Source of the DNA: Prochlorococcus sp. MIT 1300
GTDB taxonomy: Bacteria; Cyanobacteriota; Cyanobacteriia; PCC-6307; Cyanobiaceae
DNA: 64,000 bases
Assembly: GCF_034092375.1 (NCBI RefSeq)
Contig: NZ_CP139302.1
Coordinates: 1,612,001-1,676,000 of the forward strand
Direction: 5' to 3'
Part shown: positions 1 to 64,000 of the stretch, piece by piece
Numbering within the stretch: the stretch's first letter is position 1
Layout of the letters: each line of letters starts with the position of its first letter
Notes under the pieces: model-generated
Told to the model about the DNA's origin: nothing
Databases searched by the model: none
The model's input: the letters and a program-made list of their open reading frames with translations, nothing else
Position numbers and translations under genes: made by a program

Positions 1-156
1 ATTCCGGTCATATGAAGACAAGGTTTTCCCTGGGACTCCACTCCCCTCTTCTAATCCTTCGACTTTCATCTTTGCTCTTATTAATGCTTTCCTCTGAGCA
101 CTAGACATCGCCTTGAAGCGTTCTTTCCTTTTTTCATTGCTCTCTTGAATTGCCAT
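1..156 (-). CDS. Hypothetical protein, N-terminal part only
   Basis: An open frame of 52 codons starts at ATG 156-154 and runs off the left edge of the window. The visible peptide is short, Lys/Glu-rich and hydrophilic (starts MAIQESNEKRKERF), with no signal peptide or membrane segment. An AAAGG-type ribosome binding site lies just before the ATG, and the gene follows the atl stop by 9 bases on the same strand, so it probably belongs to the arfB-atl transcription unit. Function not recognised. Confidence 0.55.
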   Translation of the reverse strand, partial: MAIQESNEKRKERFKAMSSAQRKALIRAKMKVEGLEEGSGVPGKTLSSYDRN

Positions 157-165
157 ATCGCCTTT

Positions 166-507
166 CTATTCCGAATTTTTCAATAAATCTGGTTTCCACA
201 AATACTTGCGTAGTTGAATTGTTAATTCATGATCTATAAAAATACCTTCGCTTTTCAATAAACCTAGTTGGACCCAGTCAGTTTCCTCTCGACCAATACT
301 CATTGACATTTCCCCTTTGGCATTTATGACTCGATGCCAAGGGACTTTTGAAGGCAAGCGCAATCTCTTTGAGGACCATCTAATTTGCCGTGCACACCCA
401 TATGGACCAATTAATTCAGCTATTTGACCATAGGTAGCAACTTGACCAAATGGTATGTGTGAAACAGCTTCATATGCCCGCAAATCAAAAGACTCTTTCA
501 CGTTCAT
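166..507 (-). CDS. Alkyltransferase-like (Atl) DNA-binding protein
   Basis: Belongs to the family of O6-alkylguanine-DNA alkyltransferase C-terminal domains (winged helix). The helix-turn-helix part (VATYGQIAELIG, then CARQIRWSSKRL) is clear, but the active-site motif PCHR is PWHR, with Trp in place of the alkyl-accepting Cys. Proteins with this change (Atl) bind alkylated guanine without repairing it and flag it for nucleotide excision repair. Start chosen at ATG 507 (113 aa) because GGGAGA sits about 10 bases upstream; an in-frame start at 558 would give 130 aa and touch the arfB stop. Lies downstream of arfB on the same strand. Confidence 0.85.
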   Translation of the reverse strand: MNVKESFDLRAYEAVSHIPFGQVATYGQIAELIGPYGCARQIRWSSKRLRLPSKVPWHRVINAKGEMSMSIGREETDWVQLGLLKSEGIFIDHELTIQLRKYLWKPDLLKNSE

Positions 508-558
508 CTGATTAGTTCTCCCGATCGACACCATCGTCATCTGCGTCGGATTGATCAT

Positions 559-996
559 TCAGTCATCTGATGAAGGTTTGCTTTGTCGCTTTTGCTTCAG
601 GGCACCTCGATGCTTCTTGGTGTTAATTCGACGTTTTTGTGATGCACGAGTTGGCTTAGTTCCTTTTCTGGCTTTTGGAGATGGCTTTAAACCCTCTTGC
701 AAAAGGTCTGCCAAACGACTCAATGCTAATTGCCGGTTCTGATATTGCGAGCGTTCTTCTGATACCACGATGTTTAGGCAGCCATTTATACATCGCTTCT
801 TAAGCCGTTCAAGCAATCTCTGTTTGTGAAAAGGGCCAATTACAGAGGAACGATTTATATCGAACATAAGCTCAACTCTGCTCTCAGTTTTATTGACGCT
901 TTGCCCTCCAGGGCCTGAAGATCTAGAAAAGTGCCATTTCAGTTCACTAGATGGAATAACAAAATTAGAATTGATAGTTAAATCCATTGTGCTCAA
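559..996 (-). CDS. arfB: Peptidyl-tRNA hydrolase ArfB-type ribosome rescue factor
   Basis: 145 aa with the release-factor catalytic loop GGQSVNKT at about residues 30-37, inside the typical SRSSGPGGQSVNKTESRVEL block, and a basic C-terminal tail (KRRINTKKHRGALKQKRQSK) that in ArfB/YaeJ inserts into the empty mRNA channel. The family hydrolyses peptidyl-tRNA on ribosomes stalled without a stop codon. It lacks the codon-recognition domains of RF1/RF2, as expected for the family. A second Met at residue 4 is an alternative start. First gene of a probable arfB-atl-hypothetical unit. Confidence 0.9.
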   Translation of the reverse strand: MSTMDLTINSNFVIPSSELKWHFSRSSGPGGQSVNKTESRVELMFDINRSSVIGPFHKQRLLERLKKRCINGCLNIVVSEERSQYQNRQLALSRLADLLQEGLKPSPKARKGTKPTRASQKRRINTKKHRGALKQKRQSKPSSDD

Positions 997-1131
997 AACA
1001 CTTAACTCTTCGGCTTAAACCTTTTTAGGTAGACATGGTGATGAAGGAATTTAGGCTTTCGATTCACGAGTATTACTGCTACGAAGCAATAGAGAGATTC
1101 ATAAGAGCAGTGAGGTCAATTTTGGCACCCC

Positions 1132-1683
1132 TTAGGTCAGACTTTTTGTAATCACTGCGTTTAGGAAAGCCTTGTTTAACTCTTCTAAAGGATCATTGGA
1201 CCATTGCACTAAAGCAGTCCTCATTGCACACGAGCCATGTCTATATGCTTTTGTCATTTCTAAACCTGTTAATTTATGATTGCCTAATAGGATTTGGAAT
1301 ACTAGTTCAGGAGAGCTATAAGGGAGTTTCTCCAGATAATAAGCTAACTCATTCAAGCCATCTTCTATAGAAATCCCCTTCTTGCTAAGGTGCAGATCAA
1401 ATAATTTCTTCGCAACTTGACCATACTTTTCTGCTCCGTGATCAGTGAAAATCTTTCCTATGCTTTCCTCTTGATTTGATGCATCGGTATCTATTTTAAG
1501 ATGTCTTTCTATTCTTAGTAGCCTTTCTTCAAGTGGATTGTTCTCATCCAAAGTTTGGATAGAGGATAGCTTTTCAGTTACAAATGCTGTTAATGTTTTC
1601 CCTTCCTTAATTGCTTGAGACTTAAGCCTTATAAGCAACTCTGGATTAATATTGATATTTAACTGAGTCCTTTCAGGGTTCAT
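1132..1683 (-). CDS. Hypothetical protein with possible ribbon-helix-helix N-terminus
   Basis: 183 aa. Residues about 5-42 (TQLNININPELLIRLKSQAIKEGKTLTAFVTEKL) look like a ribbon-helix-helix (CopG/Arc-like) DNA-binding fold: a short strand followed by two helices with a turn. The remaining 140 residues are helical and unknown to me. No membrane segment. A GGAGAG site precedes ATG 1683. Stands alone in long spacers, next to the truncated integrase-like gene. A role as a small regulator is inference. Confidence 0.6.
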   Translation of the reverse strand: MNPERTQLNININPELLIRLKSQAIKEGKTLTAFVTEKLSSIQTLDENNPLEERLLRIERHLKIDTDASNQEESIGKIFTDHGAEKYGQVAKKLFDLHLSKKGISIEDGLNELAYYLEKLPYSSPELVFQILLGNHKLTGLEMTKAYRHGSCAMRTALVQWSNDPLEELNKAFLNAVITKSLT

Positions 1684-1881
1684 CTCTCTCCTTTTTGTTG
1701 TATCAATATTAGCTTTTCAGCGCAACTCTGTTAACCCTCAACTGACTAGGTACCTAGATCGACTAGCTCAGGTTTGCGTTTTCGCCTTCCTCTGTGCCTT
1801 CATTTTGAGAACTTAGAATTATATAAGTGATTATTCCTGTCTAGGGTCCACTGATTAAGTGGTTTTCACGAAAGGTAGATC

Positions 1882-2580
1882 TTATTTAGTAGAGGGTGTA
1901 TTTGCGATCTGAGCATTTAAGCCCTTTGGGCTTGCCTTTTCTCCAATGAATATATTGAGATCCTCTGGTGGTAGCCAGCTTCTATTGGCCCCATTTTTAA
2001 AAGCAAAGCGTAGAAATTCTGCTGCGTATTGGATTCGGAGTCGTCGACTTGCTGACCCAGGTTCTCCCCCATGACGTTCAATAAGAGCTTCTAAAACCTT
2101 GTAGCCACTGGATAAAGAAGGTTCGCTGGCGAGAATAAGCAATGTGCGGTTAATAGGAGTTCGGTAGTTTCGGTTCCAAACGCGTGTTCCTTTCTTGCTA
2201 TTACTTATTTTACGTGACTTGAATTTTCTAGCTAGTTGTTCCCAGTCATTGGTCTCATTTAAACCAAACCCCTTTTTTTGCTTCACTTGCTCATATGCTT
2301 CAGCCAAACCCTTCTCTCGCGATTTCATTATGAGCGAAATCTCTGTGGAGGTTTTCAATATCCAAGCAGCACTTGTGCTGATCCAGGGAATAAAATCTGG
2401 GTCGCTCTTTGCCTTTGGCCCAAGAACAATGCTGGTTCGATTCCCATCCTTAAAACGAACTGTTAGCTGAACCTTTTGAACCAGACCTTTCCCTATGCCG
2501 CGAACCATCCATCCCTCGCCACATTCTTGTCGAATTTCTTCTCGGAGGGAGGTAATCCATTTCGAGGTCTTATTGGGCAT
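1882..2580 (-). CDS. Integrase-like protein lacking the catalytic domain
   Basis: 232 aa. The N-terminal third (QKVQLTVRFKDGNRTSIVLG, about residues 35-55) resembles the arm-type DNA-binding domain of tyrosine recombinases, and the middle/C-terminal helical part (RTLLILASEPSLSSGYKVLEALIERHGG to AAEFLRFAFKNG) resembles the core-binding SAM-like domain. The sequence stops where the catalytic domain with the R-H-R-Y residues should begin, and the next 200 bases hold no remnant of it. It is either a truncated integrase or a stand-alone DNA-binding derivative. Assignment is by pattern only. Confidence 0.45.
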   Translation of the reverse strand: MPNKTSKWITSLREEIRQECGEGWMVRGIGKGLVQKVQLTVRFKDGNRTSIVLGPKAKSDPDFIPWISTSAAWILKTSTEISLIMKSREKGLAEAYEQVKQKKGFGLNETNDWEQLARKFKSRKISNSKKGTRVWNRNYRTPINRTLLILASEPSLSSGYKVLEALIERHGGEPGSASRRLRIQYAAEFLRFAFKNGANRSWLPPEDLNIFIGEKASPKGLNAQIANTPSTK

Positions 2581-2724
2581 TGTTCTTTATCAATAAAGAA
2601 AGTGGTAGTTGTATGTCTTTGACCAGTTATCCAACTTGTCTGCATAGTTGCTTAAAATTCCCATTCTTTTGTACGGTGATTTTTGTAAGTCTTTGATCTA
2701 AGTTGATTAGGCATTTTCAACCTT

Positions 2725-2958
2725 TTATTTCACTTGATATACCTTTGAACGTCCATTGCACTTTCTAACACCCCAGGAAATAGGAGCTTTAGATTTGGTT
2801 ATTTCTTGTTCAACGCAGATATTCTGATTATTAGCCCATTGAGCCATTGGGCGCAAATTGACAGCAATAAAGGCGAGACACAATGCGCATAACAATAGAG
2901 CAACTCCATTGAGAATCTTTATCCAATCAAAGCTTCTTATGTCTGGGGTGTTAGTCAT
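2725..2958 (-). CDS. Small single-TM protein
   Basis: 77 aa. One strong hydrophobic segment at about residues 15-35 (LNGVALLLCALCLAFIAVNL) is followed by a soluble tail with two Cys (CVEQE, RKCNG) that could form a disulfide outside the cytoplasm. Not assigned to a known family. Isolated gene with spacers on both sides. Confidence 0.6.
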   Translation of the reverse strand: MTNTPDIRSFDWIKILNGVALLLCALCLAFIAVNLRPMAQWANNQNICVEQEITKSKAPISWGVRKCNGRSKVYQVK

Positions 2959-3162
2959 CTAGTGGAATGGGTGATTAATAATCAGACTATTTTCCCCAAA
3001 GTCGTTTTGCAACTTTCTTGAGTTGACTTTGAGCAAATACTGCTCCCACCTCCTATTGCCTCACTTATTTGGAGTGGCTTTATGGAACGAATCCTCAATT
3101 TGCGATCTTGATTATTCAACCCGTCAAGAGAGAGACTTGGATATGTCGCTTAAACCCTTTCA

Positions 3163-3684
3163 ATGACTTCTTTGGTGACTTTATTGGTATACCTGCTTGG
3201 TGGAGCAGCCTTGGGTTCCCTAATGCTGATCAGTGGTATACCTGCGGCTCCTCTTTTAGGGGCCATGTTAGGTGCAGGCTTATTAAGCATTAGTGGTCAG
3301 TTTGATGTTGCGATTTGGCCTTTGGGTACAAAAACAGTGCTTGGGATAGGGATAGGGACAGTGATTGGGACTGGAATTAATCCAGAGACAATTGAGGAAT
3401 TGCAATTGCTTTGGAAGCCAGCATTAGTTATCACCTTCAGCCTTTTGATTACAGGAATTTTTGTTGGATTATTGATTAATAGATTTTTTGGAGTAGACAA
3501 GATCGTAGCCCTATTAGGAGCAGCACCTGGAGGGACTATAGGAATGAGTCTAGTAGGAGCCGAGTTTGGGGTTGGTGCAGCTGTAGCAGCTTTGCATGCA
3601 GTCAGATTAATAACAGTTCTTTTCTTGATCCCCGCAATAGTCAATTTTCTTGCGCCTATTCAAGGTATTGATCTTCCAAAATAA
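3163..3684 (+). CDS. AbrB-family membrane permease (single-repeat form)
   Basis: 173 aa, five to six hydrophobic segments rich in Gly (LLGGAALGSLMLISGIPAAPLLGAMLGAG at about residues 8-37; ALLGAAPGGTIGMSLVGAEFG at about 118-138). This matches the AbrB/ammonia monooxygenase-like membrane family, where the AAPGG loop recurs. Family members are usually about 350 aa with two copies of this unit; this one has one copy, so it would work as a dimer or is a reduced form. It is not the DNA-binding AbrB. Substrate unknown. Confidence 0.75.
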   Translation: MTSLVTLLVYLLGGAALGSLMLISGIPAAPLLGAMLGAGLLSISGQFDVAIWPLGTKTVLGIGIGTVIGTGINPETIEELQLLWKPALVITFSLLITGIFVGLLINRFFGVDKIVALLGAAPGGTIGMSLVGAEFGVGAAVAALHAVRLITVLFLIPAIVNFLAPIQGIDLPK

Positions 3685-3930
3685 TAATCAGCCCCCACAC
3701 TCCTTTATCTTAATAGGAGTAAATAGGAGCTGGAATACGTTTGAGTTAAATCCCTGGTACTAGACCAGAGTGGCTGGCAACACTAGACTCACATCTGATT
3801 GTGAGTAGTTAATTTAACTTATATAAAAAGGTTTTGCAAAAACGTATTGTTTGGATAGAGTTTAAATAGGCTTTCGGTATTAGGCATCTCCTGATTCGAT
3901 TATTTCCATTTAATCGCGACAAGACACTTT

Positions 3931-4359
3931 ATGTTTACAGAAACGATTTCAATTCAGACGAGCTCATCATTCTCTTGTCATGCAATCACCAATCAAATTC
4001 AGAGCATTATTGAGTGTGGGACTCAATTAGAAGGTGTTGTATGTGCTTCTGGCATGCATACGACTACTGCTTTAATTGTCAATGAGATGGAAGAGAGATT
4101 GATTTTGGACTTGGAGAAATGGTTGAAGGAAATGGCGCCTCCATTGCAGGGCTATAAACATGATGATTTACACCTACGGGTTAATATCCCGGAAGATGAA
4201 CCTAAGAATGCCCATTCACATATGCAAGCTTTATTGCTTGGCAATGATGTGAGCGTGCCTTTTAAGGATGGGAAGCTACAACTAGGCCCTTATCAAGATG
4301 TCATCCTTGTAGAACTAGATGGCCCAAAAGAAAGAAAGGTTGTAATTAGCGTTCAATAG
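3931..4359 (+). CDS. YjbQ/UPF0047 family protein
   Basis: 142 aa, full length for the family. Shows the conserved SGMHTTTALIVNE block at about residues 40-52, the NAHSHMQALLLG block at about 93-104 with the metal-site His residues, and the C-terminal PYQDVILVELDGP. The family is a small jelly-roll trimer; some members have weak thiamine-phosphate synthase activity in vitro, but the true role is not settled. Single gene with its own spacer upstream. Confidence 0.85.
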   Translation: MFTETISIQTSSSFSCHAITNQIQSIIECGTQLEGVVCASGMHTTTALIVNEMEERLILDLEKWLKEMAPPLQGYKHDDLHLRVNIPEDEPKNAHSHMQALLLGNDVSVPFKDGKLQLGPYQDVILVELDGPKERKVVISVQ

Positions 4360-4390
4360 GAGGAAGCAAAAGTAACTTATTAAATTCTTT

Positions 4391-4567
4391 TTATTGAGCT
4401 CCTTGCATTACTGGAATCATCTTCCCGCCATCTTGATCATCGTCATCATCAATTTTTCTTGATAGAAATTCTAGTATAAGGAGAATACTCATTGGGTAAA
4501 AGCACCACAGTATTGCTTTCCATGCTGGAAAACTATCTACAGATAGTTGGAGTTCGCCTAAGGACAT
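4391..4567 (-). CDS. Small single-TM protein, acidic tail
   Basis: 58 codons plus stop, ATG at 4567. The peptide has a hydrophobic stretch at about residues 17-34 (WKAILWCFYPMSILLILEF) followed by a run of five Asp (IDDDDDQDGG). Orientation and spacing place it at the end of the first hli cluster. Not assigned to a family; the compact membrane segment plus charged tail argues for a real membrane miniprotein. Confidence 0.55.
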   Translation of the reverse strand: MSLGELQLSVDSFPAWKAILWCFYPMSILLILEFLSRKIDDDDDQDGGKMIPVMQGAQ

Positions 4568-4616
4568 TGTAGTAAATAAAAATTTAGCAAAGTTTTGATG
4601 GCTAAAATAATGATAG

Positions 4617-4822
4617 CTAATTACTGGACTTTTTCCTGGAAAGATCTCTCCAAAAAAAAGCCCCGATGTAAAACAAAGCAGCGCCAGTAGTCAAAAAGAT
4701 TATTGAGAAAAAGTTCACAATAAACCAACCGAGCCAGCAGCTAATCCGATGAAACAGAAGAAAGAAAATTCAGCCAACTCACGGAATGGAGAGTTTAGGA
4801 CAATGGAAATTTGTTTAGCCAT
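4617..4822 (-). pseudogene. Small two-TM protein with a frameshift
   Basis: ATG 4822 opens a frame (MAKQISIVLNSPFRELAEFS...) that stops after 35 codons at TGA near 4716. In the frame shifted by one base, the sequence continues without a stop as a hydrophobic peptide (GWFIVNFFSIIFLTT...) ending RDLSRKKSSN at TAG 4617. Joined, the two parts make a sensible protein of about 68 aa with two membrane segments. The junction lies near 4725-4735. Either a recent inactivating indel, a sequencing error, or, less likely, recoding. In the hli cluster, same strand. Confidence 0.5.
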
Positions 4823-4884
4823 TTCAAATCTTTAATAGATGATTAATAATGAGGGCTAAAAGAATTGGACGCGATAATTCATTC

Positions 4885-5058
4885 TTAAATCCTGCATCCA
4901 AGTTGAAGCTCGCCTGAATCTATTAGTTGACCAAGCTTTATAGCCTTGGCTTGTTCACACCTAGAGAAATTTAATTGGTTTCTTGTTACCCATACCAGTT
5001 CATCCTGGGTGATAATTCCAGTAGATATGGAGGTGAGAAATAATTTTCCGAGTCCCAT
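4885..5058 (-). CDS. Small conserved-looking protein in the hli cluster
   Basis: 57 aa, ATG at 5058. Soluble, mixed helix composition: begins MGLGKLFLTSISTGIIT, then TQDELVWVTRNQ, and ends LGQLIDSGELQLGCRI. No membrane segment. It lies 93 bases downstream of the 35-aa hli gene on the same strand and is probably co-transcribed with it. I think similar proteins sit near hli genes in other picocyanobacteria, but function is unknown. Confidence 0.6.
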   Translation of the reverse strand: MGLGKLFLTSISTGIITQDELVWVTRNQLNFSRCEQAKAIKLGQLIDSGELQLGCRI

Positions 5059-5151
5059 TGTGATGACCTTGATTGTAAAGATTTAGCGGGATCTCCTATA
5101 GATCCCTTTAAGAAATTGTTTGAAAGGTTTGAAAGGGTTTAATTCCATGGC

Positions 5152-5259
5152 TTAAAAAATCCCTGGAATGATCTGACCTGTGAATGCATAAGTTCCAAGA
5201 GCGGCAAACATACCGATCATTGCCCACCTGCCATTTTGGATTTCAGCATTTTCGTTCAT
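5152..5259 (-). CDS. hli: High-light-inducible protein, 35 aa
   Basis: Minimal one-helix CAB-like protein: the chlorophyll-binding motif E-x2-N-G-R-W-A-M-I-G is at residues 6-16, followed by a hydrophobic helix and the terminal TGQIIPGIF. Hli proteins bind chlorophyll/carotenoid in thylakoids and protect photosystems under excess light. It matches the 35-aa hli at 32440-32547 at 32 of 35 residues, so the two clusters share a duplicated member. Second gene after the HLR1-like promoter. Confidence 0.92.
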   Translation of the reverse strand: MNENAEIQNGRWAMIGMFAALGTYAFTGQIIPGIF

Positions 5260-5285
5260 TGGTTTTTAAAAATCTAGTGATTAAG

Positions 5286-5426
5286 TTAAACAAGGCCAGG
5301 AACAATTTGTCCTGTTGATACGTATGCACCGACTAAAGCCCAAAATCCCATCATTGCGGCCCAGCCATTAATACGCTCGGCGAGACGAGGGTTGGCAATA
5401 GCGTCAAGTTGTTCAGAGTTTTTCAT
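5286..5426 (-). CDS. hli: High-light-inducible protein, 46 aa
   Basis: ATG at 5426, preceded by AAGGAGAG-like bases read on this strand. The helix has the variant motif LAERINGWAAMMGFWALVGAY and ends STGQIVPGLV. Its closest relative in the window is the 48-aa hli at 32904-33050 (shared AERINGWAAM). First gene of cluster one, so the HLR1-like element about 50 bases upstream should drive it. Thylakoid photoprotection is the known family role. Confidence 0.92.
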   Translation of the reverse strand: MKNSEQLDAIANPRLAERINGWAAMMGFWALVGAYVSTGQIVPGLV

Positions 5427-5473
5427 TGGCTAAGGAGAGAGTCAAAGACCGCTTAGATGCGATACGTAAAGAA

Positions 5474-5501
5474 CTATAACAGAAATATTACGGAGTGTGA
5501 C
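5474..5501 (-). promoter_or_regulatory. HLR1-like element and -10 box of hli cluster one
   Basis: Read on the minus strand, GTCACACTCCGTAATATT (5501-5484) is close to the cyanobacterial HLR1 repeat (two K-TTACA-WW units separated by two bases). Four bases further is TTATAG (5479-5474), a good -10 box. The same arrangement precedes hli cluster two. HLR1 is bound by RpaB, acting with NblS, in other cyanobacteria. Confidence 0.6.
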
Positions 5502-6178
5502 GGTGCGGTTAGCGGAAGAGCGCAATTGGTTAGTAAAAAGCCTTTTAGACTGCTTTGAATACTGGATTTAATGGGCTCTGTAAAAAATAAATTTAATAGA
5601 GATCTCCCTATTAATGTATTTCCTGGATGCTCATAATTGAATTCTTGATATAGACAGCGTTTCTATTTGTCTTGTTAAATGATATTGGTAACCCTATTAA
5701 CTTAGGACTGGGTGTTAATTATTTAGACTTTTTGATATCATCAAATCTTCGATCTGTAGACTAATCACTGTAGGGGGGGATTAAGTTTTGTCCTCGAGTG
5801 GGAGGACTGTTCTGTGTATTGGCAATGTTTGGTTTGTTGCCTCATTGATGAATAGCTGAAGAAGTTGAAACAGGTTTTTGTTGATTCTTTGAGTTGTCAG
5901 CAACAAAAGCCTTGAGCCTTTAATTAGTAAGTGGCTTATTGCGTCTACCTCTCGCAGTTGATCTTGGTGGCTCGGCCATTCGAAGACAGTGCTATTAATG
6001 GTTCTGGTGGCAAGCGCAACAATCCAGACAGGCGCAGGTCGACATGTTGATTTTAATTAGGAATTTTTTATTAGAGCCAATATTTGGTATCTGTTGCTAC
6101 CGTTTTGATACGTTCGTCCCTTGAGTGGGATGCATGTTTTGGCAGCAGGGAACGGGGCTGCCATTTCGGAGGAACCTC
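5502..6178. other. Spacer without a supported gene
   Basis: About 680 bases between the hli promoter and the small gene at 6179. No convincing ORF on either strand. A G7 run lies at 5773-5779, followed by a GC-richer stretch to 6030 with local inverted pairs (TCCTCGAGTGGGAGGA near 5790) that could be a small RNA, but I cannot match it to a known family. Confidence 0.4.
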
Positions 6179-6358
6179 ATGAACACTCTTCCATTAATTC
6201 GCTCACACATTAAAAGGGCTGACCGCCTTCACAAGGCTCAGTTGATTGCAACTTCCCATGGGAGTCAATATCATGATCAGTCGACCCTAAATGCAAATTC
6301 TGCTTCAAGAAAGGCGAAGGCCAAGCGTCTGCATGATGCTCAATTAATGGCGTTTTAA
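6179..6358 (+). CDS. Small basic protein with two RLHxAQL repeats
   Basis: 59 aa. ATG 6179 is chosen because GGAGGA stands 6 bases upstream; a longer in-frame start at 6125 has no such site. The peptide is Lys/Arg/His-rich and carries the motif RADRLHKAQLIA at about residues 12-23 and KAKRLHDAQLMA at about 47-58, an internal duplication. No signal or membrane segment. Function not recognised. Confidence 0.6.
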   Translation: MNTLPLIRSHIKRADRLHKAQLIATSHGSQYHDQSTLNANSASRKAKAKRLHDAQLMAF

Positions 6359-6462
6359 AAGTTTGATGAGAGATTGAAATGGTTTAGGTCTACACTAGAC
6401 TTTTCCTTCCAAATAGTTTAACAGGATAACTGACTACTTTTTGTTGAATAAATCAATTAGTT

Positions 6463-6508
6463 CCTTGCAAGCCCCATTGATTAATGGGGCTTGCAAGGTG
6501 TTTTGTTT
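6463..6508 (+). terminator. Perfect 16-bp hairpin terminator
   Basis: CCTTGCAAGCCCCATT (6463-6478) pairs perfectly with 6483-6498 around a 4-base loop, followed by TGTTTTGTTT. Suits termination of the small gene at 6179-6358. Confidence 0.75.
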
Positions 6509-6582
6509 AATATTTTAACCATTTGATTCTTGTTCATTGGATTTATCTTGCCTTCTAACATGATGCTACTTTGTTAACACAT

Positions 6583-6607
6583 AAAAAAAGGGGCCTTTTC
6601 TGGCCCC
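6583..6607 (-). terminator. Rho-independent terminator
   Basis: GGGGCC (6590-6595) pairs with GGCCCC (6602-6607); on the minus strand the stem is followed by seven U residues (A7 at 6583-6589). Positioned 46 bases past the stop of the coiled-coil gene at 6653. Confidence 0.85.
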
Positions 6608-6652
6608 TAAAGATTGCTTGGGAGACTCTGCATCACTCAGCCAGTGAAAGCC

Positions 6653-6946
6653 TTAGGCTTTATCAGTAGACGTTTGAGCTTTTTCAGCAGAGAGTTCAGT
6701 TTTTTTTTCTGCTTGTGCTAGCCCTTTAAGCTCTTCTTGAAGCTCATGCTCACGTTCATCAATGATTTTGATACGTGATTGATAGGTCTCTTCCAACCTC
6801 TTGCGCGAAGCTTCAAGATTCTCGAGCTCCTCTTGTCGCTGCTTACGCTTGATCTGCTCTAGTTGACTTTCAGAGACAACATAAACAGTCCTCATCGGCG
6901 GAAATAATGAGTCAGCAAGGACAGTGCTGAATAATGATGTGTACAT
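6653..6946 (-). CDS. Coiled-coil protein, unknown function
   Basis: 97 aa from ATG 6946 (MYTSLFSTVLADSLFPP...). Residues about 25-85 form a continuous charged heptad-like helix (LEQIKRKQRQEELENLEASRKRLEETY...), so a coiled coil is likely, and the tail is Lys/Glu/Thr-rich. In-frame starts exist at 7036 (127 aa) and further inside; none has a strong ribosome site, so the start is uncertain. Single gene with a clear terminator. Confidence 0.6.
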   Translation of the reverse strand: MYTSLFSTVLADSLFPPMRTVYVVSESQLEQIKRKQRQEELENLEASRKRLEETYQSRIKIIDEREHELQEELKGLAQAEKKTELSAEKAQTSTDKA

Positions 6947-7035
6947 GATGTTCTGTGCGGGAACATTCTTATTTTGCTCTAAGCCTTTAGAAGCAGTAAT
7001 GCAGTAAACCGAAGTAATGTATACGGTAAATATCA

Positions 7036-7080
7036 CCTTATTCGGTTAGTATCACTTTAGTTAGTAATAACCGAATAAGG
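7036..7080. repeat. 13-bp inverted repeat upstream of the coiled-coil gene
   Basis: CCTTATTCGGTTA (7036-7048) and its exact complement TAACCGAATAAGG (7068-7080) flank 19 bases. A third partial copy, ACCGAATAAAAGG, occurs at about 7217-7229 inside the next gene. Could be an operator in the divergent region, or a stem in the leader RNA. Confidence 0.5.
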
Positions 7081-7155
7081 CAAAATGCTTGCGTAATAAC
7101 CCTATATAAAATCCACGGAAATAAGTTCAAATTGAATTAGTTGCGGAGGAGGAGC

Positions 7156-7320
7156 ATGAAGTTAAGACCACCTGTCAGGACTATTCCCAATTCACTTAGA
7201 GATATTAATTGTATGCATCACGTCTCTTACAAGTTACCGAATAAAAGGCAAGATGACTCTTGGGAAGAGGAATGTAAGCTTAATCCCACGAAATCTCCCT
7301 GCAAGATCTACGAAGTGTAG
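7156..7320 (+). CDS. Small protein with CP12-like C-terminal loop
   Basis: 54 aa, ATG 7156, preceded by the strong site GGAGGAGGAG. The C-terminus reads SWEEECKLNPTKSPCKIYEV: Cys-x3-Pro-x4-Cys followed by an aromatic residue, the spacing of the CP12 C-terminal disulfide loop that docks on GAPDH and PRK (typical CP12: C-x3-P-x4-C-R-x-Y). The CP12 central AWD_VEEL helix is absent. A redox-sensitive GAPDH-binding peptide is inference. A paralogous end occurs at 12874-13086. Overlaps an operon-like spacing with the broken osmC gene 5 bases downstream. Confidence 0.6.
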   Translation: MKLRPPVRTIPNSLRDINCMHHVSYKLPNKRQDDSWEEECKLNPTKSPCKIYEV

Positions 7321-7325
7321 ACAAG

Positions 7326-7721
7326 ATGATCCTGTGTCGCTATTTGTGAAACCTGCATGTAGAGGCTCAACACGAGCTTTCTGGTAAAAAGATTAGAACC
7401 GATGCACCTGTTGATCATGCAGGTAAAGGAGAGGATTTTGCTCCTACTGATTTATTGGCTGCCGCTGTAGGGACTTGTTCCCTGACAATGATGGGAATTA
7501 CTGTTAAAGAAAAAGGGTGGAGATTAGAGGAGATAACAGTTGCAATTGATAAGAAGATAACACTTAAGGGCCCTCGAAAAATTGAATTTTTGTCTCTTCA
7601 AATTCAAATGCCTTTTAATTTGAAGGCTTATCAATTAAAGGTACTTAAAAAGGCCACCAATGATTGCCCTGTTTTGAGGAATTTAAATGACTCAATAAAA
7701 ATCAAAGTTAAGTGGAATTGA
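7326..7721 (+). pseudogene. osmC: OsmC-family protein with in-frame stop at codon 8
   Basis: Reading from ATG 7326 gives MILCRYL, then TGA (7347-7349), then NLHVEAQHELSGKKIRTDAP... to the end of a full-length (about 131 aa) OsmC/Ohr-like peroxidase. The conserved blocks are present: GKGEDFAPTDLLAAAVGTCSLT (first catalytic Cys) and CPVLRNLND (second Cys, NDCPV). Family members have Gly at the stop position, so GGA to TGA explains it by one base. Translation could restart only at an internal TTG (7455), which loses the N-terminal dimer strand. Probably a young pseudogene, or a sequence error. Confidence 0.75.
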
Positions 7722-7782
7722 TTAAAAAAGAAAAATTGCCTAGATGCCACGAATAATTCTTCATCGCATTAGGCCTACATTT

Positions 7783-8442
7783 TCATTTTTTGGGGGGATA
7801 ACGTTCCCATACGTAGAAACCTGCTAGGCAGAAACTGAGCCATAAATAACCGACCACCGCACCCGCCAAAATGTCGCTTGGCCAATGGGCTCTTACATAG
7901 ATTGTGCTCAACCAGACTAAAGCAACCCAGAGGCTCGAGATCATAAATAACGGTCGGCGTAGTTGCGGGTAGTGGCCGGCCAGAAGGGTGCAACTCATGA
8001 AATAAAAGACTACCGAGCCTGCTGCATGCCCACTGGGGAAGCTGGGGCCACCTAGGGCTAGAAGTTTCTCGTCAGGACGATCGCGATCAAACCAGGGCTT
8101 CAAAATTCCATCGATAATTACCAAAATGCCAGCTGTTCCCAACATCAGGCAAATTAGATCTCGCCAGAACCGTTTCAAGGCTAAAAAACATAACACTGCC
8201 AGCACTAACACTGCAGTTACGTGCATACCACTTAATTGGTAAACGCTAAGTAGCAGAGATCCCAACCCGTCCGGAATGTGCTGCTGCAAGCTGTCTAGCA
8301 GATGACTTTCGAATGAATCGACATTGGCAGGGTTTTTGAAAAAGCTTGGACCAGCCAAAATCGACAGTAGAAATAGAACTGTCGAGAAGGCGAGTCGGGG
8401 CAGCCCTAAAGCCTGAAACCACTCACGAATCACACGAGTCAT
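7783..8442 (-). CDS. PAP2-type membrane phosphatase
   Basis: 219 aa with six hydrophobic segments and the three PAP2 signature blocks: KPWFDRDRP (about 113-121), PSFPSGHAAG (about 131-140) and RAHWPSDILAG (about 184-194) with the catalytic His/Arg/Asp. The family dephosphorylates lipid phosphates such as phosphatidate or undecaprenyl diphosphate at the membrane. The gene looks richer in G+C than its flanks, which may mean a different origin or stronger constraint. Single gene; ends close to the osmC remnant. Confidence 0.9.
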   Translation of the reverse strand: MTRVIREWFQALGLPRLAFSTVLFLLSILAGPSFFKNPANVDSFESHLLDSLQQHIPDGLGSLLLSVYQLSGMHVTAVLVLAVLCFLALKRFWRDLICLMLGTAGILVIIDGILKPWFDRDRPDEKLLALGGPSFPSGHAAGSVVFYFMSCTLLAGHYPQLRRPLFMISSLWVALVWLSTIYVRAHWPSDILAGAVVGYLWLSFCLAGFYVWERYPPKK

Positions 8443-9191
8443 TGATATGAAGAGCCAAGTTGCACCTTATGGGAAAAGGTGGGATTTAATTTGATCAGTT
8501 TTTTATCCGTTCCTCTTATTTGTTTATATCGCATAGGTTAAGGACAGTCATGCATAGAAGTGTGTTCAATCTAAGGTGCCATGGTCTTAAGAAGGTATTC
8601 ATCATTTAGTTAGAGAGAAAAGCTCCGAATAAACCTTGAAAGTCTGAATTCAAAACAATGCATCAGTTAGCAGAGATATGGCTGCTGTGGCTTTGTTTAT
8701 TAACAGAATGTAGGGGGCAATAGCACATTGCATTTGCTTTTTTCGACAACACCAGCCTTTTCAATATGACCAGTATCACCTATTTGCCCTGTACTGATAA
8801 GGTTGTTAGAATTACTTTAATGGTTAGATGATGGAGAAATAGTGTAAAAAGATCAATGAATGTAGATTAAAGTTTTGATTGGTCTTTCGGCTATGGGCAC
8901 AAGAACAAGTTTTGGGCCTGTACCTAATTCTCCTATGTGCAGTTTTGCCTTTAATAGCAATATAAATCATCGAAAATACTTTACTCCTAGACCAGTTAAT
9001 TGGCTCTTAGGAATATAATTATTTTGTGTCTGTTGTTATTCATGGGTGATTAGTGCACTGCTTTGGAGCATTTTGCTAAGCTTTTCGTAGGAGAGGGATG
9101 GGTAGGAGGCCGGATTGCCTTGGTGGCGTCGTCTTTGATCTTGCTCTCGAACAGCTAAAAAATTCTTATATTCCTCTCCTTCGCCAATCAA
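8443..9191. other. Spacer; one weak small ORF
   Basis: About 750 bases. The only candidate I see is 8893-9018 (+), 41 codons starting MGTRTSFGPVPNSP and ending PVNWLLGI, without a ribosome site; I do not call it a gene. No RNA structure recognised. Confidence 0.35.
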
Positions 9192-9332
9192 ATGACTTTT
9201 ACTCCTGCTTTGGTTTCCCAAGCTTTATTGGAATGTGATAAATATGACACCCTTGTCTCTGACTGGTTTTATGTAGAAGACCCGGCACTCAATGTGCTAT
9301 TGTGGCAAGGCTTTTATCATCTGATTACTTAA
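9192..9332 (+). CDS. Possible small protein
   Basis: 46 codons from ATG 9192. The peptide has normal protein-like composition (MTFTPALVSQALLEC, then SDWFYVEDPALNVLLWQGF) and ends HLIT. No clear Shine-Dalgarno. It overlaps an antisense frame that starts with TTG, which looks less likely. Function unknown. Confidence 0.4.
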   Translation: MTFTPALVSQALLECDKYDTLVSDWFYVEDPALNVLLWQGFYHLIT

Positions 9333-9366
9333 TAGCTATTTCTTTCTGACTGATCTAAAGTTTATT

Positions 9367-10113
9367 ATGACTAGCACAAACCCAACTAAAAGTATTAACG
9401 AAGGCGGCGAAGATAAGATTTCATGCAAGTTAGTTTCTGAAATAATTCGCTCAAGAATTCAAGCCGAAAATGCAAGATTTCATGCTAATGACAATATTTC
9501 TGACTTCATCTTCCCAGGTGAATTAGAAACTCTTGAAAAGGAGGTTGCTACACGGGTTAGGGACTTGTTAAAAACGCTTTTAATTGATATTGACAATGAT
9601 CATAATACCCAAGAAACGGCAGAAAGAGTTTCTAGGATGTATATCAATGAGGTCTTTAAGGGTAGATATCATAAACAGCCAAAAGTTACTAGTTTCCCAA
9701 ATGATAAAAACCTAGACGAGATTTACACTGTTGGACCAATAACTGTTCGCTCTGCTTGCTCGCACCATTTAGTTCCCATCCTTGGTGATTGTTGGATAGG
9801 CATTAAGCCTGGAGACAAAGTAATAGGCTTGTCTAAGTTTGCAAGAGTGGCAGACTGGGTTTTCTCTAGGCCTCATATTCAGGAAGAAGCAGTAATGATA
9901 CTTGCTGATGAGATTGAGAGTCTATGCAACCCTAAGGGCTTGGGGATAATCATCAAGGCACAACATTATTGTATGAAATGGCGTGGAGTTAAAGAGCCAG
10001 ATACCAGCATGATTAATTCAGTGGTGAGAGGGGATTTCCGCCATGACCCCAATCTTAAACAGGAATTTTTTGAGTTAGTAAGACAACAATCTACTGTTGG
10101 AAAGAATTATTAA
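9367..10113 (+). CDS. folE: GTP cyclohydrolase I (divergent form)
   Basis: 248 aa. The zinc and catalytic blocks are present: RSACSHHLVPILGDCWIGI (about residues 127-145; Cys and His ligands) and KAQHYCMKWRGVKEPD (about 199-214; second Cys). The usual family reading is CEHHxxP and CMTMRG, so this is a divergent clade. The enzyme converts GTP to 7,8-dihydroneopterin triphosphate, the first step of pterin/folate synthesis. An N-terminal extension of about 60 residues is not seen in short bacterial FolE. Whether a standard folE exists elsewhere in the genome cannot be seen here. Confidence 0.88.
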   Translation: MTSTNPTKSINEGGEDKISCKLVSEIIRSRIQAENARFHANDNISDFIFPGELETLEKEVATRVRDLLKTLLIDIDNDHNTQETAERVSRMYINEVFKGRYHKQPKVTSFPNDKNLDEIYTVGPITVRSACSHHLVPILGDCWIGIKPGDKVIGLSKFARVADWVFSRPHIQEEAVMILADEIESLCNPKGLGIIIKAQHYCMKWRGVKEPDTSMINSVVRGDFRHDPNLKQEFFELVRQQSTVGKNY

Positions 10114-10546
10114 AAGATTCTTCGCAGTAGGCCCCTTATTACTCTGGGTCTTTATATAGATTAAGCATATAAGTAGAACTTGAAGACTTGATTTTTTATA
10201 TCTTATTAGCTTTCAGTAGAGCTACTTTAATTTAGATCAAGCTTTGCGCAATTTTTTCCATCAACAAAAAACTAGCATTTTCCCATTCAAGAAACTTCTA
10301 TATATTGCTTGAACTATTGATTAAAAGGCAGGACAAGAAAACTTTGTTTTTTATTGAAAGCTATTGGTAAATCTGCTATATAAAGCGTTCTATTAATAAA
10401 GAGGTTTTAGGATTCTTTTTCGGCTGGCTTTACTTTTTCTTTTCGATGAATCGCTTGTTGGAACTTAAGTGCTGAATTTACTCCGCAACCTTATTGAAAA
10501 ACATGTATATCGTAAATTCCTTTTTTGATCTTTTTGCTCGTCAATT
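10114..10546. other. AT-rich spacer
   Basis: About 430 bases between convergent folE and hupE. No supported ORF, tRNA or terminator with a clear U-tract. Confidence 0.4.
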
Positions 10547-11179
10547 TTATGGGATGAGAGCAACCCACGAGAATGCAAGACCTATCCCTATCCAAATACC
10601 AGCAAATATATTCCTTGTGTTTACATTAACCCTCTTGATTAGGCTTAGAGATGTTGTTGTAACTAGCAGCAGTAGTGAGCCTTGTGCAAGAAGAAGACCC
10701 ACAAAATAACCTATTAGAGGTGAAGGCTCAGCGCCAACAATAGTGTTCCCTAGCAGGTAGCCGTGGAAAGCAAATAATGGTAAGAGCCATTTTGGATTAA
10801 GGAAATTCAGAATAATTAAGCCTTCTATTCCTAAAGATAAAGAGACAAGTGCTTCTGCCCAAGGGGCTAAAAGTTCCGGCAAGGGTTGAATTTGTACGAA
10901 TGTACTGCCTGCTAAACCAGTTATCAAAAGAGGGATAACCCATTTCTTGGTTTTTTTTATACCTACGAGAGCGATCCCTAGCATGAAAAGTAGATGATCT
11001 GGCCCAAGTAATGGATGCCCAAGACCGCTAAGCAAAGCTTGCCAAGTTGAGAGCTCAGCACTCTCACCCATACCAAAAGGATGATGAGCTAAAACTGGAT
11101 TTGAAAAAAGAGAGAATAAGAGGAACAATGGTGCCAAACTCCCAAGAAATTGCCTGGGCATGGTGAACGGAAACTTCAT
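10547..11179 (-). CDS. hupE: HupE/UreJ-family metal transporter
   Basis: 210 aa with a signal peptide (LFLLFSLFSNPVLA, cleaved before HHPFGMGES) and six hydrophobic segments. The family signature HPLLGPDHLLFMLGIALVG is at about residues 53-71, with His residues for metal passage. Members import nickel or cobalt. Start chosen at ATG 11179 because GAGG precedes it and because the upstream region is a cobalamin riboswitch; a longer ORF to 11299 would run through the riboswitch. B12 control points to cobalt as substrate. Confidence 0.88.
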   Translation of the reverse strand: MKFPFTMPRQFLGSLAPLFLLFSLFSNPVLAHHPFGMGESAELSTWQALLSGLGHPLLGPDHLLFMLGIALVGIKKTKKWVIPLLITGLAGSTFVQIQPLPELLAPWAEALVSLSLGIEGLIILNFLNPKWLLPLFAFHGYLLGNTIVGAEPSPLIGYFVGLLLAQGSLLLLVTTTSLSLIKRVNVNTRNIFAGIWIGIGLAFSWVALIP

Positions 11180-11209
11180 AGATCGATCCTCGTCGAGTAA
11201 TTGATAAAA

Positions 11210-11322
11210 GGCGGGCATTCTGACTTGTATCGAGAATGTCGATACTTCACAGCTGCGGGACAGTAGTGGATTCTCACCACTTTTCCCCGTTACCTCCAAT
11301 GGCTGATCTCCATTGGAACCTC
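11210..11322 (-). promoter_or_regulatory. Cobalamin (B12) riboswitch
   Basis: Minus-strand RNA shows the conserved core in order: GAGGTTCC, GGGGAAAAGTGGTGAGAATC, CACTACTGTCCCGCAGCTGTGA, a variable stem (GTATCGACATTCTCGATAC) and GTCAGAATGCCCGCC. This matches the B12 box and adjacent stems. It lies 30 bases upstream of hupE, so B12 should shut off expression, probably at translation since no U-tract terminator follows. Confidence 0.9.
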
Positions 11323-11494
11323 ATGTATTTAGTTTAGTTGTTGATTGAGTTGAGAGTGACCAGGAACAACACTTTTAACTCCAAGGCGATCAAATTGTGA
11401 CTGGCAATATTCGCAACTTTAAATTAATGAGATCTCTTTAATGGTCTGGCAAGAAGTGGAAGAGGAGGCAAGTTCTCCAAAAGGATAGGCATTA

Positions 11495-11542
11495 AGACGG
11501 GTTCCAATTATGTAGCGGTTGCTACATAATTGGAACCCGTCT
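11495..11542. repeat. Perfect 22-bp palindrome with 4-base loop
   Basis: The 22 bases at 11495-11516 (start AGACGGGTTCCAATTATG) are exactly complementary to 11521-11542 around GGTT. No U-tract follows on either strand. Located upstream of the B12 riboswitch transcript. Confidence 0.8.
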
Positions 11543-11628
11543 CCCCCTCCCGATTCTCTCGAAAGACAGCCCTACTGAGCAGGATTGATTCCAATAGTGG
11601 CCTAGTTTCTGCTGGTTTTGGCAAAGGT

Positions 11629-11814
11629 TTAATAGAGAAGAATATGTGCCGTATTCTTGAGGCGCTCGTCCGCAACTTCTTGCTTCCCTTCTCTAAGTGC
11701 GTGATTAGTTGTTGCTTGAGCTGTTCTTTTTTGTGAAAAAGCTAGAAGCTTTTTCGGAGATTTAGAATAACTGGACTTTTTTGGGAGATTAGTAAGGCTT
11801 ATTTCGTTGGGCAT
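11629..11814 (-). CDS. Possible small basic protein
   Basis: 61 aa from ATG 11814 (MPNEISLTNLPKKSSYSK...). Hydrophilic, rich in Lys/Ser in the first half and charged in the second (HALREGKQEVADERLKN). No ribosome site visible. An antisense frame at 11530-11736 reads less like a protein. Low certainty; function unknown. Confidence 0.35.
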   Translation of the reverse strand: MPNEISLTNLPKKSSYSKSPKKLLAFSQKRTAQATTNHALREGKQEVADERLKNTAHILLY

Positions 11815-11982
11815 TAAGCACATTAGCTAATAATTTTGCTGGTTATAAGTTTTTTTTGTAGAGAACATTACGATCCAATTTTTCTAGTAGTAATCACTTA
11901 GGTAGTTTATATTTTGTGATTTAACTGAAAGAATATGATATTTCATGTTAATTTATTTTCGATTCTAAGAGAGGTGCAAATT

Positions 11983-12141
11983 ATGCCCGAAAGGAACTCC
12001 ATCTCTATTCAAGAAATTGATGTTAACCATGATGCAATTGATGAGTACTTTGAATGTATTACTGCATGCTCTATAGGGGATGAAGGTATGCAATGTATAA
12101 CCCAATGCATTGAGGTTCACCTTAAAGAGGAATCACAATGA
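11983..12141 (+). CDS. Small protein with twin CxxxC motif
   Basis: 52 aa from ATG 11983, preceded by GAGGTG 12 to 7 bases upstream; a longer in-frame start at 11935 has no such site. The core YFECITACSIGDEGMQCITQCIEVH holds two CxxxC pairs ten residues apart, as in helical hairpins joined by two disulfides or in metal sites. Overlaps the next gene by 4 bases (ATGA), so the two are translationally coupled. Function unknown. Confidence 0.7.
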   Translation: MPERNSISIQEIDVNHDAIDEYFECITACSIGDEGMQCITQCIEVHLKEESQ

Positions 12142-12467
12142 ATGGGCAAACCCCTTTTTTTATAAGTTCTAAAGGCGGATCAATTACTTGCTTTAGAGGT
12201 GATACTGGACGTGTTTTTCGTTCGTGCTCACGAACCTCTTGTGTTTACTCAAGTGATTTACATGCTGCTAAAGCATATTTAGATATTTTAGAGGGCAAGA
12301 AAAATTTACTTCTTGGAGAAAAGAACAAGTTTACGGCTCAACGGAAAACCACATTGAAGTGGAATGCTGATGGAGAGCTCTCTCAAATTGACATGGCAAG
12401 GATTCTTGACCGTCTTGCTAATCCACAGCTGACTTCATGTGACCTGGCCTGTGGTTTAAAGGATTAG
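12138..12467 (+). CDS. Hypothetical protein coupled to the twin-CxxxC protein
   Basis: 109 aa. Starts inside the stop of the preceding gene. Contains a short central segment KAYLDILEGKKNLLLG and a C-terminal part with Cys residues (LTSCDLACGLKD, a CxxxC) plus three near the N-terminus (ITCFRG, RSCSRTSCVYS). Cys content in both proteins suggests they act together, for example on a metal or in redox chemistry; this is inference. No membrane segment. Confidence 0.65.
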   Translation: MNGQTPFFISSKGGSITCFRGDTGRVFRSCSRTSCVYSSDLHAAKAYLDILEGKKNLLLGEKNKFTAQRKTTLKWNADGELSQIDMARILDRLANPQLTSCDLACGLKD

Positions 12468-12736
12468 TCTTCTGATAATCAAGGGAGGTCATATTGCATA
12501 ATTTTTTCAAGCTTTCTTGGCAACTAATACACTCGAAATCTATAAATGAACAAATATGAGCTTTTAATAAAGACTCTAAGCGTAAATACTTTAGTAATTA
12601 CACCATAGACATTTTTACCATTACCAGTTAAAACGTAATTAGAGCCTCGATGGGCCGCTATACAAGGTAAATGCTCTGATTGGCTCTAGGGCTTTTGGTC
12701 GGAAGCCCTAATCAAACCTTTTTGAAGAGGCCAACG

Positions 12737-12877
12737 ATGAACCATCAAGAAGGATTGACTCTGTTTGAGTTGATTCTCCCAATCTGCGTAGGTCTAGCTC
12801 TTGGCAGCTTTGCGCTTATAGGCATGCAGGAGTTATTGCATGAATTCTCAGTTGCATTCAAAGGAGGTTTCGAATGA
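12737..12877 (+). CDS. Small single-TM protein upstream of the CP12-like gene
   Basis: 46 aa from ATG 12737 (GAGG 9 bases upstream). One hydrophobic stretch at about residues 10-30 (FELILPICVGLALGSFALIG) with a short tail. An in-frame start at 12680 is possible. Stop overlaps the start of the next gene (ATGA), so both are co-translated. Confidence 0.55.
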   Translation: MNHQEGLTLFELILPICVGLALGSFALIGMQELLHEFSVAFKGGFE

Positions 12878-13086
12878 AACTCACTTCACCATTTAGTGCC
12901 CTGAGGGGTGCACTAAGCAAAACAATTGAATATAGCCCAACGTGTTTTATTGACGAAACTGAAGTGGCACTAAAAGAGTGTGGTGTCTCTACAGAAGAAA
13001 AAGCGGAAGACTCAAGGTTGGTTTTTTGGGATGAGGAATGTCAGAAGCATCCAACTAATTCACATTGCAGGGTTTTTGATAATTGA
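12874..13086 (+). CDS. Small protein with CP12-like C-terminal loop
   Basis: 70 aa. AAGGAGGT lies just before ATG 12874. The C-terminus LVFWDEECQKHPTNSHCRVFDN carries Cys-x3-Pro-x4-Cys-Arg-x-aromatic-Asp, matching the CP12 GAPDH-binding loop including the Arg. A second Cys pair (TCFIDETEVALKEC) precedes it, reminiscent of the N-terminal CP12 pair but spaced differently. The AWD_VEEL core of true CP12 is missing. A redox-switched regulator of carbon metabolism is plausible but unproven. Paralogous end in 7156-7320. Confidence 0.65.
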   Translation: MKLTSPFSALRGALSKTIEYSPTCFIDETEVALKECGVSTEEKAEDSRLVFWDEECQKHPTNSHCRVFDN

Positions 13087-13257
13087 AGTGATCAAGGATT
13101 AACTTCTCTAGTTTGATGGCTCCTATTGGTAGCTCAGAGTTGTTTGCCTTATAGAGATTTGTAGGGAATTGGTTTTTCTAGATAGGGAAAACCATAGTTA
13201 GTGAAGGGCCAGTCCTATAAAACTTGTGAGTGTCCTTGATGGGATGCCAGTAATTTT

Positions 13258-13533
13258 CTAGTTGCCAAATTGATAGTGCTTGCGAACTGCTTCATGTACC
13301 TCCCAGCTGCAAGACATGCCTTGCGGAAAAACAACTAGATCTCCGGCACCAAAATTTACAGGCTTTCCCCCATGGGGAGTAACGGTGACATTCCCTTCCA
13401 AAATTAAACATGTTTCTTTTTCGCTATAAGTCCAGAGAAATTTACTTGGTTCACATGTCCAGGTTGGCCAATGCTTTATCCCTAGCTCATTGATTGTGCT
13501 TGCAGGACATGGGGAGGTGATTGAGATTGTCAA
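13258..13533 (-). CDS. Cupin-domain protein
   Basis: 91 aa from TTG 13533. Reads as the small cupin type found in EutQ/DUF861-like proteins: WPTWTCEPSKFLWTYSEKETCLILEGNVTVTP, then GAGDLVVFPQGMSCSWEVHEAVRKHY. The usual metal-binding His are reduced, so it may be non-metal or use Glu/Cys. No ATG is available before the domain; longer ORF upstream runs antisense to the next gene. Single gene. Confidence 0.7.
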   Translation of the reverse strand: MTISITSPCPASTINELGIKHWPTWTCEPSKFLWTYSEKETCLILEGNVTVTPHGGKPVNFGAGDLVVFPQGMSCSWEVHEAVRKHYQFGN

Positions 13534-13576
13534 ATGATTTCTACAGTTCAATCTCTTTTTAGCAGTTGATAGCCAT

Positions 13577-13876
13577 ATGATTACTATCCAAGCTTTTTGG
13601 AAAATGGATCTTTCTGGACCTGATGCAATTGATAAAGCTATTGAGGCAGGATTAGATCTTGACGGCAGCCCAATACCTTTAGAGATGCTCAAGCTTTATA
13701 GAGAAGTGATGGCTAAAGAAGGGGCAAGAAAAAGAAGTGGGGTCAAAAAATCCATGCGGAATCGAATTGTTCGTTCTGGAGCCAAGCATTTCGATCGAGA
13801 AATATTAAATAAGCGTCTTATAGATGCTGGTTGGGAAGGTTTAAATCCGCGTGAGATTGAATTCTTCTTTGGCTAA
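13577..13876 (+). CDS. Conserved-looking hypothetical protein
   Basis: 99 aa; a second Met at residue 10 (13604) is an alternative start with GGAAA before it. Two parts: an acidic helix with the phrase AIEAGLDLDGSPIPLEMLKLYREVMAKE (about 18-46) and a basic part (RKRSGVKKSMRNRIVRSGAKHFD) ending WEGLNPREIEFFFG. Soluble, no known motif. I cannot name a function. Confidence 0.6.
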   Translation: MITIQAFWKMDLSGPDAIDKAIEAGLDLDGSPIPLEMLKLYREVMAKEGARKRSGVKKSMRNRIVRSGAKHFDREILNKRLIDAGWEGLNPREIEFFFG

Positions 13877-14009
13877 TTGATACAAGCTTCCCCTGGGGAA
13901 TAGGTATTGACCTATATATTTCTCTTGGCTTGGCTCACTATTTAATGAGTTAAGGACTAACAGTGTTAGAAAGGGTTTATTTCTTTTCCCATTATTGAAA
14001 GGTGTACCT

Positions 14010-14645
14010 TTGAACTTGATTGCTTGTTATCGCAACCCTGGACTTGATTCTGTTGCGGATGGGGTTATTTCATTTTTCGATAGGCGTCCTGATCTTCATC
14101 GTAGTGGAGTCGTATTCGGTAATGATTCATCTTTGGTAGAGGCGAAACCGGCGAAGGTTTCTACTGACATCAGTTTGGTTGCTATTGATCGCTCAGACCC
14201 TGAGGCATTTGCTCTTGCAGATGTAATTGTTCGAGGTGTTACCAGTGCACTCAACAAATATCTCAAAGACCGTCCTTTATTTAGAGAGTGTTCTCCAGAG
14301 CAGTCTATGTTTGTAATGCCGATTTTTAATATTCAGCATTATGGACATGGAGAAGGTTTCAAACGGTGGCATTGTGATTGGACTATAAGTGATGAGGCAA
14401 CAGAACCTGTAAATAGAGTGCTTGCCTGGATTCTTTATTGCAATGATATTGATTCAGCTGGGACAGAGTTTTATTGGCAGGAACATCATGAATCTGCAGA
14501 AAGAGGTAAATTAGTTATTTTTCCTGCTGGTCCATCTCATATTCATCGTGGGCGAGTAAATGATCAAGGGACTAAAACGATAGCCACAGGTTGGATTAAT
14601 GCAGGTAGTAGAGATGCTTATCTTTCTCGTTTAGCAGCCTCTTGA
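14010..14645 (+). CDS. 2-oxoglutarate/Fe(II) oxygenase
   Basis: 211 aa from TTG 14010, with GAAAGGTG five bases upstream; TTG 13995 is an alternative. The double-stranded beta-helix signature is present: HCDW (His, Asp iron ligands, about residues 120-123) and SHIHRGRVNDQGTKTIATGWI (distal His and the Arg that binds 2-oxoglutarate). The first part resembles prolyl hydroxylase-like proteins of cyanobacteria and cyanophages. Substrate unknown. Single gene upstream of the AEC transporter. Confidence 0.8.
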   Translation: MNLIACYRNPGLDSVADGVISFFDRRPDLHRSGVVFGNDSSLVEAKPAKVSTDISLVAIDRSDPEAFALADVIVRGVTSALNKYLKDRPLFRECSPEQSMFVMPIFNIQHYGHGEGFKRWHCDWTISDEATEPVNRVLAWILYCNDIDSAGTEFYWQEHHESAERGKLVIFPAGPSHIHRGRVNDQGTKTIATGWINAGSRDAYLSRLAAS

Positions 14646-14705
14646 AGAATTCGATGACATGGTGGTTGTTTGACAAAAACGATCAGCTTTAGCTGAACTT
14701 GTTAA

Positions 14706-15617
14706 ATGCTGATACTTCAACTATTTAGTCAATTGTTGCCATTACTTGCAGCTGGCTATTTGACCGCGCGCTTTAAGCCAGGCCTTTCATCTCACATAGC
14801 ACCATTACTTATTAATTTTGGAATACCTATTAGCTTGATGGGGCTTCTCCTGAAGAGTGGATTTGATTGGATGCTTTTTCAGGCTTTGGCGATGGCTTGT
14901 CTTGCGATTGGATCGCTTATAGCAGTAATTAGAATTTCCCCCAATCTTAGAAGCCATATTGGTACTAGAAGCTTATTGTTAGGAAGTGCTTTTGGAAATA
15001 CGGGTTATTTCGGCATACCTGTTTCAGTGGCTCTTTTGCCAAGTGAAGCATTAAATTTCAGTATTGGTTATGACCTTGGCGCAACGTTAATTGTATGGAG
15101 CTTAGGCCCAATACTCTTCACAAAATCCTCATCCGAATTGAAAGGAATTTCTGCTTGGAAATATCTTTTAGCTCTTTTGACTAGTAGCCCCGCTAGTAAG
15201 GGATTAATTGGTGCAGTGTTGATTCAGTTAACTCCTTGGAGCCATCAGATTACTGCAGCCCTTAGTTTTCCATCGCAAGTTGTGATTACTTTAGCTTTGA
15301 TGATTGTTGGTATGCGTTTGGGCCAACTGGACTTTATAGGGAATCTATCTTGTATAAATTTTCGTACATTAGTTAAACCTAGTTTACTGCTAAAGCTAGT
15401 AATTTTTCCTGCCTTAATGTTAGCTCTTTCCATGGTCTTTAGCTTGCCTACGTTGATGTGTAAGGCACTTGTATTGCAGGCTGCTACACCTACTGCTATT
15501 TCAGTTTTTTTATTGGCTGAAGCAAGTGGACAAGAACAAGAAATTGCGGCTTCTTTAGTGGCTTTTAGTACTTTGATTGCTTTATTTACAGTTCCAATTT
15601 GGTTTTTTATCCTTTAG
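14706..15617 (+). CDS. Auxin efflux carrier (AEC) family transporter
   Basis: 303 aa with about ten hydrophobic segments. Family features: N-terminal LLAAGYLTARFKPGLSSHIAPLLINFGIPISLMGLLLKSG and FGNTGYFGIPVSVALLP in the fifth segment. AEC proteins export organic anions or small metabolites; bacterial members are usually annotated as malate permeases. Substrate not predictable. Follows the oxygenase by 60 bases on the same strand, so the two may be co-transcribed. Confidence 0.85.
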   Translation: MLILQLFSQLLPLLAAGYLTARFKPGLSSHIAPLLINFGIPISLMGLLLKSGFDWMLFQALAMACLAIGSLIAVIRISPNLRSHIGTRSLLLGSAFGNTGYFGIPVSVALLPSEALNFSIGYDLGATLIVWSLGPILFTKSSSELKGISAWKYLLALLTSSPASKGLIGAVLIQLTPWSHQITAALSFPSQVVITLALMIVGMRLGQLDFIGNLSCINFRTLVKPSLLLKLVIFPALMLALSMVFSLPTLMCKALVLQAATPTAISVFLLAEASGQEQEIAASLVAFSTLIALFTVPIWFFIL

Positions 15618-16106
15618 TAATTCACTTTGCATTAGATTTAATTTTTTAAGAAAGTTCATTGAAGCACTTTGAAAAACTTTTATTTATCTGGAAATCTGTT
15701 GTTCTGGTTAAGGAGACCTTTCATTAAACCTCAGGTTTTTTGATGTTTGATTTCAGTATTGTTATTAATTTCCTAGACAGCGTTTAGTTTGAAAGTGTTT
15801 TTGACCAGGAACCAGCTCAAAAAACCTCGTGTAAGAACTAACAGCATCGATAAAAAAGCGAGTGCAACACATAAAGGGCAGTGTGCTAATCCCATTTTAT
15901 AAGCTCCAGAAGACTTTCCCCTTCATAACTGTTTTTGGCACCTTTTTTGCGAAAAGTTGCTTAGCTGTTTTGATACGAAACGGAAGAACTGAGCAGGGAA
16001 TTTGAGGGGATTGAGATGAGACTTCAGTATTTAGAAGCAATGCTGCGATTTCAGATAGCAAAAAGCAAATGACCTTTTGCTATCTGCTTTCGATTTATTC
16101 AGGGTT
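15618..16106. other. AT-rich spacer before the pseudogene region
   Basis: About 490 bases without a supported ORF. Several inverted pairs (for example around 16050-16090, AGATAGCAAAAAG / CTTTTTGCTATCT) could form hairpins but no U-tract or product boundary is clear. Confidence 0.35.
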
Positions 16107-16363
16107 ATGTCAGCATTGACCTATCGCTTGAATTAGCAGAAATTGGCTTTGGAACTTGGTCTTAGGGGAACAAAGCTCTTTGGGGATACCAGTCTGAAAA
16201 AGACGATGATCTCTTAGAGCAAACATTCAATGATGCAGTTGATGAGGGACTGACCTTTATTGATACAGCAGATTCGTATGGAACTGGGCAGCTAAATGGA
16301 CGCAGTGAGGAGCTTTTGGGCAAATATTTAAAAAGGCTGCCACCCTCAAAAAGAAGGGTTTGA
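16107..16363 (+). pseudogene. Aldo/keto reductase, decayed N-terminal fragment
   Basis: Family sequence is readable in pieces: LAEIGFGTWS, an in-frame TAG (16163-16165) where Trp is expected, then GNKALWGYQSEKDDDLLEQTF and DEGLTFIDTADSYGTGQLNGRSEELLGKYL with the catalytic Asp and Tyr of the family. The start ATG 16107 is in another frame from LAEIGF, so a frameshift near 16130 adds a second lesion, and the frame ends at TGA 16361. The C-terminal two thirds are gone. Decayed gene. Confidence 0.75.
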
Positions 16364-16554
16364 AATTTCTACAAAACTCTGCAATATCACCAGGAGTAGT
16401 AAGACTCATTGCAATGACTGGCTTTATTTGCTTGTGGCTCAAGCCCACCTCCTCAGTCAGATAAGTCTTTGTCCCTTGAGGTAGCGACTCCCATAAGTTG
16501 ACACCCCTAAGCCCGTTTGCTTCTCCTTATTCAGTTTTCAAGGCTGAAGACTGG

Positions 16555-16867
16555 ATGGTTCAACCTGCTCCTATCGGAATAGGACAATGCGTAAGGGACA
16601 GGCCAAAAAGCGTTACCAGTCAAACGGTTCAATCAAGAAGAGGAATGGGACTGCCTTGAACACGGAGTCCTCAAGAAGTCACGTTCAGCTTGCGCTTGCA
16701 TAACCTGCCAACACTTGAACTATTGCTGTGACAAAAACTGCAGAACTCTCCTTGCTTGTCACGTCCAACAACGATTAATTCCACACGGAGAACACCTCAC
16801 TAGTAGATGTCTACTGTGGCAACGGCGATTAGAGAAGGAGGTTGGATGGGGTCCTGAAGCTGCATGA
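16555..16867 (+). pseudogene. Cys-rich protein gene broken by a frameshift
   Basis: ATG 16555 starts one frame (MVQPAPIGIGQCVRD...) that stops near 16658; a second frame, open from 16595 to TGA 16867 without a start codon, reads EEEWDCLEHGVLKKSRSAC, then CQHLNYCCDKNCRTLLACHV and RLIPHGEHL. The Cys pattern (CxC, CxxC, CC-x3-C, and Cys/His) suggests a zinc-binding fold. Joining the two near 16595 makes one protein of about 105 aa. No single frame carries both a start and the Cys block. Fresh pseudogene, sequence error or recoding. Confidence 0.5.
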
Positions 16868-16952
16868 GGAGTTTCGGATCCCGGTATGGGGGTTAAAGAA
16901 ATCCGCCTATAGCGGAATATGGCCTCGTACTTTCTTAGAAAAAGTATGATAT

Positions 16953-17744
16953 TTACTTTGATTTTTCTCTTAAAAAAGCTAATGAAAGTAAGCAAAGAAC
17001 TCCTATTAGAGGGCCAGGTGAAAGGTTGAAACCAATCGAAAGCAAAAAGCCTATAAATGTCAATAGAGTTCCATACTGAGCAGAACGCACCATTGCAGAA
17101 TGCAAACTAGTGGCATGATTTAATCCAAAAATAGCTGGTGCTGAGAGCAAACCTATAACCAAAATGACACCTACAGCTGCCATAGAACTCACCACAACGA
17201 GAGCAGTTACAAGGCCAAGCGCTAAACGCAATGTAGAAATATTTAACCCACTAGCAGCGGCACCTTCAGCGTCTAGGCCAAGATATACCAATTTCTGATA
17301 TGAAGTTCTTAATAGTAGGAGTAATGCAATTGCAGCGACTAAGGTTCTAATTAGATCATCTGTGCCCACTGCAAGGAGGTCGCCAAATAAAATAGATTCC
17401 AGATCAACTCTTATCTCTAAAAGAGGAATCAATAAAACTCCTAAGCCAAGTGTGCCTGCGAGAACAGTATTAATGACCCCTTCATTGTTTCCTTTACTTT
17501 TTGAGGTAAGTCTTTCTGCAACAAGAGCCCCGACTAATCCACTAAGCACCCCGCCTAATGAAGGATCAACTCCTATAGCCAGAGCTAAGACTATCCCTGG
17601 AACTACTGCATGCGAAATTAAATTTGCTTGGAGAAGACGATGATGCGTGATCAAGACAGCACCAGTTGCAGGACAAAGCATTCCGACTAAAAGTGCCATC
17701 AGGAATGGTAAAGCCCACCAATTGGTAAAAAATGCTTCTAACAA
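16953..17744 (-). CDS. znuB: Zinc ABC transporter permease
   Basis: 263 aa with eight hydrophobic segments. Shows family blocks: LITHHRLLQANLISHAVVPGIVLAL (about residues 31-55), LLEIRVDLESILFGDLLAVG (about 108-127) and SSMAAVGVILVIGLLSAPAIFG. ZnuB forms the membrane channel of the zinc importer with ZnuC and ZnuA. On the same strand as znuC but separated from it by zur on the other strand, so transcription of znuB from znuC would run antisense through zur. Confidence 0.9.
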   Translation of the reverse strand: MLEAFFTNWWALPFLMALLVGMLCPATGAVLITHHRLLQANLISHAVVPGIVLALAIGVDPSLGGVLSGLVGALVAERLTSKSKGNNEGVINTVLAGTLGLGVLLIPLLEIRVDLESILFGDLLAVGTDDLIRTLVAAIALLLLLRTSYQKLVYLGLDAEGAAASGLNISTLRLALGLVTALVVVSSMAAVGVILVIGLLSAPAIFGLNHATSLHSAMVRSAQYGTLLTFIGFLLSIGFNLSPGPLIGVLCLLSLAFLREKSK

Positions 17745-17773
17745 TGCACTAAAAGATTAATCTTGGCAAAGGT

Positions 17774-18205
17774 ATGAGAGTCACACCTCAGAGAATGGTC
17801 GAACAAAGCACTGGTTTGACGTCCCGTCAACAAAATATATTGGAGCAGTTGAATAATTGTTCCGATGAGATCAGCGGCCAACAAATTCATCGCAAATTGA
17901 TCGATGCTTCTTACAATATTGGTTTGACTACTGTTTATCGACATCTTCGAGTTCTTCAGCAAAAAGGATTGGTGCGATGTCGAAACCTTCCAACAGGTGA
18001 AGCACTTTATAGCCCTGTGAATAGGGATCATCATCATTTGACTTGTGTTGACTGTGGTCAAACTCTTGTTTTGAAGTCCTGCCCAATTAAAAATATTGAA
18101 TTGCCTAAGGCACAAACAAAAGACTTTGAGTTGTTGTTTCACACCCTTGAATTCTTTGGCCTTTGTAAGAGTTGTCACCAGCGTCAGAAAGTAGCTAAAA
18201 CCTGA
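17774..18205 (+). CDS. zur: Fur-family zinc regulator Zur
   Basis: 143 aa. The winged helix is at about residues 16-80 with the recognition helix NIGLTTVYRHLRVLQQKGLV; the metal part has HHHLTCVDCGQ (two Cys, His) and CKSCHQRQK at the C-terminus, the four-Cys structural zinc site. Zur binds zinc and represses znu genes. Neighbouring znuABC make Zur more likely than Fur or PerR. The gene sits between znuC and znuB on the opposite strand, leaving 29 and 7 bases of spacing. Confidence 0.9.
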   Translation: MRVTPQRMVEQSTGLTSRQQNILEQLNNCSDEISGQQIHRKLIDASYNIGLTTVYRHLRVLQQKGLVRCRNLPTGEALYSPVNRDHHHLTCVDCGQTLVLKSCPIKNIELPKAQTKDFELLFHTLEFFGLCKSCHQRQKVAKT

Positions 18206-18212
18206 GTATTGA

Positions 18213-18908
18213 TTAGCCATAACAGTGGTTACCCATACTGCTAATTGACTGAAGCTTGCTTCTCACTTCTTCTGGAGTTCCAAAGGCCAAAACAGTTCGA
18301 TCAAGTGTGATTACTTTGTCGTATGCATTTAAAGCTTGACCCCAGTCATGGCTACTGACAAATATCGTTAACCCCGCTTCGGCAAGCTGACGAATAATGC
18401 TTAGAAACTGCTCCCTGGATGGAGGGTCAAGTGCCGCACAGGGTTCATCCAAAAGAAAAACAGATGCATTTTGTGCCAGCGTTTTTGCAAGTAAGGCTCT
18501 TTGTTGCTGCCCTCCAGAAAGTGAATCAAGTCGTTTCTTGGCTAAAGCAGCAAGACCAACCCGTTGAAGTGATGCTTCTGTCTTGCAACATGATTGATTG
18601 TCAGTATTCACTTGACCCAGTGCTACCAATCCTTCAGTAGTGATAGGGAAATTCCAATTGATAGAGCTCCTTTGAGGCATTAATGCAACTTGATTTCGGT
18701 TTGCTCCTAAAGGATGCTCATCTAAAAAGATTTTCCCTTCATGCGGCATGACTTGACCTTGCAATAGGCGCAGCAAGGTTGATTTTCCTGCTCCATTTGG
18801 ACCAACAAGAGCTGTAAGAGTTCCTGTTTTTAGCTCTAGAGAAATGTCCTTTAGAACAGATTCTTTGCCATAGGAAAATGACAGGCCTTTTGCAAAGAGA
18901 TTAGTCAA
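18213..18908 (-). CDS. znuC: Zinc ABC transporter ATP-binding protein
   Basis: 231 aa. Walker A GPNGAGKST (about residues 36-44), Q-loop ALMPQRS, signature LSGGQQQRALLA (about 137-148), Walker B VFLLDEPCAALD and switch His in SSHDWG. Powers zinc uptake with ZnuB and ZnuA. Diverges from znuA across a 151-base region with a Zur-type palindrome. Its transcript should extend to znuB past antisense zur. Confidence 0.92.
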   Translation of the reverse strand: MTNLFAKGLSFSYGKESVLKDISLELKTGTLTALVGPNGAGKSTLLRLLQGQVMPHEGKIFLDEHPLGANRNQVALMPQRSSINWNFPITTEGLVALGQVNTDNQSCCKTEASLQRVGLAALAKKRLDSLSGGQQQRALLAKTLAQNASVFLLDEPCAALDPPSREQFLSIIRQLAEAGLTIFVSSHDWGQALNAYDKVITLDRTVLAFGTPEEVRSKLQSISSMGNHCYG

Positions 18909-18972
18909 TCAAGAATGCGTGAATAGCGTGAATAGCGTGAAAATCTCACCTTCTCATGCTAGCTCATGCTTA

Positions 18973-18993
18973 AAATGAAAATCGTTTTCATTT
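18973..18993. promoter_or_regulatory. Zur-type operator palindrome
   Basis: Nine-base arms AAATGAAAA and TTTTCATTT flank TCG, a perfect palindrome. The pattern resembles cyanobacterial Zur boxes (TGA-rich/TCA-rich). Lies midway between the divergent starts of znuC and znuA, so one site could control both. Confidence 0.8.
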
Positions 18994-19059
18994 GAAGACA
19001 GTTTTCTCTCGAGTTGGGTCTAAATGCTTATGATCCGGTGACCTTCTTTTCATTATTGC

Positions 19060-19983
19060 GTGAGAGTTAGATCCGTTCTCGCTGGTTGTTCGGTCGTTTG
19101 TAGTCTTTTCTTTGGCTCAAGTCTTGCAAAAGCTTCTGAGGTTAAACCCGGTGTAGTTGCTTTTGATGGTGTCCTTTGTGATGTTGTGCGGACTATTGCT
19201 GCCAAATCTGCTGATGTTTACTGTGTGATTCCACCAACTGGAGATCCACACTTTTATCGTCTGAAGCCCAAAGACTTACAAGCTATAGCAAAGGCAGATA
19301 TTGTTTTTCACAATGGTTTTTATTTAACCCCTTCTGCCCTAAAACTATCTACAAAAGCTTCTGTAATAGCAGTCGCAGAGAAAGCGATGCCTAGATATAA
19401 GGGCAAAGATCCACATGTTTGGCATGATCCAAACAATATCTCTGCAATGTCGACGATTATTGAACAAAGCCTCAAAAAGTTGTTGCCTCAATCTGAGGTT
19501 TCGGCACTAAAATCACGTACTAAAAGCGCCAAGGCTGTTTTAAAGGACTTAAGTAACTGGACTTCCGCTCAAGTTGGATCGATACCTACTAAAAATCGAA
19601 TACTCGTGACTCAACATCGTGCTTTTAGTCATTTGACTAAAAGATTCAAACTACGTGAACTTCCTGTTATTGACTCCTTCGCTACGGGTGGAAGCCTCCG
19701 TCCTTCCAGCCTTGGAAAGATTGTGTCTGAGGTGCAAAAGTCTGGTAGCCGGGTGTTGTTCACCGAATCTCTTCCAGTAAACAAGACACTTAGGCGCATA
19801 AGTCGTGCTGCCGGTATTCCGGTAATGAATACTCCTCTATATCCTGATGGACTTGCACCTGGTGGCCTTTCAACAATTGAGACTGCAACCTCGAATATTT
19901 GTGTAATTACAAAAGGTCAGGGAAGCACTTGTGATCAAAAAACAGCAGATCAGATTGCTCAAAAATGGGCGGACATTCGTTAA
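19060..19983 (+). CDS. znuA: Zinc-binding periplasmic protein
   Basis: 307 aa from GTG 19060, with a signal peptide (VLAGCSVVCSLFFGSSLAKA). Cluster A-I metal-binding fold: the ligand His is in PTGDPHFYRLKP (about residue 65), the second in KDPHVWHDPNN (about 120), the third in TQHRAFSHL (about 185), and an Asp at about 258 is expected by family. No long His-rich loop is present in this protein; the next gene carries one. Delivers zinc to ZnuBC. Confidence 0.9.
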   Translation: MRVRSVLAGCSVVCSLFFGSSLAKASEVKPGVVAFDGVLCDVVRTIAAKSADVYCVIPPTGDPHFYRLKPKDLQAIAKADIVFHNGFYLTPSALKLSTKASVIAVAEKAMPRYKGKDPHVWHDPNNISAMSTIIEQSLKKLLPQSEVSALKSRTKSAKAVLKDLSNWTSAQVGSIPTKNRILVTQHRAFSHLTKRFKLRELPVIDSFATGGSLRPSSLGKIVSEVQKSGSRVLFTESLPVNKTLRRISRAAGIPVMNTPLYPDGLAPGGLSTIETATSNICVITKGQGSTCDQKTADQIAQKWADIR

Positions 19984-20028
19984 TTGCCCTATCACTTCAT
20001 TTTCTAAATCAACTACCTAATCAATTTG

Positions 20029-20994
20029 ATGTCTACCAATTTCATTAAAAGACTAAATCCTTTGAAAGCTTCATTGCTCTTAGGCGTTGCATTGACGAGC
20101 GTTGATGCTTCATTCTTACCTCGTATGGGGCATGCCCACGGGGGAGGAGGAACTGAGCCTTTAGAAGCAGGTGAATTTAGGTTGACGCCTCAAATAACCT
20201 TCGAAGCTCATGGTGGTTTTGAAAACAATATTGAAGGAAAACCAGAACATTATGGACTTGATGGACTCTTTGGAGGTTTGATGGAATGGGGGTTGAAGAA
20301 CGGTGGGAAATTCTCTATTGAAGGTGCTTTTGGACCTGTCGGTGTATGGGGTGAAGCAGAACATTTTTATGGTGCCGTACATTCTGATCATGACGATCAT
20401 GACGATCATGACGATCATGAAGAAGAGCATGCTGAGCACGACACTGATTACAAACGAGAAGATTTCCGTGGTTACTTAAAAGCTACATATGCTCCCAATG
20501 ATCGACTTAGTGTGGCAGTAGATACCAAGCCTTACATAGTTACAAAAAATCAGGGAGAAGAAAAGAAAGGAACCAAAAATTCAATTGGCGCAAAAGTACT
20601 ATATGCTTTGGGTGAAGGGGATGTTAATTTTGCACTCGGAGATAACTTTAAAGATCTCACTGATGGAGCTTATGTAAGTGTGGAGCACCGTCAAGGTTGG
20701 AATTCAGTTGGGGAATGGCAAGGCAATTACACAGACCCTAGAGTAGGAGTCGAATTTAATTACGATTTAATTGCTCTCAAAATAGAAGGTGGCCCTCGTT
20801 TCTTTGTCCCATCATCTGAGGCAAGTACAAGCGAACGTACAGATTTCGCTGGTGAAATAGAGATTGGTCGTCCTGTAGGAGAAAACTCATACGTATTTAT
20901 TCATTGGCAACCTACCCGTAGTGATAAGGATGGTTCTGACTGGGGAGAGGGCTGGCAACATCATGTTGGAACAGGAGTAACATTTACTTTCTGA
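20029..20994 (+). CDS. Outer-membrane beta-barrel with His/Asp-rich loop
   Basis: 321 aa from ATG 20029 (TTG 20026 is possible), with a signal peptide ending near GHAHGG. Alternating hydrophobic strands and a final aromatic Phe (VGTGVTFTF) mark an outer-membrane barrel. Residues about 120-145 repeat DHD/H (HSDHDDHDDHDDHEEEH), encoded by 9-base DNA repeats at 20387-20418, a likely zinc trap. It lies 45 bases after znuA and probably belongs to the zinc operon, so a zinc-uptake porin is the working guess. Unlike ZnuD it has no obvious TonB box. Confidence 0.75.
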   Translation: MSTNFIKRLNPLKASLLLGVALTSVDASFLPRMGHAHGGGGTEPLEAGEFRLTPQITFEAHGGFENNIEGKPEHYGLDGLFGGLMEWGLKNGGKFSIEGAFGPVGVWGEAEHFYGAVHSDHDDHDDHDDHEEEHAEHDTDYKREDFRGYLKATYAPNDRLSVAVDTKPYIVTKNQGEEKKGTKNSIGAKVLYALGEGDVNFALGDNFKDLTDGAYVSVEHRQGWNSVGEWQGNYTDPRVGVEFNYDLIALKIEGGPRFFVPSSEASTSERTDFAGEIEIGRPVGENSYVFIHWQPTRSDKDGSDWGEGWQHHVGTGVTFTF

Positions 20995-21020
20995 GAATTA
21001 AACATCTTAAAAACTAATTT

Positions 21021-21078
21021 AATCTAAATAGAAAACTGCCTCGTAGGAATTCCTATTCGGCAGTTTTCTATTTAGATT
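21021..21078. terminator. Long hairpin, 20-bp perfect stem
   Basis: AATCTAAATAGAAAACTGCC (21021-21040) pairs with 21059-21078, enclosing TAGGAATTCCTA, itself palindromic. No U-tract follows directly, but position just after the znuA-barrel unit suggests transcript ending. Confidence 0.65.
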
Positions 21079-21222
21079 AAAGAGTAGATTATATTCTTAT
21101 ACTTTGTCGGTATTTATTGGCAGTTATTTATTTCACGACCATTGTGGCCTTTTGGGATGGATAGTGATTTTGAAAAAGTTTGAATATACTCATTACGTTA
21201 GAGTTAGCTGAAAAGAATCATT

Positions 21223-21627
21223 TTGACTCAAGCAATAAAGCTAACTTTGCTTTTTGATGGAGGTTGTCCTCTTTGCCAACGAGAGGTTTCTTTCCTTCGC
21301 GCGAGAGATAGTTTGAAATGCATTTCATTTGTAGATATTGATTCCCCTGATTACAACCCGAAACTATTTAAGGGAATTAGTTATCGAGAAGCAATGGGTA
21401 GAATTCATGCAATAAGCTCTTCTGGCGAGGTCTTAAAGGATGTTCGAGTGTTTCGAGAGGCATATAGATTGGTTGGCCTAGGTTGGGTCTATGAGCCAAC
21501 TACTTGGCCATTAATAGGAACTTTTGTGGATGCGGCCTATCGATTCTGGTCTCGACGACGTCTTTCTTTTACCCGCAGACCATCAATAGACCAACTTTGC
21601 AAGTTACATGAGCAGATTGACCATTAA
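21223..21627 (+). CDS. DCC-family (DUF393) thiol-disulfide protein
   Basis: 134 aa; starts at TTG 21223. The family motif LLFDGGCPLCQREVSFLR (Cys-x2-Cys, about residues 10-27) is followed by the FVDIDSPDYNP block. Members resemble thioredoxin-fold oxidoreductases of unknown target. C-terminal part is basic (WSRRRLSFTRRPS) with a hydrophobic segment before it. Single gene. Confidence 0.85.
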   Translation: MTQAIKLTLLFDGGCPLCQREVSFLRARDSLKCISFVDIDSPDYNPKLFKGISYREAMGRIHAISSSGEVLKDVRVFREAYRLVGLGWVYEPTTWPLIGTFVDAAYRFWSRRRLSFTRRPSIDQLCKLHEQIDH

Positions 21628-21676
21628 TCCACCTAAGCCCGTAAGGTTGCATATACATTTTAATGAGGAACGCTTG

Positions 21677-22546
21677 CTAAAATAGTGCAATTGCCACACC
21701 TGAAAATGTTGTAATTGCAAGAATTATGCTAGTAAAATTTATATTATCCTCTTCTGCTTTGGAGAAAATTAGTGAGACTATTGGTGAAATACTTAATATG
21801 GTCCAGCCTAGCCCTATAGGGAGTGCCTGAAAAACTATTTGCTGCAAGAGAATACCTAAATTGGTTCCTAGTAATGTTGCAAATACCAACTTCAATTTAT
21901 TTTCTGTAGAGATTTTAAAGAAGATACGCTTTAAGTTATGTCTTGCAATTGGCAGTAAAAATACTATTGCTCCTAAGAGTCTTATTTCTGTTGTTTGTAA
22001 CGGCGATAAATCAGAGGTAGTTAATACTACCCTTGACAATATTCCAGCCATGACAGCAAATAAGACTGACAACAAGCCAAATATCAATCCAATACTTGTG
22101 GCATTAAAGGAATGTGGTTCTGTTTTTATTGTATTTGTTTTTTGCCTTATAATTCCAACTAAAGATACTGTTACTATGGTGCTACCCACCCAGGCTTTTG
22201 TTGGAAGGGTTTCATTGATTAGAAAAGTTCCTAAAATAGTAGCTAAGATTGGAGACAATGCTTCAATCGATAAAGTTCTTCTAGTCCCTAATCTTTTAAG
22301 AGCGTTGATATAAAGGCTATCACCTATCGCAATGCCAAGTAGGCCACTCGCAAAAAGGATTATGATTTCTCTTGGATATGAGGGCCAGTGAAATGTAAAA
22401 ACGATAGGAGAGAAGATTAATAGGGCGATAAGATTTTTTATTAAATTAAGTTGTATCGCTGGAATGGTCTTGCTCTGCTCCCGCCATAGGAAACAGGCAA
22501 ATGTCCATGCAAAAGCTGCACCTATACCGGCAAATACTACAAGCAT
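21677..22546 (-). CDS. DMT-superfamily (EamA) transporter
   Basis: 289 aa with ten hydrophobic segments in two EamA halves (about 1-135 and 150-289). SGLLGIAIGDSLYINALKRLG marks the first half and TLLGTNLGILLQQIVFQ the second. Substrate cannot be predicted; relatives export amino acids, nucleotide sugars or metabolites. Convergent with the DCC protein gene, 49 bases apart. Confidence 0.85.
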   Translation of the reverse strand: MLVVFAGIGAAFAWTFACFLWREQSKTIPAIQLNLIKNLIALLIFSPIVFTFHWPSYPREIIILFASGLLGIAIGDSLYINALKRLGTRRTLSIEALSPILATILGTFLINETLPTKAWVGSTIVTVSLVGIIRQKTNTIKTEPHSFNATSIGLIFGLLSVLFAVMAGILSRVVLTTSDLSPLQTTEIRLLGAIVFLLPIARHNLKRIFFKISTENKLKLVFATLLGTNLGILLQQIVFQALPIGLGWTILSISPIVSLIFSKAEEDNINFTSIILAITTFSGVAIALF

Positions 22547-22571
22547 TATTTAATCTATATAACGTAGATTG

Positions 22572-22949
22572 TTAGGATACACCTTCATTTAATTCATCAA
22601 TGGGTAACTTACAATTATGTTCGATAATTTCTCCATTAGGTATTCGTTGAGCAAACCTTGGATTTTGTTCATGTAAACCTAGTTCATTGTCTTGATAGCT
22701 CCACAGCCATTTTTTATCTGTAAAGCTGATTTCTCCACGTTGGAATGAAATTGGCAGCATCAACTTAATATTCTTCCAGTCAAGAACTACAAAGGCCCCT
22801 TCATCAACTTTCTCTAAATCAGTTACAATCATGAAGTCACCATTCAAATTATTTCTGATAGTAGCGCCGAGCACTTCGCCATCGCAAATAAAGGTTGATG
22901 AAGGCGTAACTGTTATCAAAATACTAAATAATAAAGAAAAAATTCCCAT
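22572..22949 (-). CDS. Secreted hypothetical protein
   Basis: 125 aa with an N-terminal hydrophobic segment (IFSLLFSILITVTPSSTF) that may be a signal peptide or anchor. The rest is soluble, beta-like, with a Cys near residue 22 and another near 113 that could pair. Not assigned. Same strand as the transporter, 25 bases before it in transcription order. Confidence 0.6.
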   Translation of the reverse strand: MGIFSLLFSILITVTPSSTFICDGEVLGATIRNNLNGDFMIVTDLEKVDEGAFVVLDWKNIKLMLPISFQRGEISFTDKKWLWSYQDNELGLHEQNPRFAQRIPNGEIIEHNCKLPIDELNEGVS

Positions 22950-23025
22950 GTTTTGTGACTAAAATCCTGCTAATTGTATGGTGTATTTTAGAAAGTGCTA
23001 TTGATTCTAAACTTCCAGATCAATT

Positions 23026-23151
23026 TTAGCCTCCTTTTGGTAAGGTGAGCCAGGCTTTATCTAACTCTTCTCCGTAGATGTTTTGCATTATAGATGCATT
23101 AAGTAATTGAACAATAGGCTCAAGGTAGGTATTGAGTCCCCTGTGGACCAT
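23026..23151 (-). CDS. Possible small protein
   Basis: 41 aa from ATG 23151; ends IYGEELDKAWLTLPKGG. Protein-like but without a ribosome site. A longer frame starts at 23289 and overlaps the divergent small gene, so the short start is preferred. Function unknown. Confidence 0.4.
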   Translation of the reverse strand: MVHRGLNTYLEPIVQLLNASIMQNIYGEELDKAWLTLPKGG

Positions 23152-23193
23152 TGACAGCTGTGTTAAACATAAGAAAAAATTAAACTGAACTTT

Positions 23194-23469
23194 ATGTATG
23201 AGTCTATAGATGGAAAAACCTTCCATACCAGCTGGCGTTCTAAGCTTCATAATCAAATGGTTAGACGCAATGGTCAGATTGCAATTCAAAAGAACATAAA
23301 GTTGCTTAAGGAAAACCCTGAGAAAGTTGGCGGTGACAAGGACACTGCCAAAGAATTAATTGAACTACTAGAAAATATTTCGGCCGATCAAGCATGGATT
23401 GCGGCTCATGCTATGGCGGGACTTTCTATTCAAAAAGCTTTAGAGACCTTAAACTCTATGCGATTATGA
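23194..23469 (+). CDS. Small helical hypothetical protein
   Basis: 91 aa, mostly helix-forming. N-terminal basic part (TFHTSWRSKLHNQMVRRNGQIAIQKNI), then GGDKDTAKELIELLENISADQAWIAAHAMAGLSIQKALETL. No membrane segment or Cys. Divergent from the small minus-strand frame. Function unknown. Confidence 0.65.
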   Translation: MYESIDGKTFHTSWRSKLHNQMVRRNGQIAIQKNIKLLKENPEKVGGDKDTAKELIELLENISADQAWIAAHAMAGLSIQKALETLNSMRL

Positions 23470-23569
23470 ACTTATCTCCTTATGCTTCATAGGGGCCGTG
23501 ACATAAAAATGGATTGTTCACTATAATTAAGTCTAATTGATTTAAAGTATTTAGTATTTTGAGAATGTA

Positions 23570-24235
23570 ATGGCTACTGTTTTGGTCACAGGGTCCAACC
23601 GTGGAATCGGACTTGAGTATTGTAAACAATTGAAGCAAAGAGGCGATGATGTTATCGCTACATGTCGTACATCCTCTTCTGAGCTAGACGCTCTTGGGGT
23701 AAAGGTTGAGACCAACGTTGATGTCAGTTCAGGAGAATCGGTGCTAAACCTCAAGCAGAAGTTAGAGGGAACCAATATAGACGTGCTGATACAAAATGCT
23801 GGAATAGCAGAATACAATTCTCTATTAGGGCTTGATCCAGAAAGTGTTATTAGACAATTTCAGGTTAATGCATTAAGTCCTTTATGCTTTACGCAAGCGT
23901 TTCTTGGCCAAATGCGAAAAGGTTCGAAAATAGCTCTTATGACAAGCCGTATGGGCTCTATAGATGACAACACATCAGGGGGTTCCTATGGATATAGAAT
24001 GTCTAAGGTGGCTCTATGTATGGCTGGAAAGTCTTTGTCAATTGACTTAAAAACTAATGAAATCTCTGTGGCTATTTTGCACCCTGGATTGGTGGCTACG
24101 CGGATGACTGGATTTACTTCGAGCGGGATTAGCCCTGAGGAATCTGTTAAAGGCTTGATTGCTCGAATTGACTCTTTGAACCTTACTAATTCAGGTACAT
24201 TTTGGCATGCTAATGGAAATATTCTTCCTTGGTAA
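23570..24235 (+). CDS. Short-chain dehydrogenase/reductase
   Basis: 221 aa. Rossmann nucleotide motif TGSNRGIG (residues about 7-14), NAG at about 83-85 (QNAGIAEY), the catalytic Tyr and Lys in GSYGYRMSKVAL (about 144-155) and Ser in SRMGS upstream. Complete catalytic set. It resembles the short carbonyl reductase-like branch. Substrate not predictable. Single gene. Confidence 0.88.
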   Translation: MATVLVTGSNRGIGLEYCKQLKQRGDDVIATCRTSSSELDALGVKVETNVDVSSGESVLNLKQKLEGTNIDVLIQNAGIAEYNSLLGLDPESVIRQFQVNALSPLCFTQAFLGQMRKGSKIALMTSRMGSIDDNTSGGSYGYRMSKVALCMAGKSLSIDLKTNEISVAILHPGLVATRMTGFTSSGISPEESVKGLIARIDSLNLTNSGTFWHANGNILPW

Positions 24236-24352
24236 TAGTTATTAGTTCTTCCAAGTAATTGTTATTAGCTTATTTGAATACATGTAATTCAATTAAAGTA
24301 TCAAAATAACTTTAAGCTAATATTTTTTTCGCCTATTAGGGTGCTTTTTGAA

Positions 24353-24688
24353 TCAGCGCCATATTCTTAAAAACTTAAAAAATTTAATGGTCCATGGATC
24401 CCAGCGAGTTTTGCCGGAACTATCTTTTTGGTATCGGAGATTGTTATCTCCCAAATTCACCAAAGCTTCTTTGTTTTTCCACCAAATCCAATCACGAATT
24501 GGTGGATTTTGGCTCAAGTCCTCACGAGTAAGCTCTAGTGCAAGATCGGATGAGGCTTCAAGAAGGATCTCTAACATTTCCTCAGAGCTCTTACAATTAG
24601 AGAGCCTCTCATTAGTTTTTTCAGCTCCGTCTAGTGAGTCAACAAGTAATTGCAGCCTCTCTTTGACAGCTAATTTTTTATTGTCCAT
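24353..24688 (-). CDS. Nif11-like small protein
   Basis: 111 aa. The first 60 residues (LLVDSLDGAEKTNERLSNC..., EEMLEILLEASSDLALELTREDL) follow the Nif11 helix pattern seen in cyanobacterial small proteins and in the leader region of prochlorosin-type lanthipeptides. There is no GG/GA cleavage site and no Cys/Ser/Thr-rich core, and the tail (WIWWKNKEAL, then DPWTIKFFKFLRIW) is basic and aromatic, so it is not an obvious peptide precursor. Resemblance is by pattern. Confidence 0.55.
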   Translation of the reverse strand: MDNKKLAVKERLQLLVDSLDGAEKTNERLSNCKSSEEMLEILLEASSDLALELTREDLSQNPPIRDWIWWKNKEALVNLGDNNLRYQKDSSGKTRWDPWTIKFFKFLRIWR

Positions 24689-24734
24689 TTAATCAGCTTA
24701 GGCAGATTTAGGCTGTTTAACAAAATAGGTTTAA

Positions 24735-24893
24735 TTAGGTAAACAGATCAGACAGTTTCTGGTTAGGAGCTTCCTTAGGGATAGATTGTAGATCTTTTGT
24801 TAGGTCCAATCGTAAAACAATGTCTAATATAGTTCCGATTGTTGATGAACCACTGATATCTGTTGGTAAACTTGCTAAAGCTAGTTGCGGCAA
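24735..24893 (-). CDS. Small protein downstream of the frameshifted TM gene
   Basis: 52 aa from TTG 24893: MPQLALASLPTDISG, then a helix (TILDIVLRLDLTKDL) and a charged tail (IPKEAPNQKLSDLF). The frame is open back to the stop of the gene at 24915, so other non-ATG starts are possible. The tight arrangement suggests co-transcription. Function unknown. Confidence 0.45.
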   Translation of the reverse strand: MPQLALASLPTDISGSSTIGTILDIVLRLDLTKDLQSIPKEAPNQKLSDLFT

Positions 24894-24914
24894 GAAAGTA
24901 CGCTTTAAACTGAT

Positions 24915-25099
24915 TTACCCAATCCCGGGCATATCAAAAGGTAACTTGCCTTCAACTGCCACTAAGTATTTTTGAACTGCTGGAATACGTAATATTGCTA
25001 GCGGAATGAAAATGTTCAGGCCAATCCAAATTGATCCAATGATTACTCCCCATTCACCACTTTTTTTAAAAGGCTTTCGGTCTGTTTGTCTTCGGTCAT
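24915..25099 (-). pseudogene. Small TM protein with a one-base frameshift in an A run
   Basis: ATG 25099 starts MTEDKQTESLLKK and soon stops at TAA. If the A7 run (T7 on the plus strand, 25061-25067) had eight A, the frame would continue as KSGEWGVIIGSIWIG, then LNIFIPLAILRIP and end FDMPGIG at 24915, making about 61 aa with one membrane segment. The downstream frame is free of stops and clearly protein-like. Homopolymer length change, sequencing error or transcript slippage can each explain it. Confidence 0.55.
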
Positions 25100-25512
25100 T
25101 GGATAAATACTGATCAAGATGACTCTACTTCTATTAATTGGTTGTAGCAGAGTTTTTTAGAGCAAGTCAATTCCCTGAGAATTTAAATCTTATGTTGCTA
25201 GAAACCTTGTAGACTTTGGACAATAGTTTTAGCTAAACTGGTTATGCAGATTGGCAAGTCGTATTAGATGTTCCATCTTGCATGGAATTAGACTAACTAT
25301 ACTTATTTGGTTTAAAATAATCAATATTTGAATAACCATAATTGTTGAATGCATTTAATTAAAAATGTAAATAATGCAAGCTTGGCATCATTTGAGTCTG
25401 TGATAGCTAGAGTGAGATTTTTAGCCCCTAGCTCAGTAACAACAAGTATATTTCTTGCCAACCTTAGCGTTGCTCTGGCTTGATTGAAATTAGTTTTGAG
25501 GCCAAGTATCTT
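25100..25512. other. AT-rich spacer
   Basis: About 410 bases with no supported ORF or RNA structure. Confidence 0.35.
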
Positions 25513-25608
25513 TTATTTCGCTTGAAGCCTCATTGCATTGAGGACTCCGATAGAAATTAAAAATAGTCCTATATATGCGCCTGAATATAGGCTAAATGGT
25601 GGCAGCAT
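25513..25608 (-). CDS. Tiny single-TM protein, 31 aa
   Basis: 31 aa from ATG 25608: MLPPFSLYSGAYIG, a hydrophobic helix, then SIGVLNAMRLQAK. The shape matches small photosystem or cytochrome b6f subunits of cyanobacteria, but I cannot match it to a named one. A membrane miniprotein is likely if the gene is real. Confidence 0.4.
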   Translation of the reverse strand: MLPPFSLYSGAYIGLFLISIGVLNAMRLQAK

Positions 25609-26079
25609 TCGCTAGGGAATTTAGAATTATGAATATTTTAAAAAAAATTTAGGTCAACTGTGGGTATTAGAAAGTTCTGAGAACTTCTTTATTTTTGAGC
25701 CTAAAAGAGATGTTTTGATCTCCAAGGTCAGCTACTGAGAAAATTTTTACCATTAATCTATTGGCATGGCCTAGAAGCTGCTTAGCTTGGAGTCTTTTCA
25801 CCCTAGAGGTGAGTAATCACAAAAAACAACGGTGAGCTATAAGTTTGACCACCCTAAAAGTGAAACCGTTTTTGCTTAACTAGATCGACGCAGGGTTTAC
25901 TGATTGGAGCCTTTTTATTAATGTATATTAAAAGGCTGCATATATGTGAGAAAGGTTACATCTTTTTGGAAGAAGTTTTCAAGACTGCAGTAACAATTAG
26001 TTCGTTAGGATGTAGGTAAATAGCCTTAGTCTCTAAAAAGTTTTCCAATAAGATGTCCCAATATATTGCTTGGAATTAG
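25609..26079. other. Spacer
   Basis: About 470 bases, no supported ORF, RNA or terminator. Confidence 0.35.
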
Positions 26080-26562
26080 ATGGGCAAAGCTTCTGTAGGG
26101 GGTAAAACCCTTTCTGGTGATATACAGCCTGATCAGGCGCTGGGACCTGTATTAAAAAGCTTAGAAGCAGATTCGATTCCTTTGAATCTTCCTTCAATCA
26201 CTATTTCCACTGTCTATGGTTTGATCGTCGAGGCTTCTGTTAAATGCCCAAATCAGAGGTTTTTGAAGGTGTTCAATTTATTGCTGTTTGTTATTTGGTG
26301 GTTCCCAATTGTTGTTCTTGCCAGAACCTTCTTCTATGCAAGAAGTCAGGTTTCTTTTGTTGATAAGAAGAGTGTGACGTTTTTGGTTGTTGGTCCAGAA
26401 ACTATATGGACTGCAGTACATAGGGCTTTTGAAGGGACTAGTCCTATGAGATTCTTTGGCATAAGGTTTTTGGCAGTTTGGGTGTTCCCTACGGCACTTA
26501 CTGGATTTGTGATTGAGCTTTTATTGGTGAATCCATTAAATGGGCTAAAACCTTGGGGATAA
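26080..26562 (+). CDS. Membrane protein, unknown function
   Basis: 160 aa. Two or three membrane segments: FLKVFNLLLFVIWWFPIVVLARTFF (about 66-90) and IRFLAVWVFPTALTGFVIELLL (about 128-149), with a hydrophilic N-terminal 60 residues. No recognised motif. Followed by an 11-bp-arm hairpin. Confidence 0.6.
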   Translation: MGKASVGGKTLSGDIQPDQALGPVLKSLEADSIPLNLPSITISTVYGLIVEASVKCPNQRFLKVFNLLLFVIWWFPIVVLARTFFYARSQVSFVDKKSVTFLVVGPETIWTAVHRAFEGTSPMRFFGIRFLAVWVFPTALTGFVIELLLVNPLNGLKPWG

Positions 26563-26580
26563 ACCTGGAGCCCAAATATT

Positions 26581-26606
26581 GATATACGAGTTTGTACTCG
26601 TATATC
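26581..26606. terminator. Hairpin after the membrane-protein gene
   Basis: GATATACGAGT (26581-26591) pairs exactly with ACTCGTATATC (26596-26606) around TTGT. No U-tract follows, so terminator status is uncertain. Confidence 0.45.
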
Positions 26607-27272
26607 CCTGAAGGATTCAGAGTCGCTTTGATGCTCGGATTGGATATTTAGTTGACGACATTAGATGCCTTTGAAAGGTTGAACCCATTTATGCCACTAA
26701 AGAGTCAATAGATGCAGCCCCAGCGAGTCGAATGATTCTTGAGGGCTGAGACATCAGCACAGAGCACCTAAATAAGTACAGCTTTCTATTGGGAGGCTTT
26801 GGCTAGAGAGATTCAAGGCTGCATGCAGGCGGTATTCCTTAGGAGAAACTCAGCCTTTGACTGGAGCTTCCTAATACCCATTTGCAGATTGATTTGTCTT
26901 CCGAGGCTTATAGCTTTTGGAGGAAGTGCTTCCAAGAAGTATTTGGCAAATTTTCTTAAGCCAATTTGCTACTCAGACTCAATTTTAACTTTGTCCTAGC
27001 AGCCCAAAAGGAAAATATGGGACGAATCCTCCTTTCTGCTTTGCTTCATCTTTTTAAGTCCTTGGATGTCTTTTCAGGGGCGTTGAACTCTGATCATCCT
27101 CGCTTAATTAGCTTGTAGAGGGGCATTGAACACGGAAAAAGAAGGGTTATTCCTTTCCCTCCTCACGGAGAGTTCTTCTAGCTGACTATTTAAAGATCCA
27201 TACACATTTAGCCGGATATGTGGACGGCTTCTAATATATAAGTTAATCTGAAATGTCGATAAATTATTTACC
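26607..27272. other. Spacer with a possible decayed gene
   Basis: About 670 bases. Pieces read like protein in different plus-strand frames: STAFYWEALAREIQGC (near 26780-26825) and HLQIDLSSEAYSFW, RKCFQEVFGKF (ends at TAA near 26960). They cannot be joined in one frame, which suggests decay. The 66-aa frame at 26799-26999 probably only covers part of it. Confidence 0.35.
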
Positions 27273-27629
27273 ATGCTCACTGGTAAGGAACTATTAGCCA
27301 AGGTCAAAGACTTAGGCGATGTCTCCAAGTCTGATCTTGTCAAGGCATGTGGATATGTATCCACAAAGAAGGGAGGCGGGGAACGCCTTAACTTCACAGC
27401 TTTTTATGAGGCACTGCTTGAAGCGAAAGGAGTAAATCTTGCCGCTGAAAGCTCTGCTGGAATTGGCAAAGGTGGAAGAAAACTGAGCTACGTTGCTACT
27501 GTTCAAGGCAATGGCAACCTCTTGATTGGTAAGGCCTACACAGCTCTTCTGGACCTTAAGCCTGGAGATAATTTTGAAATCAAAATGGGCCGCAAAGGTT
27601 TCCGTTTGATTCCAGAAGGCGAAAGCTAG
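27273..27629 (+). CDS. Cyanobacterial AbrB-like transcription regulator
   Basis: 118 aa. Typical cyAbrB layout: helical N-terminal half (LTGKELLAKVKDLGDVSKSDLVKACGYVSTKKGGGERLNFTAFYEALLEAKG) and C-terminal SpoVT/AbrB-like swapped-hairpin DNA-binding half (KLSYVATVQGNGNLLIGKAYTALLDLKPGDNFEIKMGRKGFRLIP). These proteins regulate nitrogen, carbon and redox genes in cyanobacteria. Followed by a strong terminator. Antisense frames here are shadows. Confidence 0.9.
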   Translation: MLTGKELLAKVKDLGDVSKSDLVKACGYVSTKKGGGERLNFTAFYEALLEAKGVNLAAESSAGIGKGGRKLSYVATVQGNGNLLIGKAYTALLDLKPGDNFEIKMGRKGFRLIPEGES

Positions 27630-27689
27630 AGGTTTACTTCTCTCCAGCAACCCTTTAATTAGAAGCGGATTTACGGTCCATACAATATT

Positions 27690-27724
27690 GGCCAACAAGC
27701 ATTTTTGCTTGTTGGCCTTTTTTA
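27690..27724 (+). terminator. Rho-independent terminator of the cyAbrB gene
   Basis: GGCCAACAAGC (27690-27700) pairs with GCTTGTTGGCC about 27707-27717, followed by TTTTTTTA. Strong intrinsic terminator. Confidence 0.9.
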
Positions 27725-28099
27725 TTAGTGGAACCGACTTTTTGTTTTGAATAGGGATGGGGAGTTCGGGTAATTTTTGCTTGTGAAGCATTCACCCCTT
27801 GTATTCAGCTTGTCGAGGTAGTTTGCGAATATGAACGGACCTTGAACATTTGCATCCCATCAATTAGTGCAAGCGTATCAATGCGACTGTCGAACAGAGA
27901 AAAAGCTGCTCTCTATCTCATCTGAAATCCGATTTTTCAATCCCAACGTTTAGATCTTGTTACGTGGTTCATATGCATGTGGTTAGGTATCACTCAATTT
28001 CGTGGATCAGAAAGGTTGTTTAGCAAAAACTATTTTGAAAACCTTTGACCAAGCTTTTCAAAAACTCTCTGTTCTGACATACATCGATATCAAGGGTGC
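27725..28099. other. Spacer upstream of the Lys/Ala repeat gene
   Basis: About 375 bases; no supported ORF. It should contain the promoter of the repeat protein but I see no convincing -35/-10 pair. Confidence 0.35.
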
Positions 28100-29284
28100 T
28101 TGAATAAATTGATATTGGTTGTTCAAAAAGTGGCAGAGAAGAAAGCAGCGGCAGACCGGAAGCTAGCGGCTGATAAGAAAGCCGCGGCAGATAAGAAGGC
28201 TGCGGCAGACCGGAAGCTAGCGGCTGAGAAGAAGGCTGCGACTGAGAAGAAGGCTGCGGCTGAGAAGAAGGCTGCGGCTGAGAAGAAGGCAGCGGCAGAT
28301 AAGAAGGCTGCGGCAGATAAGAAGGCAGCGGCAGATAAGAAGGCTGCGGCGGATAAGAAGGCTGCGGCAGATAAGAAGGCAGCGGCAGACCGGAAGCTAG
28401 CGGCTGAGAAGAAGGCTGCGACTGAGAAGAAGGCTGCGGCTGAGAAGAAGGCAGCGGCTGAGAAGAAGGCTGCGGCGGAGAAGAAGGCTGCGACTGAGAA
28501 GAAAGCAGCGGCGGAGAAGAAGGCTGCGGCGGAGAAGAAGGCTGCGACTGAGAAGAAAGCAGCGGCGGAGAAGAAGGCAGCGGCAGATAAGAAGGCTGCG
28601 GCAGATAAGAAGGCTGCGGCGGAGAAGAAAGCAGCGGCGGATAAGAAGGCTGCGACTGAGAAGAAAGCAGCGGCTGAGAAGAAGGCTGCGGCTGAGAAGA
28701 AGTCTGCGGCGGAGAAGAAAGCTGCGGCGGATAAGAAGGCTGCGACTGAGAAGAAAGCAGCGGCGGAGAAGAAGGCAGCGGCAGATAAGAAGGCTGCGGC
28801 AGATAAGAAAGCTGCGGCTGATCAGAAAGCAGCGGCGGAGAAGAAGGCAGTTGCAGACCGGAAGCTAGCGGCTGAGAAGAAAGCTGCGGCGGATAAGAAG
28901 GCTGCGACTGAGAAGAAAGCAGCGGCTGAGAAGAAGGCTGCGGCTGAGAAGAAGGCTGCGGCAGATAAGAAAGCTGCGGCTGATCAGAAAGCAGCGGCGG
29001 AGAAGAAGGCAGTTGCAGACCGGAAGCTAGCGGCTGAGAAGAAAGCAGTTGCAGACCGGAAGCTAGCGGCTGAGAAGAAAGCAGTGGGACAAAAAAATGT
29101 CAGAAGAAGTGCAGGCCAGTTAATGCAGAAGCCAAAAACAGTTTCTGAAAAGAAGAGAGAAGGAAGACAAGAGTTGTTAAAGGTTTCTGTTTATCTAGAT
29201 ACAGGCAAAATTTTAACTATTGCTTTGATGGGAGTGCTTGCTGCGATTTTATTGATCACGACCTCGGCTTTCCTCGTGAAGTAA
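28100..29284 (+). CDS. Lys/Ala-repeat protein with C-terminal membrane anchor
   Basis: 394 aa from TTG 28100. Residues about 12-330 are about 45 variants of a seven-residue unit (AAADKKA, AAAEKKA, ATEKKAA, RKLAAEK), a very basic continuous helix similar in composition to TolA domain II or histone H1 tails. The last 65 residues are different: a linker (KREGRQELLKVSVYLDT) and one membrane helix (KILTIALMGVLAAILLITTSAFLV) three residues from the end. Orientation by the positive-inside rule leaves the repeat in the cytoplasm, where it could bind DNA or RNA; TolA-type periplasmic orientation is the alternative. Function unknown. Neighbour 29391-29972 is another single-TM protein. Confidence 0.7.
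   Translation: MNKLILVVQKVAEKKAAADRKLAADKKAAADKKAAADRKLAAEKKAATEKKAAAEKKAAAEKKAAADKKAAADKKAAADKKAAADKKAAADKKAAADRKLAAEKKAATEKKAAAEKKAAAEKKAAAEKKAATEKKAAAEKKAAAEKKAATEKKAAAEKKAAADKKAAADKKAAAEKKAAADKKAATEKKAAAEKKAAAEKKSAAEKKAAADKKAATEKKAAAEKKAAADKKAAADKKAAADQKAAAEKKAVADRKLAAEKKAAADKKAATEKKAAAEKKAAAEKKAAADKKAAADQKAAAEKKAVADRKLAAEKKAVADRKLAAEKKAVGQKNVRRSAGQLMQKPKTVSEKKREGRQELLKVSVYLDTGKILTIALMGVLAAILLITTSAFLVK
28133..29080 (+). repeat. 21-bp direct repeat array coding the Lys/Ala units
   Basis: About 45 degenerate copies of a 21-base unit built from GCAGCGGCAGATAAGAAGG and related forms (GAGAAGAAGGCTGCG). Longer multi-unit blocks recur, such as the RKLAAEKKA-containing blocks at about 28210 and 28390 and a pair at about 28840 and 28990, showing growth by segmental duplication. 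Likely prone to length change. Confidence 0.9.
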
Positions 29285-29390
29285 TTCTATGGCGGTCCCT
29301 CGGGGAATAATTTTTCTTGGCTAACTATTCTGGATTCAATTTCAAGTTACCTTTTGGTGCTTGAATAGAAAGAGTTTGTAAGGTGATGCA

Positions 29391-29972
29391 GTGCCCAGCG
29401 AAAGGATCCAAGAGATTGTAGATTTTGCTACTACTGAATCCCCATACCGCTCTGCAAATAAAGGGTGGCTTACTAATGACATATTTATAGATTGGAGTTC
29501 AGACTCTGATTTGTCCACGAATACATCTCGATCTGCACAGATTGCTAAAGTATCTTTATTTTGGAAGCCAATAACTGATTTGCTTACAGGCATAGTATTG
29601 ATACTTTTTGTTAGTATAATTCTTGGCCTTGCTCCGTTATATATCATTCATGCAAAACACTTACCAATTATATCTTCTTCAAGCTTAAGCCCTGACGTCT
29701 CATCAACTCAAAAGGAAGTGGCGCCTGATGTTCTCTCAGAAGTGAGTGAAGTGAACGGCCCTGCCCCCATGTCGATTGACCAACAGAGTATCTCTAAAGA
29801 TGCCCAGATGGGTAGATCTCTTGCAAGCAATAAAATTAAGTCATCTCCAGAAAATAAGAAAATTGATATCAGGCCTATTAACAGAACCACCTCTGAAGTC
29901 TCTTCGCCGAAAGCTTCTTCAAGGAGAAAGGTGGTTACTGCAACTGACCTTTTTCAAACAAAACGGGGCTAG
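29391..29972 (+). CDS. Single-TM protein next to the Lys/Ala protein
   Basis: 193 aa from GTG 29391 (AAGGTGATG upstream). Cytoplasmic-looking N-terminal 65 residues, one membrane segment (LLTGIVLILFVSIILGLAPLYII, about 65-87), then a Ser/Pro-rich, low-complexity tail ending RRKVVTATDLFQTKRG. It follows the repeat gene by 106 bases on the same strand. Function unknown; joint action with the repeat protein is only suggested by location. Confidence 0.6.
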   Translation: MPSERIQEIVDFATTESPYRSANKGWLTNDIFIDWSSDSDLSTNTSRSAQIAKVSLFWKPITDLLTGIVLILFVSIILGLAPLYIIHAKHLPIISSSSLSPDVSSTQKEVAPDVLSEVSEVNGPAPMSIDQQSISKDAQMGRSLASNKIKSSPENKKIDIRPINRTTSEVSSPKASSRRKVVTATDLFQTKRG

Positions 29973-30092
29973 CAAGCTTGAGCCTGATTCGTATTTTTGC
30001 TCATAAGCACTTATACTAAGTACAATTGCCTAGCGCTTGGGTTTCTTCGCTGAGGTTAGCCTTCGTTTTCACTAGTCCGTGAGTTTGAGAAA

Positions 30093-30464
30093 ATGTTCGA
30101 GCCAATTAATTTAAAAATTGGAACTACGGTAAGAATCCTGCCTGAGGAAGTTGGAGATCGATTGCCTGCGAAGTTATTAAAACTGCTTTCTGACGATCCC
30201 TTGGGGATTTGCTTGAACTACAAGATTACTGATGGGCAAGGTATTGGATATGTTGTTCAGTTAGGTGATGGCTCTATTAGTTGGTTTTTTGCCCATGAAT
30301 TGCAAAGCCTTGATTCCTTGGAGATAACCTTTCCCCCTAATGTTCAGAGATTAAAGCAAGAAGTCCCAAGCGGGCTGAGAATCACTAGTAACACAGTTAT
30401 TGAACTGTTAAACCCATTAAATTTTTTGCGATGGCTAAATTATTCCCTTAAGGATATTTTCTAG
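30093..30464 (+). CDS. DUF2862-like protein
   Basis: 123 aa. The phrase KIGTTVRILPEEVGDRLP, then TDGQGIGYVVQLGDGSISWFFAHEL matches a small cyanobacterial SH3-like domain (DUF2862-type), where the GIGYVVQ-DG-WFF-EL block is conserved. The C-terminal 45 residues hold a hydrophobic stretch (VIELLNPLNFLRWLNYSL) that may contact the membrane. Role not established. Confidence 0.7.
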   Translation: MFEPINLKIGTTVRILPEEVGDRLPAKLLKLLSDDPLGICLNYKITDGQGIGYVVQLGDGSISWFFAHELQSLDSLEITFPPNVQRLKQEVPSGLRITSNTVIELLNPLNFLRWLNYSLKDIF

Positions 30465-30634
30465 TCTTTGCGAGTATGAATTGCGCTGAAAAGCTTCTCG
30501 AGGCGAAGTTGAATAGCATAAAGTCGAGTTTTGTTGAAGAAAAGTCTCTCGCCTCTGTTGTTTTTTATCATTGAGCTTAAGAAATATAATTGAAGCAAAA
30601 TAATAAGAATAGTCGCTGGAACTAGTACTAGCAC
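30461..30634 (-). CDS. Small single-TM protein
   Basis: 57 aa from GTG 30634; the frame is open further upstream to about 30708 but has no ATG. A hydrophobic segment (LVLVPATILIILLQLYFL) is followed by a basic amphipathic tail (NKTRLYAIQLRLEKLFSAIHTRK). Its stop overlaps the stop of the convergent DUF2862-like gene. Start uncertain. Confidence 0.4.
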   Translation of the reverse strand: MLVLVPATILIILLQLYFLSSMIKNNRGERLFFNKTRLYAIQLRLEKLFSAIHTRKD

Positions 30635-30764
30635 TGTTGAAAAGGGGATTTGATTAGTTTTAAGCGACAGGTTTAAAGCCTGGACAAATAATTTCTTTTC
30701 ATCATCTTAACAGATAAAATGCTTGTTCTTTGGGCCAATTTGCCGCAAGTCACCTTGTGGCAAT

Positions 30765-30911
30765 TCATTTATCTTTTTTTTTGCCTTGAGTAATTAGTAA
30801 AAGAGGTAAACCGATTGTGAATACCAGTCCAATCACAATTATGAATATTCCTAGTGGTGATGATGGGTCAACCCCACCCTTGGGTTCTGCAATGAAAGTA
30901 AGTAGTGTCAT
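30765..30911 (-). CDS. Small single-TM protein
   Basis: 48 aa from ATG 30911: MTLLTFIAEPKGGVDPSSP, then a membrane helix (LGIFIIVIGLVFTIGLPLLLI) and a basic end (GKKKDK). The layout resembles small thylakoid proteins. Family not recognised. Confidence 0.55.
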   Translation of the reverse strand: MTLLTFIAEPKGGVDPSSPLGIFIIVIGLVFTIGLPLLLITQGKKKDK

Positions 30912-30950
30912 TTGCCTTGCTTTTGAGAAAGAATTGTAATCAAACCTTCA

Positions 30951-31325
30951 TTGTGCTTACTATTAGTTGGTAATGATTCAGACAATTCAATGGTTAAGCA
31001 GGTTTGGCAAGCCAAGGACGGCGCGCTTTTTGAAACCGAAGAAGAGTGCCTAAGGCATGAAAGAGCAAGTTTCTTTTTTTCAGAGATGAACAATACAGAG
31101 CAATATAGAAGGAATGAGGAGCGTTGGTCGTTGCAAGCAAATTTCAGCAGATTTTTTCTTGATGGGTTTAAGGCTATAGAGGATTTTTGGTGTTATGCAG
31201 AAAGTTTTCGTACTTTGGGAGATATTTTGGATGGGAAGCGACCTGATCTCCCAAAGGAAATACCCTCTAATTCAAAAAAGAAGGCGAAATTGCTACCTGC
31301 TTCAAAAAGACGACTAGCTAACTAG
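30951..31325 (+). CDS. Hypothetical protein
   Basis: 124 aa; the start may be ATG 30990 (MVKQVWQAKDGALFETEEECLRHE) because the first 13 residues are not otherwise convincing. Contains FFSEMNNTEQYRRNEERW and a C-terminal basic tail (KKKAKLLPASKRRLAN). Soluble. Not recognised. Confidence 0.55.
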   Translation: MCLLLVGNDSDNSMVKQVWQAKDGALFETEEECLRHERASFFFSEMNNTEQYRRNEERWSLQANFSRFFLDGFKAIEDFWCYAESFRTLGDILDGKRPDLPKEIPSNSKKKAKLLPASKRRLAN

Positions 31326-31437
31326 TTGACAAAGCTCAATTTGGCTTGTCATTAGGATCGAATAAAAGGAAAAGCCAACAATTACTTTTTTATATTTCAC
31401 TGTTTGCTATATCACTATTGTACTTGGGCCAAGACTT

Positions 31438-31695
31438 ATGGCCAGAAAATTAAGCTCTCATGCCTCTAAGAGGTTCCTGAACACTTCCTATCGACGGCCT
31501 AAGAGGGAAGTTTTTGTTGAGGGAGACTGGGTAAATATTAAGGAAAACTTGAAATTAAGTGGTTGGGACTATAGCCAGCAAGAATTGATACATTTTTATT
31601 TGAGAAGTGGTATTCCACTGTCTTTTGCAATAAAACAGCTTACAAACAATATTGGCTTTTGCCCTATTCGCTCCAGGAGTTTTTTTAATTATTAG
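31438..31695 (+). CDS. Hypothetical protein
   Basis: 85 aa, basic N-terminus (ARKLSSHASKRFLNTSYRRPKREV), then SGWDYSQQELIHFYLRSGIPLSFAIKQLTNNIGFCP. No membrane segment. Not recognised; size and composition are protein-like and the start is a clean ATG. Confidence 0.5.
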   Translation: MARKLSSHASKRFLNTSYRRPKREVFVEGDWVNIKENLKLSGWDYSQQELIHFYLRSGIPLSFAIKQLTNNIGFCPIRSRSFFNY

Positions 31696-31800
31696 GTGAA
31701 TTAGACTCCAATTACCTATGTAATTTTAATAACTTTTTATCTGAAAAGAATTATTTTCTCCAATTCAGATAAAAGTATACTTTTCATAGAATCTTAGCTA

Positions 31801-32310
31801 ATGTCGCTTAACCTTCCTTTGCTTTCAATGGCTGTTGCTCCTATTACCTCTCCTAATTTAATTACAAGTGCAGGAGTTGCTTATATACATTATGTCAGCT
31901 TCATGCTTTGTTTTGGGGCTTTAGTCTTTGAGAGAATACGTCTAAAGGCCGCTCCTAACCGTGAGGAGGCTATTTCAATGGTTTTTGCTGATGTTATTTA
32001 TGGCCTTGCTGGGATAGCGCTTTTGGTTAGTGGGATTTTGAGGGTAAAGTATTTTGGTCAAGGTGGAGATTTTTATACACATAATCCACTCTTTTGGTTT
32101 AAGGTCGGACTTTTCATTGTCGTTGGCTTGCTATCACTTTATCCAACTATCACTTATATACTTTGGGCACTCCCATTAAGCAAGGGCAAGTTACCTGAGG
32201 TTAGTGAAAAACTTGCTTCAAGACTAAGAATAATAATTAATATAGAGCTTGTAGGTTTTGCATCCATTCCCTTTTTGGCTACCTTAATGACTAGAGGAAT
32301 TGGCCTATAG
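31801..32310 (+). CDS. DUF2214-family membrane protein
   Basis: 169 aa with four membrane segments. Family features: IHYVSFMLCFGALVFERIRLK (about 29-49), YGLAGIALLVSGILRVKYFGQGGDFYTHNPLFWFKVGLFIVVGLLSLYPT (about 65-120). Relatives are small cyanobacterial and proteobacterial membrane proteins of unknown function. Followed by a very strong terminator shared with the convergent hli cluster. Confidence 0.8.
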   Translation: MSLNLPLLSMAVAPITSPNLITSAGVAYIHYVSFMLCFGALVFERIRLKAAPNREEAISMVFADVIYGLAGIALLVSGILRVKYFGQGGDFYTHNPLFWFKVGLFIVVGLLSLYPTITYILWALPLSKGKLPEVSEKLASRLRIIINIELVGFASIPFLATLMTRGIGL

Positions 32311-32380
32311 ATTTGAGAGTAAGATAATCTGATGGATTGAAATTACTATTGATAATGGCCTTTCGGGTAGCTTTGATTTA

Positions 32381-32431
32381 TTGACACAAAAAGGCCCCTC
32401 ATACTTAGTATGAGGGGCCTTTTTGTGTCAA
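32381..32431. terminator. Perfect 24-bp bidirectional terminator
   Basis: TTGACACAAAAAGGCCCCTC at 32381-32400 and four more bases pair exactly with 32408-32431 around TTA. The A5 and T5 tracts inside the arms give U runs on both strands, so it can end both the DUF2214 gene and the hli operon. Confidence 0.9.
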
Positions 32432-32439
32432 TAACCTTG

Positions 32440-32547
32440 TTAGAAAATACCAGGAATGATTTGACCAGTGAAGGCGTAGGTTCCAATCGCGGCAAAAATG
32501 CCAATCATTGCCCAGCGGCCATTCTGAAGTTCAGCGTTTTCGTTCAT
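32440..32547 (-). CDS. hli: High-light-inducible protein, 35 aa
   Basis: Last gene of hli cluster two. Minimal CAB-like helix with N-G-R-W-A-M-I-G and terminal GQIIPGIF. Differs from the copy at 5152-5259 by three conservative changes. Ends 8 bases before the bidirectional terminator. Thylakoid photoprotection is the family role. Confidence 0.92.
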   Translation of the reverse strand: MNENAELQNGRWAMIGIFAAIGTYAFTGQIIPGIF

Positions 32548-32571
32548 TGATTTAGTGAGTGATGTGTTTGT

Positions 32572-32691
32572 TTAAAAGAAGCCCGGAATAATCCAACCAA
32601 AAAAACCATAATTTATGGTTAAAGCTACTAGGCCAATCATGGCTAGACGAGCATTAATTAGTTCAGCATTCTTCCAATAGTTGTTGTTCAT
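32572..32691 (-). CDS. hli: High-light-inducible protein, divergent, 39 aa
   Basis: ATG 32691 overlaps the stop of the preceding hli gene (TAATG). The CAB motif is modified to AELINARLAMIGLVAL, without the usual Gly-Arg-Trp; the end is GWIIPGFF. May bind pigment less well or pair with another Hli. Encoded in the middle of the operon. Confidence 0.88.
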   Translation of the reverse strand: MNNNYWKNAELINARLAMIGLVALTINYGFFGWIIPGFF

Positions 32692-32894
32692 TAGAAGATT
32701 CCAGGGACTATGTTCCCAGTGGTTACATAGGCTCCGATTAGTGCAATAAAACCAATCATTGCCCAGCGACCATTGGCGAGTTCTGCTTCTTTGGAATAGC
32801 CCTTGTAGTTTTCTACTGGCTGAAGTCTGACTTCAGAAGCAAACATGTTTTGACGGTTGCCGTCTTCCGTCGTTGTATAAGAAGAAGATGTCAT
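32691..32894 (-). CDS. hli: High-light-inducible protein with N-terminal extension, 67 aa
   Basis: About 35 soluble residues (MTSSSYTTTEDGNRQNMFASEVRLQPVENYKGYS in parts) precede the CAB-like helix, which carries AELANGRWAMIGFIALIGAY and TTGNIVPGIF. Full-length core Hli of this kind are part of the conserved set in picocyanobacteria. Coupled to the next gene by a one-base overlap. Confidence 0.92.
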   Translation of the reverse strand: MTSSSYTTTEDGNRQNMFASEVRLQPVENYKGYSKEAELANGRWAMIGFIALIGAYVTTGNIVPGIF

Positions 32895-32903
32895 AATTCA
32901 GAT

Positions 32904-33050
32904 TTATACAACACCAGGAATGATTTGCCCTGTGGTCAAGTAGGCGCCAATAGCTGCAAAGAAGCCAAGCATTGCGGCCCATCCATTGATGCGTTCTGCT
33001 ATGAGCTTTTCAGGCTCGACAACAGTTTTAGTTTTTTGAGGTTGCTTCAT
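32904..33050 (-). CDS. hli: High-light-inducible protein, 48 aa
   Basis: First gene of hli cluster two, ATG 33050. Helix motif AERINGWAAMLGFFAAIGAY and TTGQIIPGVV; basic N-terminus (KQPQKTKT). Closest relative in the window is the 46-aa hli at 5286-5426, so both clusters begin with the same type of protein. Driven by the HLR1-like promoter about 65 bases upstream. Confidence 0.92.
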   Translation of the reverse strand: MKQPQKTKTVVEPEKLIAERINGWAAMLGFFAAIGAYLTTGQIIPGVV

Positions 33051-33114
33051 CAGAAGAGCCTTTAATAGAGACTGATAAATATGTGAGAAGCCGACTGGGC
33101 CGGCTTGTTAAGAA

Positions 33115-33143
33115 GTATAACGCAGATTGTTGCGAAGTGTGAC
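33115..33143 (-). promoter_or_regulatory. HLR1-like element and -10 box of hli cluster two
   Basis: Minus strand: GTCACACTTCGCAACAAT (33143-33126) then TTATAC (33120-33115). The 18-base element agrees with HLR1 at most informative positions and aligns with the cluster-one element, with the same spacing to the -10 box within one base. Confidence 0.65.
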
Positions 33144-33238
33144 GCCAGGCGGCTCTTTGCTATTTGGCTTCGGATAAACCTGATTGGTTTCCAATTGAGA
33201 ATAGCTTTAGTACAAGTCTTTTAAGTCATATTTTCTAG

Positions 33239-33412
33239 ATGAAACTGAATTTTGAAAAGGTAGTTGATCTTTATATGATCTCGAGGACTTGGCAAGATGC
33301 CCAGCAAGACTATTGGCTAATATTTTGTTTATTAATTACTAATCTAGTAATGGTTATTTTAAACAGTATAAGAATGCTAATAGTATATTCTACTTGTAAA
33401 AATAAAGCGTAG
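33239..33412 (+). CDS. Small single-TM protein
   Basis: 57 aa from ATG 33239 (MKLNFEKVVDLYMISRTWQD...). One membrane segment (YWLIFCLLITNLVMVILNSI, about 25-44). No strong ribosome site but the frame is clean and protein-like. Convergent with the NmrA-like gene. Function unknown. Confidence 0.5.
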   Translation: MKLNFEKVVDLYMISRTWQDAQQDYWLIFCLLITNLVMVILNSIRMLIVYSTCKNKA

Positions 33413-33426
33413 TTTATTGATTGCTA

Positions 33427-34473
33427 TTAGGACGCTATTATTGGTTTAAGTACTTTTTGAGAGTTAGGTATAGTTTTATTTACTTGAGGTGGTATTAGGC
33501 TAACGTTACCCTCTAGCCATTGCTCTAGTGAGGTCATTCTTATGCCCAATTCTGTTGAAAGTGTCTTTATTTTAGCCATGTCTACTCCGTAACCTGTTCT
33601 CTCTATCCAATCTGCCATTATTGCTATATCATGTTCCAGTAAATTAATAAAAGGGCGTGGAATCATGAAGTAATTAACTGTTTTATCTTTTAACCTTAGT
33701 ATGTTATCTAACAAGCTTGCCATTTGTTCACCTGTCATTTCTTCTCCAGCTATATTTAGTGATTTGCCCAATAACCTTTCAGGGTTTTTGATGGCAGCCA
33801 ATGCCCAAAGTCCAATATCTTTTACTGCGATTGTCTGCCATGGAGTCTTGGCATTTAATATACCTGGAAAAATATTTTTGGAGATTTGAATACCAGGTAA
33901 ATTAGTATTAAAGTTCTCAAAATAGCTTACTGGCCTAAGAATAGTAGTTATTCCTTGTAGCTCTTTAAGGCCAATATATTCTTCTATAGCCCACTTTGTT
34001 GCGAAATGCCCTGGAGCAGGATTGTTTTTTAATGGGTCTTTTGGTTTACATATAGAGCTAAAAATAAAGTGCTTGAGGAATCCATAAGATTCGATTTCTT
34101 TTATTGCATCAATTAAATTTCTTCCTTGAGCCAGTTCATAATTGCTAACCATGCTGCCGCGGCCAAGTATCCAGCCTTTAGTAGGAGTTGTGTTGCCAAA
34201 AATTCCGTATGCCCCATGAAAAGCTTCTAACAGACTTTTTTTATCCAGCAAATCTCCTTGAACAATTTCTACGTTTGGCAAAACAGACATTTCTAATGCA
34301 GTTTTGCTAAATGGGTTTCTTGTAATTGCTCGAATTTGGAATTCACCATTTTTAGAAAGATGTTGAACAACACCTTGACCTTGTCGACTTGTTGCCATCG
34401 TTACGGCAATAATCGGCTTGAAATGAGTTGGAGGGATTGATTTGAACTGCTGAAACCTTGTTTCTGGAATCAC
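33427..34473 (-). CDS. NmrA-like NAD(P)-binding reductase
   Basis: 348 aa. The nucleotide-binding start TMATSRQGQGVVQHLSKNGEFQIRAITRNP (about residues 24-53) fits NmrA-type atypical SDRs (GxxGxxG-like ATSRQGQGV), followed by VEIVQGDLLDKKSLLEAFHGAYGIFGNT. The catalytic Tyr-Lys pair of classic SDRs is not obvious, in line with NmrA-like sensors. Role unknown. Confidence 0.8.
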   Translation of the reverse strand: MIPETRFQQFKSIPPTHFKPIIAVTMATSRQGQGVVQHLSKNGEFQIRAITRNPFSKTALEMSVLPNVEIVQGDLLDKKSLLEAFHGAYGIFGNTTPTKGWILGRGSMVSNYELAQGRNLIDAIKEIESYGFLKHFIFSSICKPKDPLKNNPAPGHFATKWAIEEYIGLKELQGITTILRPVSYFENFNTNLPGIQISKNIFPGILNAKTPWQTIAVKDIGLWALAAIKNPERLLGKSLNIAGEEMTGEQMASLLDNILRLKDKTVNYFMIPRPFINLLEHDIAIMADWIERTGYGVDMAKIKTLSTELGIRMTSLEQWLEGNVSLIPPQVNKTIPNSQKVLKPIIAS

Positions 34474-35366
34474 CTAAGGCCGCCCTGAAATGAATTCTGA
34501 CAAAATGTAACGGGTGGGATGCCAAAGTGTGGGTTTGACGTAGTTGTGGCCCTTTAGGCGTCCTCCCTGGCTTCTATCCGCTGAGATTCTTGTTTTTTTG
34601 ACCTTGCTTCTGGCCTGTGTTGAATAGCTGAAGGGGACAAAGTGTCTTGGCGGTTGCGTAGCTTTCCCACTTATAGATTTAATTGTTTTCGAATAGTTAG
34701 TAAATATCCAACAAAACCTATCGCAATAGAGGTGTTTAACCTCCTAATAGCATTCCCTGTTACTTGGTTAAACAGATGACTGCTTTTGCGATTTCCATTT
34801 AACGTAAATCCCCATCGCCTGGCCTCCTAATCTCTACCTAAACTCTATGCTTAGGATTTAAAACCATCTGGATAAGCACAAATTGATATTTTTTAACTTT
34901 ATGCTTACATCAAGCTGCCTTTATTATTTTAAGATCTTTATAATCTGCTGTATCGATAGAAGTTGAAAAGAGCAAAATAGATTAATAATTAGGCCTTTCT
35001 CTTTAAATTGAAAACATGTTCTTTCTGAATTTCTTTCTTGTTTGACGAGCAAGTGTCTTTTAAAAATCCTATGAGATCAGTCCTTTGATGAACTCTTTGA
35101 AAATATTAGCGTGGCTCATGTCGATTGCTAAAATAGGTTAAATATTCATTAAATTTAACCTCGCAGATGGTTAGTATAGCTTGTATCAGGTTTCCTCTAA
35201 ATAGGACTCGCAATTATTTTTTCCACTTTGGAGAAGAAGAAGTTAAATAGAGGCTAAAACGCAATATATATAAGCCTAGTCAGTTTTAACAAATCATTTA
35301 CTCCAAGTTAAATTATACTCCTTGTTTCTTCTTTGCCTCGATTTGCTGCCTTCGTTCTACTCATGG
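34474..35366. other. Long AT-rich spacer
   Basis: About 890 bases between two minus-strand genes. I see no credible ORF above 25 codons with a start, no tRNA and no strong hairpin. Confidence 0.4.
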
Positions 35367-35966
35367 CTAAAGTTCCTTTGAAAGTCCCTTTATACAATGA
35401 ATAGTTCCATCCGATGCTTTATAGCTCTCTTCTATTATCTTCCCATCCATAACTATGATTTTTATCAATTGAGAATGTAATGGAACTATATTATCTGATA
35501 AATCCTTGTTGGAAATTAAAGGTTTTTTTTCTAGCTTCGTATTGTAAGGGTCCTCTGTAATCGCAATGATCTCAGGAGGGTTGGCGTATAGATCGCTGAA
35601 CAGGCTTCTTTCTTCTATATCTTTTAGGATTGCCATATATTCTTCTTCTTCTTCTTGGCGAATAGCTATTTCATCTTTTAGATGATTATTTATGTTTTCA
35701 TCTTCGCTACTTGCATCATTTCTTAGGTTGCTAATTTCATCAAACTTATTTTCTTTTTCGTTAGAGTATTCATCCTCAAGAGTTAAGAGTTCTGCTTGAC
35801 TTACTTGCGGATCAGATTCTTTTTCTGGCTTGGGTTCAAGTGTTATTTCGGTGTTAGGGTTTTCAGCGAAAGAATTGCATATCTTCTTTTGAACTTCTTC
35901 TAAAACAGCATCTACCAGCTTGTAATTTTCAAGATACCTTTCCTTGAATGACCACTTAATGCCCAT
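35367..35966 (-). CDS. Acidic, low-complexity hypothetical protein
   Basis: 199 aa, very acidic in the middle (EKENKFDEISNLRNDASSEDENINN, then IRQEEEEEYMAILKDIEERS), with a basic start (KWSFKERYLENYKLVDAVLEEVQKK) and a beta-like C-terminus (IKIIVMDGKIIEESYKASDGTIHCI). Mostly disordered or coiled coil. No known family. Isolated gene. Confidence 0.6.
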   Translation of the reverse strand: MGIKWSFKERYLENYKLVDAVLEEVQKKICNSFAENPNTEITLEPKPEKESDPQVSQAELLTLEDEYSNEKENKFDEISNLRNDASSEDENINNHLKDEIAIRQEEEEEYMAILKDIEERSLFSDLYANPPEIIAITEDPYNTKLEKKPLISNKDLSDNIVPLHSQLIKIIVMDGKIIEESYKASDGTIHCIKGLSKEL

Positions 35967-36154
35967 CAGTTGACATTTTAATTGTTTGAAAGATACCTAA
36001 TTTTTTTTAGTCTCGCTCATCTAAGACGTCCAACAGCGGGTCGAGTCAGATTCGGATTTGATTCCGATGTGTCAATGGTTAATCGGCCTAAAGAGTCCTA
36101 CAGGAGCTCGTGTTTGGACTAAACTGCAACACATAAGAGTCTCTAGTCGCTGGT

Positions 36155-36763
36155 TTGATTACTTTCTTTTTTCTTCTTCTACTCCTCCTCGGGATCCCCT
36201 TGGCTGGTTCAGCTTGGGTATTGATGACTAATAAAGGTGAGAAGGCTAATGCAATTAAATTGCTCTTAGGCGAAATCTGGAAAAATTTAAAGGAGTTATT
36301 TGCAAATCTTGCCAAGTTATATCTAGCGGCCGAGGAGTTTATTAAGGAATTAACAGGTAACACTGAGGGAGGTAAATCTTTATCGAACTCAACTCCCATA
36401 GCAGAGCCAACTCCTGTAGCAGAGCCAACTCCTGTGGCAGAGCCAACTCCTGTGGCAGAGCCAACTCCTGTGGCAGAGCCAACTCCTGTGGCAGAGCCAA
36501 CTCCTGTAGCAGAGCCAACTCCTGTAGCAGAGCCAACTCCTGTAGCAGAGCCAACTCCTGTAGCAGAGCCAACTCCTGTAGCAGAGCCAACTCCTGTGGC
36601 AGAGCCAACTCCTGTGGCAGAGCCAACTCCTGTAGCAGAGCCAACTCCTGTGGCAGAGCCAACTCCTGTAGTCCAGCAGTTACAGGAAACAATTGGTCAA
36701 CAAGAAACTCCAGCTGACAATGCTCCTGATCGGTTAAGCCAAGATCTCAATCAACCTAATTAG
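36155..36763 (+). CDS. Membrane-anchored (AEPTPV) repeat protein
   Basis: 202 aa from TTG 36155. A hydrophobic N-terminus (ITFFFLLLLLLGIPLAGSAWVLM) anchors it, followed by an amphipathic helical part (KLLLGEIWKNLKELFANLAKLYLAAEEFI) and then 15 exact copies of AEPTPV. The Pro-rich stretch would be an extended spacer in the periplasm or cytoplasm, like TonB-type linkers; the last 30 residues are soluble. No TonB domain follows. Function unknown. Confidence 0.65.
   Translation: MITFFFLLLLLLGIPLAGSAWVLMTNKGEKANAIKLLLGEIWKNLKELFANLAKLYLAAEEFIKELTGNTEGGKSLSNSTPIAEPTPVAEPTPVAEPTPVAEPTPVAEPTPVAEPTPVAEPTPVAEPTPVAEPTPVAEPTPVAEPTPVAEPTPVAEPTPVAEPTPVAEPTPVVQQLQETIGQQETPADNAPDRLSQDLNQPN
36401..36670 (+). 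repeat. 18-bp tandem repeat, 15 copies
   Basis: GCAGAGCCAACTCCTGTA or ...GTG repeats 15 times with only a synonymous third-base change (GTA/GTG). Near identity of the units implies recent expansion or conversion. Confidence 0.95.
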
Positions 36764-36944
36764 TCAACCTAATAATGGTTTAGAGCAAAATGGTGTTGGT
36801 ACTTAACTAATTGAGTTGGTAAATAAGCCTTAAAGGAAAATCCACAGCTAGTTAAAAGAATATTCCTTAATTCCTTTTAGATTTTTTTTGAGGGATTCTG
36901 AAGACAATGATTAGAATCAATTCATATATGTCCAATCTAATTCT

Positions 36945-37385
36945 ATGAATAGAGCTTCTTGGCCAGCTGTGATTACCCTTTTATCTTCGATAGGCCTTTT
37001 TGGTTGTCTTCTTCAGAAGCCATCTTCTGAAATGAAGAAACCTGTTGTAGAAACATTGGTGTCTGCTACTGCCTCGTGGAATGGTGATATCTATGCTTAT
37101 CCCAAAGGTCAGGCTGAAATTACATTGCTAAGGATAATTGCTCCTAGTGGTTTTAGGACACCTGTGCACACTCATCCTCAACCTGGTATTGCTCATGTGA
37201 TTAAGGGTGATCTTGAATGTGTCGTAAAGGCAGATAAAACACTAAGAGTTTCCTCAGGAGACAGCTTCCCAACTACAGCAGGAGATGTACCGCATTATTG
37301 CGAAAATATTGGTAAACAAGACGCTATTTTGCACATTTTTTATGCGGGGAGTCAGGGTCAACCTGTCACGATACCAGTGAAGTAA
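36945..37385 (+). CDS. Cupin-domain lipoprotein
   Basis: 146 aa. N-terminal lipobox-like signal (ITLLSSIGLFGC, Cys at about residue 21), then a cupin-2 domain: PSGFRTPVHTHPQPGIAHVIKGDLECVV (two His and Glu-region), GDSFPTTAGDVPHYCEN. His residues in HTHP and PHY are probable metal ligands. Outer-face lipoprotein of unknown substrate. Confidence 0.8.
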   Translation: MNRASWPAVITLLSSIGLFGCLLQKPSSEMKKPVVETLVSATASWNGDIYAYPKGQAEITLLRIIAPSGFRTPVHTHPQPGIAHVIKGDLECVVKADKTLRVSSGDSFPTTAGDVPHYCENIGKQDAILHIFYAGSQGQPVTIPVK

Positions 37386-37389
37386 AGTA

Positions 37390-37398
37390 GGGGGGGGG
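37390..37398. repeat. G9 homopolymer
   Basis: Nine consecutive G just after the cupin stop. Long G runs are rare in AT-rich genomes and could vary in length. Confidence 0.7.
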
Positions 37399-37537
37399 TT
37401 GAATTAGTGCACAAATATTTATTATTCCCTCGGTAAACTTTTGGTGTTTTTTATAAGTTCAGATCTGATCTCATTGCCTTTTGCTTTGTAAAAAGCAAAG
37501 TAAAGAAGTTTAAGTTTCCTTTGTATCCTTTAAGTAT

Positions 37538-38935
37538 TTATTCTTCCAGCATTTGTTTTATAAGGCTCTTAAAGTGATCTCCTCTTTCTTCGTAACTCTT
37601 GTATTGGTCAAAGCTAGAGCAAGCAGGAGATAAAATTAGACTTTTAGCATTTAATCTTTGAGTTAGTTCTCTTGCCTTGCGCACTGCTTCGGTTAATTCT
37701 AAGCAGCACAAGAGTTCTCCAGTAAACCCTGAATTAGCAAGTACATTTTTTAATTCATTTGCGGCTTCGCCGAAAAGCACTATTCCGCACGCCTTTTCCT
37801 GAATCTTTTTTGCCCAATCGCTGGGACTTATACCTTTCTTAACTCTGCCACCACATACAACTATTGCTGGTTCTTGAATAGCATCTATTCCCACAATTGA
37901 TGCATCAAAATTAGTTGCCTTGCTGTCATTGAATATTAATAAGTTATGCATATTGCCTATATACTCTAGTCGATGTTTTACCCCGCTAAAGCTATTAAGG
38001 CTTTCCGCAATCTCCTCGGGTTTTATGCCTACTTGCAGGGCAGCGGCGGTAGCTAAAAGTAGATTTTGAAGGTTGTGTTGTCCAGGGAGAGAAAAATTTG
38101 AGGTGTGAAAAAGCTTTTCCCCCTTCGCAACGACTATATCGTTTTCATTGATCCAGATATCTGCAGGATATTTTTGTCTATCAGGTCCCTTTGTGCTAAT
38201 CCAAATACATTTATTCCATGCCTGCGCTTGTTTAACTAGCTCCGGGTCATCTCCGTTTAGTATTCTTATTGTAGATCTCTCAAGAAGCCCCTTTTTGATG
38301 TCTCGATATCTTTGAAAGGTCTTATGTCTTTCAAGATGATCAGGGGTTATATTGGTCCAAATTCCAATTTGTGGATATATTTGAGGTGAAGCTTCGATTT
38401 GATAGCTACTTAGTTCCATTACAAGCCACTCAAGATCTTTTAACTCTTTAGTCTTTGAAGCTAACGATTTAAGTGCAATTTCGCAAGCAGGATTGCCCAT
38501 ATTTCCTCCCATAATTGCAGCTATACCATTTGCTTTTAAAATATGATTTAGTAAATGAGTTACAGTCGTTTTCCCATTTGTTCCTGTTATTCCTATCCAA
38601 GGATGATGATTTAGATGCTCCCATGCGAGAGTCACTTCACTTTTAATACACACTCCTTTCTCCCTAAGGCTAACAAGGGTAGGGTGATCCCAATGAACCC
38701 CTGGACTGATGATTATTGATTGAGTATTGTTTAACCAAGGAGTAGAATTTGGAATTGTAAGTTGCGTGCCAAGCCTCACCTCTATCCCTTCTAGAGATAG
38801 CTCTTCAGCGATAGCTTTTAGTGAGGTTTCTTTGGATTCCTCTAGTACTACAACTTTGTGACCTTGATGGTTAAGAAGCCTTGCGGCTCCAATCCCTGAT
38901 CGGCCAAGGCCAATGATTAAAAAAGTTGATATCAA
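37538..38935 (-). CDS. murD: UDP-N-acetylmuramoylalanine-D-glutamate ligase
   Basis: 465 aa, TTG start at 38935. N-terminal IIGLGRSGIGAARLL (UDP-substrate domain), central ATP motif GITGTNGKTTVTHLL, conserved NITPDHLERH (Mg-binding His/Asp region) and C-terminal LILSPACSSFDQYKSYEERGDHF, typical of MurD. Adds D-Glu to UDP-MurNAc-L-Ala in the cytoplasm for peptidoglycan. Upstream spacer carries tRNA-Val. Confidence 0.95.
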   Translation of the reverse strand: MISTFLIIGLGRSGIGAARLLNHQGHKVVVLEESKETSLKAIAEELSLEGIEVRLGTQLTIPNSTPWLNNTQSIIISPGVHWDHPTLVSLREKGVCIKSEVTLAWEHLNHHPWIGITGTNGKTTVTHLLNHILKANGIAAIMGGNMGNPACEIALKSLASKTKELKDLEWLVMELSSYQIEASPQIYPQIGIWTNITPDHLERHKTFQRYRDIKKGLLERSTIRILNGDDPELVKQAQAWNKCIWISTKGPDRQKYPADIWINENDIVVAKGEKLFHTSNFSLPGQHNLQNLLLATAAALQVGIKPEEIAESLNSFSGVKHRLEYIGNMHNLLIFNDSKATNFDASIVGIDAIQEPAIVVCGGRVKKGISPSDWAKKIQEKACGIVLFGEAANELKNVLANSGFTGELLCCLELTEAVRKARELTQRLNAKSLILSPACSSFDQYKSYEERGDHFKSLIKQMLEE

Positions 38936-39301
38936 AGGCTTTTAATTTCTAATTTGTACGTTAACTCCTTATTAGGGAGAATAATCATTTTTCAAATTAA
39001 CTTCAAGAGTTTGAATGTTTGCTCGGATTTGTCTTCAAAAGCAGTTTTTGAATAAATACTGACTTCCCCCTCGCAACTTTTCTGACTTTTTTGGTTTTTT
39101 CAAAGTCAGGCTAGAAACTTACTAGTCAGCACTGTCCGTTTGGAGCAACGAAGTGGTTTTCAATTTAAGGAAACTTGAGGACGAAATATGGGAATACAGC
39201 TTGATCGAATATTTGATTACTCGTAATGGTTTTAGTAGCTCAAAAAAACTGATGAGCTGCATTGCGCTCACTTTTTTGATTTGGTACTCGAAGGGGTTTT
39301 G

Positions 39302-39310
39302 CCCCCCCCC
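39302..39310. repeat. C9 homopolymer
   Basis: Nine consecutive C followed by TCAGGAGG and a second C-rich stretch (GGCCCCCTGG) about 20 bases on. Near the end of tRNA-Val. Confidence 0.7.
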
Positions 39311-39361
39311 TCAGGAGGTTTTGTGCAGGCCCCCTGGCTTGGCGTTCTTGCTTGGCTTAAT

Positions 39362-39432
39362 GGGCGATACTGGAATCGAACCAGTGACTCCTACCGTGTC
39401 AAGGTAGTGCTCTACCTCTGAGCTAATCGCCC
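39362..39432 (-). tRNA. trnV: tRNA-Val (anticodon GAC)
   Basis: Minus-strand cloverleaf: acceptor GGGCGAT/ATCGCCC, D-arm GCTC-AGAGGTA-GAGC, anticodon arm CTACC-TTGACAC-GGTAG with GAC, T-arm ACTGG-TTCGATT-CCAGT. 71 nt without encoded CCA. Reads GUC/GUU codons. Confidence 0.97.
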
Positions 39433-39507
39433 TAAAAAGATCAATCGGTCCAGGTTATAAGACTGAATATCTGCAACTGAAATTAGCAGCTCGCCTCGAA
39501 GCGTTGT

Positions 39508-40302
39508 TTAGTTGCGTAGCAATTCAACTCGCCACCTTTGACGTTTGGTTGTTTCGAAACAGAGCACTTCGACTGTGCCGCGTCCATCAAGTTGTAGACG
39601 GTCACCGATTTCAACGTTTTGGCTAGGTTGCTTGATTGGGTTCCAGTTCAGTCTTAGGGACCCAGCCTTGATTTGGTTAACTATCTTTCCTCGGGAAAGT
39701 CCAAATCCTGCTGAGGCGATTGAGTCGACTCTTAAGGAAGCTTCTATAGTTGTTAGCTTTTTACTTAAACGTTTTGAAGGCAAACTTAATTGCTCCAACT
39801 CCACGCCTTCGAATGAAATTTGTACATCTCTGATCATTCCTATTTTTTGATGCAGCATTACTCCTGCCTCTGGAGTGCAAATAGCTTGAGCGCCTCTGTC
39901 ACCAATGACCCAGATGTCGCCTAACTCACCAGGTGGGCATCCCATGTTTTCCAAGGAGGCTCTGAAGTCCTTTGAGGTTGGATTGTCGAAGAGAAAATTG
40001 CCTTTAATCAACAGACCTGCAATAGGTGCTTGTTTTTCTACTTCCTGGAAAATAGTTTTATTTTCCTCTCGACTACATAGCAATCTTTGACGTTCGGCTG
40101 CAGGATGCCCTCCATAAGCATGCCAATTAAGTTCGCAAAGGGTAGAGAATTTTCTCAGTGCTTCTTCTCTAAGAGGCGCAGGAATAAATTCGCTCCAGAT
40201 AGGTTGCCAGGTATTTAGTACCTTTTCTGCCTGGGCAACAATCCCTTCCATTCCTTTTAAATCCTTGCAGCCCTTTAAAAGCTCCTTCTTGGGCAAGTTC
40301 AC
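39508..40302 (-). CDS. Photosystem II S4-domain protein
   Basis: 264 aa. C-terminal S4 RNA-binding domain (SIASAGFGLSRGKIVNQIKAGSLRLNWNPIKQPSQNVEIGDRLQL, about 196-242) and N-terminal conserved region (WHAYGGHPAAERQRLLCS). Matches the cyanobacterial/plastid family linked to PSII repair, related to YlmH. Starts inside the stop of the upstream gene (4-base overlap). Confidence 0.9.
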   Translation of the reverse strand: MNLPKKELLKGCKDLKGMEGIVAQAEKVLNTWQPIWSEFIPAPLREEALRKFSTLCELNWHAYGGHPAAERQRLLCSREENKTIFQEVEKQAPIAGLLIKGNFLFDNPTSKDFRASLENMGCPPGELGDIWVIGDRGAQAICTPEAGVMLHQKIGMIRDVQISFEGVELEQLSLPSKRLSKKLTTIEASLRVDSIASAGFGLSRGKIVNQIKAGSLRLNWNPIKQPSQNVEIGDRLQLDGRGTVEVLCFETTKRQRWRVELLRN

Positions 40303-40868
40303 GTATCACTAAGGCCTACAACTTCGAGAGGCTCTGCCTCCTGAACAAGTCGCCAAGGGAGCTCAACTCCTACCGGAGTTTCTAAAAACAGCAGCCACTC
40401 GCCTCTTTCATTCCTTTGGCGAAGACTGCGCAAATCATCTTCATTGGCAGTATTGACGCTTATAGCTCCTGCGTAACTGCCCAGCCAGCCGGAGGCCATG
40501 CCTAGGAGGCTCCCAAAAATTGATTCTCCCCAGGAAGGAAGGCCAAGATTTGTGAATGTTTTTAGACCTGTCATTTGGCTGAAAATTAGCCCCGCCAAGA
40601 ATCCAAAAGGCATAAGCCAAACAGCCATAGTCTTCTGGCGTTGCTTTCGAGACAACTTTGGATTTAGCAAGCTAATTGCATTTATTTCAACAACCTCAAG
40701 TTGTGTTGATGGATTGATCTCCTTGAGATCTGTTGATTCTTCCACCCTATCTTGTTGAGAAGGCCTAATTAATTTGCATTTGTTTAAAGGTGTTGTGGCT
40801 TCAAGGAGATTGTCAAACAGCTTCTGAGCTGTTGTCTGATTGGGTAGCACTACGACGCAAATTGGCAA
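40299..40868 (-). CDS. Membrane protein upstream of the PSII S4 gene
   Basis: 189 aa. Hydrophobic segments at about 82-100 (VWLMPFGFLAGLIFSQMTG) and 113-134 (WGESIFGSLLGMASGWLGSYAG), flanked by soluble parts; the C-terminus (LFLETPVGVELPWRLVQEAEPLEVVGL) is beta-like. A conserved cyanobacterial gene type in this position, I believe, but unnamed. Translationally coupled to the S4 gene. Confidence 0.7.
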   Translation of the reverse strand: MPICVVVLPNQTTAQKLFDNLLEATTPLNKCKLIRPSQQDRVEESTDLKEINPSTQLEVVEINAISLLNPKLSRKQRQKTMAVWLMPFGFLAGLIFSQMTGLKTFTNLGLPSWGESIFGSLLGMASGWLGSYAGAISVNTANEDDLRSLRQRNERGEWLLFLETPVGVELPWRLVQEAEPLEVVGLSDT

Positions 40869-40969
40869 GATTAATTCCTCAATTGTGTGAATTCAGCATC
40901 CTTACCGTTAGGAAAAAAGCTAAGGCTGAATAGCTCCCTACAGTTCCTTTGGCAAGTCTTGCGCCTTTG

Positions 40970-42556
40970 ATGACGAAAGTTCTGGTTTCTGATCCCATTG
41001 ACCAAACGGGAATCGATATTCTCAGTCAAGTTGCACAGGTCGATCAGCGTATTGGTCTCCCGGAAGATGAGCTTAAGTCCATCATTGGTGACTATGACGC
41101 TTTGATGATCCGTTCTGGGACTCAAGTCACTTCATCTGTAATAGAGGCTGCAGAAAAGCTTCGCATAATTGGTAGAGCAGGGGTTGGAGTTGACAATGTT
41201 GATGTGCCTGCGGCTACTCAGAGAGGTGTCCTTGTAGTTAATTCTCCTGGTGGAAATACAATCGCTGCCGCTGAACATGCTCTTGCATTACTTCTTGCAT
41301 TGTCTAGGCATGTGCCCCAGGCCCATGCCAGCACAATGGCTGGAGGTTGGGATAGAAAGAAATATGTAGGTAATGAGCTTTATAAGAAGGTCCTTGGTGT
41401 GGTGGGTCTGGGAAAAATTGGTTCGCATGTTGCAAGAGTTGCTTCGGCAATGGGTATGGATGTAATTGCTTACGACCCTTTTATCTCCGCAGATCGTGCC
41501 CAACAGATGCAAGTGAAGCCAACTTCAATAGAAGTTCTTTTTAAGCAGGCTGATTACGTAACACTGCATCTCCCTCGCACTCCTGATACAGAGAATTTGG
41601 TTAATGCAGCTTTGTTGTCCACGATGAAGCCTTCTGCAAGATTGGTGAATTGTGCAAGAGGAGGCATTATTGATGAGTCTGCTTTGGCTGTTGCCTTGGA
41701 GTCAGGCGTTATAGCTGGTGCTGCGTTAGATGTTTACGCCAACGAACCTTTAAACCTTGAATCACCTTTAAGAACTCTCAGCGAGAGATTGATTCTTACA
41801 CCTCATTTAGGTGCATCTACTGAGGAAGCACAGGTCAATGTTGCTGTTGATGTCGCTGAGCAAATCCGTGATGTGCTTTTGGGATTGCCAGCAAGAAGTG
41901 CAGTAAATATCCCGGGATTAAGTGCGGAAATCATGGAGCGCCTTAAGCCTCATTTGCAATTGGCTGAAACGCTGGGAATTCTTATAAGTCAACTTTGTGC
42001 TGGGCAGGTCCAAGAATTGGAAGTTCGTTTACAAGGAGAATTCGCTCAGCATCCTTCACAGCCACTTGTAGTTGCAACAATTAAGGGCTTGTTAACTTCT
42101 GCATTGGGTGACCGCATTAATTATGTAAATGCATCTTTGGAAGCCAAGGGTCGAGGTGTTCATGTCGTTGAGGTTAAAGATGATGCGAGTAGAGATTTTG
42201 CAGGTGGTTCAATGCAACTCACAGTTAGAGGTATTCAGGGAGGGCACAGTGTGACAGGTGCGGTTTTTGCTGATGGTGACTTGCGAATAACTACTATTGA
42301 TGAGTTTCCAGTAAATGTTTCTCCAAGTAGACATATGTTGTTTACCAGGCATAGGGATATGCCTGGCATTATTGGTCAATTAGGGTCTTTATTGGGTCAG
42401 CACAATGTGAATATTGCTTCTATGCAGGTTGGACGACGAATTGTTAGAGGAGATGCCGTTATGGTTTTAAGTATTGACGATCCAATTCCCTCTGATTTGC
42501 TTGAGTTGATTCTTGCGATTAATGGAATTCAGGAAGCTCATCCTGTAACGCTTTGA
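40970..42556 (+). CDS. serA: D-3-phosphoglycerate dehydrogenase
   Basis: 528 aa from ATG 40970 (MTKVLVSDPID...; a longer in-frame start exists at 40949). Rossmann motif VVGLGKIGSHVARVA (about 143-157), catalytic Arg (NCARGGIIDE), Glu and His (LTPHLGASTEEAQ), then an intervening domain and a C-terminal ACT domain (MLFTRHRDMPGIIGQLGSLLGQHNVNIASMQVGR). First step of serine synthesis from 3-phosphoglycerate. Long form with regulatory domains. Confidence 0.96.
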   Translation: MTKVLVSDPIDQTGIDILSQVAQVDQRIGLPEDELKSIIGDYDALMIRSGTQVTSSVIEAAEKLRIIGRAGVGVDNVDVPAATQRGVLVVNSPGGNTIAAAEHALALLLALSRHVPQAHASTMAGGWDRKKYVGNELYKKVLGVVGLGKIGSHVARVASAMGMDVIAYDPFISADRAQQMQVKPTSIEVLFKQADYVTLHLPRTPDTENLVNAALLSTMKPSARLVNCARGGIIDESALAVALESGVIAGAALDVYANEPLNLESPLRTLSERLILTPHLGASTEEAQVNVAVDVAEQIRDVLLGLPARSAVNIPGLSAEIMERLKPHLQLAETLGILISQLCAGQVQELEVRLQGEFAQHPSQPLVVATIKGLLTSALGDRINYVNASLEAKGRGVHVVEVKDDASRDFAGGSMQLTVRGIQGGHSVTGAVFADGDLRITTIDEFPVNVSPSRHMLFTRHRDMPGIIGQLGSLLGQHNVNIASMQVGRRIVRGDAVMVLSIDDPIPSDLLELILAINGIQEAHPVTL

Positions 42557-42580
42557 ATCTTATTTAATAGGTATTGATTT

Positions 42581-43489
42581 ATGTCTCCTTCAGAGGATTT
42601 GACTTGGTGGCGTCTTGAATTTTCGTTTAGTCAGGAATTAGAGGAGTCTCTTTTTTGGAAGTTTGCTGATTTAGGTAATCAAAGACTGGCAGTGAAGTAT
42701 TCGCCAGAAAATCCTACTGATGGAACTTTGATGGCATGGTTTCCAGCAGTTGAATGGGCTAAGGCAGATAGAGATGGTTTTTTCCTCTCTTTGAGACCAT
42801 TAGCAGATACCTTCCAATTGTCTTTGGGTTCTCCGGTTTGGACAAATGTACAGGATGAGGATTGGTCGCAAGGTTGGAAAAAACATTGGCATCCTGATCC
42901 GGTTGGAGAAAAACTGCTTATCCTCCCAGCTTGGTTAGAAGTGCCTGAAGATCAAACTGAGCGTTTGGTTGTTCGATTAGATCCTGGAAGTGCATTTGGC
43001 ACAGGTAGCCACCCAACAACAAGACTTTGCTTAGAGGCTTTGGAAAAAGCTCCTCCGGTTGGCTTGCAGGTTGCTGACGTTGGATGTGGAAGTGGAATAC
43101 TGACGCTTGCTTCGCTTGGCTTGGGGGCAAGCAAGGTGTATGCAATGGATACTGATTCGCTGGCTGTTAGTTCGACAAAAGATAATGCATTATTGAATTC
43201 AATTTTGCCCAGTGCTCTGAATGTCTTTCTTGGCTCAGTGGAGACCTTGAAGCTAGAGATGAACGAGGATCGCATGGACTTAGTTGTTTGTAATATTCTT
43301 GCACCTGTAATTGAGCAATTAGCACCAAAGATTGATCAAGTAATGAAGCCAAAAAGTAGAGCTTTATTTAGTGGCTTGTTGGTAGAACAAGCCAGTCCTC
43401 TTCTGGAGGGTTTTGTATCCATGGGATGGGAATTAATAACTTTTACTGAAAAGGATCGTTGGGCCCTTTTAGAAATCGTCAAAACTTGA
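42581..43489 (+). CDS. prmA: Ribosomal protein L11 methyltransferase
   Basis: 302 aa. Family blocks: DPGSAFGTGSHPTTRLCLEAL, VADVGCGSGILTLASLGLGASKVYAMDTD (SAM site), and NILAPVIEQLAP (catalytic N-I-L-A). Methylates L11 on the ribosome. Follows serA by 24 bases and probably shares its transcript. Ended by a strong terminator. Confidence 0.95.
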   Translation: MSPSEDLTWWRLEFSFSQELEESLFWKFADLGNQRLAVKYSPENPTDGTLMAWFPAVEWAKADRDGFFLSLRPLADTFQLSLGSPVWTNVQDEDWSQGWKKHWHPDPVGEKLLILPAWLEVPEDQTERLVVRLDPGSAFGTGSHPTTRLCLEALEKAPPVGLQVADVGCGSGILTLASLGLGASKVYAMDTDSLAVSSTKDNALLNSILPSALNVFLGSVETLKLEMNEDRMDLVVCNILAPVIEQLAPKIDQVMKPKSRALFSGLLVEQASPLLEGFVSMGWELITFTEKDRWALLEIVKT

Positions 43490-43497
43490 CCAAGTAA

Positions 43498-43538
43498 GCC
43501 TTGACTCATAAGCCAAGCTTATGAGTCAAGGCTTTTTC
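43498..43538 (+). terminator. Rho-independent terminator after prmA
   Basis: GCCTTGACTCATAAGC (43498-43513) pairs exactly with 43517-43532, then TTTTTC. Loop CAA. Confidence 0.92.
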
Positions 43539-43664
43539 ATTGGGCTTAGGGCAATACCTTGCCCTTTAAGTGCAAAATTTGCTTTGCGCGGTGCAAGAAT
43601 GATCGGTCCTGGGGTGATTTCTGTTACCTCTTGCTTTTGTGCGGTTCTTTTTCGTCTTCGTCCC

Positions 43665-43964
43665 ATGGCTTCTTACAAGGTCACTCTTCAAAATCAGAGT
43701 GAAGGTTTGAATAAAACCATCGATGTTCCTGATGATCAGTACATCCTTGATGCTGCTGAAGAGCAGGGTATCGATCTTCCATATTCATGTAGAGCAGGTG
43801 CCTGTTCAACATGTGCTGGCAAGATCACTTCCGGTACTGTTGATCAATCTGATCAGAGTTTCTTGGACGATGATCAGCTTGAGGCGGGTTTCGTTTTAAC
43901 TTGCGTTGCCTATCCAACCTCTGATTGCACTATCACCACCCATGCTGAGGAAGAGCTCTATTGA
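43665..43964 (+). CDS. petF: Ferredoxin [2Fe-2S]
   Basis: 99 aa from ATG 43665. Plant-type ferredoxin: [52 protein letters not shown] with three Cys of the cluster and [11 protein letters not shown] for the fourth. Carries electrons from photosystem I to FNR and other enzymes. A longer in-frame ORF starting at 43521 would run through the terminator and is not used. Confidence 0.96.
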
Positions 43965-44019
43965 GATAAGGGACATTAAAGTCTCTTCCCTTAGTTAGTG
44001 CTTTATTCGACATGCTTCA

Positions 44020-44050
44020 AAAGCCACCCTTGAAGGGTGGCTTTTGTTTT
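44020..44050 (+). terminator. Rho-independent terminator after petF
   Basis: AAAGCCACCCTT (from 44020) pairs with AAGGGTGGCTTT (to about 44043), followed by TGTTTTT. Confidence 0.9.
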
Positions 44051-44083
44051 TTAACCTGCTTATAGGCAACTTGTTTTGATTTT

Positions 44084-44479
44084 GTGGGCTCTCAGGTCTC
44101 TAACGGTTTAGTCGGGGTGGACTCTTTGTTGAACCATGGAAGCGTTCATGCGAGCCAAGGAGGTCAGTACAGCTTCCGTGTAATTGGTCCTTGTTGTCGT
44201 TTGTTTGATAGAGAGGAACTGCCTTGGCCGTGCTCTCGCTTGGCTTGGAGGAGTAAAGAGCCAAGTTGGCGTCGTGTTGGCCCTAGGTTTGTTCCTGATA
44301 TCGCAGCAAGAAGGTGCCCTTCATATTCTGTTGAGCTTTTGCAGCCTGGGGCAAAGCCTGTCTCTACAGTTCTGACTTTGTTTTCAAGTCGTTTTACGCC
44401 TGTTCTTCAAGAGTGGTGGTATAGCCGGCACCCTCGTTCTAAGAGTGAGGACAATATTCTTCCTTTTAAGGAGGGTTAA
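44084..44479 (+). CDS. Hypothetical protein
   Basis: 131 aa from GTG 44084. Begins GSQVSNGLVGVDSLLNHGSVHAS, then a Cys-containing stretch (VIGPCCRLFDREELPWPCSRLAW) and a basic tail ending ILPFKEG. No clear membrane segment. Composition differs from random frames, but the family is not recognised; lies between petF and psbV. Confidence 0.55.
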   Translation: MGSQVSNGLVGVDSLLNHGSVHASQGGQYSFRVIGPCCRLFDREELPWPCSRLAWRSKEPSWRRVGPRFVPDIAARRCPSYSVELLQPGAKPVSTVLTLFSSRFTPVLQEWWYSRHPRSKSEDNILPFKEG

Positions 44480-44514
44480 TTAAGTTGAATTTGCAGCAAT
44501 AACTAACCACTAAG

Positions 44515-44553
44515 AAAAGCCCAGGGGACAACTAATTGGTCCCCTGGGCTTTT
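44515..44553 (-). terminator. Rho-independent terminator after psbV
   Basis: AAAAGCCCAGGGGAC (44515-44529) pairs with GTCCCCTGGGCTTTT (44539-44553); U run is on the minus strand, 26 bases past the psbV stop. Also works for the plus strand gene. Confidence 0.9.
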
Positions 44554-44578
44554 CCTTGCTGATCCGAACTTCAGTTTG

Positions 44579-45097
44579 TTATGTCCCGAAGTAGATCTTT
44601 CCGCCACCCCATCCAGTGCCTTGAACTTTTGGAGCAACAAGGATGTAGCCAGCGATTAGACGTAGATCGTCTTCGCTGAGATCTCTCATTTGAACGAAAT
44701 CGTCGCTATTAGAGATGCTTGGGTGAATGTCGGCAATACTGAATTCGCCGTCATAGGAAGTTGGATCCTTCATGTAGTCCACGAGGGCATCCACGTTGTC
44801 CCTGCGGGGGGTTGCAAGAGACAAAGACTCAGGGTCTAAGCCAACGTTGTGATTGGTCTTAGTAATCCCACCAGCATGGCAAGTACCGCAAGTGTTATTG
44901 AAGACTTTGCGACCAGCAGTGATGTCTTCGTCGCTCAAAGTAACTTGTGAACCACTTGCATCACCTGCAATGGTGCGAGTCTGGGCATCCAGCTGTAGGG
45001 CCTGGGCAGGGGAACTTAAGCTGAGACCAACTAAAACGGGCAACAAGATAAAGAGTCTTGTAAGGGACCGTTGAAGGGAAGAAATAATTGAGGCCAT
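44579..45097 (-). CDS. psbV: Photosystem II cytochrome c550
   Basis: 172 aa with a Sec signal peptide (FILLPVLVGLSLSSPAQA, cleaved before LQLDA). Heme motif CGTCHAGG at about 71-78; distal His ligand in the later half (ADIHPSI). Stabilises the oxygen-evolving complex on the lumen side of PSII. Ends TGWGGGKIYFG, a family hallmark. Confidence 0.97.
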   Translation of the reverse strand: MASIISSLQRSLTRLFILLPVLVGLSLSSPAQALQLDAQTRTIAGDASGSQVTLSDEDITAGRKVFNNTCGTCHAGGITKTNHNVGLDPESLSLATPRRDNVDALVDYMKDPTSYDGEFSIADIHPSISNSDDFVQMRDLSEDDLRLIAGYILVAPKVQGTGWGGGKIYFGT

Positions 45098-45172
45098 TTA
45101 GAACGCCAGAATCTGACGGAAGCACCGCACCACATCATTCTTTCACGGTGTGGCTTCCCCTCTATAAAGGAA

Positions 45173-46129
45173 TCACGAACTGTTGCAGCCAGGTTTTATC
45201 TCAAGTTGCAAGAAGTCTTTGGCCAGGAGGGTATTTGGGAATATTGCTTTGGCTTCATTAAGAAGATCATTGGGTGTTGTTGCATTCCCAGGCATATACC
45301 TAGGGCTCAGATGGGTCAAAATTAGTTGTCCTACATCTGCTTCTGCAGCTGTTTGCGCTGCCATGGTGCTTGTGGAGTGTTTACGTTGGTATGCCATTTC
45401 TGCGTCTTTGTGGGCATAGGTCGCTTCGTGAATTAGGAGGTCAGCCCCTTTTGATAGTTCGATAGCTGATTCTGAAAAGAGGGTGTCTGTGCAGTAAACA
45501 AAGCTTGCGCCAGGCCTGCTAGGACCGCAAAGTTTTTTCCCGTCTATCACTCTTCCGTCTTGAAGTTTGACCTTCTCTCCGCGTTTAAGGTCTGCATAAA
45601 TGGGCCCAGGAGGAATATTGAGTGTTTTTGCTAGTTCAATGTCAAAGCGTCCTGGCCTTGGCTTTTGGTCTATTCGATAGGCATAAGCAGGCACTCTGTG
45701 ATTTAGAGGAGTGCATCTCACTAGGAAATCATTGTCTTCGAACAAAACTTCATTGCGGTCTGCTGTTTCACGCACTCGATGAACTTCGATTGGATAACCA
45801 ATTCGGCTAGATGTACTTCGTAGAACATCATCTAAGTAACCAGCGAGTTGATCAGGGCCATAAAGATCAACTCCAAAGCTGTTTCCTGCCAAACCAAGAC
45901 TGGCCAAAAGCCCTGGAAGACCAAAAACATGGTCTCCGTGCATATGCGTAATAAAAACTCTTCTTAACTGAGAAAGCCTGAGCTCACTCTTTAAGAACTG
46001 ATGCTGGGTTCCCTCCCCACAGTCAAACAGCCATAGCTCTGGCCGTTGCGGAAGCCGCACAGCTACGGCTGATACATTCCGAGTGCGGGTTGGAACGCCT
46101 GAACTTGTTCCTAGAAAAGTGACTTGCAA
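45173..46129 (-). CDS. rnz: Ribonuclease Z
   Basis: 318 aa. Metallo-beta-lactamase fold: [26 protein letters not shown], zinc motif [15 protein letters not shown] (HxHxDH), [13 protein letters not shown], and [10 protein letters not shown] with HEATY and HLSPRY ligands. Trims tRNA 3' ends. Divergent from the SpoIID-like gene. Confidence 0.96.
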
Positions 46130-46227
46130 AGTATTGCTTTGTGAGTCTTTATGCTGCCATGAGGATGTTTAACCTGACTAAATACTTCTGGTGGTGCACA
46201 CTAGAAATTAATAAGGAGTGGATTCCA

Positions 46228-47625
46228 GTGAGCTGGGCATTGCCGCCCTCTGTTGTTGGATTAGCAGCTGGGCTGGCTTTCACGATTATTTGTCCTCCTA
46301 GGGAGGTAAGGGCTCAAGAGCCAATAATGAGAGTACTTGTTGAAGAAGCTCCTCATGTCCGTCTTCGCGCCGATGGAGAAAAGCCTCTTCTTGTAAGGGG
46401 TTTACCTAATGGAGTACAGAGAGTCCGGTCACTAAATATCCGAGGTAAGAAAGGGAATCTTCATATAGCTATTGATGGCGGTTCAGGAGGAGTGCTCTCT
46501 TGGGATGGTAGAAAAGAGATACGTATTCGAACTAATGATTTACGGGGGATTTGGTTAGGTAAGCGTCGTTATAGAGGAGATCTTTTAATTAACTATCAAG
46601 GAAAAAAGTTGCAAGTGGTTAATCATTTAGGGATTGAGAAATATCTTGTAAGTGTTGTTGGTAGCGAGATGCCTAAAGACTGGCCTATGGCAGCTCTTAA
46701 GGCTCAGGCAGTTGCCGCTAGAACATATGCCTTAAAACAAAAAGGTAGTTCAGGCTTATTTGATGTTAAAGCTACTGAATTAAGTCAGGTTTACAAGGGC
46801 GTTGAGTCAGAGACAAAAACGACTAAGAAAGCAGTGAGAAGCACTCGATCATTAGTTCTTGTTCATAAAGGTCGTTTAATTCATGCTGTGTTTCATAGCA
46901 GTGCTGGAGGAATAACTGAAGCAAGTGAAGAGGTTTGGGGCAATCAGTTGCCTTATCTTGTAAGTGTCTTGGATCATGATCATGAAAGTCCTTATCATCA
47001 ATGGGAAAAACCTTTCGAAGAGCGTCAGTTGAGATTGGCTTTTAAGGAAATAGGTGGGGTGAATCATATTGAAGTTATCAAGAAAAGTAATACTGGTCGT
47101 GTGCGTACTGCCAGAGTGCAAGGCCCTTATGGTGAACTTCTGGTTACCGGGAAAGATCTACGTCGCAGACTGGGATTAAATAGTACATTTGTTAGATTTG
47201 AAATGTCTAATTCTAAAGTTTTGGATAGGACTCCTCCTAAATTGCCACTTTTGCCAAATGATAATTTGATTAATACTCAAGAAAGGCATTTAGGCCCAAA
47301 CTATCTTTCTTCTGTGGCAACTATTGCTCAACCTAAATCACAAGCACCTCCCAAAAATAGTTTAAAGAAAATTGTTGGTTTTGGTGAGTTGCCTGATGTC
47401 CCTAAAAGAAATAGGAAAAGAATCGCCATGGTAGCCAGAGGGTTTGGAAGAGGGCATGGGGTAGGCATGAGCCAATGGGGGGCTAATGCTCTTGCTCAAA
47501 GAGGCCAGAATTTTCGTGAGATTCTCAATCACTATTACACTGGGGCAAAGATTTACCCTTATGGCAGACTAAGAATTTCTTCTAGTAGGTCCTTGCAAAA
47601 TATAGATTTGGCTTTTGCTAAGTGA
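46228..47625 (+). CDS. SpoIID/LytB-domain protein
   Basis: 465 aa from GTG 46228, because AAGGAG lies 9 bases upstream and the first residues form a signal peptide ([25 protein letters not shown]). The longer frame from 46141 begins only 11 bases from the divergent rnz start. The SpoIID core follows: [37 protein letters not shown] and [17 protein letters not shown]. In sporulators SpoIID cuts glycan strands; in cyanobacteria the family is kept without sporulation, probably for wall remodelling. C-terminal [22 protein letters not shown] is the second conserved block. Confidence 0.88.
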   Translation: [465 protein letters not shown]

Positions 47626-47645
47626 TGCGTTAGTGAAGGTTATTG

Positions 47646-48449
47646 ATGGAAAAGAAAGCTACATTTAATTCTTGTATATTTCCTTATAAGGTTAATATTA
47701 GAAGGGATTTGATGGAAGTAGTTAGTTCATTTGTTGACTTTTTCGAAGCTCGTTTATATGAACGGTTGAATTTTCTTAATCCCAAGCCTATTGGATTGCC
47801 TACAGGAAGAACAATGGAGCCTATATATGAAGAATTAGTTGTTAGACTTCAGTGTTGGCCACAGTCAGATTTTGACCGGCTTAGGCTTGGGTGGAATAGC
47901 TTTAATTTGGATGAATATCTTGGCCTGGGAATCGATCATAGTCAAAGCTTTCATTCTTATATGGCTCACTATCTTGGGCAGCCTCTATCGTTGAAACAAT
48001 CTCAGATGCATGTACCTAATGGTTTGAGTATTAACCCTGAAATAGAGGCTCAGTCTTATGTTAGGGCTTTAAATAAGGCGGGTGGTATTGGTATTCAGGT
48101 GCTTGGATTAGGCGCTAATGGACATGTTGGTTTTAATGAACCGCCTTGTGGGCCTTGGGAAACATGTAGGGTGGTTTCTTTGTCTAATTCGACCAGAAAA
48201 CAAAATGCGTTTGCCTTTGAAAATGATTTAAAAAAAGTTCCTTCTAAGGCAATAACACTTGGCTTAAAGGATATACTCAGGGCGGATGAAATTCACTTGG
48301 TGGTTTTTGGTTCTGATAAGGCAGATATACTTTTTAAATTGCTTAATACTAGACCACAAGATTCACTCCCTGCAAGTTGGTTGAGAACTCATAATCGTGT
48401 TTTTCTATGGGCTGATGAGGATGCATTAAGTGCCGAGAATTTCTTGTAA
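47646..48449 (+). CDS. nagB: Glucosamine-6-phosphate deaminase family
   Basis: 267 aa from ATG 47646. Blocks: LPTGRTMEPIYEEL (phosphate loop), NSFNLDEYLGL (catalytic Asp), LGLGANGHVGFNEPP (catalytic His/Glu). Family members convert glucosamine-6-phosphate to fructose-6-phosphate and ammonia; related 6-phosphogluconolactonases differ in these loops. An N-terminal 45-residue stretch is less typical. Confidence 0.9.
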   Translation: MEKKATFNSCIFPYKVNIRRDLMEVVSSFVDFFEARLYERLNFLNPKPIGLPTGRTMEPIYEELVVRLQCWPQSDFDRLRLGWNSFNLDEYLGLGIDHSQSFHSYMAHYLGQPLSLKQSQMHVPNGLSINPEIEAQSYVRALNKAGGIGIQVLGLGANGHVGFNEPPCGPWETCRVVSLSNSTRKQNAFAFENDLKKVPSKAITLGLKDILRADEIHLVVFGSDKADILFKLLNTRPQDSLPASWLRTHNRVFLWADEDALSAENFL

Positions 48450-48502
48450 TTTAATTCAGTAAGCAATGTTCATCCGAATTTCTAAATTTATATTGGCTTA
48501 GG

Positions 48503-49426
48503 TCATCCTTTTGCATTGAAAACCACTTTTGGCTGAAGAGTGTCTTCGCCTATCTGAAGTCCGATTCCAGCAACATGGCCATTGCTGTCAATTACCAGAA
48601 TGCATGGGTTATTTGTCTTCAATGATGACTTTATGGATACCTTGTATCTGTCGGAATTAGGGTAAAGACGACTACCTGTTTGCCATAATGCATCTTCTTT
48701 CTCAGTAAGTTCAAGTCGCTGTAGATGTTGAAGAGCCTCTTTTGGAGAGATTATTGGAGGAGCCTTTGTTAATACACTCTCTTCATTTAAGTTTAACTGG
48801 AATGCATGCTCCTCTAAGAAGCCAAGGGCTTGTGTTCTGCGAAGGGTTGCCAAACAAGCACCGCAACCAATTGCTTCTCCCAAATCTCTTGCAATTGATC
48901 TTATATATGTACCTTTTGAGCAATGAACACTTATTTTAAGTTGACCTAAATTGGCATTCCAGTAGAGTAACTTTAAGTCAAAGATAGTCACAGGCTTTGG
49001 AGGGATAGTAACTTTTTCTCCTCTTCTGGCTCGAATATAGGCTCTTTCCCCTTTTATGTGAACACTGGAAACTTGAGGTGGAGATTGTTCTATTTGCCCA
49101 CGAAATGCTTCCAAATACTTTTCCAATGAAGATTCAGCTAGTTTCGGCCAGCTCTTGTTTAAGAGAACTTCTCCATTTAAATCATCAGTATTTGTACGAG
49201 TCCCTAGCTGTATTACACCCTGGTAATTTTTGTCGCTTTGTAGATAAGGAAGAAGTCTTGTGGCGTAGCCAATTGCTATAGGTAGGACACCGGTAACTGT
49301 TGGGTCGAGAGTGCCTCCGTGCCCTACGCGCCTAGTGCCAAAAATGCGTCGAATTTGATTTACGCAATCATGAGAGGTGATGCCTGATGGTTTGTCAATA
49401 ACAATGAATCCAAATGGATTCTCCAC
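48503..49426 (-). CDS. truB: tRNA pseudouridine-55 synthase
   Basis: 307 aa. Catalytic motif GGTLDPTVTGVLPIAIG (Asp at about 41), KNYQGVIQLGTRTNTDDLNGEV, and SKGTYIRSIARDLG. N-terminal FIVIDKPSGITSHD is typical. Converts U55 in the T-loop of tRNAs. Confidence 0.96.
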   Translation of the reverse strand: MENPFGFIVIDKPSGITSHDCVNQIRRIFGTRRVGHGGTLDPTVTGVLPIAIGYATRLLPYLQSDKNYQGVIQLGTRTNTDDLNGEVLLNKSWPKLAESSLEKYLEAFRGQIEQSPPQVSSVHIKGERAYIRARRGEKVTIPPKPVTIFDLKLLYWNANLGQLKISVHCSKGTYIRSIARDLGEAIGCGACLATLRRTQALGFLEEHAFQLNLNEESVLTKAPPIISPKEALQHLQRLELTEKEDALWQTGSRLYPNSDRYKVSIKSSLKTNNPCILVIDSNGHVAGIGLQIGEDTLQPKVVFNAKG

Positions 49427-49514
49427 GATTAGCAGCTCCCTTTAGATAGTTAATGTTGGACTAATAACGGGTTTAGCATGAGGATTTAGGTTGTATCTGT
49501 TTACGCTAGAGATC

Positions 49515-50273
49515 ATGGATGACATTAAATGCGGGGTTGATATTGACCTTCAGGAGTTTCTGAATTCAGGATTCCATTTAAAAAATCATCTGGCTGACTA
49601 TTTGCACCTAAACACTACCGAGTTGGATAAACGACTTTTAAGTGGCTCTAAAGATCTGGCGGCTCTGCACCCTGGCTCAGTAGATCCTGGCAAAGTCATT
49701 AGCTTCTACGAGTCTGAGGTTGGATGTGCGCATTTAATTGAGCTTGCGGCTTGGCATCTGGGTAGCGCTGATTACATAGCAGACACGCTTCGTCTCCAGA
49801 AGCTCTATTCCACAGGCAAGGTACTTGATTTTGGAGGTGGAATAGGAACCCATAGCCTTTTTGCGGCTGCATTGCCAGAAGTTGAAAAGGTTTGGTATGT
49901 GGATTTGAATCCCTCAAATAGAGAATTTGTTAGTTCTCGTGCGAATGCACTTGGCTTGAGTAAAAAGATCTCAATTCATAGAGATCTTGAGAGTACAGGT
50001 GAGGTTTTGTTTGACACGATAATTTGTTTGGATGTTTTGGAACATCTTTCGGACCCTTCTTCTCAATTGCTTGAGTTTGCAAATCGAATGACTTCAGAAG
50101 GTACTTCTTTAATGAATTGGTATTTTTTTAAGGGTCAAGATGGAGAGTATCCTTTTCATTTCGATGACCCTGCTTTAGTACAAAAATTCTTTATTACTTT
50201 ACAGGCTAAGTTTATTGAAGTATTTCACCCATTGTTAATAACCACAAGGGCATACAAACATTTTCCTCAATAA
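49515..50273 (+). CDS. SAM-dependent methyltransferase
   Basis: 252 aa from ATG 49515. Class I motif KVLDFGGGIGTHSLFAAALPEVEKVWYVDLNPSNRE (about 103-138), then FDTIICLDVLEHLSDPSSQLLEFA, both standard. The first 100 residues look like a substrate domain not known to me. Substrate unknown. Downstream of the truB spacer, convergent with rpmA. Confidence 0.85.
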   Translation: MDDIKCGVDIDLQEFLNSGFHLKNHLADYLHLNTTELDKRLLSGSKDLAALHPGSVDPGKVISFYESEVGCAHLIELAAWHLGSADYIADTLRLQKLYSTGKVLDFGGGIGTHSLFAAALPEVEKVWYVDLNPSNREFVSSRANALGLSKKISIHRDLESTGEVLFDTIICLDVLEHLSDPSSQLLEFANRMTSEGTSLMNWYFFKGQDGEYPFHFDDPALVQKFFITLQAKFIEVFHPLLITTRAYKHFPQ

Positions 50274-50283
50274 TCTTTTTCTC

Positions 50284-50547
50284 TCAAACAGACGCAACAG
50301 TTATACGTTTTCTATTCCTGAGGCCCCTACGGATACTTTCGAAGCTAACAACACCGTCGGTTAATGCAAACAATGTGTCATCTTTACCTCTGCCAACATT
50401 TACCCCAGGGAGCACAGATGTTCCACGTTGGCGAATAAGGATAGAACCAGCAGTTACGGTGGTGCCTCCATATGCTTTAACTCCAAGACGCTTGGAATTG
50501 GAATCCCGTCCGTTGCGAGTTGAGCCTGTACCTTTTTTATGTGCCAT
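50284..50547 (-). CDS. rpmA: Ribosomal protein L27
   Basis: 87 aa, full length. Starts [43 protein letters not shown], typical of L27. Follows rplU on the same strand. Confidence 0.98.
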
Positions 50548-50597
50548 GAGTGATTAGAGCAGGAAATCAGTTTAGATGTTTTTGGGGTGATTTAAGT

Positions 50598-50966
50598 TCA
50601 GCCAGCAGAAATGGATTGAACCATAACTCTTGTGAGCTCTTGACGATGGCCGTTTTTACGGCGAGTCTTTTTCTTTGGCCGCATTTTATAGACAATAATT
50701 TTGGATCCGCGACGGTGTTCCATAACTTTGAGCTGGACTCTTGCTCCCTTTACGTAAGGTTTGCCTACAGTGGTTTTACCCCCTTCTTTGACTAGGAGAA
50801 CTTTTTCCAGAGAGATCTCTTCATCAACATTTGCCTTTAAACGATCTATGTCGTAGTAACGATCAGGCTGTAGCCAGAACTGTTGGCCAGATGCCTCGAC
50901 TATTGCGAAGGTGTCTTCTTTGCCTGAAGAGGATTTGGACGATGAAGTTGAAGAAGTCTTGGTCAT
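50598..50966 (-). CDS. rplU: Ribosomal protein L21
   Basis: 122 aa. A short Ser/Thr-rich extension ([17 protein letters not shown]) precedes the L21 core ([24 protein letters not shown]... [22 protein letters not shown]). Start at 50966 keeps the extension, which could be spurious. Divergent from kaiB across 182 bases. Confidence 0.95.
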
Positions 50967-51148
50967 TGGCTCAAAGACGCTGTCAGGCTCGAAAAAACCA
51001 GCTTTGCGTTAGCAGGCTTGTTGGCTTAAAACGATTAGGCCTGAACAGCAATCAAAACACAAACATCAATTTTCTCTTTTGAACACCCTTTTCGTCAAGA
51101 ACTAATTATCAACCTTCAATCCTTCAATCAAGCGATGGAACAACTCTT

Positions 51149-51508
51149 ATGAGTCCCCAAAAGACATATATCCTCAAGCTCTACGTGGCTGGCAACACGC
51201 CTAACTCCATGCGAGCACTTAAAACCTTGCGCAATATCTTGGAAACAGAATTTTCTGGTGTTTACGCTTTAAAGGTTATTGATGTACTTAAAAATCCACA
51301 GCTAGCAGAGGAGGACAAAATTCTGGCTACGCCAACTCTGGCAAAAATTCTTCCGCCACCAGTTAGGAGAATCATTGGGGATCTTTCAGATAGAGAAAGA
51401 GTCTTGATTGGCCTTGACTTGCTTTATGACGAATTGCATGAGGCGGATTTAGCTCAAGGCTTCCTCAATTCGTTGGGAGATGAAGACATCTCATCAGAAG
51501 ATTCTTAA
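51149..51508 (+). CDS. kaiB: Circadian clock protein KaiB
   Basis: 119 aa. [30 protein letters not shown] and [37 protein letters not shown] (thioredoxin-like fold, phosphosignal region) are conserved; the acidic C-terminal 20 residues are longer than in Synechococcus elongatus (102 aa). Binds phosphorylated KaiC. The upstream 182 bases hold no kaiA or remnant that I can see. Confidence 0.97.
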
Positions 51509-51573
51509 GGCAGGCAGTGCACTGATAGATCTTCAGCGCTTTCTCTCTAGGGTTTGATAAGGACTTGTCTGTT

Positions 51574-53073
51574 ATGCAATCTTCTAGCGATTCTCACTCA
51601 AGCAATTTGCAGGTTCAGAAACTCCCGACAGGAATCGAGGGGTTTGATGACGTCTGTCAAGGTGGACTCCCTACTGGTAGAAGCACTTTGGTTAGTGGAA
51701 CTTCCGGTACAGGTAAGACAGTTTTTTCTTTACATTTTTTGCACAATGGGATTTCTCATTTTGATGAAGCTGGAATATTCGTAACTTTTGAGGAGGCACC
51801 TTCCGACATCCTTCGGAATGCTGCAAGCTTTGGATGGGATTTACAGCAAATGGTTGATCAGGACAAGTTGTTTATTCTTGATGCATCGCCTGATCCTGAT
51901 GGTCAGGATGTTGTAGGGAGCTTCGATCTTTCGGGGTTGATAGAAAGAATTACTTACGCAATACGCAAATACAAAGCTAAAAGGGTTGCGATTGATTCAA
52001 TTACTGCTGTTTTTCAACAGTATGACGCTGTTTATGTTGTACGCAGGGAAATATTTAGGTTGATAGCTCGCTTGAAAGAAATTGGTGTTACGACAGTTAT
52101 GACTACTGAGAGGATTGATGAATATGGACCTATAGCTCGTTATGGGGTTGAAGAATTTGTCTCTGATAACGTTGTTATTTTGAGAAATGTTCTTGAATCT
52201 GAGAAAAGAAGGCGAACAGTCGAAATCCTAAAACTTCGAGGCACAACTCATATGAAAGGAGAGTTCCCTTTCACTATGGGAGCAAATGGAATTAGTGTTT
52301 TTCCACTTGGTGCAATGCGATTGACTCAGCGTTCATCAAATATTCGTATTAGCTCTGGAGTAACTGATTTGGATGATATGTGTGGAGGTGGTTTCTTCCA
52401 GGACTCCATAATTCTTGCTACTGGTGCAACAGGGACAGGAAAAACCATGTTGGTATCTAAATTTATTGAAGATGCTTATAGAAACAAAGAAAGAGCAATC
52501 CTTTTTGCCTATGAAGAATCTCGTGCACAACTATTGAGGAATGCCACTAGTTGGGGAATTGACTTTGAACAGATGGAAGAAGACGGGCTTTTGAAAATAA
52601 TTTGTGCTTATCCTGAATCCACTGGCTTGGAAGATCACCTCCAAATAATTAAGACTGAGATTGAACAGTTTAAACCTTCTAGGCTTGCTATTGACTCTTT
52701 ATCTGCGTTGGCTAGAGGGGTTAGCTTGAACGCATTTAGACAGTTTGTGATTGGGGTGACTGGATATGCAAAACAAGAGGAAATAGCGGGTTTCTTTACA
52801 AATACAGCTGAAGAGTTTATGGGTAGTCATTCGATTACTGATTCGCATATATCAACTATTACAGATACGATTCTTTTGCTTCAATATGTAGAAATAAGAG
52901 GAGAGATGGCCAGAGCTGTCAATGTATTTAAGATGAGGGGTTCCTGGCATGACAAACGGATACGTGAGTTTATTATTACTGATCATGGGCCTCAAATTAA
53001 AGATTCTTTTACTAATTTTGAGCAGATTTTTAGTGGGGTACCGCACCGAATAAATATGGAAAGAGCTCAATAG
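51574..53073 (+). CDS. kaiC: Circadian clock protein KaiC
   Basis: 499 aa from ATG 51574 (TTG 51565 is possible). Two RecA-like halves: CI Walker A GTSGTGKT and CII GATGTGKT, with catalytic Glu pairs (FEEAP, YEESR). The CII phosphosites are present in SHISTITDT (Ser-Thr of the S431/T432 pair). The C-terminus stops at SGVPHRINMERAQ, shorter than S. elongatus KaiC (519 aa) by about 20 residues, the region where KaiA docks. ATPase and autokinase that drive daily rhythm. Confidence 0.97.
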   Translation: MQSSSDSHSSNLQVQKLPTGIEGFDDVCQGGLPTGRSTLVSGTSGTGKTVFSLHFLHNGISHFDEAGIFVTFEEAPSDILRNAASFGWDLQQMVDQDKLFILDASPDPDGQDVVGSFDLSGLIERITYAIRKYKAKRVAIDSITAVFQQYDAVYVVRREIFRLIARLKEIGVTTVMTTERIDEYGPIARYGVEEFVSDNVVILRNVLESEKRRRTVEILKLRGTTHMKGEFPFTMGANGISVFPLGAMRLTQRSSNIRISSGVTDLDDMCGGGFFQDSIILATGATGTGKTMLVSKFIEDAYRNKERAILFAYEESRAQLLRNATSWGIDFEQMEEDGLLKIICAYPESTGLEDHLQIIKTEIEQFKPSRLAIDSLSALARGVSLNAFRQFVIGVTGYAKQEEIAGFFTNTAEEFMGSHSITDSHISTITDTILLLQYVEIRGEMARAVNVFKMRGSWHDKRIREFIITDHGPQIKDSFTNFEQIFSGVPHRINMERAQ

Positions 53074-53111
53074 CTCAAAAGCAACAATCCAGCATAGATT
53101 TAAAGATAAAA

Positions 53112-55172
53112 CTATAAATCTTGCTCTAAGATTAATTCTCGATTTTTGCGTTCCGCAAGCAGCTGAAGTTCATCAGCATCTGCCTGTTCTAAGGGAAGGT
53201 CAAACCAAAATGTAGTGCCAACTCCTGGCTCGCTTGCCATGGCAATTTGGCCGCCATGCTTTTCAATTATCCCTCTAACGATTGAAAGTCCCAGGCCAGT
53301 ACCTGCTTCAGTATGGACCGCATTTTCGACTCTATAGAATCGATCAAATATTCTTTGCTGGTCTGCATTTGTTATGCCACAGCCTGTATCTGCCACTTCA
53401 ACTCTTAATCTGGGTAGTGGCGAGATCATTTCGCAGTGAGGGGCTAGAGAAATATTTTCTAGTGGTAAGGCATTGCATGTATCAGGCCATGTGTAAGCTT
53501 TAAGTGATAGTTTCCCTCCAGACTGATTAAATTTGAGACCATTGCCAACTAAATTATCTAGAACCTGAAGAATTAGATCCCAGTTGCCAAGAATCATGGG
53601 CAGTGTTTCATCAATATCCATATAAAGATCTACTTTTTTATCTACTGCATTTAACTTGTAGTTTCTAATAGTTTGTTCAATTCCTGGCTTTAGGTCCATT
53701 GGCTCAAACTGCATGGAATTCCCTGATTCCAATCTAGATAGATCTAAAACATCGTTTACTAGACGAGTGAGTCTGTCCGTTTCGGAATTAGCGACACCTA
53801 GAAATTCTTTTTTCTCTTCTTCTGTAAGTTGATCACCAAGATCGTGAAGAGTTTCTACATAGCTTTTTATATTGAAAAGAGGAGTTCTTAACTCATGGGA
53901 TACATTGCTTATAAATCTACTTTGTGCCGCATTAAGTTCAACCTCTCTAGTTAAATCTTGTACCGTAACTGCAATTCCTTTAAGAGTCTCACCAGTTGAG
54001 TCTCTAACGGATTGAAGAACTATTTGAAGAGTTCTAGGAGGCTCGTCAAGACTACATCTTAAATCACTAGACTCAGAAAAGTTGTTGATTAATGAGTCGA
54101 GTGGCGAATGTAATTCATTTGCCAGAACTTCTGGGAGTTCGTTAATTAGGTTTTGCCCCTCAAGGTTTCTGCCTTCCCAGCGAAAAAGACGTCTTGCGGT
54201 TGGATTGGCTAAAACAATTTTACCTAAACTATCTAATAATATGGCTCCATCAGCCATTGTTGAAATTAGAGTTTGTTGTTTAACTTGAGCGGCAGTCAGT
54301 TCTTCAATATTTGCAGCATCATATTCTTGGAGTTGTGATGCCATTGCATTAAATCCGTTGAGAAGCTCTCCTATTTCACCGCTCATTGGTAATGAAACTC
54401 TTGCTTCAAATTTCCCTGATTCAATGTCCCTTACACCTCGAAGTAGCTCCTTTATTGGACGGGTTATGGTTAATGCATTGAAGACTGACCCAAGAATTAC
54501 CAAAACCCAAATTGAAATAAAAACGGAGATTGTGACTTCTCTAGTCAGTGCTTTATTTGCAAGAGCTGTCTCGTTTGGATTGACTCCTATTGCGAGTGTG
54601 CCAAGGAATTCTCCTTTCCATAAGAGAGGAACAAACACATCTGTGACTTGGCCTTGAGGAGTTGAATGTTGCCTAACTAAAGGATTTCTTGGCCTTTTTT
54701 TGAGTTCTGTAGGGAGCTCAAGACGACGACTTAATTGAAGTTCATTTTCTCCTATTGCTGGAGTCGCACTTACAGGTATTCCTAGATAAATAACACCATC
54801 TGGATCAGCGAAAAAAATGTATCGGAGGCTTCGGCTGGATCGCCAGAATTCTTCCGCTACGTTGGCTAGTTCTCTATCTCTCCCTTTAGCCACTAGCTCA
54901 TTTACATTGCCTGAAAGTAGAAGCCCTAAATCTCTTGCATAGCGAGTGTCATTGAGCCCCGCATCTCTTTGAATACCATTTAAAACAAAGAACGTTATTC
55001 CAGTCATCATTAAGCTCACTACAAGCGTTGCGATTGCAAGCAATTTGGTTTGAAGACTGAATTCAGACCACCAAGTAGTTATTCGACGCCACCAATTATT
55101 TGGTTCAGGTGAAGGACTCCCTCCACTCTGTTTTGCCCACTCTGCTATTGCTGGTGTGGTTGTATTGGCCAT
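53112..55172 (-). CDS. nblS: Sensor histidine kinase NblS (Hik33/DspA)
   Basis: 686 aa. Two membrane segments (LAIATLVVSLMMTGITFFVL, about 44-63, and SVFISIWVLVILGSVFNAL, about 220-238) enclose a periplasmic domain. Then HAMP, a PAS domain (LISTMADGAILLDSLGKIVLANPTARRLF), HisKA with SHELRTPLFNIKSYVETL, and ATP motifs NGLKFNQSGG, DTGCGI and GTGLGLSIV. In other cyanobacteria it signals light and nutrient stress to RpaB, controlling hli through HLR1. Confidence 0.95.
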   Translation of the reverse strand: MANTTTPAIAEWAKQSGGSPSPEPNNWWRRITTWWSEFSLQTKLLAIATLVVSLMMTGITFFVLNGIQRDAGLNDTRYARDLGLLLSGNVNELVAKGRDRELANVAEEFWRSSRSLRYIFFADPDGVIYLGIPVSATPAIGENELQLSRRLELPTELKKRPRNPLVRQHSTPQGQVTDVFVPLLWKGEFLGTLAIGVNPNETALANKALTREVTISVFISIWVLVILGSVFNALTITRPIKELLRGVRDIESGKFEARVSLPMSGEIGELLNGFNAMASQLQEYDAANIEELTAAQVKQQTLISTMADGAILLDSLGKIVLANPTARRLFRWEGRNLEGQNLINELPEVLANELHSPLDSLINNFSESSDLRCSLDEPPRTLQIVLQSVRDSTGETLKGIAVTVQDLTREVELNAAQSRFISNVSHELRTPLFNIKSYVETLHDLGDQLTEEEKKEFLGVANSETDRLTRLVNDVLDLSRLESGNSMQFEPMDLKPGIEQTIRNYKLNAVDKKVDLYMDIDETLPMILGNWDLILQVLDNLVGNGLKFNQSGGKLSLKAYTWPDTCNALPLENISLAPHCEMISPLPRLRVEVADTGCGITNADQQRIFDRFYRVENAVHTEAGTGLGLSIVRGIIEKHGGQIAMASEPGVGTTFWFDLPLEQADADELQLLAERKNRELILEQDL

Positions 55173-55196
55173 TAAGCCATTTCCCTTAAATACATT

Positions 55197-56528
55197 TTAG
55201 GATTCTCTTGTGAAGAATTGACGCACTTGGTGACCTATATCAGTTCGGTATACCATTCCTTTGAAATGAATTTGCTCTAGTCCTGAATAAGCCTTGGAAA
55301 AAGCCTTGTCGAAATCTTCGCCTTGAGCAACTACAGAAAGTACTCGCCCCCCAGAAGTGAAAAGGTTACTATTGGAATCTTTGGTTGTTCCTGCATGAAA
55401 TATCTGAACAGAGGGAGATACATTTAGTTTTACCCTGATTTGGTCGTTTTTTCTTGGAGTATTTGGATAGCCAGAAGCTGCGGCGACAACGCAGGCACTA
55501 CAGCAATCAGAAATCATAAGTTTGGGAGCTGAACTTAATTTCCCAAGTGCACAAGCATATAGAACTTTTGCCAATTGAGGCCCCATCATTGGCATGAGAG
55601 TTTGGCACTCTGGATCGCCAAACCTACAGTTGAATTCAATTACCTTTGGTCCATCTTTGGTAATCATTAACCCTGCATAAATCACTCCTCGATAATCGAT
55701 TCCTTGCTTTTTTAATGCTTCTAGAGTTGGTTCCAGTACAGTTTTTTTTGCATGTTCTATGGCAGTGGAATTCAATAAAGGAGCAGGTGCATATGCTCCC
55801 ATTCCACCTGTATTGGGACCTTCGTCACCTTCCGCTAGGCGTTTGTGATCTTGGGCAGGTGGTAATAAAACAAGGTCTTCACCATCAGTCAGAGCAAATA
55901 GAGATACTTCAGGGCCTTGTAGTTGTTCTTCTAGGACCAGCTTTCTGCCAGCGGAGCCAAATCGACCAGCGAAGGCTTCTTTGATTGCTTCTTCACTTTC
56001 TATTATTGTCTTGGCAACGGTTACTCCTTTGCCAGAAGCAAGGCCATCCACTTTTACGACTAGTGGTTCTCCGTAGTCATAAAGAATCTTGAGTGCTTCT
56101 GTTTCAGTGGTTACTGTCCAATGCTTCGCTGTTGGTATACCTGCTTCATTCATTAGGTTTTTTGCCCAATCTTTACTTGCTTCCAGTTGGGCTCCCTCTG
56201 CATCGGGACCAAATACAGCAAGCCCTAAAGCCCGAAGTTGATCAGCTACTCCTTTCGCAAGAGGAGCTTCGGGGCCAATGATTACAAAATTTATTTGATG
56301 TATCGAGCAGGCTTTTTGAATTCCTGCAATATCCTCTTCCTTGATTGTCAAACGCTTACAGCCTTTGATTTCTTCTGTGCCTCCATTGCCAGGCGTAACC
56401 CAGACCTCTTCAATTTCGGGGCATCGCTTTAAGGCCCAAGCAAGAGAGTTTTCACGGCCACCACTTCCTATGACAAGTATTTTTTTAAGAGATGGGAGAT
56501 CATGACCAGTTGCTTTAGACATTGTCAT
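55197..56528 (-). CDS. purD: Phosphoribosylamine-glycine ligase
   Basis: 443 aa. ATP-grasp enzyme: KKILVIGSGGRENSLAWAL start, VVKVDGLASGKGVTVAKT, and RFGDPECQTLMPMMG (ADP/Mg site). Makes GAR in purine synthesis. Upstream of nblS on the same strand with a 24-base gap; the pair may be cotranscribed. purC lies divergent. Confidence 0.96.
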   Translation of the reverse strand: MTMSKATGHDLPSLKKILVIGSGGRENSLAWALKRCPEIEEVWVTPGNGGTEEIKGCKRLTIKEEDIAGIQKACSIHQINFVIIGPEAPLAKGVADQLRALGLAVFGPDAEGAQLEASKDWAKNLMNEAGIPTAKHWTVTTETEALKILYDYGEPLVVKVDGLASGKGVTVAKTIIESEEAIKEAFAGRFGSAGRKLVLEEQLQGPEVSLFALTDGEDLVLLPPAQDHKRLAEGDEGPNTGGMGAYAPAPLLNSTAIEHAKKTVLEPTLEALKKQGIDYRGVIYAGLMITKDGPKVIEFNCRFGDPECQTLMPMMGPQLAKVLYACALGKLSSAPKLMISDCCSACVVAAASGYPNTPRKNDQIRVKLNVSPSVQIFHAGTTKDSNSNLFTSGGRVLSVVAQGEDFDKAFSKAYSGLEQIHFKGMVYRTDIGHQVRQFFTRES

Positions 56529-56847
56529 TTCAGAAGGCGTTAATCGTTTGAGGGTTTAGCTTGCAAATCTTGTCTTTAGAGGTGAACTGTTCTGAAACTT
56601 GCTGCATGTAGTTTTCTTAGAGGGGCTTTGCATATTGCTAGTGCCCGCAAGAATAGTCGATGAGTGATAGAGGGCTTTGCTTTTAAAATGCTGTTTGTCT
56701 ATCTATCAAGGCTTGGATAGGTGTCTCTATAAACGTATTCACTTGATTTTGATACCCAGAGGTTGTTTTTAGGCAGACTATGAGTGCTCTTGTTTGGGGT
56801 AACCCTGATAGGAGGTAATTGCACATTGCTTCTTTTCGCTAACTCTA

Positions 56848-57600
56848 ATGACACCAGACCATGGACCACTTCTTTATGAGGGCAAAGCAAAACGTGTTTT
56901 TAGTTCTGATCAGGCCAACATGGTTTTTGTGGAATTCAAAAATGACACCACCGCTTTTAATTCACTCAAGCGTGCCGAGTTAGAAAACAAGGGAAGGCTG
57001 AATTGTCAGATATCCGCTTGTTTGTTTGAGTTATTGGAGAAAGAAGGTGTGCCGACTCACTATCAAGCTTTGGCAGCAGAAAACTGGATGATGGTCGAAC
57101 TAGTTGAAGTTATACCTTTAGAGGTAGTTCTTAGAAACGTTGCCGCTGGCTCGCTATGCAAACAGACTCCCATTGCTGAAGGGACAGTACTTAGCCCTGC
57201 CTTGTTTGACTTGTATTTCAAAGATGACAACTTGGGTGACCCTTTGCTTACAGAAGATCGTCTTGAGAGGATGGGTTTGGTAACTGTTGAGCAGAGGAGA
57301 CATATTGAAAAGCTTGCAAGACGCGTGAACACTGTATTGACTAGCTTTTTAGAACGACTTGACTTAACTCTTGTAGATTTCAAGTTGGAACTAGGCTTTA
57401 ATCAGGCAGGAGCACTGGTTGTTGCAGATGAAATAAGCCCTGATACATGTAGGTTATGGGACATGCGAATTACTGACCCTCAAGACCGAATACTTGACAA
57501 AGATCGATTCCGTAAAGATCTTGGCGGTGTGGTTGAAGCATACGGTGAGATTCACAAAAGGGTCCAAGAAGCCTGCAGTAAACCTCGCAACTACAATTAA
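56848..57600 (+). CDS. purC: SAICAR synthetase
   Basis: 250 aa. [68 protein letters not shown] and [10 protein letters not shown] are family blocks. Converts CAIR and aspartate to SAICAR. Divergent from purD across 319 bases that show no gene. bamA follows by 44 bases on the same strand. Confidence 0.97.
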
Positions 57601-57644
57601 GGTCAGGACAAATTCATGGCCCAATAGCAGGATTATTTATTTTC

Positions 57645-59912
57645 ATGGCCAGCTTCTTCTATATCAGAACCACTAAAGCATTTCGAAGAAGTGCTTATGG
57701 TCTAGCAATGGCAATTCCGCTTCTAGCGGTCTCAGCTCAAGCTCAACCATCTAATAAAGAAAATAAATTTGGTCTTGGTTATTATTATGAAGGCGATCTA
57801 TTTGCTGAAGGAACCAGCTCTCAAACAAATAATGAGAACGACGCTCCTAAAATTGATAAACCTTCAAAGAAACAGGTAAAAGATAATTCATCAAAAGAAG
57901 CTGTTGATGAGCAAAGGGTGTTGGTTTCAGAAGTCATTATTCAAGGTCTTGAGGGGCATCCACAGCAAGAGAAATTAGAACTAGCTGCTTATGATGCGAT
58001 GCGATTGAGGCCGCGTAGCAGAGTTACGAGAAAGGAGCTAAAGCTTGCGCTAGATTCTATTTATGCAACTGGCTGGTTTTCAGGAGTACGTATTGAACCT
58101 GTTAATGGGCCATTGGGAGTACAGTTAATAGTAAGAGTTCAGCCAAATCCTGTTTTAACCAAAGTTGAATTAGAACCTGCAGATTTAAAGTTATCTGCTG
58201 ATGTTATCGCCAGGATTTTTAAGAATGATTATGGACGGACTTTGAATCTAAAAAATCTTCAGGTCCGAATGAAACAGCTTAGATCTTGGTACGTAAAAAA
58301 TGGCTATTCGCTTGCACGCATAACTGGCCCTAATCGTGTTACATCTAATGGACTGGTGCAACTAAAGGTTATTGAAGGAATAGTTTCAGGGATAGAGGTT
58401 CAGTTCCTTAATAAAGAAGGCGATGATTTAGATGAGAAGGGAGAAAAGATAGTGGGTAAAACGAAAGAATGGGTAATCAGTAGAGAAATATCTATTAAGT
58501 CAGGAGATGTTTTTAATAGAAAGCAACTTGAAGAGGACATCAAAAGGATTTATGAGACATCTCTCTTCAGTGATGTAAAGGTAACTATTAAGCCTGTCAC
58601 TGGTGAGCCTGGAAAAATAACCATTCTCTTAGGAATTACTGAACAATCAACTGGTTCCCTTTCCGGGGGGTTGGGTTATAGCCAAAGTCAGGGTGTATTC
58701 GGCCAGATTGGACTTCAGGATACAAACCTTTTGGGCCGATCATGGAGTTCCAGCCTAAACCTTACTTATGGAGAGTATGGAGGCCTCGCCAATTTCACCT
58801 TTTCAGATCCATGGATTAAGGGAGATGTCCATAGAACTTCATATAGAACATCACTATTCTTAAGTAGAGAAATACCTCAGGTATTTAGAAGTCGAAGTTC
58901 CGGATCTATCAGGGGTGTATCTGATTATTATGATGGTGGTTCATTGTATGCATATGACATTAAGTCTGATGCTCATTTGCAGGGCAAATTCGAATCAGTC
59001 ATAGCAGCCAGTGGATCTAATCCTGAGATTAGTTGGTTTGAATACCAAGGTGATTCTGTTGCTCTTCAAAAAAAAGGCGGAAGTTTTGTTTTTTCTAGGC
59101 CCTTAAATGGGGGGGACCCTTATAAAAAAGTTCCTTGGAGTGCCTTCGCTGGAGTCAGCCTGCAGTCTGTTAAGCCGATTGATTATTCAGGTAATAGTAG
59201 GCCATATGGTGTGCCGACTAGTTCAATTAAAGATGGCAAGGCTTTAGATAAAGAAATTATATGTGTTGCTTTTGATTGTGCAAAGGAAAACAATCTTTTT
59301 GGGATTAGAACAGGTGCAACTTATAACAATTTAGATAATCCTAAAAACCCAACATCTGGAAATTTCTTGACCATTGCTACGGAGCAGTTTGTTTCAATTG
59401 GAGATAACTCACCTACTTTTAATCGTGCAAGAGCTAGTTATACACATTTTGTCCCTGTTAATTGGTTGAAACTAACTAAAGGGTGCAGGCCTAAGAAAGG
59501 TGAAAAATATGACTGTGCCCAAGCTATCGGTTTTCAAGTAAAAGCAGGTACAACCATAGGGCAACTCCCTCCTTATGAGGCCTTTTGTTTGGGAGGATCA
59601 AATTCAGTTAGAGGCTGGAATTCTTGTGATTTGGCAGTTGGTAGAAGCTTTGGAGAAGCTAGTGTGGAATATAGGTTTCCTATTTGGAACATAATTTCTG
59701 GAGAATTGTTTGTTGACGGAGGCAGTGATTTGGGGTCTCAGGCTAGTGTCCCTGGAAAACCTGGAAAACTTTTAGATAAGCCTGGCTCTGGTTTTTCACT
59801 AGGTACAGGTTTGATAGTTACAACTCCTGTAGGACCTTTACGATTAGAGGCTGCATCAAAGGATTTGGATGGGGATTGGCGTTTTAATCTTGGAGTTGGC
59901 TGGAAGTTCTAG
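57645..59912 (+). CDS. bamA: Outer-membrane assembly factor BamA/Omp85
   Basis: 755 aa with a signal peptide (LAMAIPLLAVSAQAQP). A Lys/Glu/Asn-rich linker, then POTRA repeats (QRVLVSEVIIQGLEGHPQ; VLTKVELEPADLKLSADVIARIF; VQFLNKEGDDLDEKG and SGDVFNRKQLEEDIKRIYETSLFSDVKV), then a 16-strand barrel (GGLGYSQSQGVFGQIGLQDTNLLGRS to LGVGWKF ending in Phe). Inserts barrel proteins. Its stop overlaps lpxC start. Confidence 0.95.
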   Translation: MASFFYIRTTKAFRRSAYGLAMAIPLLAVSAQAQPSNKENKFGLGYYYEGDLFAEGTSSQTNNENDAPKIDKPSKKQVKDNSSKEAVDEQRVLVSEVIIQGLEGHPQQEKLELAAYDAMRLRPRSRVTRKELKLALDSIYATGWFSGVRIEPVNGPLGVQLIVRVQPNPVLTKVELEPADLKLSADVIARIFKNDYGRTLNLKNLQVRMKQLRSWYVKNGYSLARITGPNRVTSNGLVQLKVIEGIVSGIEVQFLNKEGDDLDEKGEKIVGKTKEWVISREISIKSGDVFNRKQLEEDIKRIYETSLFSDVKVTIKPVTGEPGKITILLGITEQSTGSLSGGLGYSQSQGVFGQIGLQDTNLLGRSWSSSLNLTYGEYGGLANFTFSDPWIKGDVHRTSYRTSLFLSREIPQVFRSRSSGSIRGVSDYYDGGSLYAYDIKSDAHLQGKFESVIAASGSNPEISWFEYQGDSVALQKKGGSFVFSRPLNGGDPYKKVPWSAFAGVSLQSVKPIDYSGNSRPYGVPTSSIKDGKALDKEIICVAFDCAKENNLFGIRTGATYNNLDNPKNPTSGNFLTIATEQFVSIGDNSPTFNRARASYTHFVPVNWLKLTKGCRPKKGEKYDCAQAIGFQVKAGTTIGQLPPYEAFCLGGSNSVRGWNSCDLAVGRSFGEASVEYRFPIWNIISGELFVDGGSDLGSQASVPGKPGKLLDKPGSGFSLGTGLIVTTPVGPLRLEAASKDLDGDWRFNLGVGWKF

Positions 59913-60757
59913 TGACATTTTGGCCTGAAAATTATGAAGGGTCTTGGACTCTTGCTGAAGAGGCTTCGAGGAATGGCATTGGTTTACATAGTGGAAAATC
60001 TTCTGAAATTCGTTTACATCCTTCTGATAAAGCAGGGTTTCATCTTTCATGGATAGGTAGCCAAGAGTTTTCTATAACTTTGGCTCCGCATCAGGTAAGA
60101 CATAGTGCACTCTGCACGACTATTGAAGTGGGCAATCGTCGACTTGCCACTGTTGAACATCTTTTGGCAGCACTTGCGGGTTGTGGCTTGACACATGTTG
60201 ATATTGAGGTCTCTGGAGAGGAAGTTCCACTGTTAGATGGATCTTCGCTTGGATGGGTTGAGGCAATTGCAGAAGTTGGAATAGTGCCTGCCAATACTCC
60301 CCATAAGAGGCTTTTGCCTTTGAGGCAGCCATTGTCTTGTCATCGTGGAAACAGTGTGATAGTTGCAACCCCAGCAGAGCAGTTCTCTTTAGTTGGTGTG
60401 ATTGACTTTTCTCAAGGTGCTATTGGCCAACAAATGTTTTCGGTTGAGTTAACCCCTAAAAGGTTTATTCAGGAAATTGCTTCTGCAAGAACCTTTGGTT
60501 TTCGTGACCAATTAGATGCATTAAAAGCCTCGGGTTTGATAAAGGGGGGATCCCTTCAGAATGCATTGGTTTGTGATGGGGACCAATGGGTTAATCCACC
60601 TCTAAGGTTTTCAGATGAACCAGTTCGACATAAGCTCCTTGATTTAATAGGAGACCTCGCACTTGTAGGTTTCCCAAAGGCCCAGGTATTGGTCTATAGA
60701 GGTTCTCATAGCCTTCATACAGACCTTGCTCTTGCACTTTTCAATAGCTGTTCTTAA
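59912..60757 (+). CDS. lpxC: UDP-3-O-acyl-N-acetylglucosamine deacetylase
   Basis: 281 aa from GTG 59912, overlapping bamA by one base. Motifs: GIGLHSGKSSEIRLHP, STVEHLLAALAG with zinc His (TVEHLLA), EEVPLLDGSSLGWVEAI, DEPVRHKLLDLIGDLAL (HKLLD). First committed step of lipid A synthesis. Confidence 0.96.
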   Translation: MTFWPENYEGSWTLAEEASRNGIGLHSGKSSEIRLHPSDKAGFHLSWIGSQEFSITLAPHQVRHSALCTTIEVGNRRLATVEHLLAALAGCGLTHVDIEVSGEEVPLLDGSSLGWVEAIAEVGIVPANTPHKRLLPLRQPLSCHRGNSVIVATPAEQFSLVGVIDFSQGAIGQQMFSVELTPKRFIQEIASARTFGFRDQLDALKASGLIKGGSLQNALVCDGDQWVNPPLRFSDEPVRHKLLDLIGDLALVGFPKAQVLVYRGSHSLHTDLALALFNSCS

Positions 60758-60772
60758 CACCGTCATTTTCTC

Positions 60773-61228
60773 TTGACTGATCCCACTCCAGACTCTGCCT
60801 TGCTCACAAGTGAGCAAATCATGGGCTTGCTTCCGCATCGTTATCCATTTGCTTTAGTTGACCGTGTTATTGAACATGTGCCTGGTCAAAGAGCCGTAGC
60901 AATTAAAAATGTGACATTAAATGAGCCTCAATTTCAAGGCCATTTCCCAGACAGACCTCTGATGCCAGGGGTATTAATTGTTGAGGCTATGGCTCAGGTT
61001 GGTGGATTGATAGTTGCTCAAATGCCTGACTTGCCTAAGGGCCTTTTTGTCTTTGCAGGTATAGATGGTGTACGTTTTCGAAGACCAGTTGTGCCTGGTG
61101 ATCAGCTGATTATTTCTTGTGAGTTGACTAGTCTCAAACGGCAGCGTTTTGGGAAGGTTCGAGCCGAAGCCAAGGTAGATGGAAATCTAGTTTGTTCTGG
61201 TGAACTTTTGTTCTCTTTAATGGACTGA
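60773..61228 (+). CDS. fabZ: 3-hydroxyacyl-ACP dehydratase
   Basis: 151 aa. [57 protein letters not shown] carries the catalytic His and Glu; the start is TTG 60773. Makes trans-2-enoyl-ACP for fatty acid and hydroxyacyl pools feeding LpxA. One base overlap with lpxA. Confidence 0.96.
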
Positions 61229-62085
61229 TGAAGATGAGTGAGCTTCTCAATCCAGAACCAATAGCTACTGGGAGACCTCCCCAAGTTCATTCTGCTGCTT
61301 TTGTTGATCCTCGAGCGGAGCTAGGAGATGGGGTGGTCATAGGTCCTGGAGCGGTAGTTGGACCGGCCGTGAAGATTGGTTCTAATACCTGGATTGGCCC
61401 CAATGTTGTTCTTGATGGGCGGTTGACTTTGGGATCGCAAAATAAGGTTTTTGCTGGTGCTTGTCTTGGCCAAGAGCCTCAGGATTTGAAATATCAAGGA
61501 GCTTCAACCGAAGTCGTGATTGGCAATGAAAATACAATTAGAGAGTACGTGACAATAAATCGGGCGACCCAAGAAGGGGAAAAAACTAAGATTGGAGATA
61601 AGAATCTTTTGATGGCTTATTGTCACTTAGGACATAACTGTGAATTAGGTAATTCAATAGTTATGTCTAATGCAATTCAGGTCGCCGGACATGTTGTGAT
61701 CGAAGATAGTGCTGTAATTGGTGGTTGTCTGGGCATTCATCAGTTTGTACATGTTGGCCGTCTTGCAATGGTTGGTGGAATGACTCGAGTAACTAGAGAT
61801 GTACCACCTTTTTGTTTGGTTGAGGGTCATCCTGGCAGATTGCGTGGCTTGAATAAGGTAGGTCTTCGTCGTAGTGGTTTGCATAATCATGAAGGTAGTG
61901 AGATGCGACAGTTGCAAGAAATCTGGAATTTACTTTTTCGTTCTGAATATGTACTTACAGAGAGTCTTGAATTGGCGAAGCAAAAGGATTTGTTGCCTGC
62001 GGCAGCGCATCTATGCAATTTTCTTGAGGCTTCTATTCAAAAAGGTAGACGTGGTCCCATGCCATTAAATATTTCTACTAATTAA
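61228..62085 (+). CDS. lpxA: UDP-N-acetylglucosamine acyltransferase
   Basis: 285 aa. Left-handed beta-helix hexapeptides (GVVIGPGAVVGPAVKIGSNTWIGPNVVL...) with catalytic His in AYCHLGHNCELG and the C-terminal helical cap (LNKVGLRRSGLHNHEG). Transfers a 3-hydroxyacyl chain to UDP-GlcNAc. Ends next to lpxB with no gap. Confidence 0.96.
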   Translation: MKMSELLNPEPIATGRPPQVHSAAFVDPRAELGDGVVIGPGAVVGPAVKIGSNTWIGPNVVLDGRLTLGSQNKVFAGACLGQEPQDLKYQGASTEVVIGNENTIREYVTINRATQEGEKTKIGDKNLLMAYCHLGHNCELGNSIVMSNAIQVAGHVVIEDSAVIGGCLGIHQFVHVGRLAMVGGMTRVTRDVPPFCLVEGHPGRLRGLNKVGLRRSGLHNHEGSEMRQLQEIWNLLFRSEYVLTESLELAKQKDLLPAAAHLCNFLEASIQKGRRGPMPLNISTN

Positions 62086-63264
62086 ATGCTTAGGTTGTTA
62101 ATTAGTACAGGTGAGGTTTCAGGTGATCTTCAGGGAAGCCTTTTGATTGAGGCATTAAAAGAGGAGGCTTTAAGACGAGATTTGTCCATAGAGATCTTAG
62201 CGCTTGGTGGTAATCGAATGGAAGCTGCCGGAGCTGAATTGATTGCAGATACTGCTCCTATGGGTGCTATTGGTCTTTTAGAAGCTCTGCCACTAGTTTT
62301 GCCTACATTGCTTATTCAGTCTAAAGTAAATCAGTTGTTAATAAGTCGACCGCCGGATGCAGTAGTTTTGATTGATTACATGGGTGCAAATATTCGTCTA
62401 GGTAACAGGTTGCGTAAACACTTCGCTAAAATCCCTATTATTTATTATATTGCGCCTCAGGAATGGGCTTGGCGCATAGGTGATGGTGGGACTACGGATT
62501 TGATCGCATTTACTGATAAAATACTTGCTATCTTTCAGGCAGAGGCGGATTTTTACCAAGAGAGGGGAGGGAATGTGGTTTGGGTTGGTCACCCAATGAT
62601 TGATATACATGGAAAGCTGCCTGATTGCTCTTTCGCAAGGAGGGAGCTTGGGCTTTCACCCGAACAAAAGCTCTTATTACTTTTGCCAGCCTCACGTAAA
62701 CAGGAGTTGCGTTATTTAATGCCCAATCTTGCTAAAGCAGCTGCAATGCTTCAAGCGGAAGATTCAAACCTAGAAGTAATTGTTCCTGCTGGGCAGGAAA
62801 GCTTTGAATTTCAACTAAGGGAAACCTTAAAAAGAGAGAAAGTTCGAGGTAGGGTTATTCCTGCTAATCAAGCTAATAATTTAAAGCCAATTCTCTTGTC
62901 AGCAGCGGATTTAGCACTTTCAAAATCAGGAACAGTGAATATGGAATTAGCATTACATGGTGTTCCACAAGTTGTAGGGTATAAAGTTAGCAGAACTACA
63001 GCATTTATTGCACGCAATATTTTAAAGTTTAAAGTAGAACATATTTCACCCGTTAATCTTCTATTAGAAGAAAGATTAGTTCCCGAGCTTGTTCAAGATG
63101 ATTTTACGGCCGAAAAAATCTTCCAATTAGCAATGCCTTTGTTAAGTCAGAAGGAAGCTAGATTGTCAATGCTTGAAGGTTATAGGCGCCTTAGAGGAAA
63201 GCTTGGTTCTCCAGGGGTAACATCTAGGGCTGCTGGACAAATTCTTGATTTTATTAGCCAATGA
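62086..63264 (+). CDS. lpxB: Lipid-A-disaccharide synthase
   Basis: 392 aa. [22 protein letters not shown] start, [43 protein letters not shown] and [23 protein letters not shown] are family blocks. Condenses UDP-2,3-diacylglucosamine with lipid X. 4-base overlap with msrA. Confidence 0.95.
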
Positions 63265-63896
63265 TTCGATTGCTGCGTTATCTGCGAGATGCATTGATAT
63301 GTAGTCTTTTAGTTGTTTCTTTGTTTGGGAGCCCTCTCCAAGCAAATGCTTCCGAAGAACAAGCGATGTTTGCCGGAGGATGCTTCTGGTGCCTTGAGCA
63401 TGATTTAGAGGCTATTAGTGGGGTCATTTCGGCTGATAGTGGTTATGCAGGAGGAACAATCTCATCTCCTACATATCGCAATCACGAGGGTCACCAAGAA
63501 GTCGTTCAGCTTAAGTTCGACCCTTCAATTCTTTCCTATGAAGAATTGCTTAGGAGTTATTGGAGGAATGTGGATCCTTTGGATTCCTCTGGACAGTTCT
63601 GCGATAGGGGGGATTCCTATAAACCGGTTATTTTTGTTGAAAATGACGAGCAAGAACTGGCTGCTCAAGAGAGCATTAACTTCGCCGCCTTGGAATTAGA
63701 TCAGCCTATTAAGGAAATTAAGGTTGAGATTCTTTCTGGAAAGAGATTCTGGCTTGCTGAAAATTACCATCAAGATTTTGCAGAGAAAAATCCAATTAAA
63801 TACAGTTTTTATAGAAATAGCTGTGGACGCGATAGGCGACTTGATCACCTATGGGGAGATAAGGCCAAAACAAACTCTGAATGGAAAAATCGGTGA
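63261..63896 (+). CDS. msrA: Peptide methionine sulfoxide reductase, exported form
   Basis: 211 aa. An N-terminal signal-like segment ([21 protein letters not shown]) precedes the MsrA core: [20 protein letters not shown] with catalytic Cys in [20 protein letters not shown] and ENYHQDF. Reduces methionine-S-sulfoxide, here probably in the periplasm, which suits envelope repair in the same operon. Confidence 0.93.
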
Positions 63897-63901
63897 GAAC
63901 A

Positions 63902-64000
63902 TTAAGCAAACCTTAAATCTTTAGGAAATATGCATCTCTTGGAAATCTTGGTGAAGATGTGGGTTTCCACCCATCCCTTCTTGCGAGAAATTTGATTAGC
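63902..64000 (-). CDS. Possible C-terminal end of a gene beyond the window
   Basis: The minus strand is open for 32 codons from the right edge to TAA at 63902-63904, ending KRCIFPKDLRFA. Length is too short to separate from chance; no function assigned. Confidence 0.25.
   Translation of the reverse strand, partial: ANQISRKKGWVETHIFTKISKRCIFPKDLRFA

Follow-up and report, generated by a model that had tools for sequence, protein, structure and literature searches.

What might a Prochlorococcus cell do with a very basic repeat protein fixed to a membrane by its C-terminus, and how did such a protein come to be encoded next to a second membrane protein? The window analysed here, meaning the whole 64,000-bp stretch of DNA (G000:C1:1612001-1676000), belongs to a 1.855-Mb genome assembled as a single contig. 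It contains a long tail-anchored repeat gene (hereafter long) and, ~110 bp downstream, the gene of a single-span protein that we call TM2.

The repeat array and its membrane anchor

A first-pass annotation of this DNA had described about 45 near-heptad units of very basic sequence in a gene opening at 28100 and ending in one membrane helix. TRF placed in the window an 18-nt period of 50.7 copies (score 995, 28132-29043), and the encoded Lys/Ala array is very basic and in frame with one C-terminal hydrophobic segment recovered by hydropathy, in agreement with that description. The unit, by contrast, measures 6 residues (consensus AAAEKK, with variants ADRKLA, ATEKKA and ADQKAA) rather than 7, as the self-identity of the array reaches 0.76 and 0.81 at lags of 6 and 12, compared to 0.41 at lag 7, thereby giving ~53 hexads (54 dibasic units counted) instead of 45 near-heptads. 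A heptad or coiled-coil reading of the array was rejected for this reason: the period of the long protein is 6/12, or 11 in one or two relatives, and not the 7 with hydrophobic a/d positions that a coiled coil displays. In 53 of 55 distinct homologues a GTG occupies the homologous start position, and the other two are fragments that open within an array or where a contig ends. The start was accordingly set to GTG 28130, and the TTG at 28100 was rejected. The G+C content of the array is 58% compared to 41% for the window, E or D is present in nearly every hexad, proline is essentially absent, and the 332-residue N-terminal part of the protein bears a net charge of ~ +54. The length of the array and its conservation in dozens of genomes exclude a chance origin. 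Coordinates of all features are collected in Table 1.

Table 1. Features of the long gene and of TM2, in window coordinates.
Feature	Position	Strand	Basis
Long tail-anchored cationic repeat protein, 384 aa	28130..29284	+	GTG start, translation
Array, ~53 hexads, consensus A-A-A-[ED]-K-K	28133..29086	+	TRF, autocorrelation, charge, AlphaFold2
Basic linker GQKNVRRSAGQLMQKPKTVS	29087..29146	+	Translation, low pLDDT
Tail-anchor domain, EKKR..R-ELLKVSVYLDTGK then TM helix	29147..29281	+	Alignment A1, 111 sequences, hydropathy
TM2, putative partner membrane protein, 193 aa	29391..29972	+	Alignment A2, synteny 58/59
TM2 conserved N-terminal segment ERIQEIVDFATTESPYRSANKGWLTNDIFIDW	29391..29546	+	Invariant E, DF, SPY, A, W columns
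TM2 transmembrane helix, related to tail-anchor domain	29580..29654	+	AlphaFold2, A1 profile
TM2 C-terminal motif RRKVVTATDLFQTKRG, behind disordered tail	29922..29969	+	Alignment A2, clade-specific C-termini

Elsewhere in the window, ~6 kb from the pair, a protein with a single, N-terminal TM (36155-36763, +) carries a TPVAEP hexad array of ~15.7 copies with 96% matches, and a GATCATGAC repeat (20386-20420) codes for a His/Asp-rich stretch in ORF 20026-20994, which adjoins zinc-ABC-transporter-like genes.

AlphaFold2 run on the single sequence of the long protein returned helices at residues 2-159 and 192-329 plus the TM helix, with a pLDDT of ~90 over most of the length of the array helices; the break between residues 159 and 192 is probably a modelling artefact. 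The hexad spacing distributes Lys around the whole circumference of the helix and leaves no coiled-coil stripe. From this model we infer that the array would form a helical rod in the cell, the length of which, if fully helical, would be 51 nm in the window and 25-60 nm across strains.

The C-terminal ~50 residues of the long protein, aligned as A1 and referred to as the anchor domain, hold its single TM (residues ~371-392 in the numbering of a 394-aa ORF), which lies within ~30 residues of the C-terminus, as in tail-anchored proteins, and is followed by a mean of 3 residues in 106 homologues. Among the distinct sequences of A1, one TM column is Gly in 110/111 and a small residue stands four positions further on in 111/111, a pattern resembling a helix-packing motif that could let anchor proteins associate. 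The domain is strongly constrained in the NATL-like group (pN/pS 0.06). Read from its GTG start, the long protein has no N-terminal hydrophobic segment, and in its homologues the 20 residues that precede the anchor TM include 2.5 K+R on average. The lack of an N-terminal signal, the C-terminal anchor and the basic residues preceding it point to a probably cytosolic rod, in line with the cytoplasmic placement proposed at first pass. Full-length Get3 was not found in this genome, P-loop fragments alone being matched.

TM2 and the conservation of the pair

The first-pass picture of TM2 holds: one TM helix is predicted and the tail is modelled as disordered. In the AlphaFold2 model (mean pLDDT 56), a helix spans residues 45-88 with a core pLDDT of ~94, and the TM helix alone is confident. 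TM2 of MIT 0701/9313-type genomes is 88 aa long, lacks the tail and is matched by the A1 profile at E ~1e-13, hence TM2, too, carries a domain related to the anchor, preceded by an N-terminal segment of its own. Flanking charge (1.88 vs 1.68 K+R) does not settle the orientation of TM2, which by TM homology should be that of its long paralogue; inserted in this way, it would expose its tail on the trans side, out of reach of the rod. TM2 defines a family of its own (alignment A2). Its pN/pS is 0.30 for the N-terminal part, which is constrained, and 0.79 for the tail, which is much less so. The extreme C-terminus is clade-specific, reading TAxDLFQxK in many lineages, KPKSNFI in the NATL-like group, and GLVLRF, NMLQPK or TAGNLF in others. 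The TAxDLFQ coding pattern occurs once in this genome, with no occurrence outside TM2. A resemblance of the DLF tail to sliding-clamp motifs was considered and dropped, since Gln is missing from position 1 and the tail probably lies on the trans side.

Profile searches of 400 genomes of the same family, read as Cyanobiaceae, found matches to A1 in 121 and to A2 in 95, the latter count including some weak matches to the shared anchor. Joint conservation of the repeat gene and its neighbour, proposed at first pass as a synteny check, was borne out: in the loci analysed, 58 of 59 distinct TM2 genes are immediately preceded, 13-129 bp away and in the same orientation, by an anchor domain, and the 59th begins 147 bp inside its locus. 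All named TM2 records (32/32) are from Prochlorococcus or a Prochlorococcaceae MAG, and in our searches the family was found in Prochlorococcus only. The strain names MIT 9313, SS120, NATL2A, MIT 9211 and MIT 9515 and the ecotype labels are presumptive and follow general knowledge, and the name MIT 0701 is given by its record. In 20 of the 32 named records, the contig ends within ~510 bp upstream of TM2, reflecting assemblers that stop in a long, nearly identical repeat. The array is present wherever the 5′ part of the long gene lay in the available sequence, and high-light-type genomes with a match show the short form only. In one such genome, which is MIT 9515-like, a protein with an N-terminal TM and Lys/Asp-rich repeats of the KKDIKD type (L167:5949-6323, +) is encoded close to the short anchor paralogue.

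No Pfam family (0 at E≤0.1) or NCBIfam family matched either protein, the sole NCBIfam match being a low-complexity one to ClfA far below cut-off, and PDB profile searches with both families (long/anchor and TM2) returned nothing significant. No TM2 relatives were found in the viral contigs of IMG/VR or the phage records of INPHARED, and a phage origin of TM2 was rejected on this ground. A search of open-licence papers turned up no account of either protein in Prochlorococcus.

Locus order and origin of the rod

Several relatives share the order rplM-rpsI-rpmE-prfA-(HNH, other strand)-alr-long-TM2-short (~50 aa)-beta-lactamase-like-NlpC/P60-glycosyltransferase-psaL. The HNH endonuclease kept between prfA and alr in several relatives (L056:3372-3923, -) has an IscB-like HNH match. 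This rplM-to-psaL arrangement with long, TM2 and short is the ancestral locus. The genome under study retains the short paralogue at an rplM-psaL-type locus (1484373), and its long and TM2 genes sit between AbrB-like and PetP-like genes. Because the pair is located elsewhere in most relatives, this neighbourhood is uninformative, and a functional link to AbrB or PetP was rejected.

The short protein consists of the anchor domain and has no array, so that, by sequence comparison, all three members of the ancestral cassette carry one tail-anchor domain. In a tree of this domain, the inner forks of which are unreliable because 44 columns are too few, the long form is one clade with a support of 100/100, and the short forms are joined by the MIT 0701/9313-type protein. 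Homology of the anchor shows a common origin of the whole cassette, which would derive from one ~50-aa tail-anchored membrane protein. Short proteins have the N-terminus VAEKKGNEL; the TM2-adjacent protein of an ETNP MAG opens with VAEKKGQEL, corresponding to one unit, that of MIT 9313/0701-type genomes opens with VAEKKSVAEKKGQEL or VAEKKAVAEKKGQEL, corresponding to two, and the longer arrays comprise ~25-66 units depending on the strain. Counts of 6-9 units in single-cell genomes may reflect collapsed assembly. The rod therefore seems to have grown by expansion from an N-terminal hexapeptide seed (VAEKK). The MIT 9313 lineage is basal in Prochlorococcus, which, together with the short paralogue, suggests that the short form is ancestral. 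With 1, 2 and ~50 copies of a hexapeptide beside a fixed anchor as reference, the rise of a long helical domain from a short seed is unusually readable. For a cationic repeat rod fixed to a membrane, the evolutionary origin is thereby clear, and Pfam, NCBIfam and PDB cover neither protein.

Long arrays maintain a net charge of +0.14 to +0.20 per residue, near +0.16, despite units as different as AAAEKK, AAAERKAAADKK, KAAEVRKAAEAK, QRKLEAEKKAAA and the 11-residue KAAEDRKAADR, a constancy that could partly be inherited through unit copying. Comparisons among the units of one array, indicative given the non-independence of the pairs, gave a pN/pS of 0.26 for the window and values of 0.07-0.56 for most of 19 arrays, the differences being largely silent; G079 and G300, whose arrays were recently homogenised and have few synonymous differences, gave ~1. 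Codon comparisons of the anchor domain and of the array units show selection acting on the protein.

Some genomes encode additional family members. G075 has a second, 882-aa one (L156:6920-9568, -) with no adjacent TM2, built on an 11-residue Glu/Lys/Arg/Ala unit and nearly neutral (+0.05 per residue), hence strong positive charge is not required in every member. Contig-end fragments of long-type paralogues without TM2 occur in G001 and G013.

Candidate functions and known systems

The reading that we favour, held tentatively and with somewhat less than even confidence, is that this Prochlorococcus-specific cassette provides a membrane-fixed cationic helical rod that acts as an electrostatic tether for polyanions, with TM2 as its partner. 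The long protein would be tail-anchored in the thylakoid or plasma membrane with the rod facing the cytosol. The rod, an almost continuous monomer-type α-helix with about one net positive charge per hexad, would hold polyanions at the membrane face electrostatically and without sequence specificity. Its most likely ligand, speculatively, would be RNA or ribosomes, or the nucleoid. TM2, which shares the ancestry of the anchor and is always adjacent, is presumed to be the membrane partner of the rod and may add a C-terminal docking peptide.

Alternatively, the rod may bridge membranes. The thylakoid membrane surface is anionic owing to its lipid charge, and low-light Prochlorococcus cells lack phycobilisomes; a rod reaching or lying on a neighbouring anionic thylakoid or the plasma membrane could set thylakoid spacing or appression in low-light cells. 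Charge all around the helix, a length that differs between strains as it might for a spacer, detection in Prochlorococcus only and the failure to see the long form in high-light genomes with a match would all fit such a role, yet low-light MIT 9313-type genomes carry 1-2 hexads only, and we regard it as unlikely. Equally unlikely in our estimation is the nucleoid tether proposed at first pass, a rod that binds DNA and fixes the chromosome at the membrane. A cationic, probably cytosolic and membrane-fixed rod is what this would call for, but searches of Pfam and NCBIfam detected no known DNA-binding domain, the acidic residue of each hexad sets the array apart from H1-type tails, and chromosome-segregation genes are not conserved beside the pair.

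The array may also lack a specific ligand, being a tolerated, slippage-prone expansion beside an anchor and TM2 in which the function resides. Copy number does change fast between strains (~25-66 units in the longer arrays), pN/pS approaches 1 in some nearly homogeneous arrays, and MIT 9313-type and high-light forms do without an array. We nevertheless consider this improbable: the genomes are streamlined and still have the array wherever the 5′ part of the long gene was in sequence, between-unit differences are mostly silent, and the charge ratio was kept while the units diverged.

The persistence of the pair deserves attention, as streamlined Prochlorococcus genomes have few dispensable genes, yet most sampled low-light lineages kept the rod and its putative partner. 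If it indeed tethers ribosomes, RNA or DNA, the cassette would represent a simple, lineage-specific organisation of the interior of a highly abundant photosynthetic cell.

Known proteins resemble the rod in part. The first-pass annotation had likened it to histone H1 and to TolA domain II. Histone-H1-like bacterial proteins are likewise Lys/Ala-rich, basic and repetitive, but the long protein has an acidic residue per unit, almost no proline and a membrane anchor; with no family-model match (Pfam at E≤0.1, NCBIfam), identity with histone H1, Hc1 or Hc2 was rejected and the likeness was abandoned. The resemblance to TolA is one of composition, both having a long Ala/Lys/Glu-rich α-helix joined to one TM helix, and does not extend to anchoring or topology, which are opposite. 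TolA consists of an N-terminal TM, a periplasmic domain II and a globular domain III (PMC12204202), such that its helix crosses the periplasm to domain III, whereas the long protein has a C-terminal anchor, no domain III and a rod that should be cytosolic. Identity with TolA was rejected, given the C-terminal anchor and the lack of a match to any TolA model in Pfam or NCBIfam. Single α-helix proteins share periodic K and E/D with Ala, the absence of a hydrophobic stripe and a predicted long helix, but the long protein is strongly net positive and has a membrane tail anchor.

In eukaryotes, p180 (RRBP1) serves as a receptor for ribosomes and mRNA at the ER. This membrane protein combines 54 basic decapeptide repeats with a lysine-rich region; in vitro, RNA binding was located in the latter, and three of the decapeptides, assayed as one peptide, did not bind RNA (PMC3362647). 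Its architecture indicates that a membrane-fixed basic repeat protein can anchor mRNA (PMC3362647). We considered, as a doubtful but specific version of the tether, a bacterial counterpart of p180 in which a ~50-aa anchor protein was duplicated and the seed-grown rod, with TM2, would capture ribosomes and mRNA or the nucleoid. Such a parallel would be by analogy only, with no sequence relationship: p180 has an N-terminal anchor, an extra coiled-coil domain and a different repeat, but likewise combines a single TM with a large, basic, tandem-repeat cytosolic part, in which the 54 decapeptides lie beside the lysine-rich RNA-binding region.
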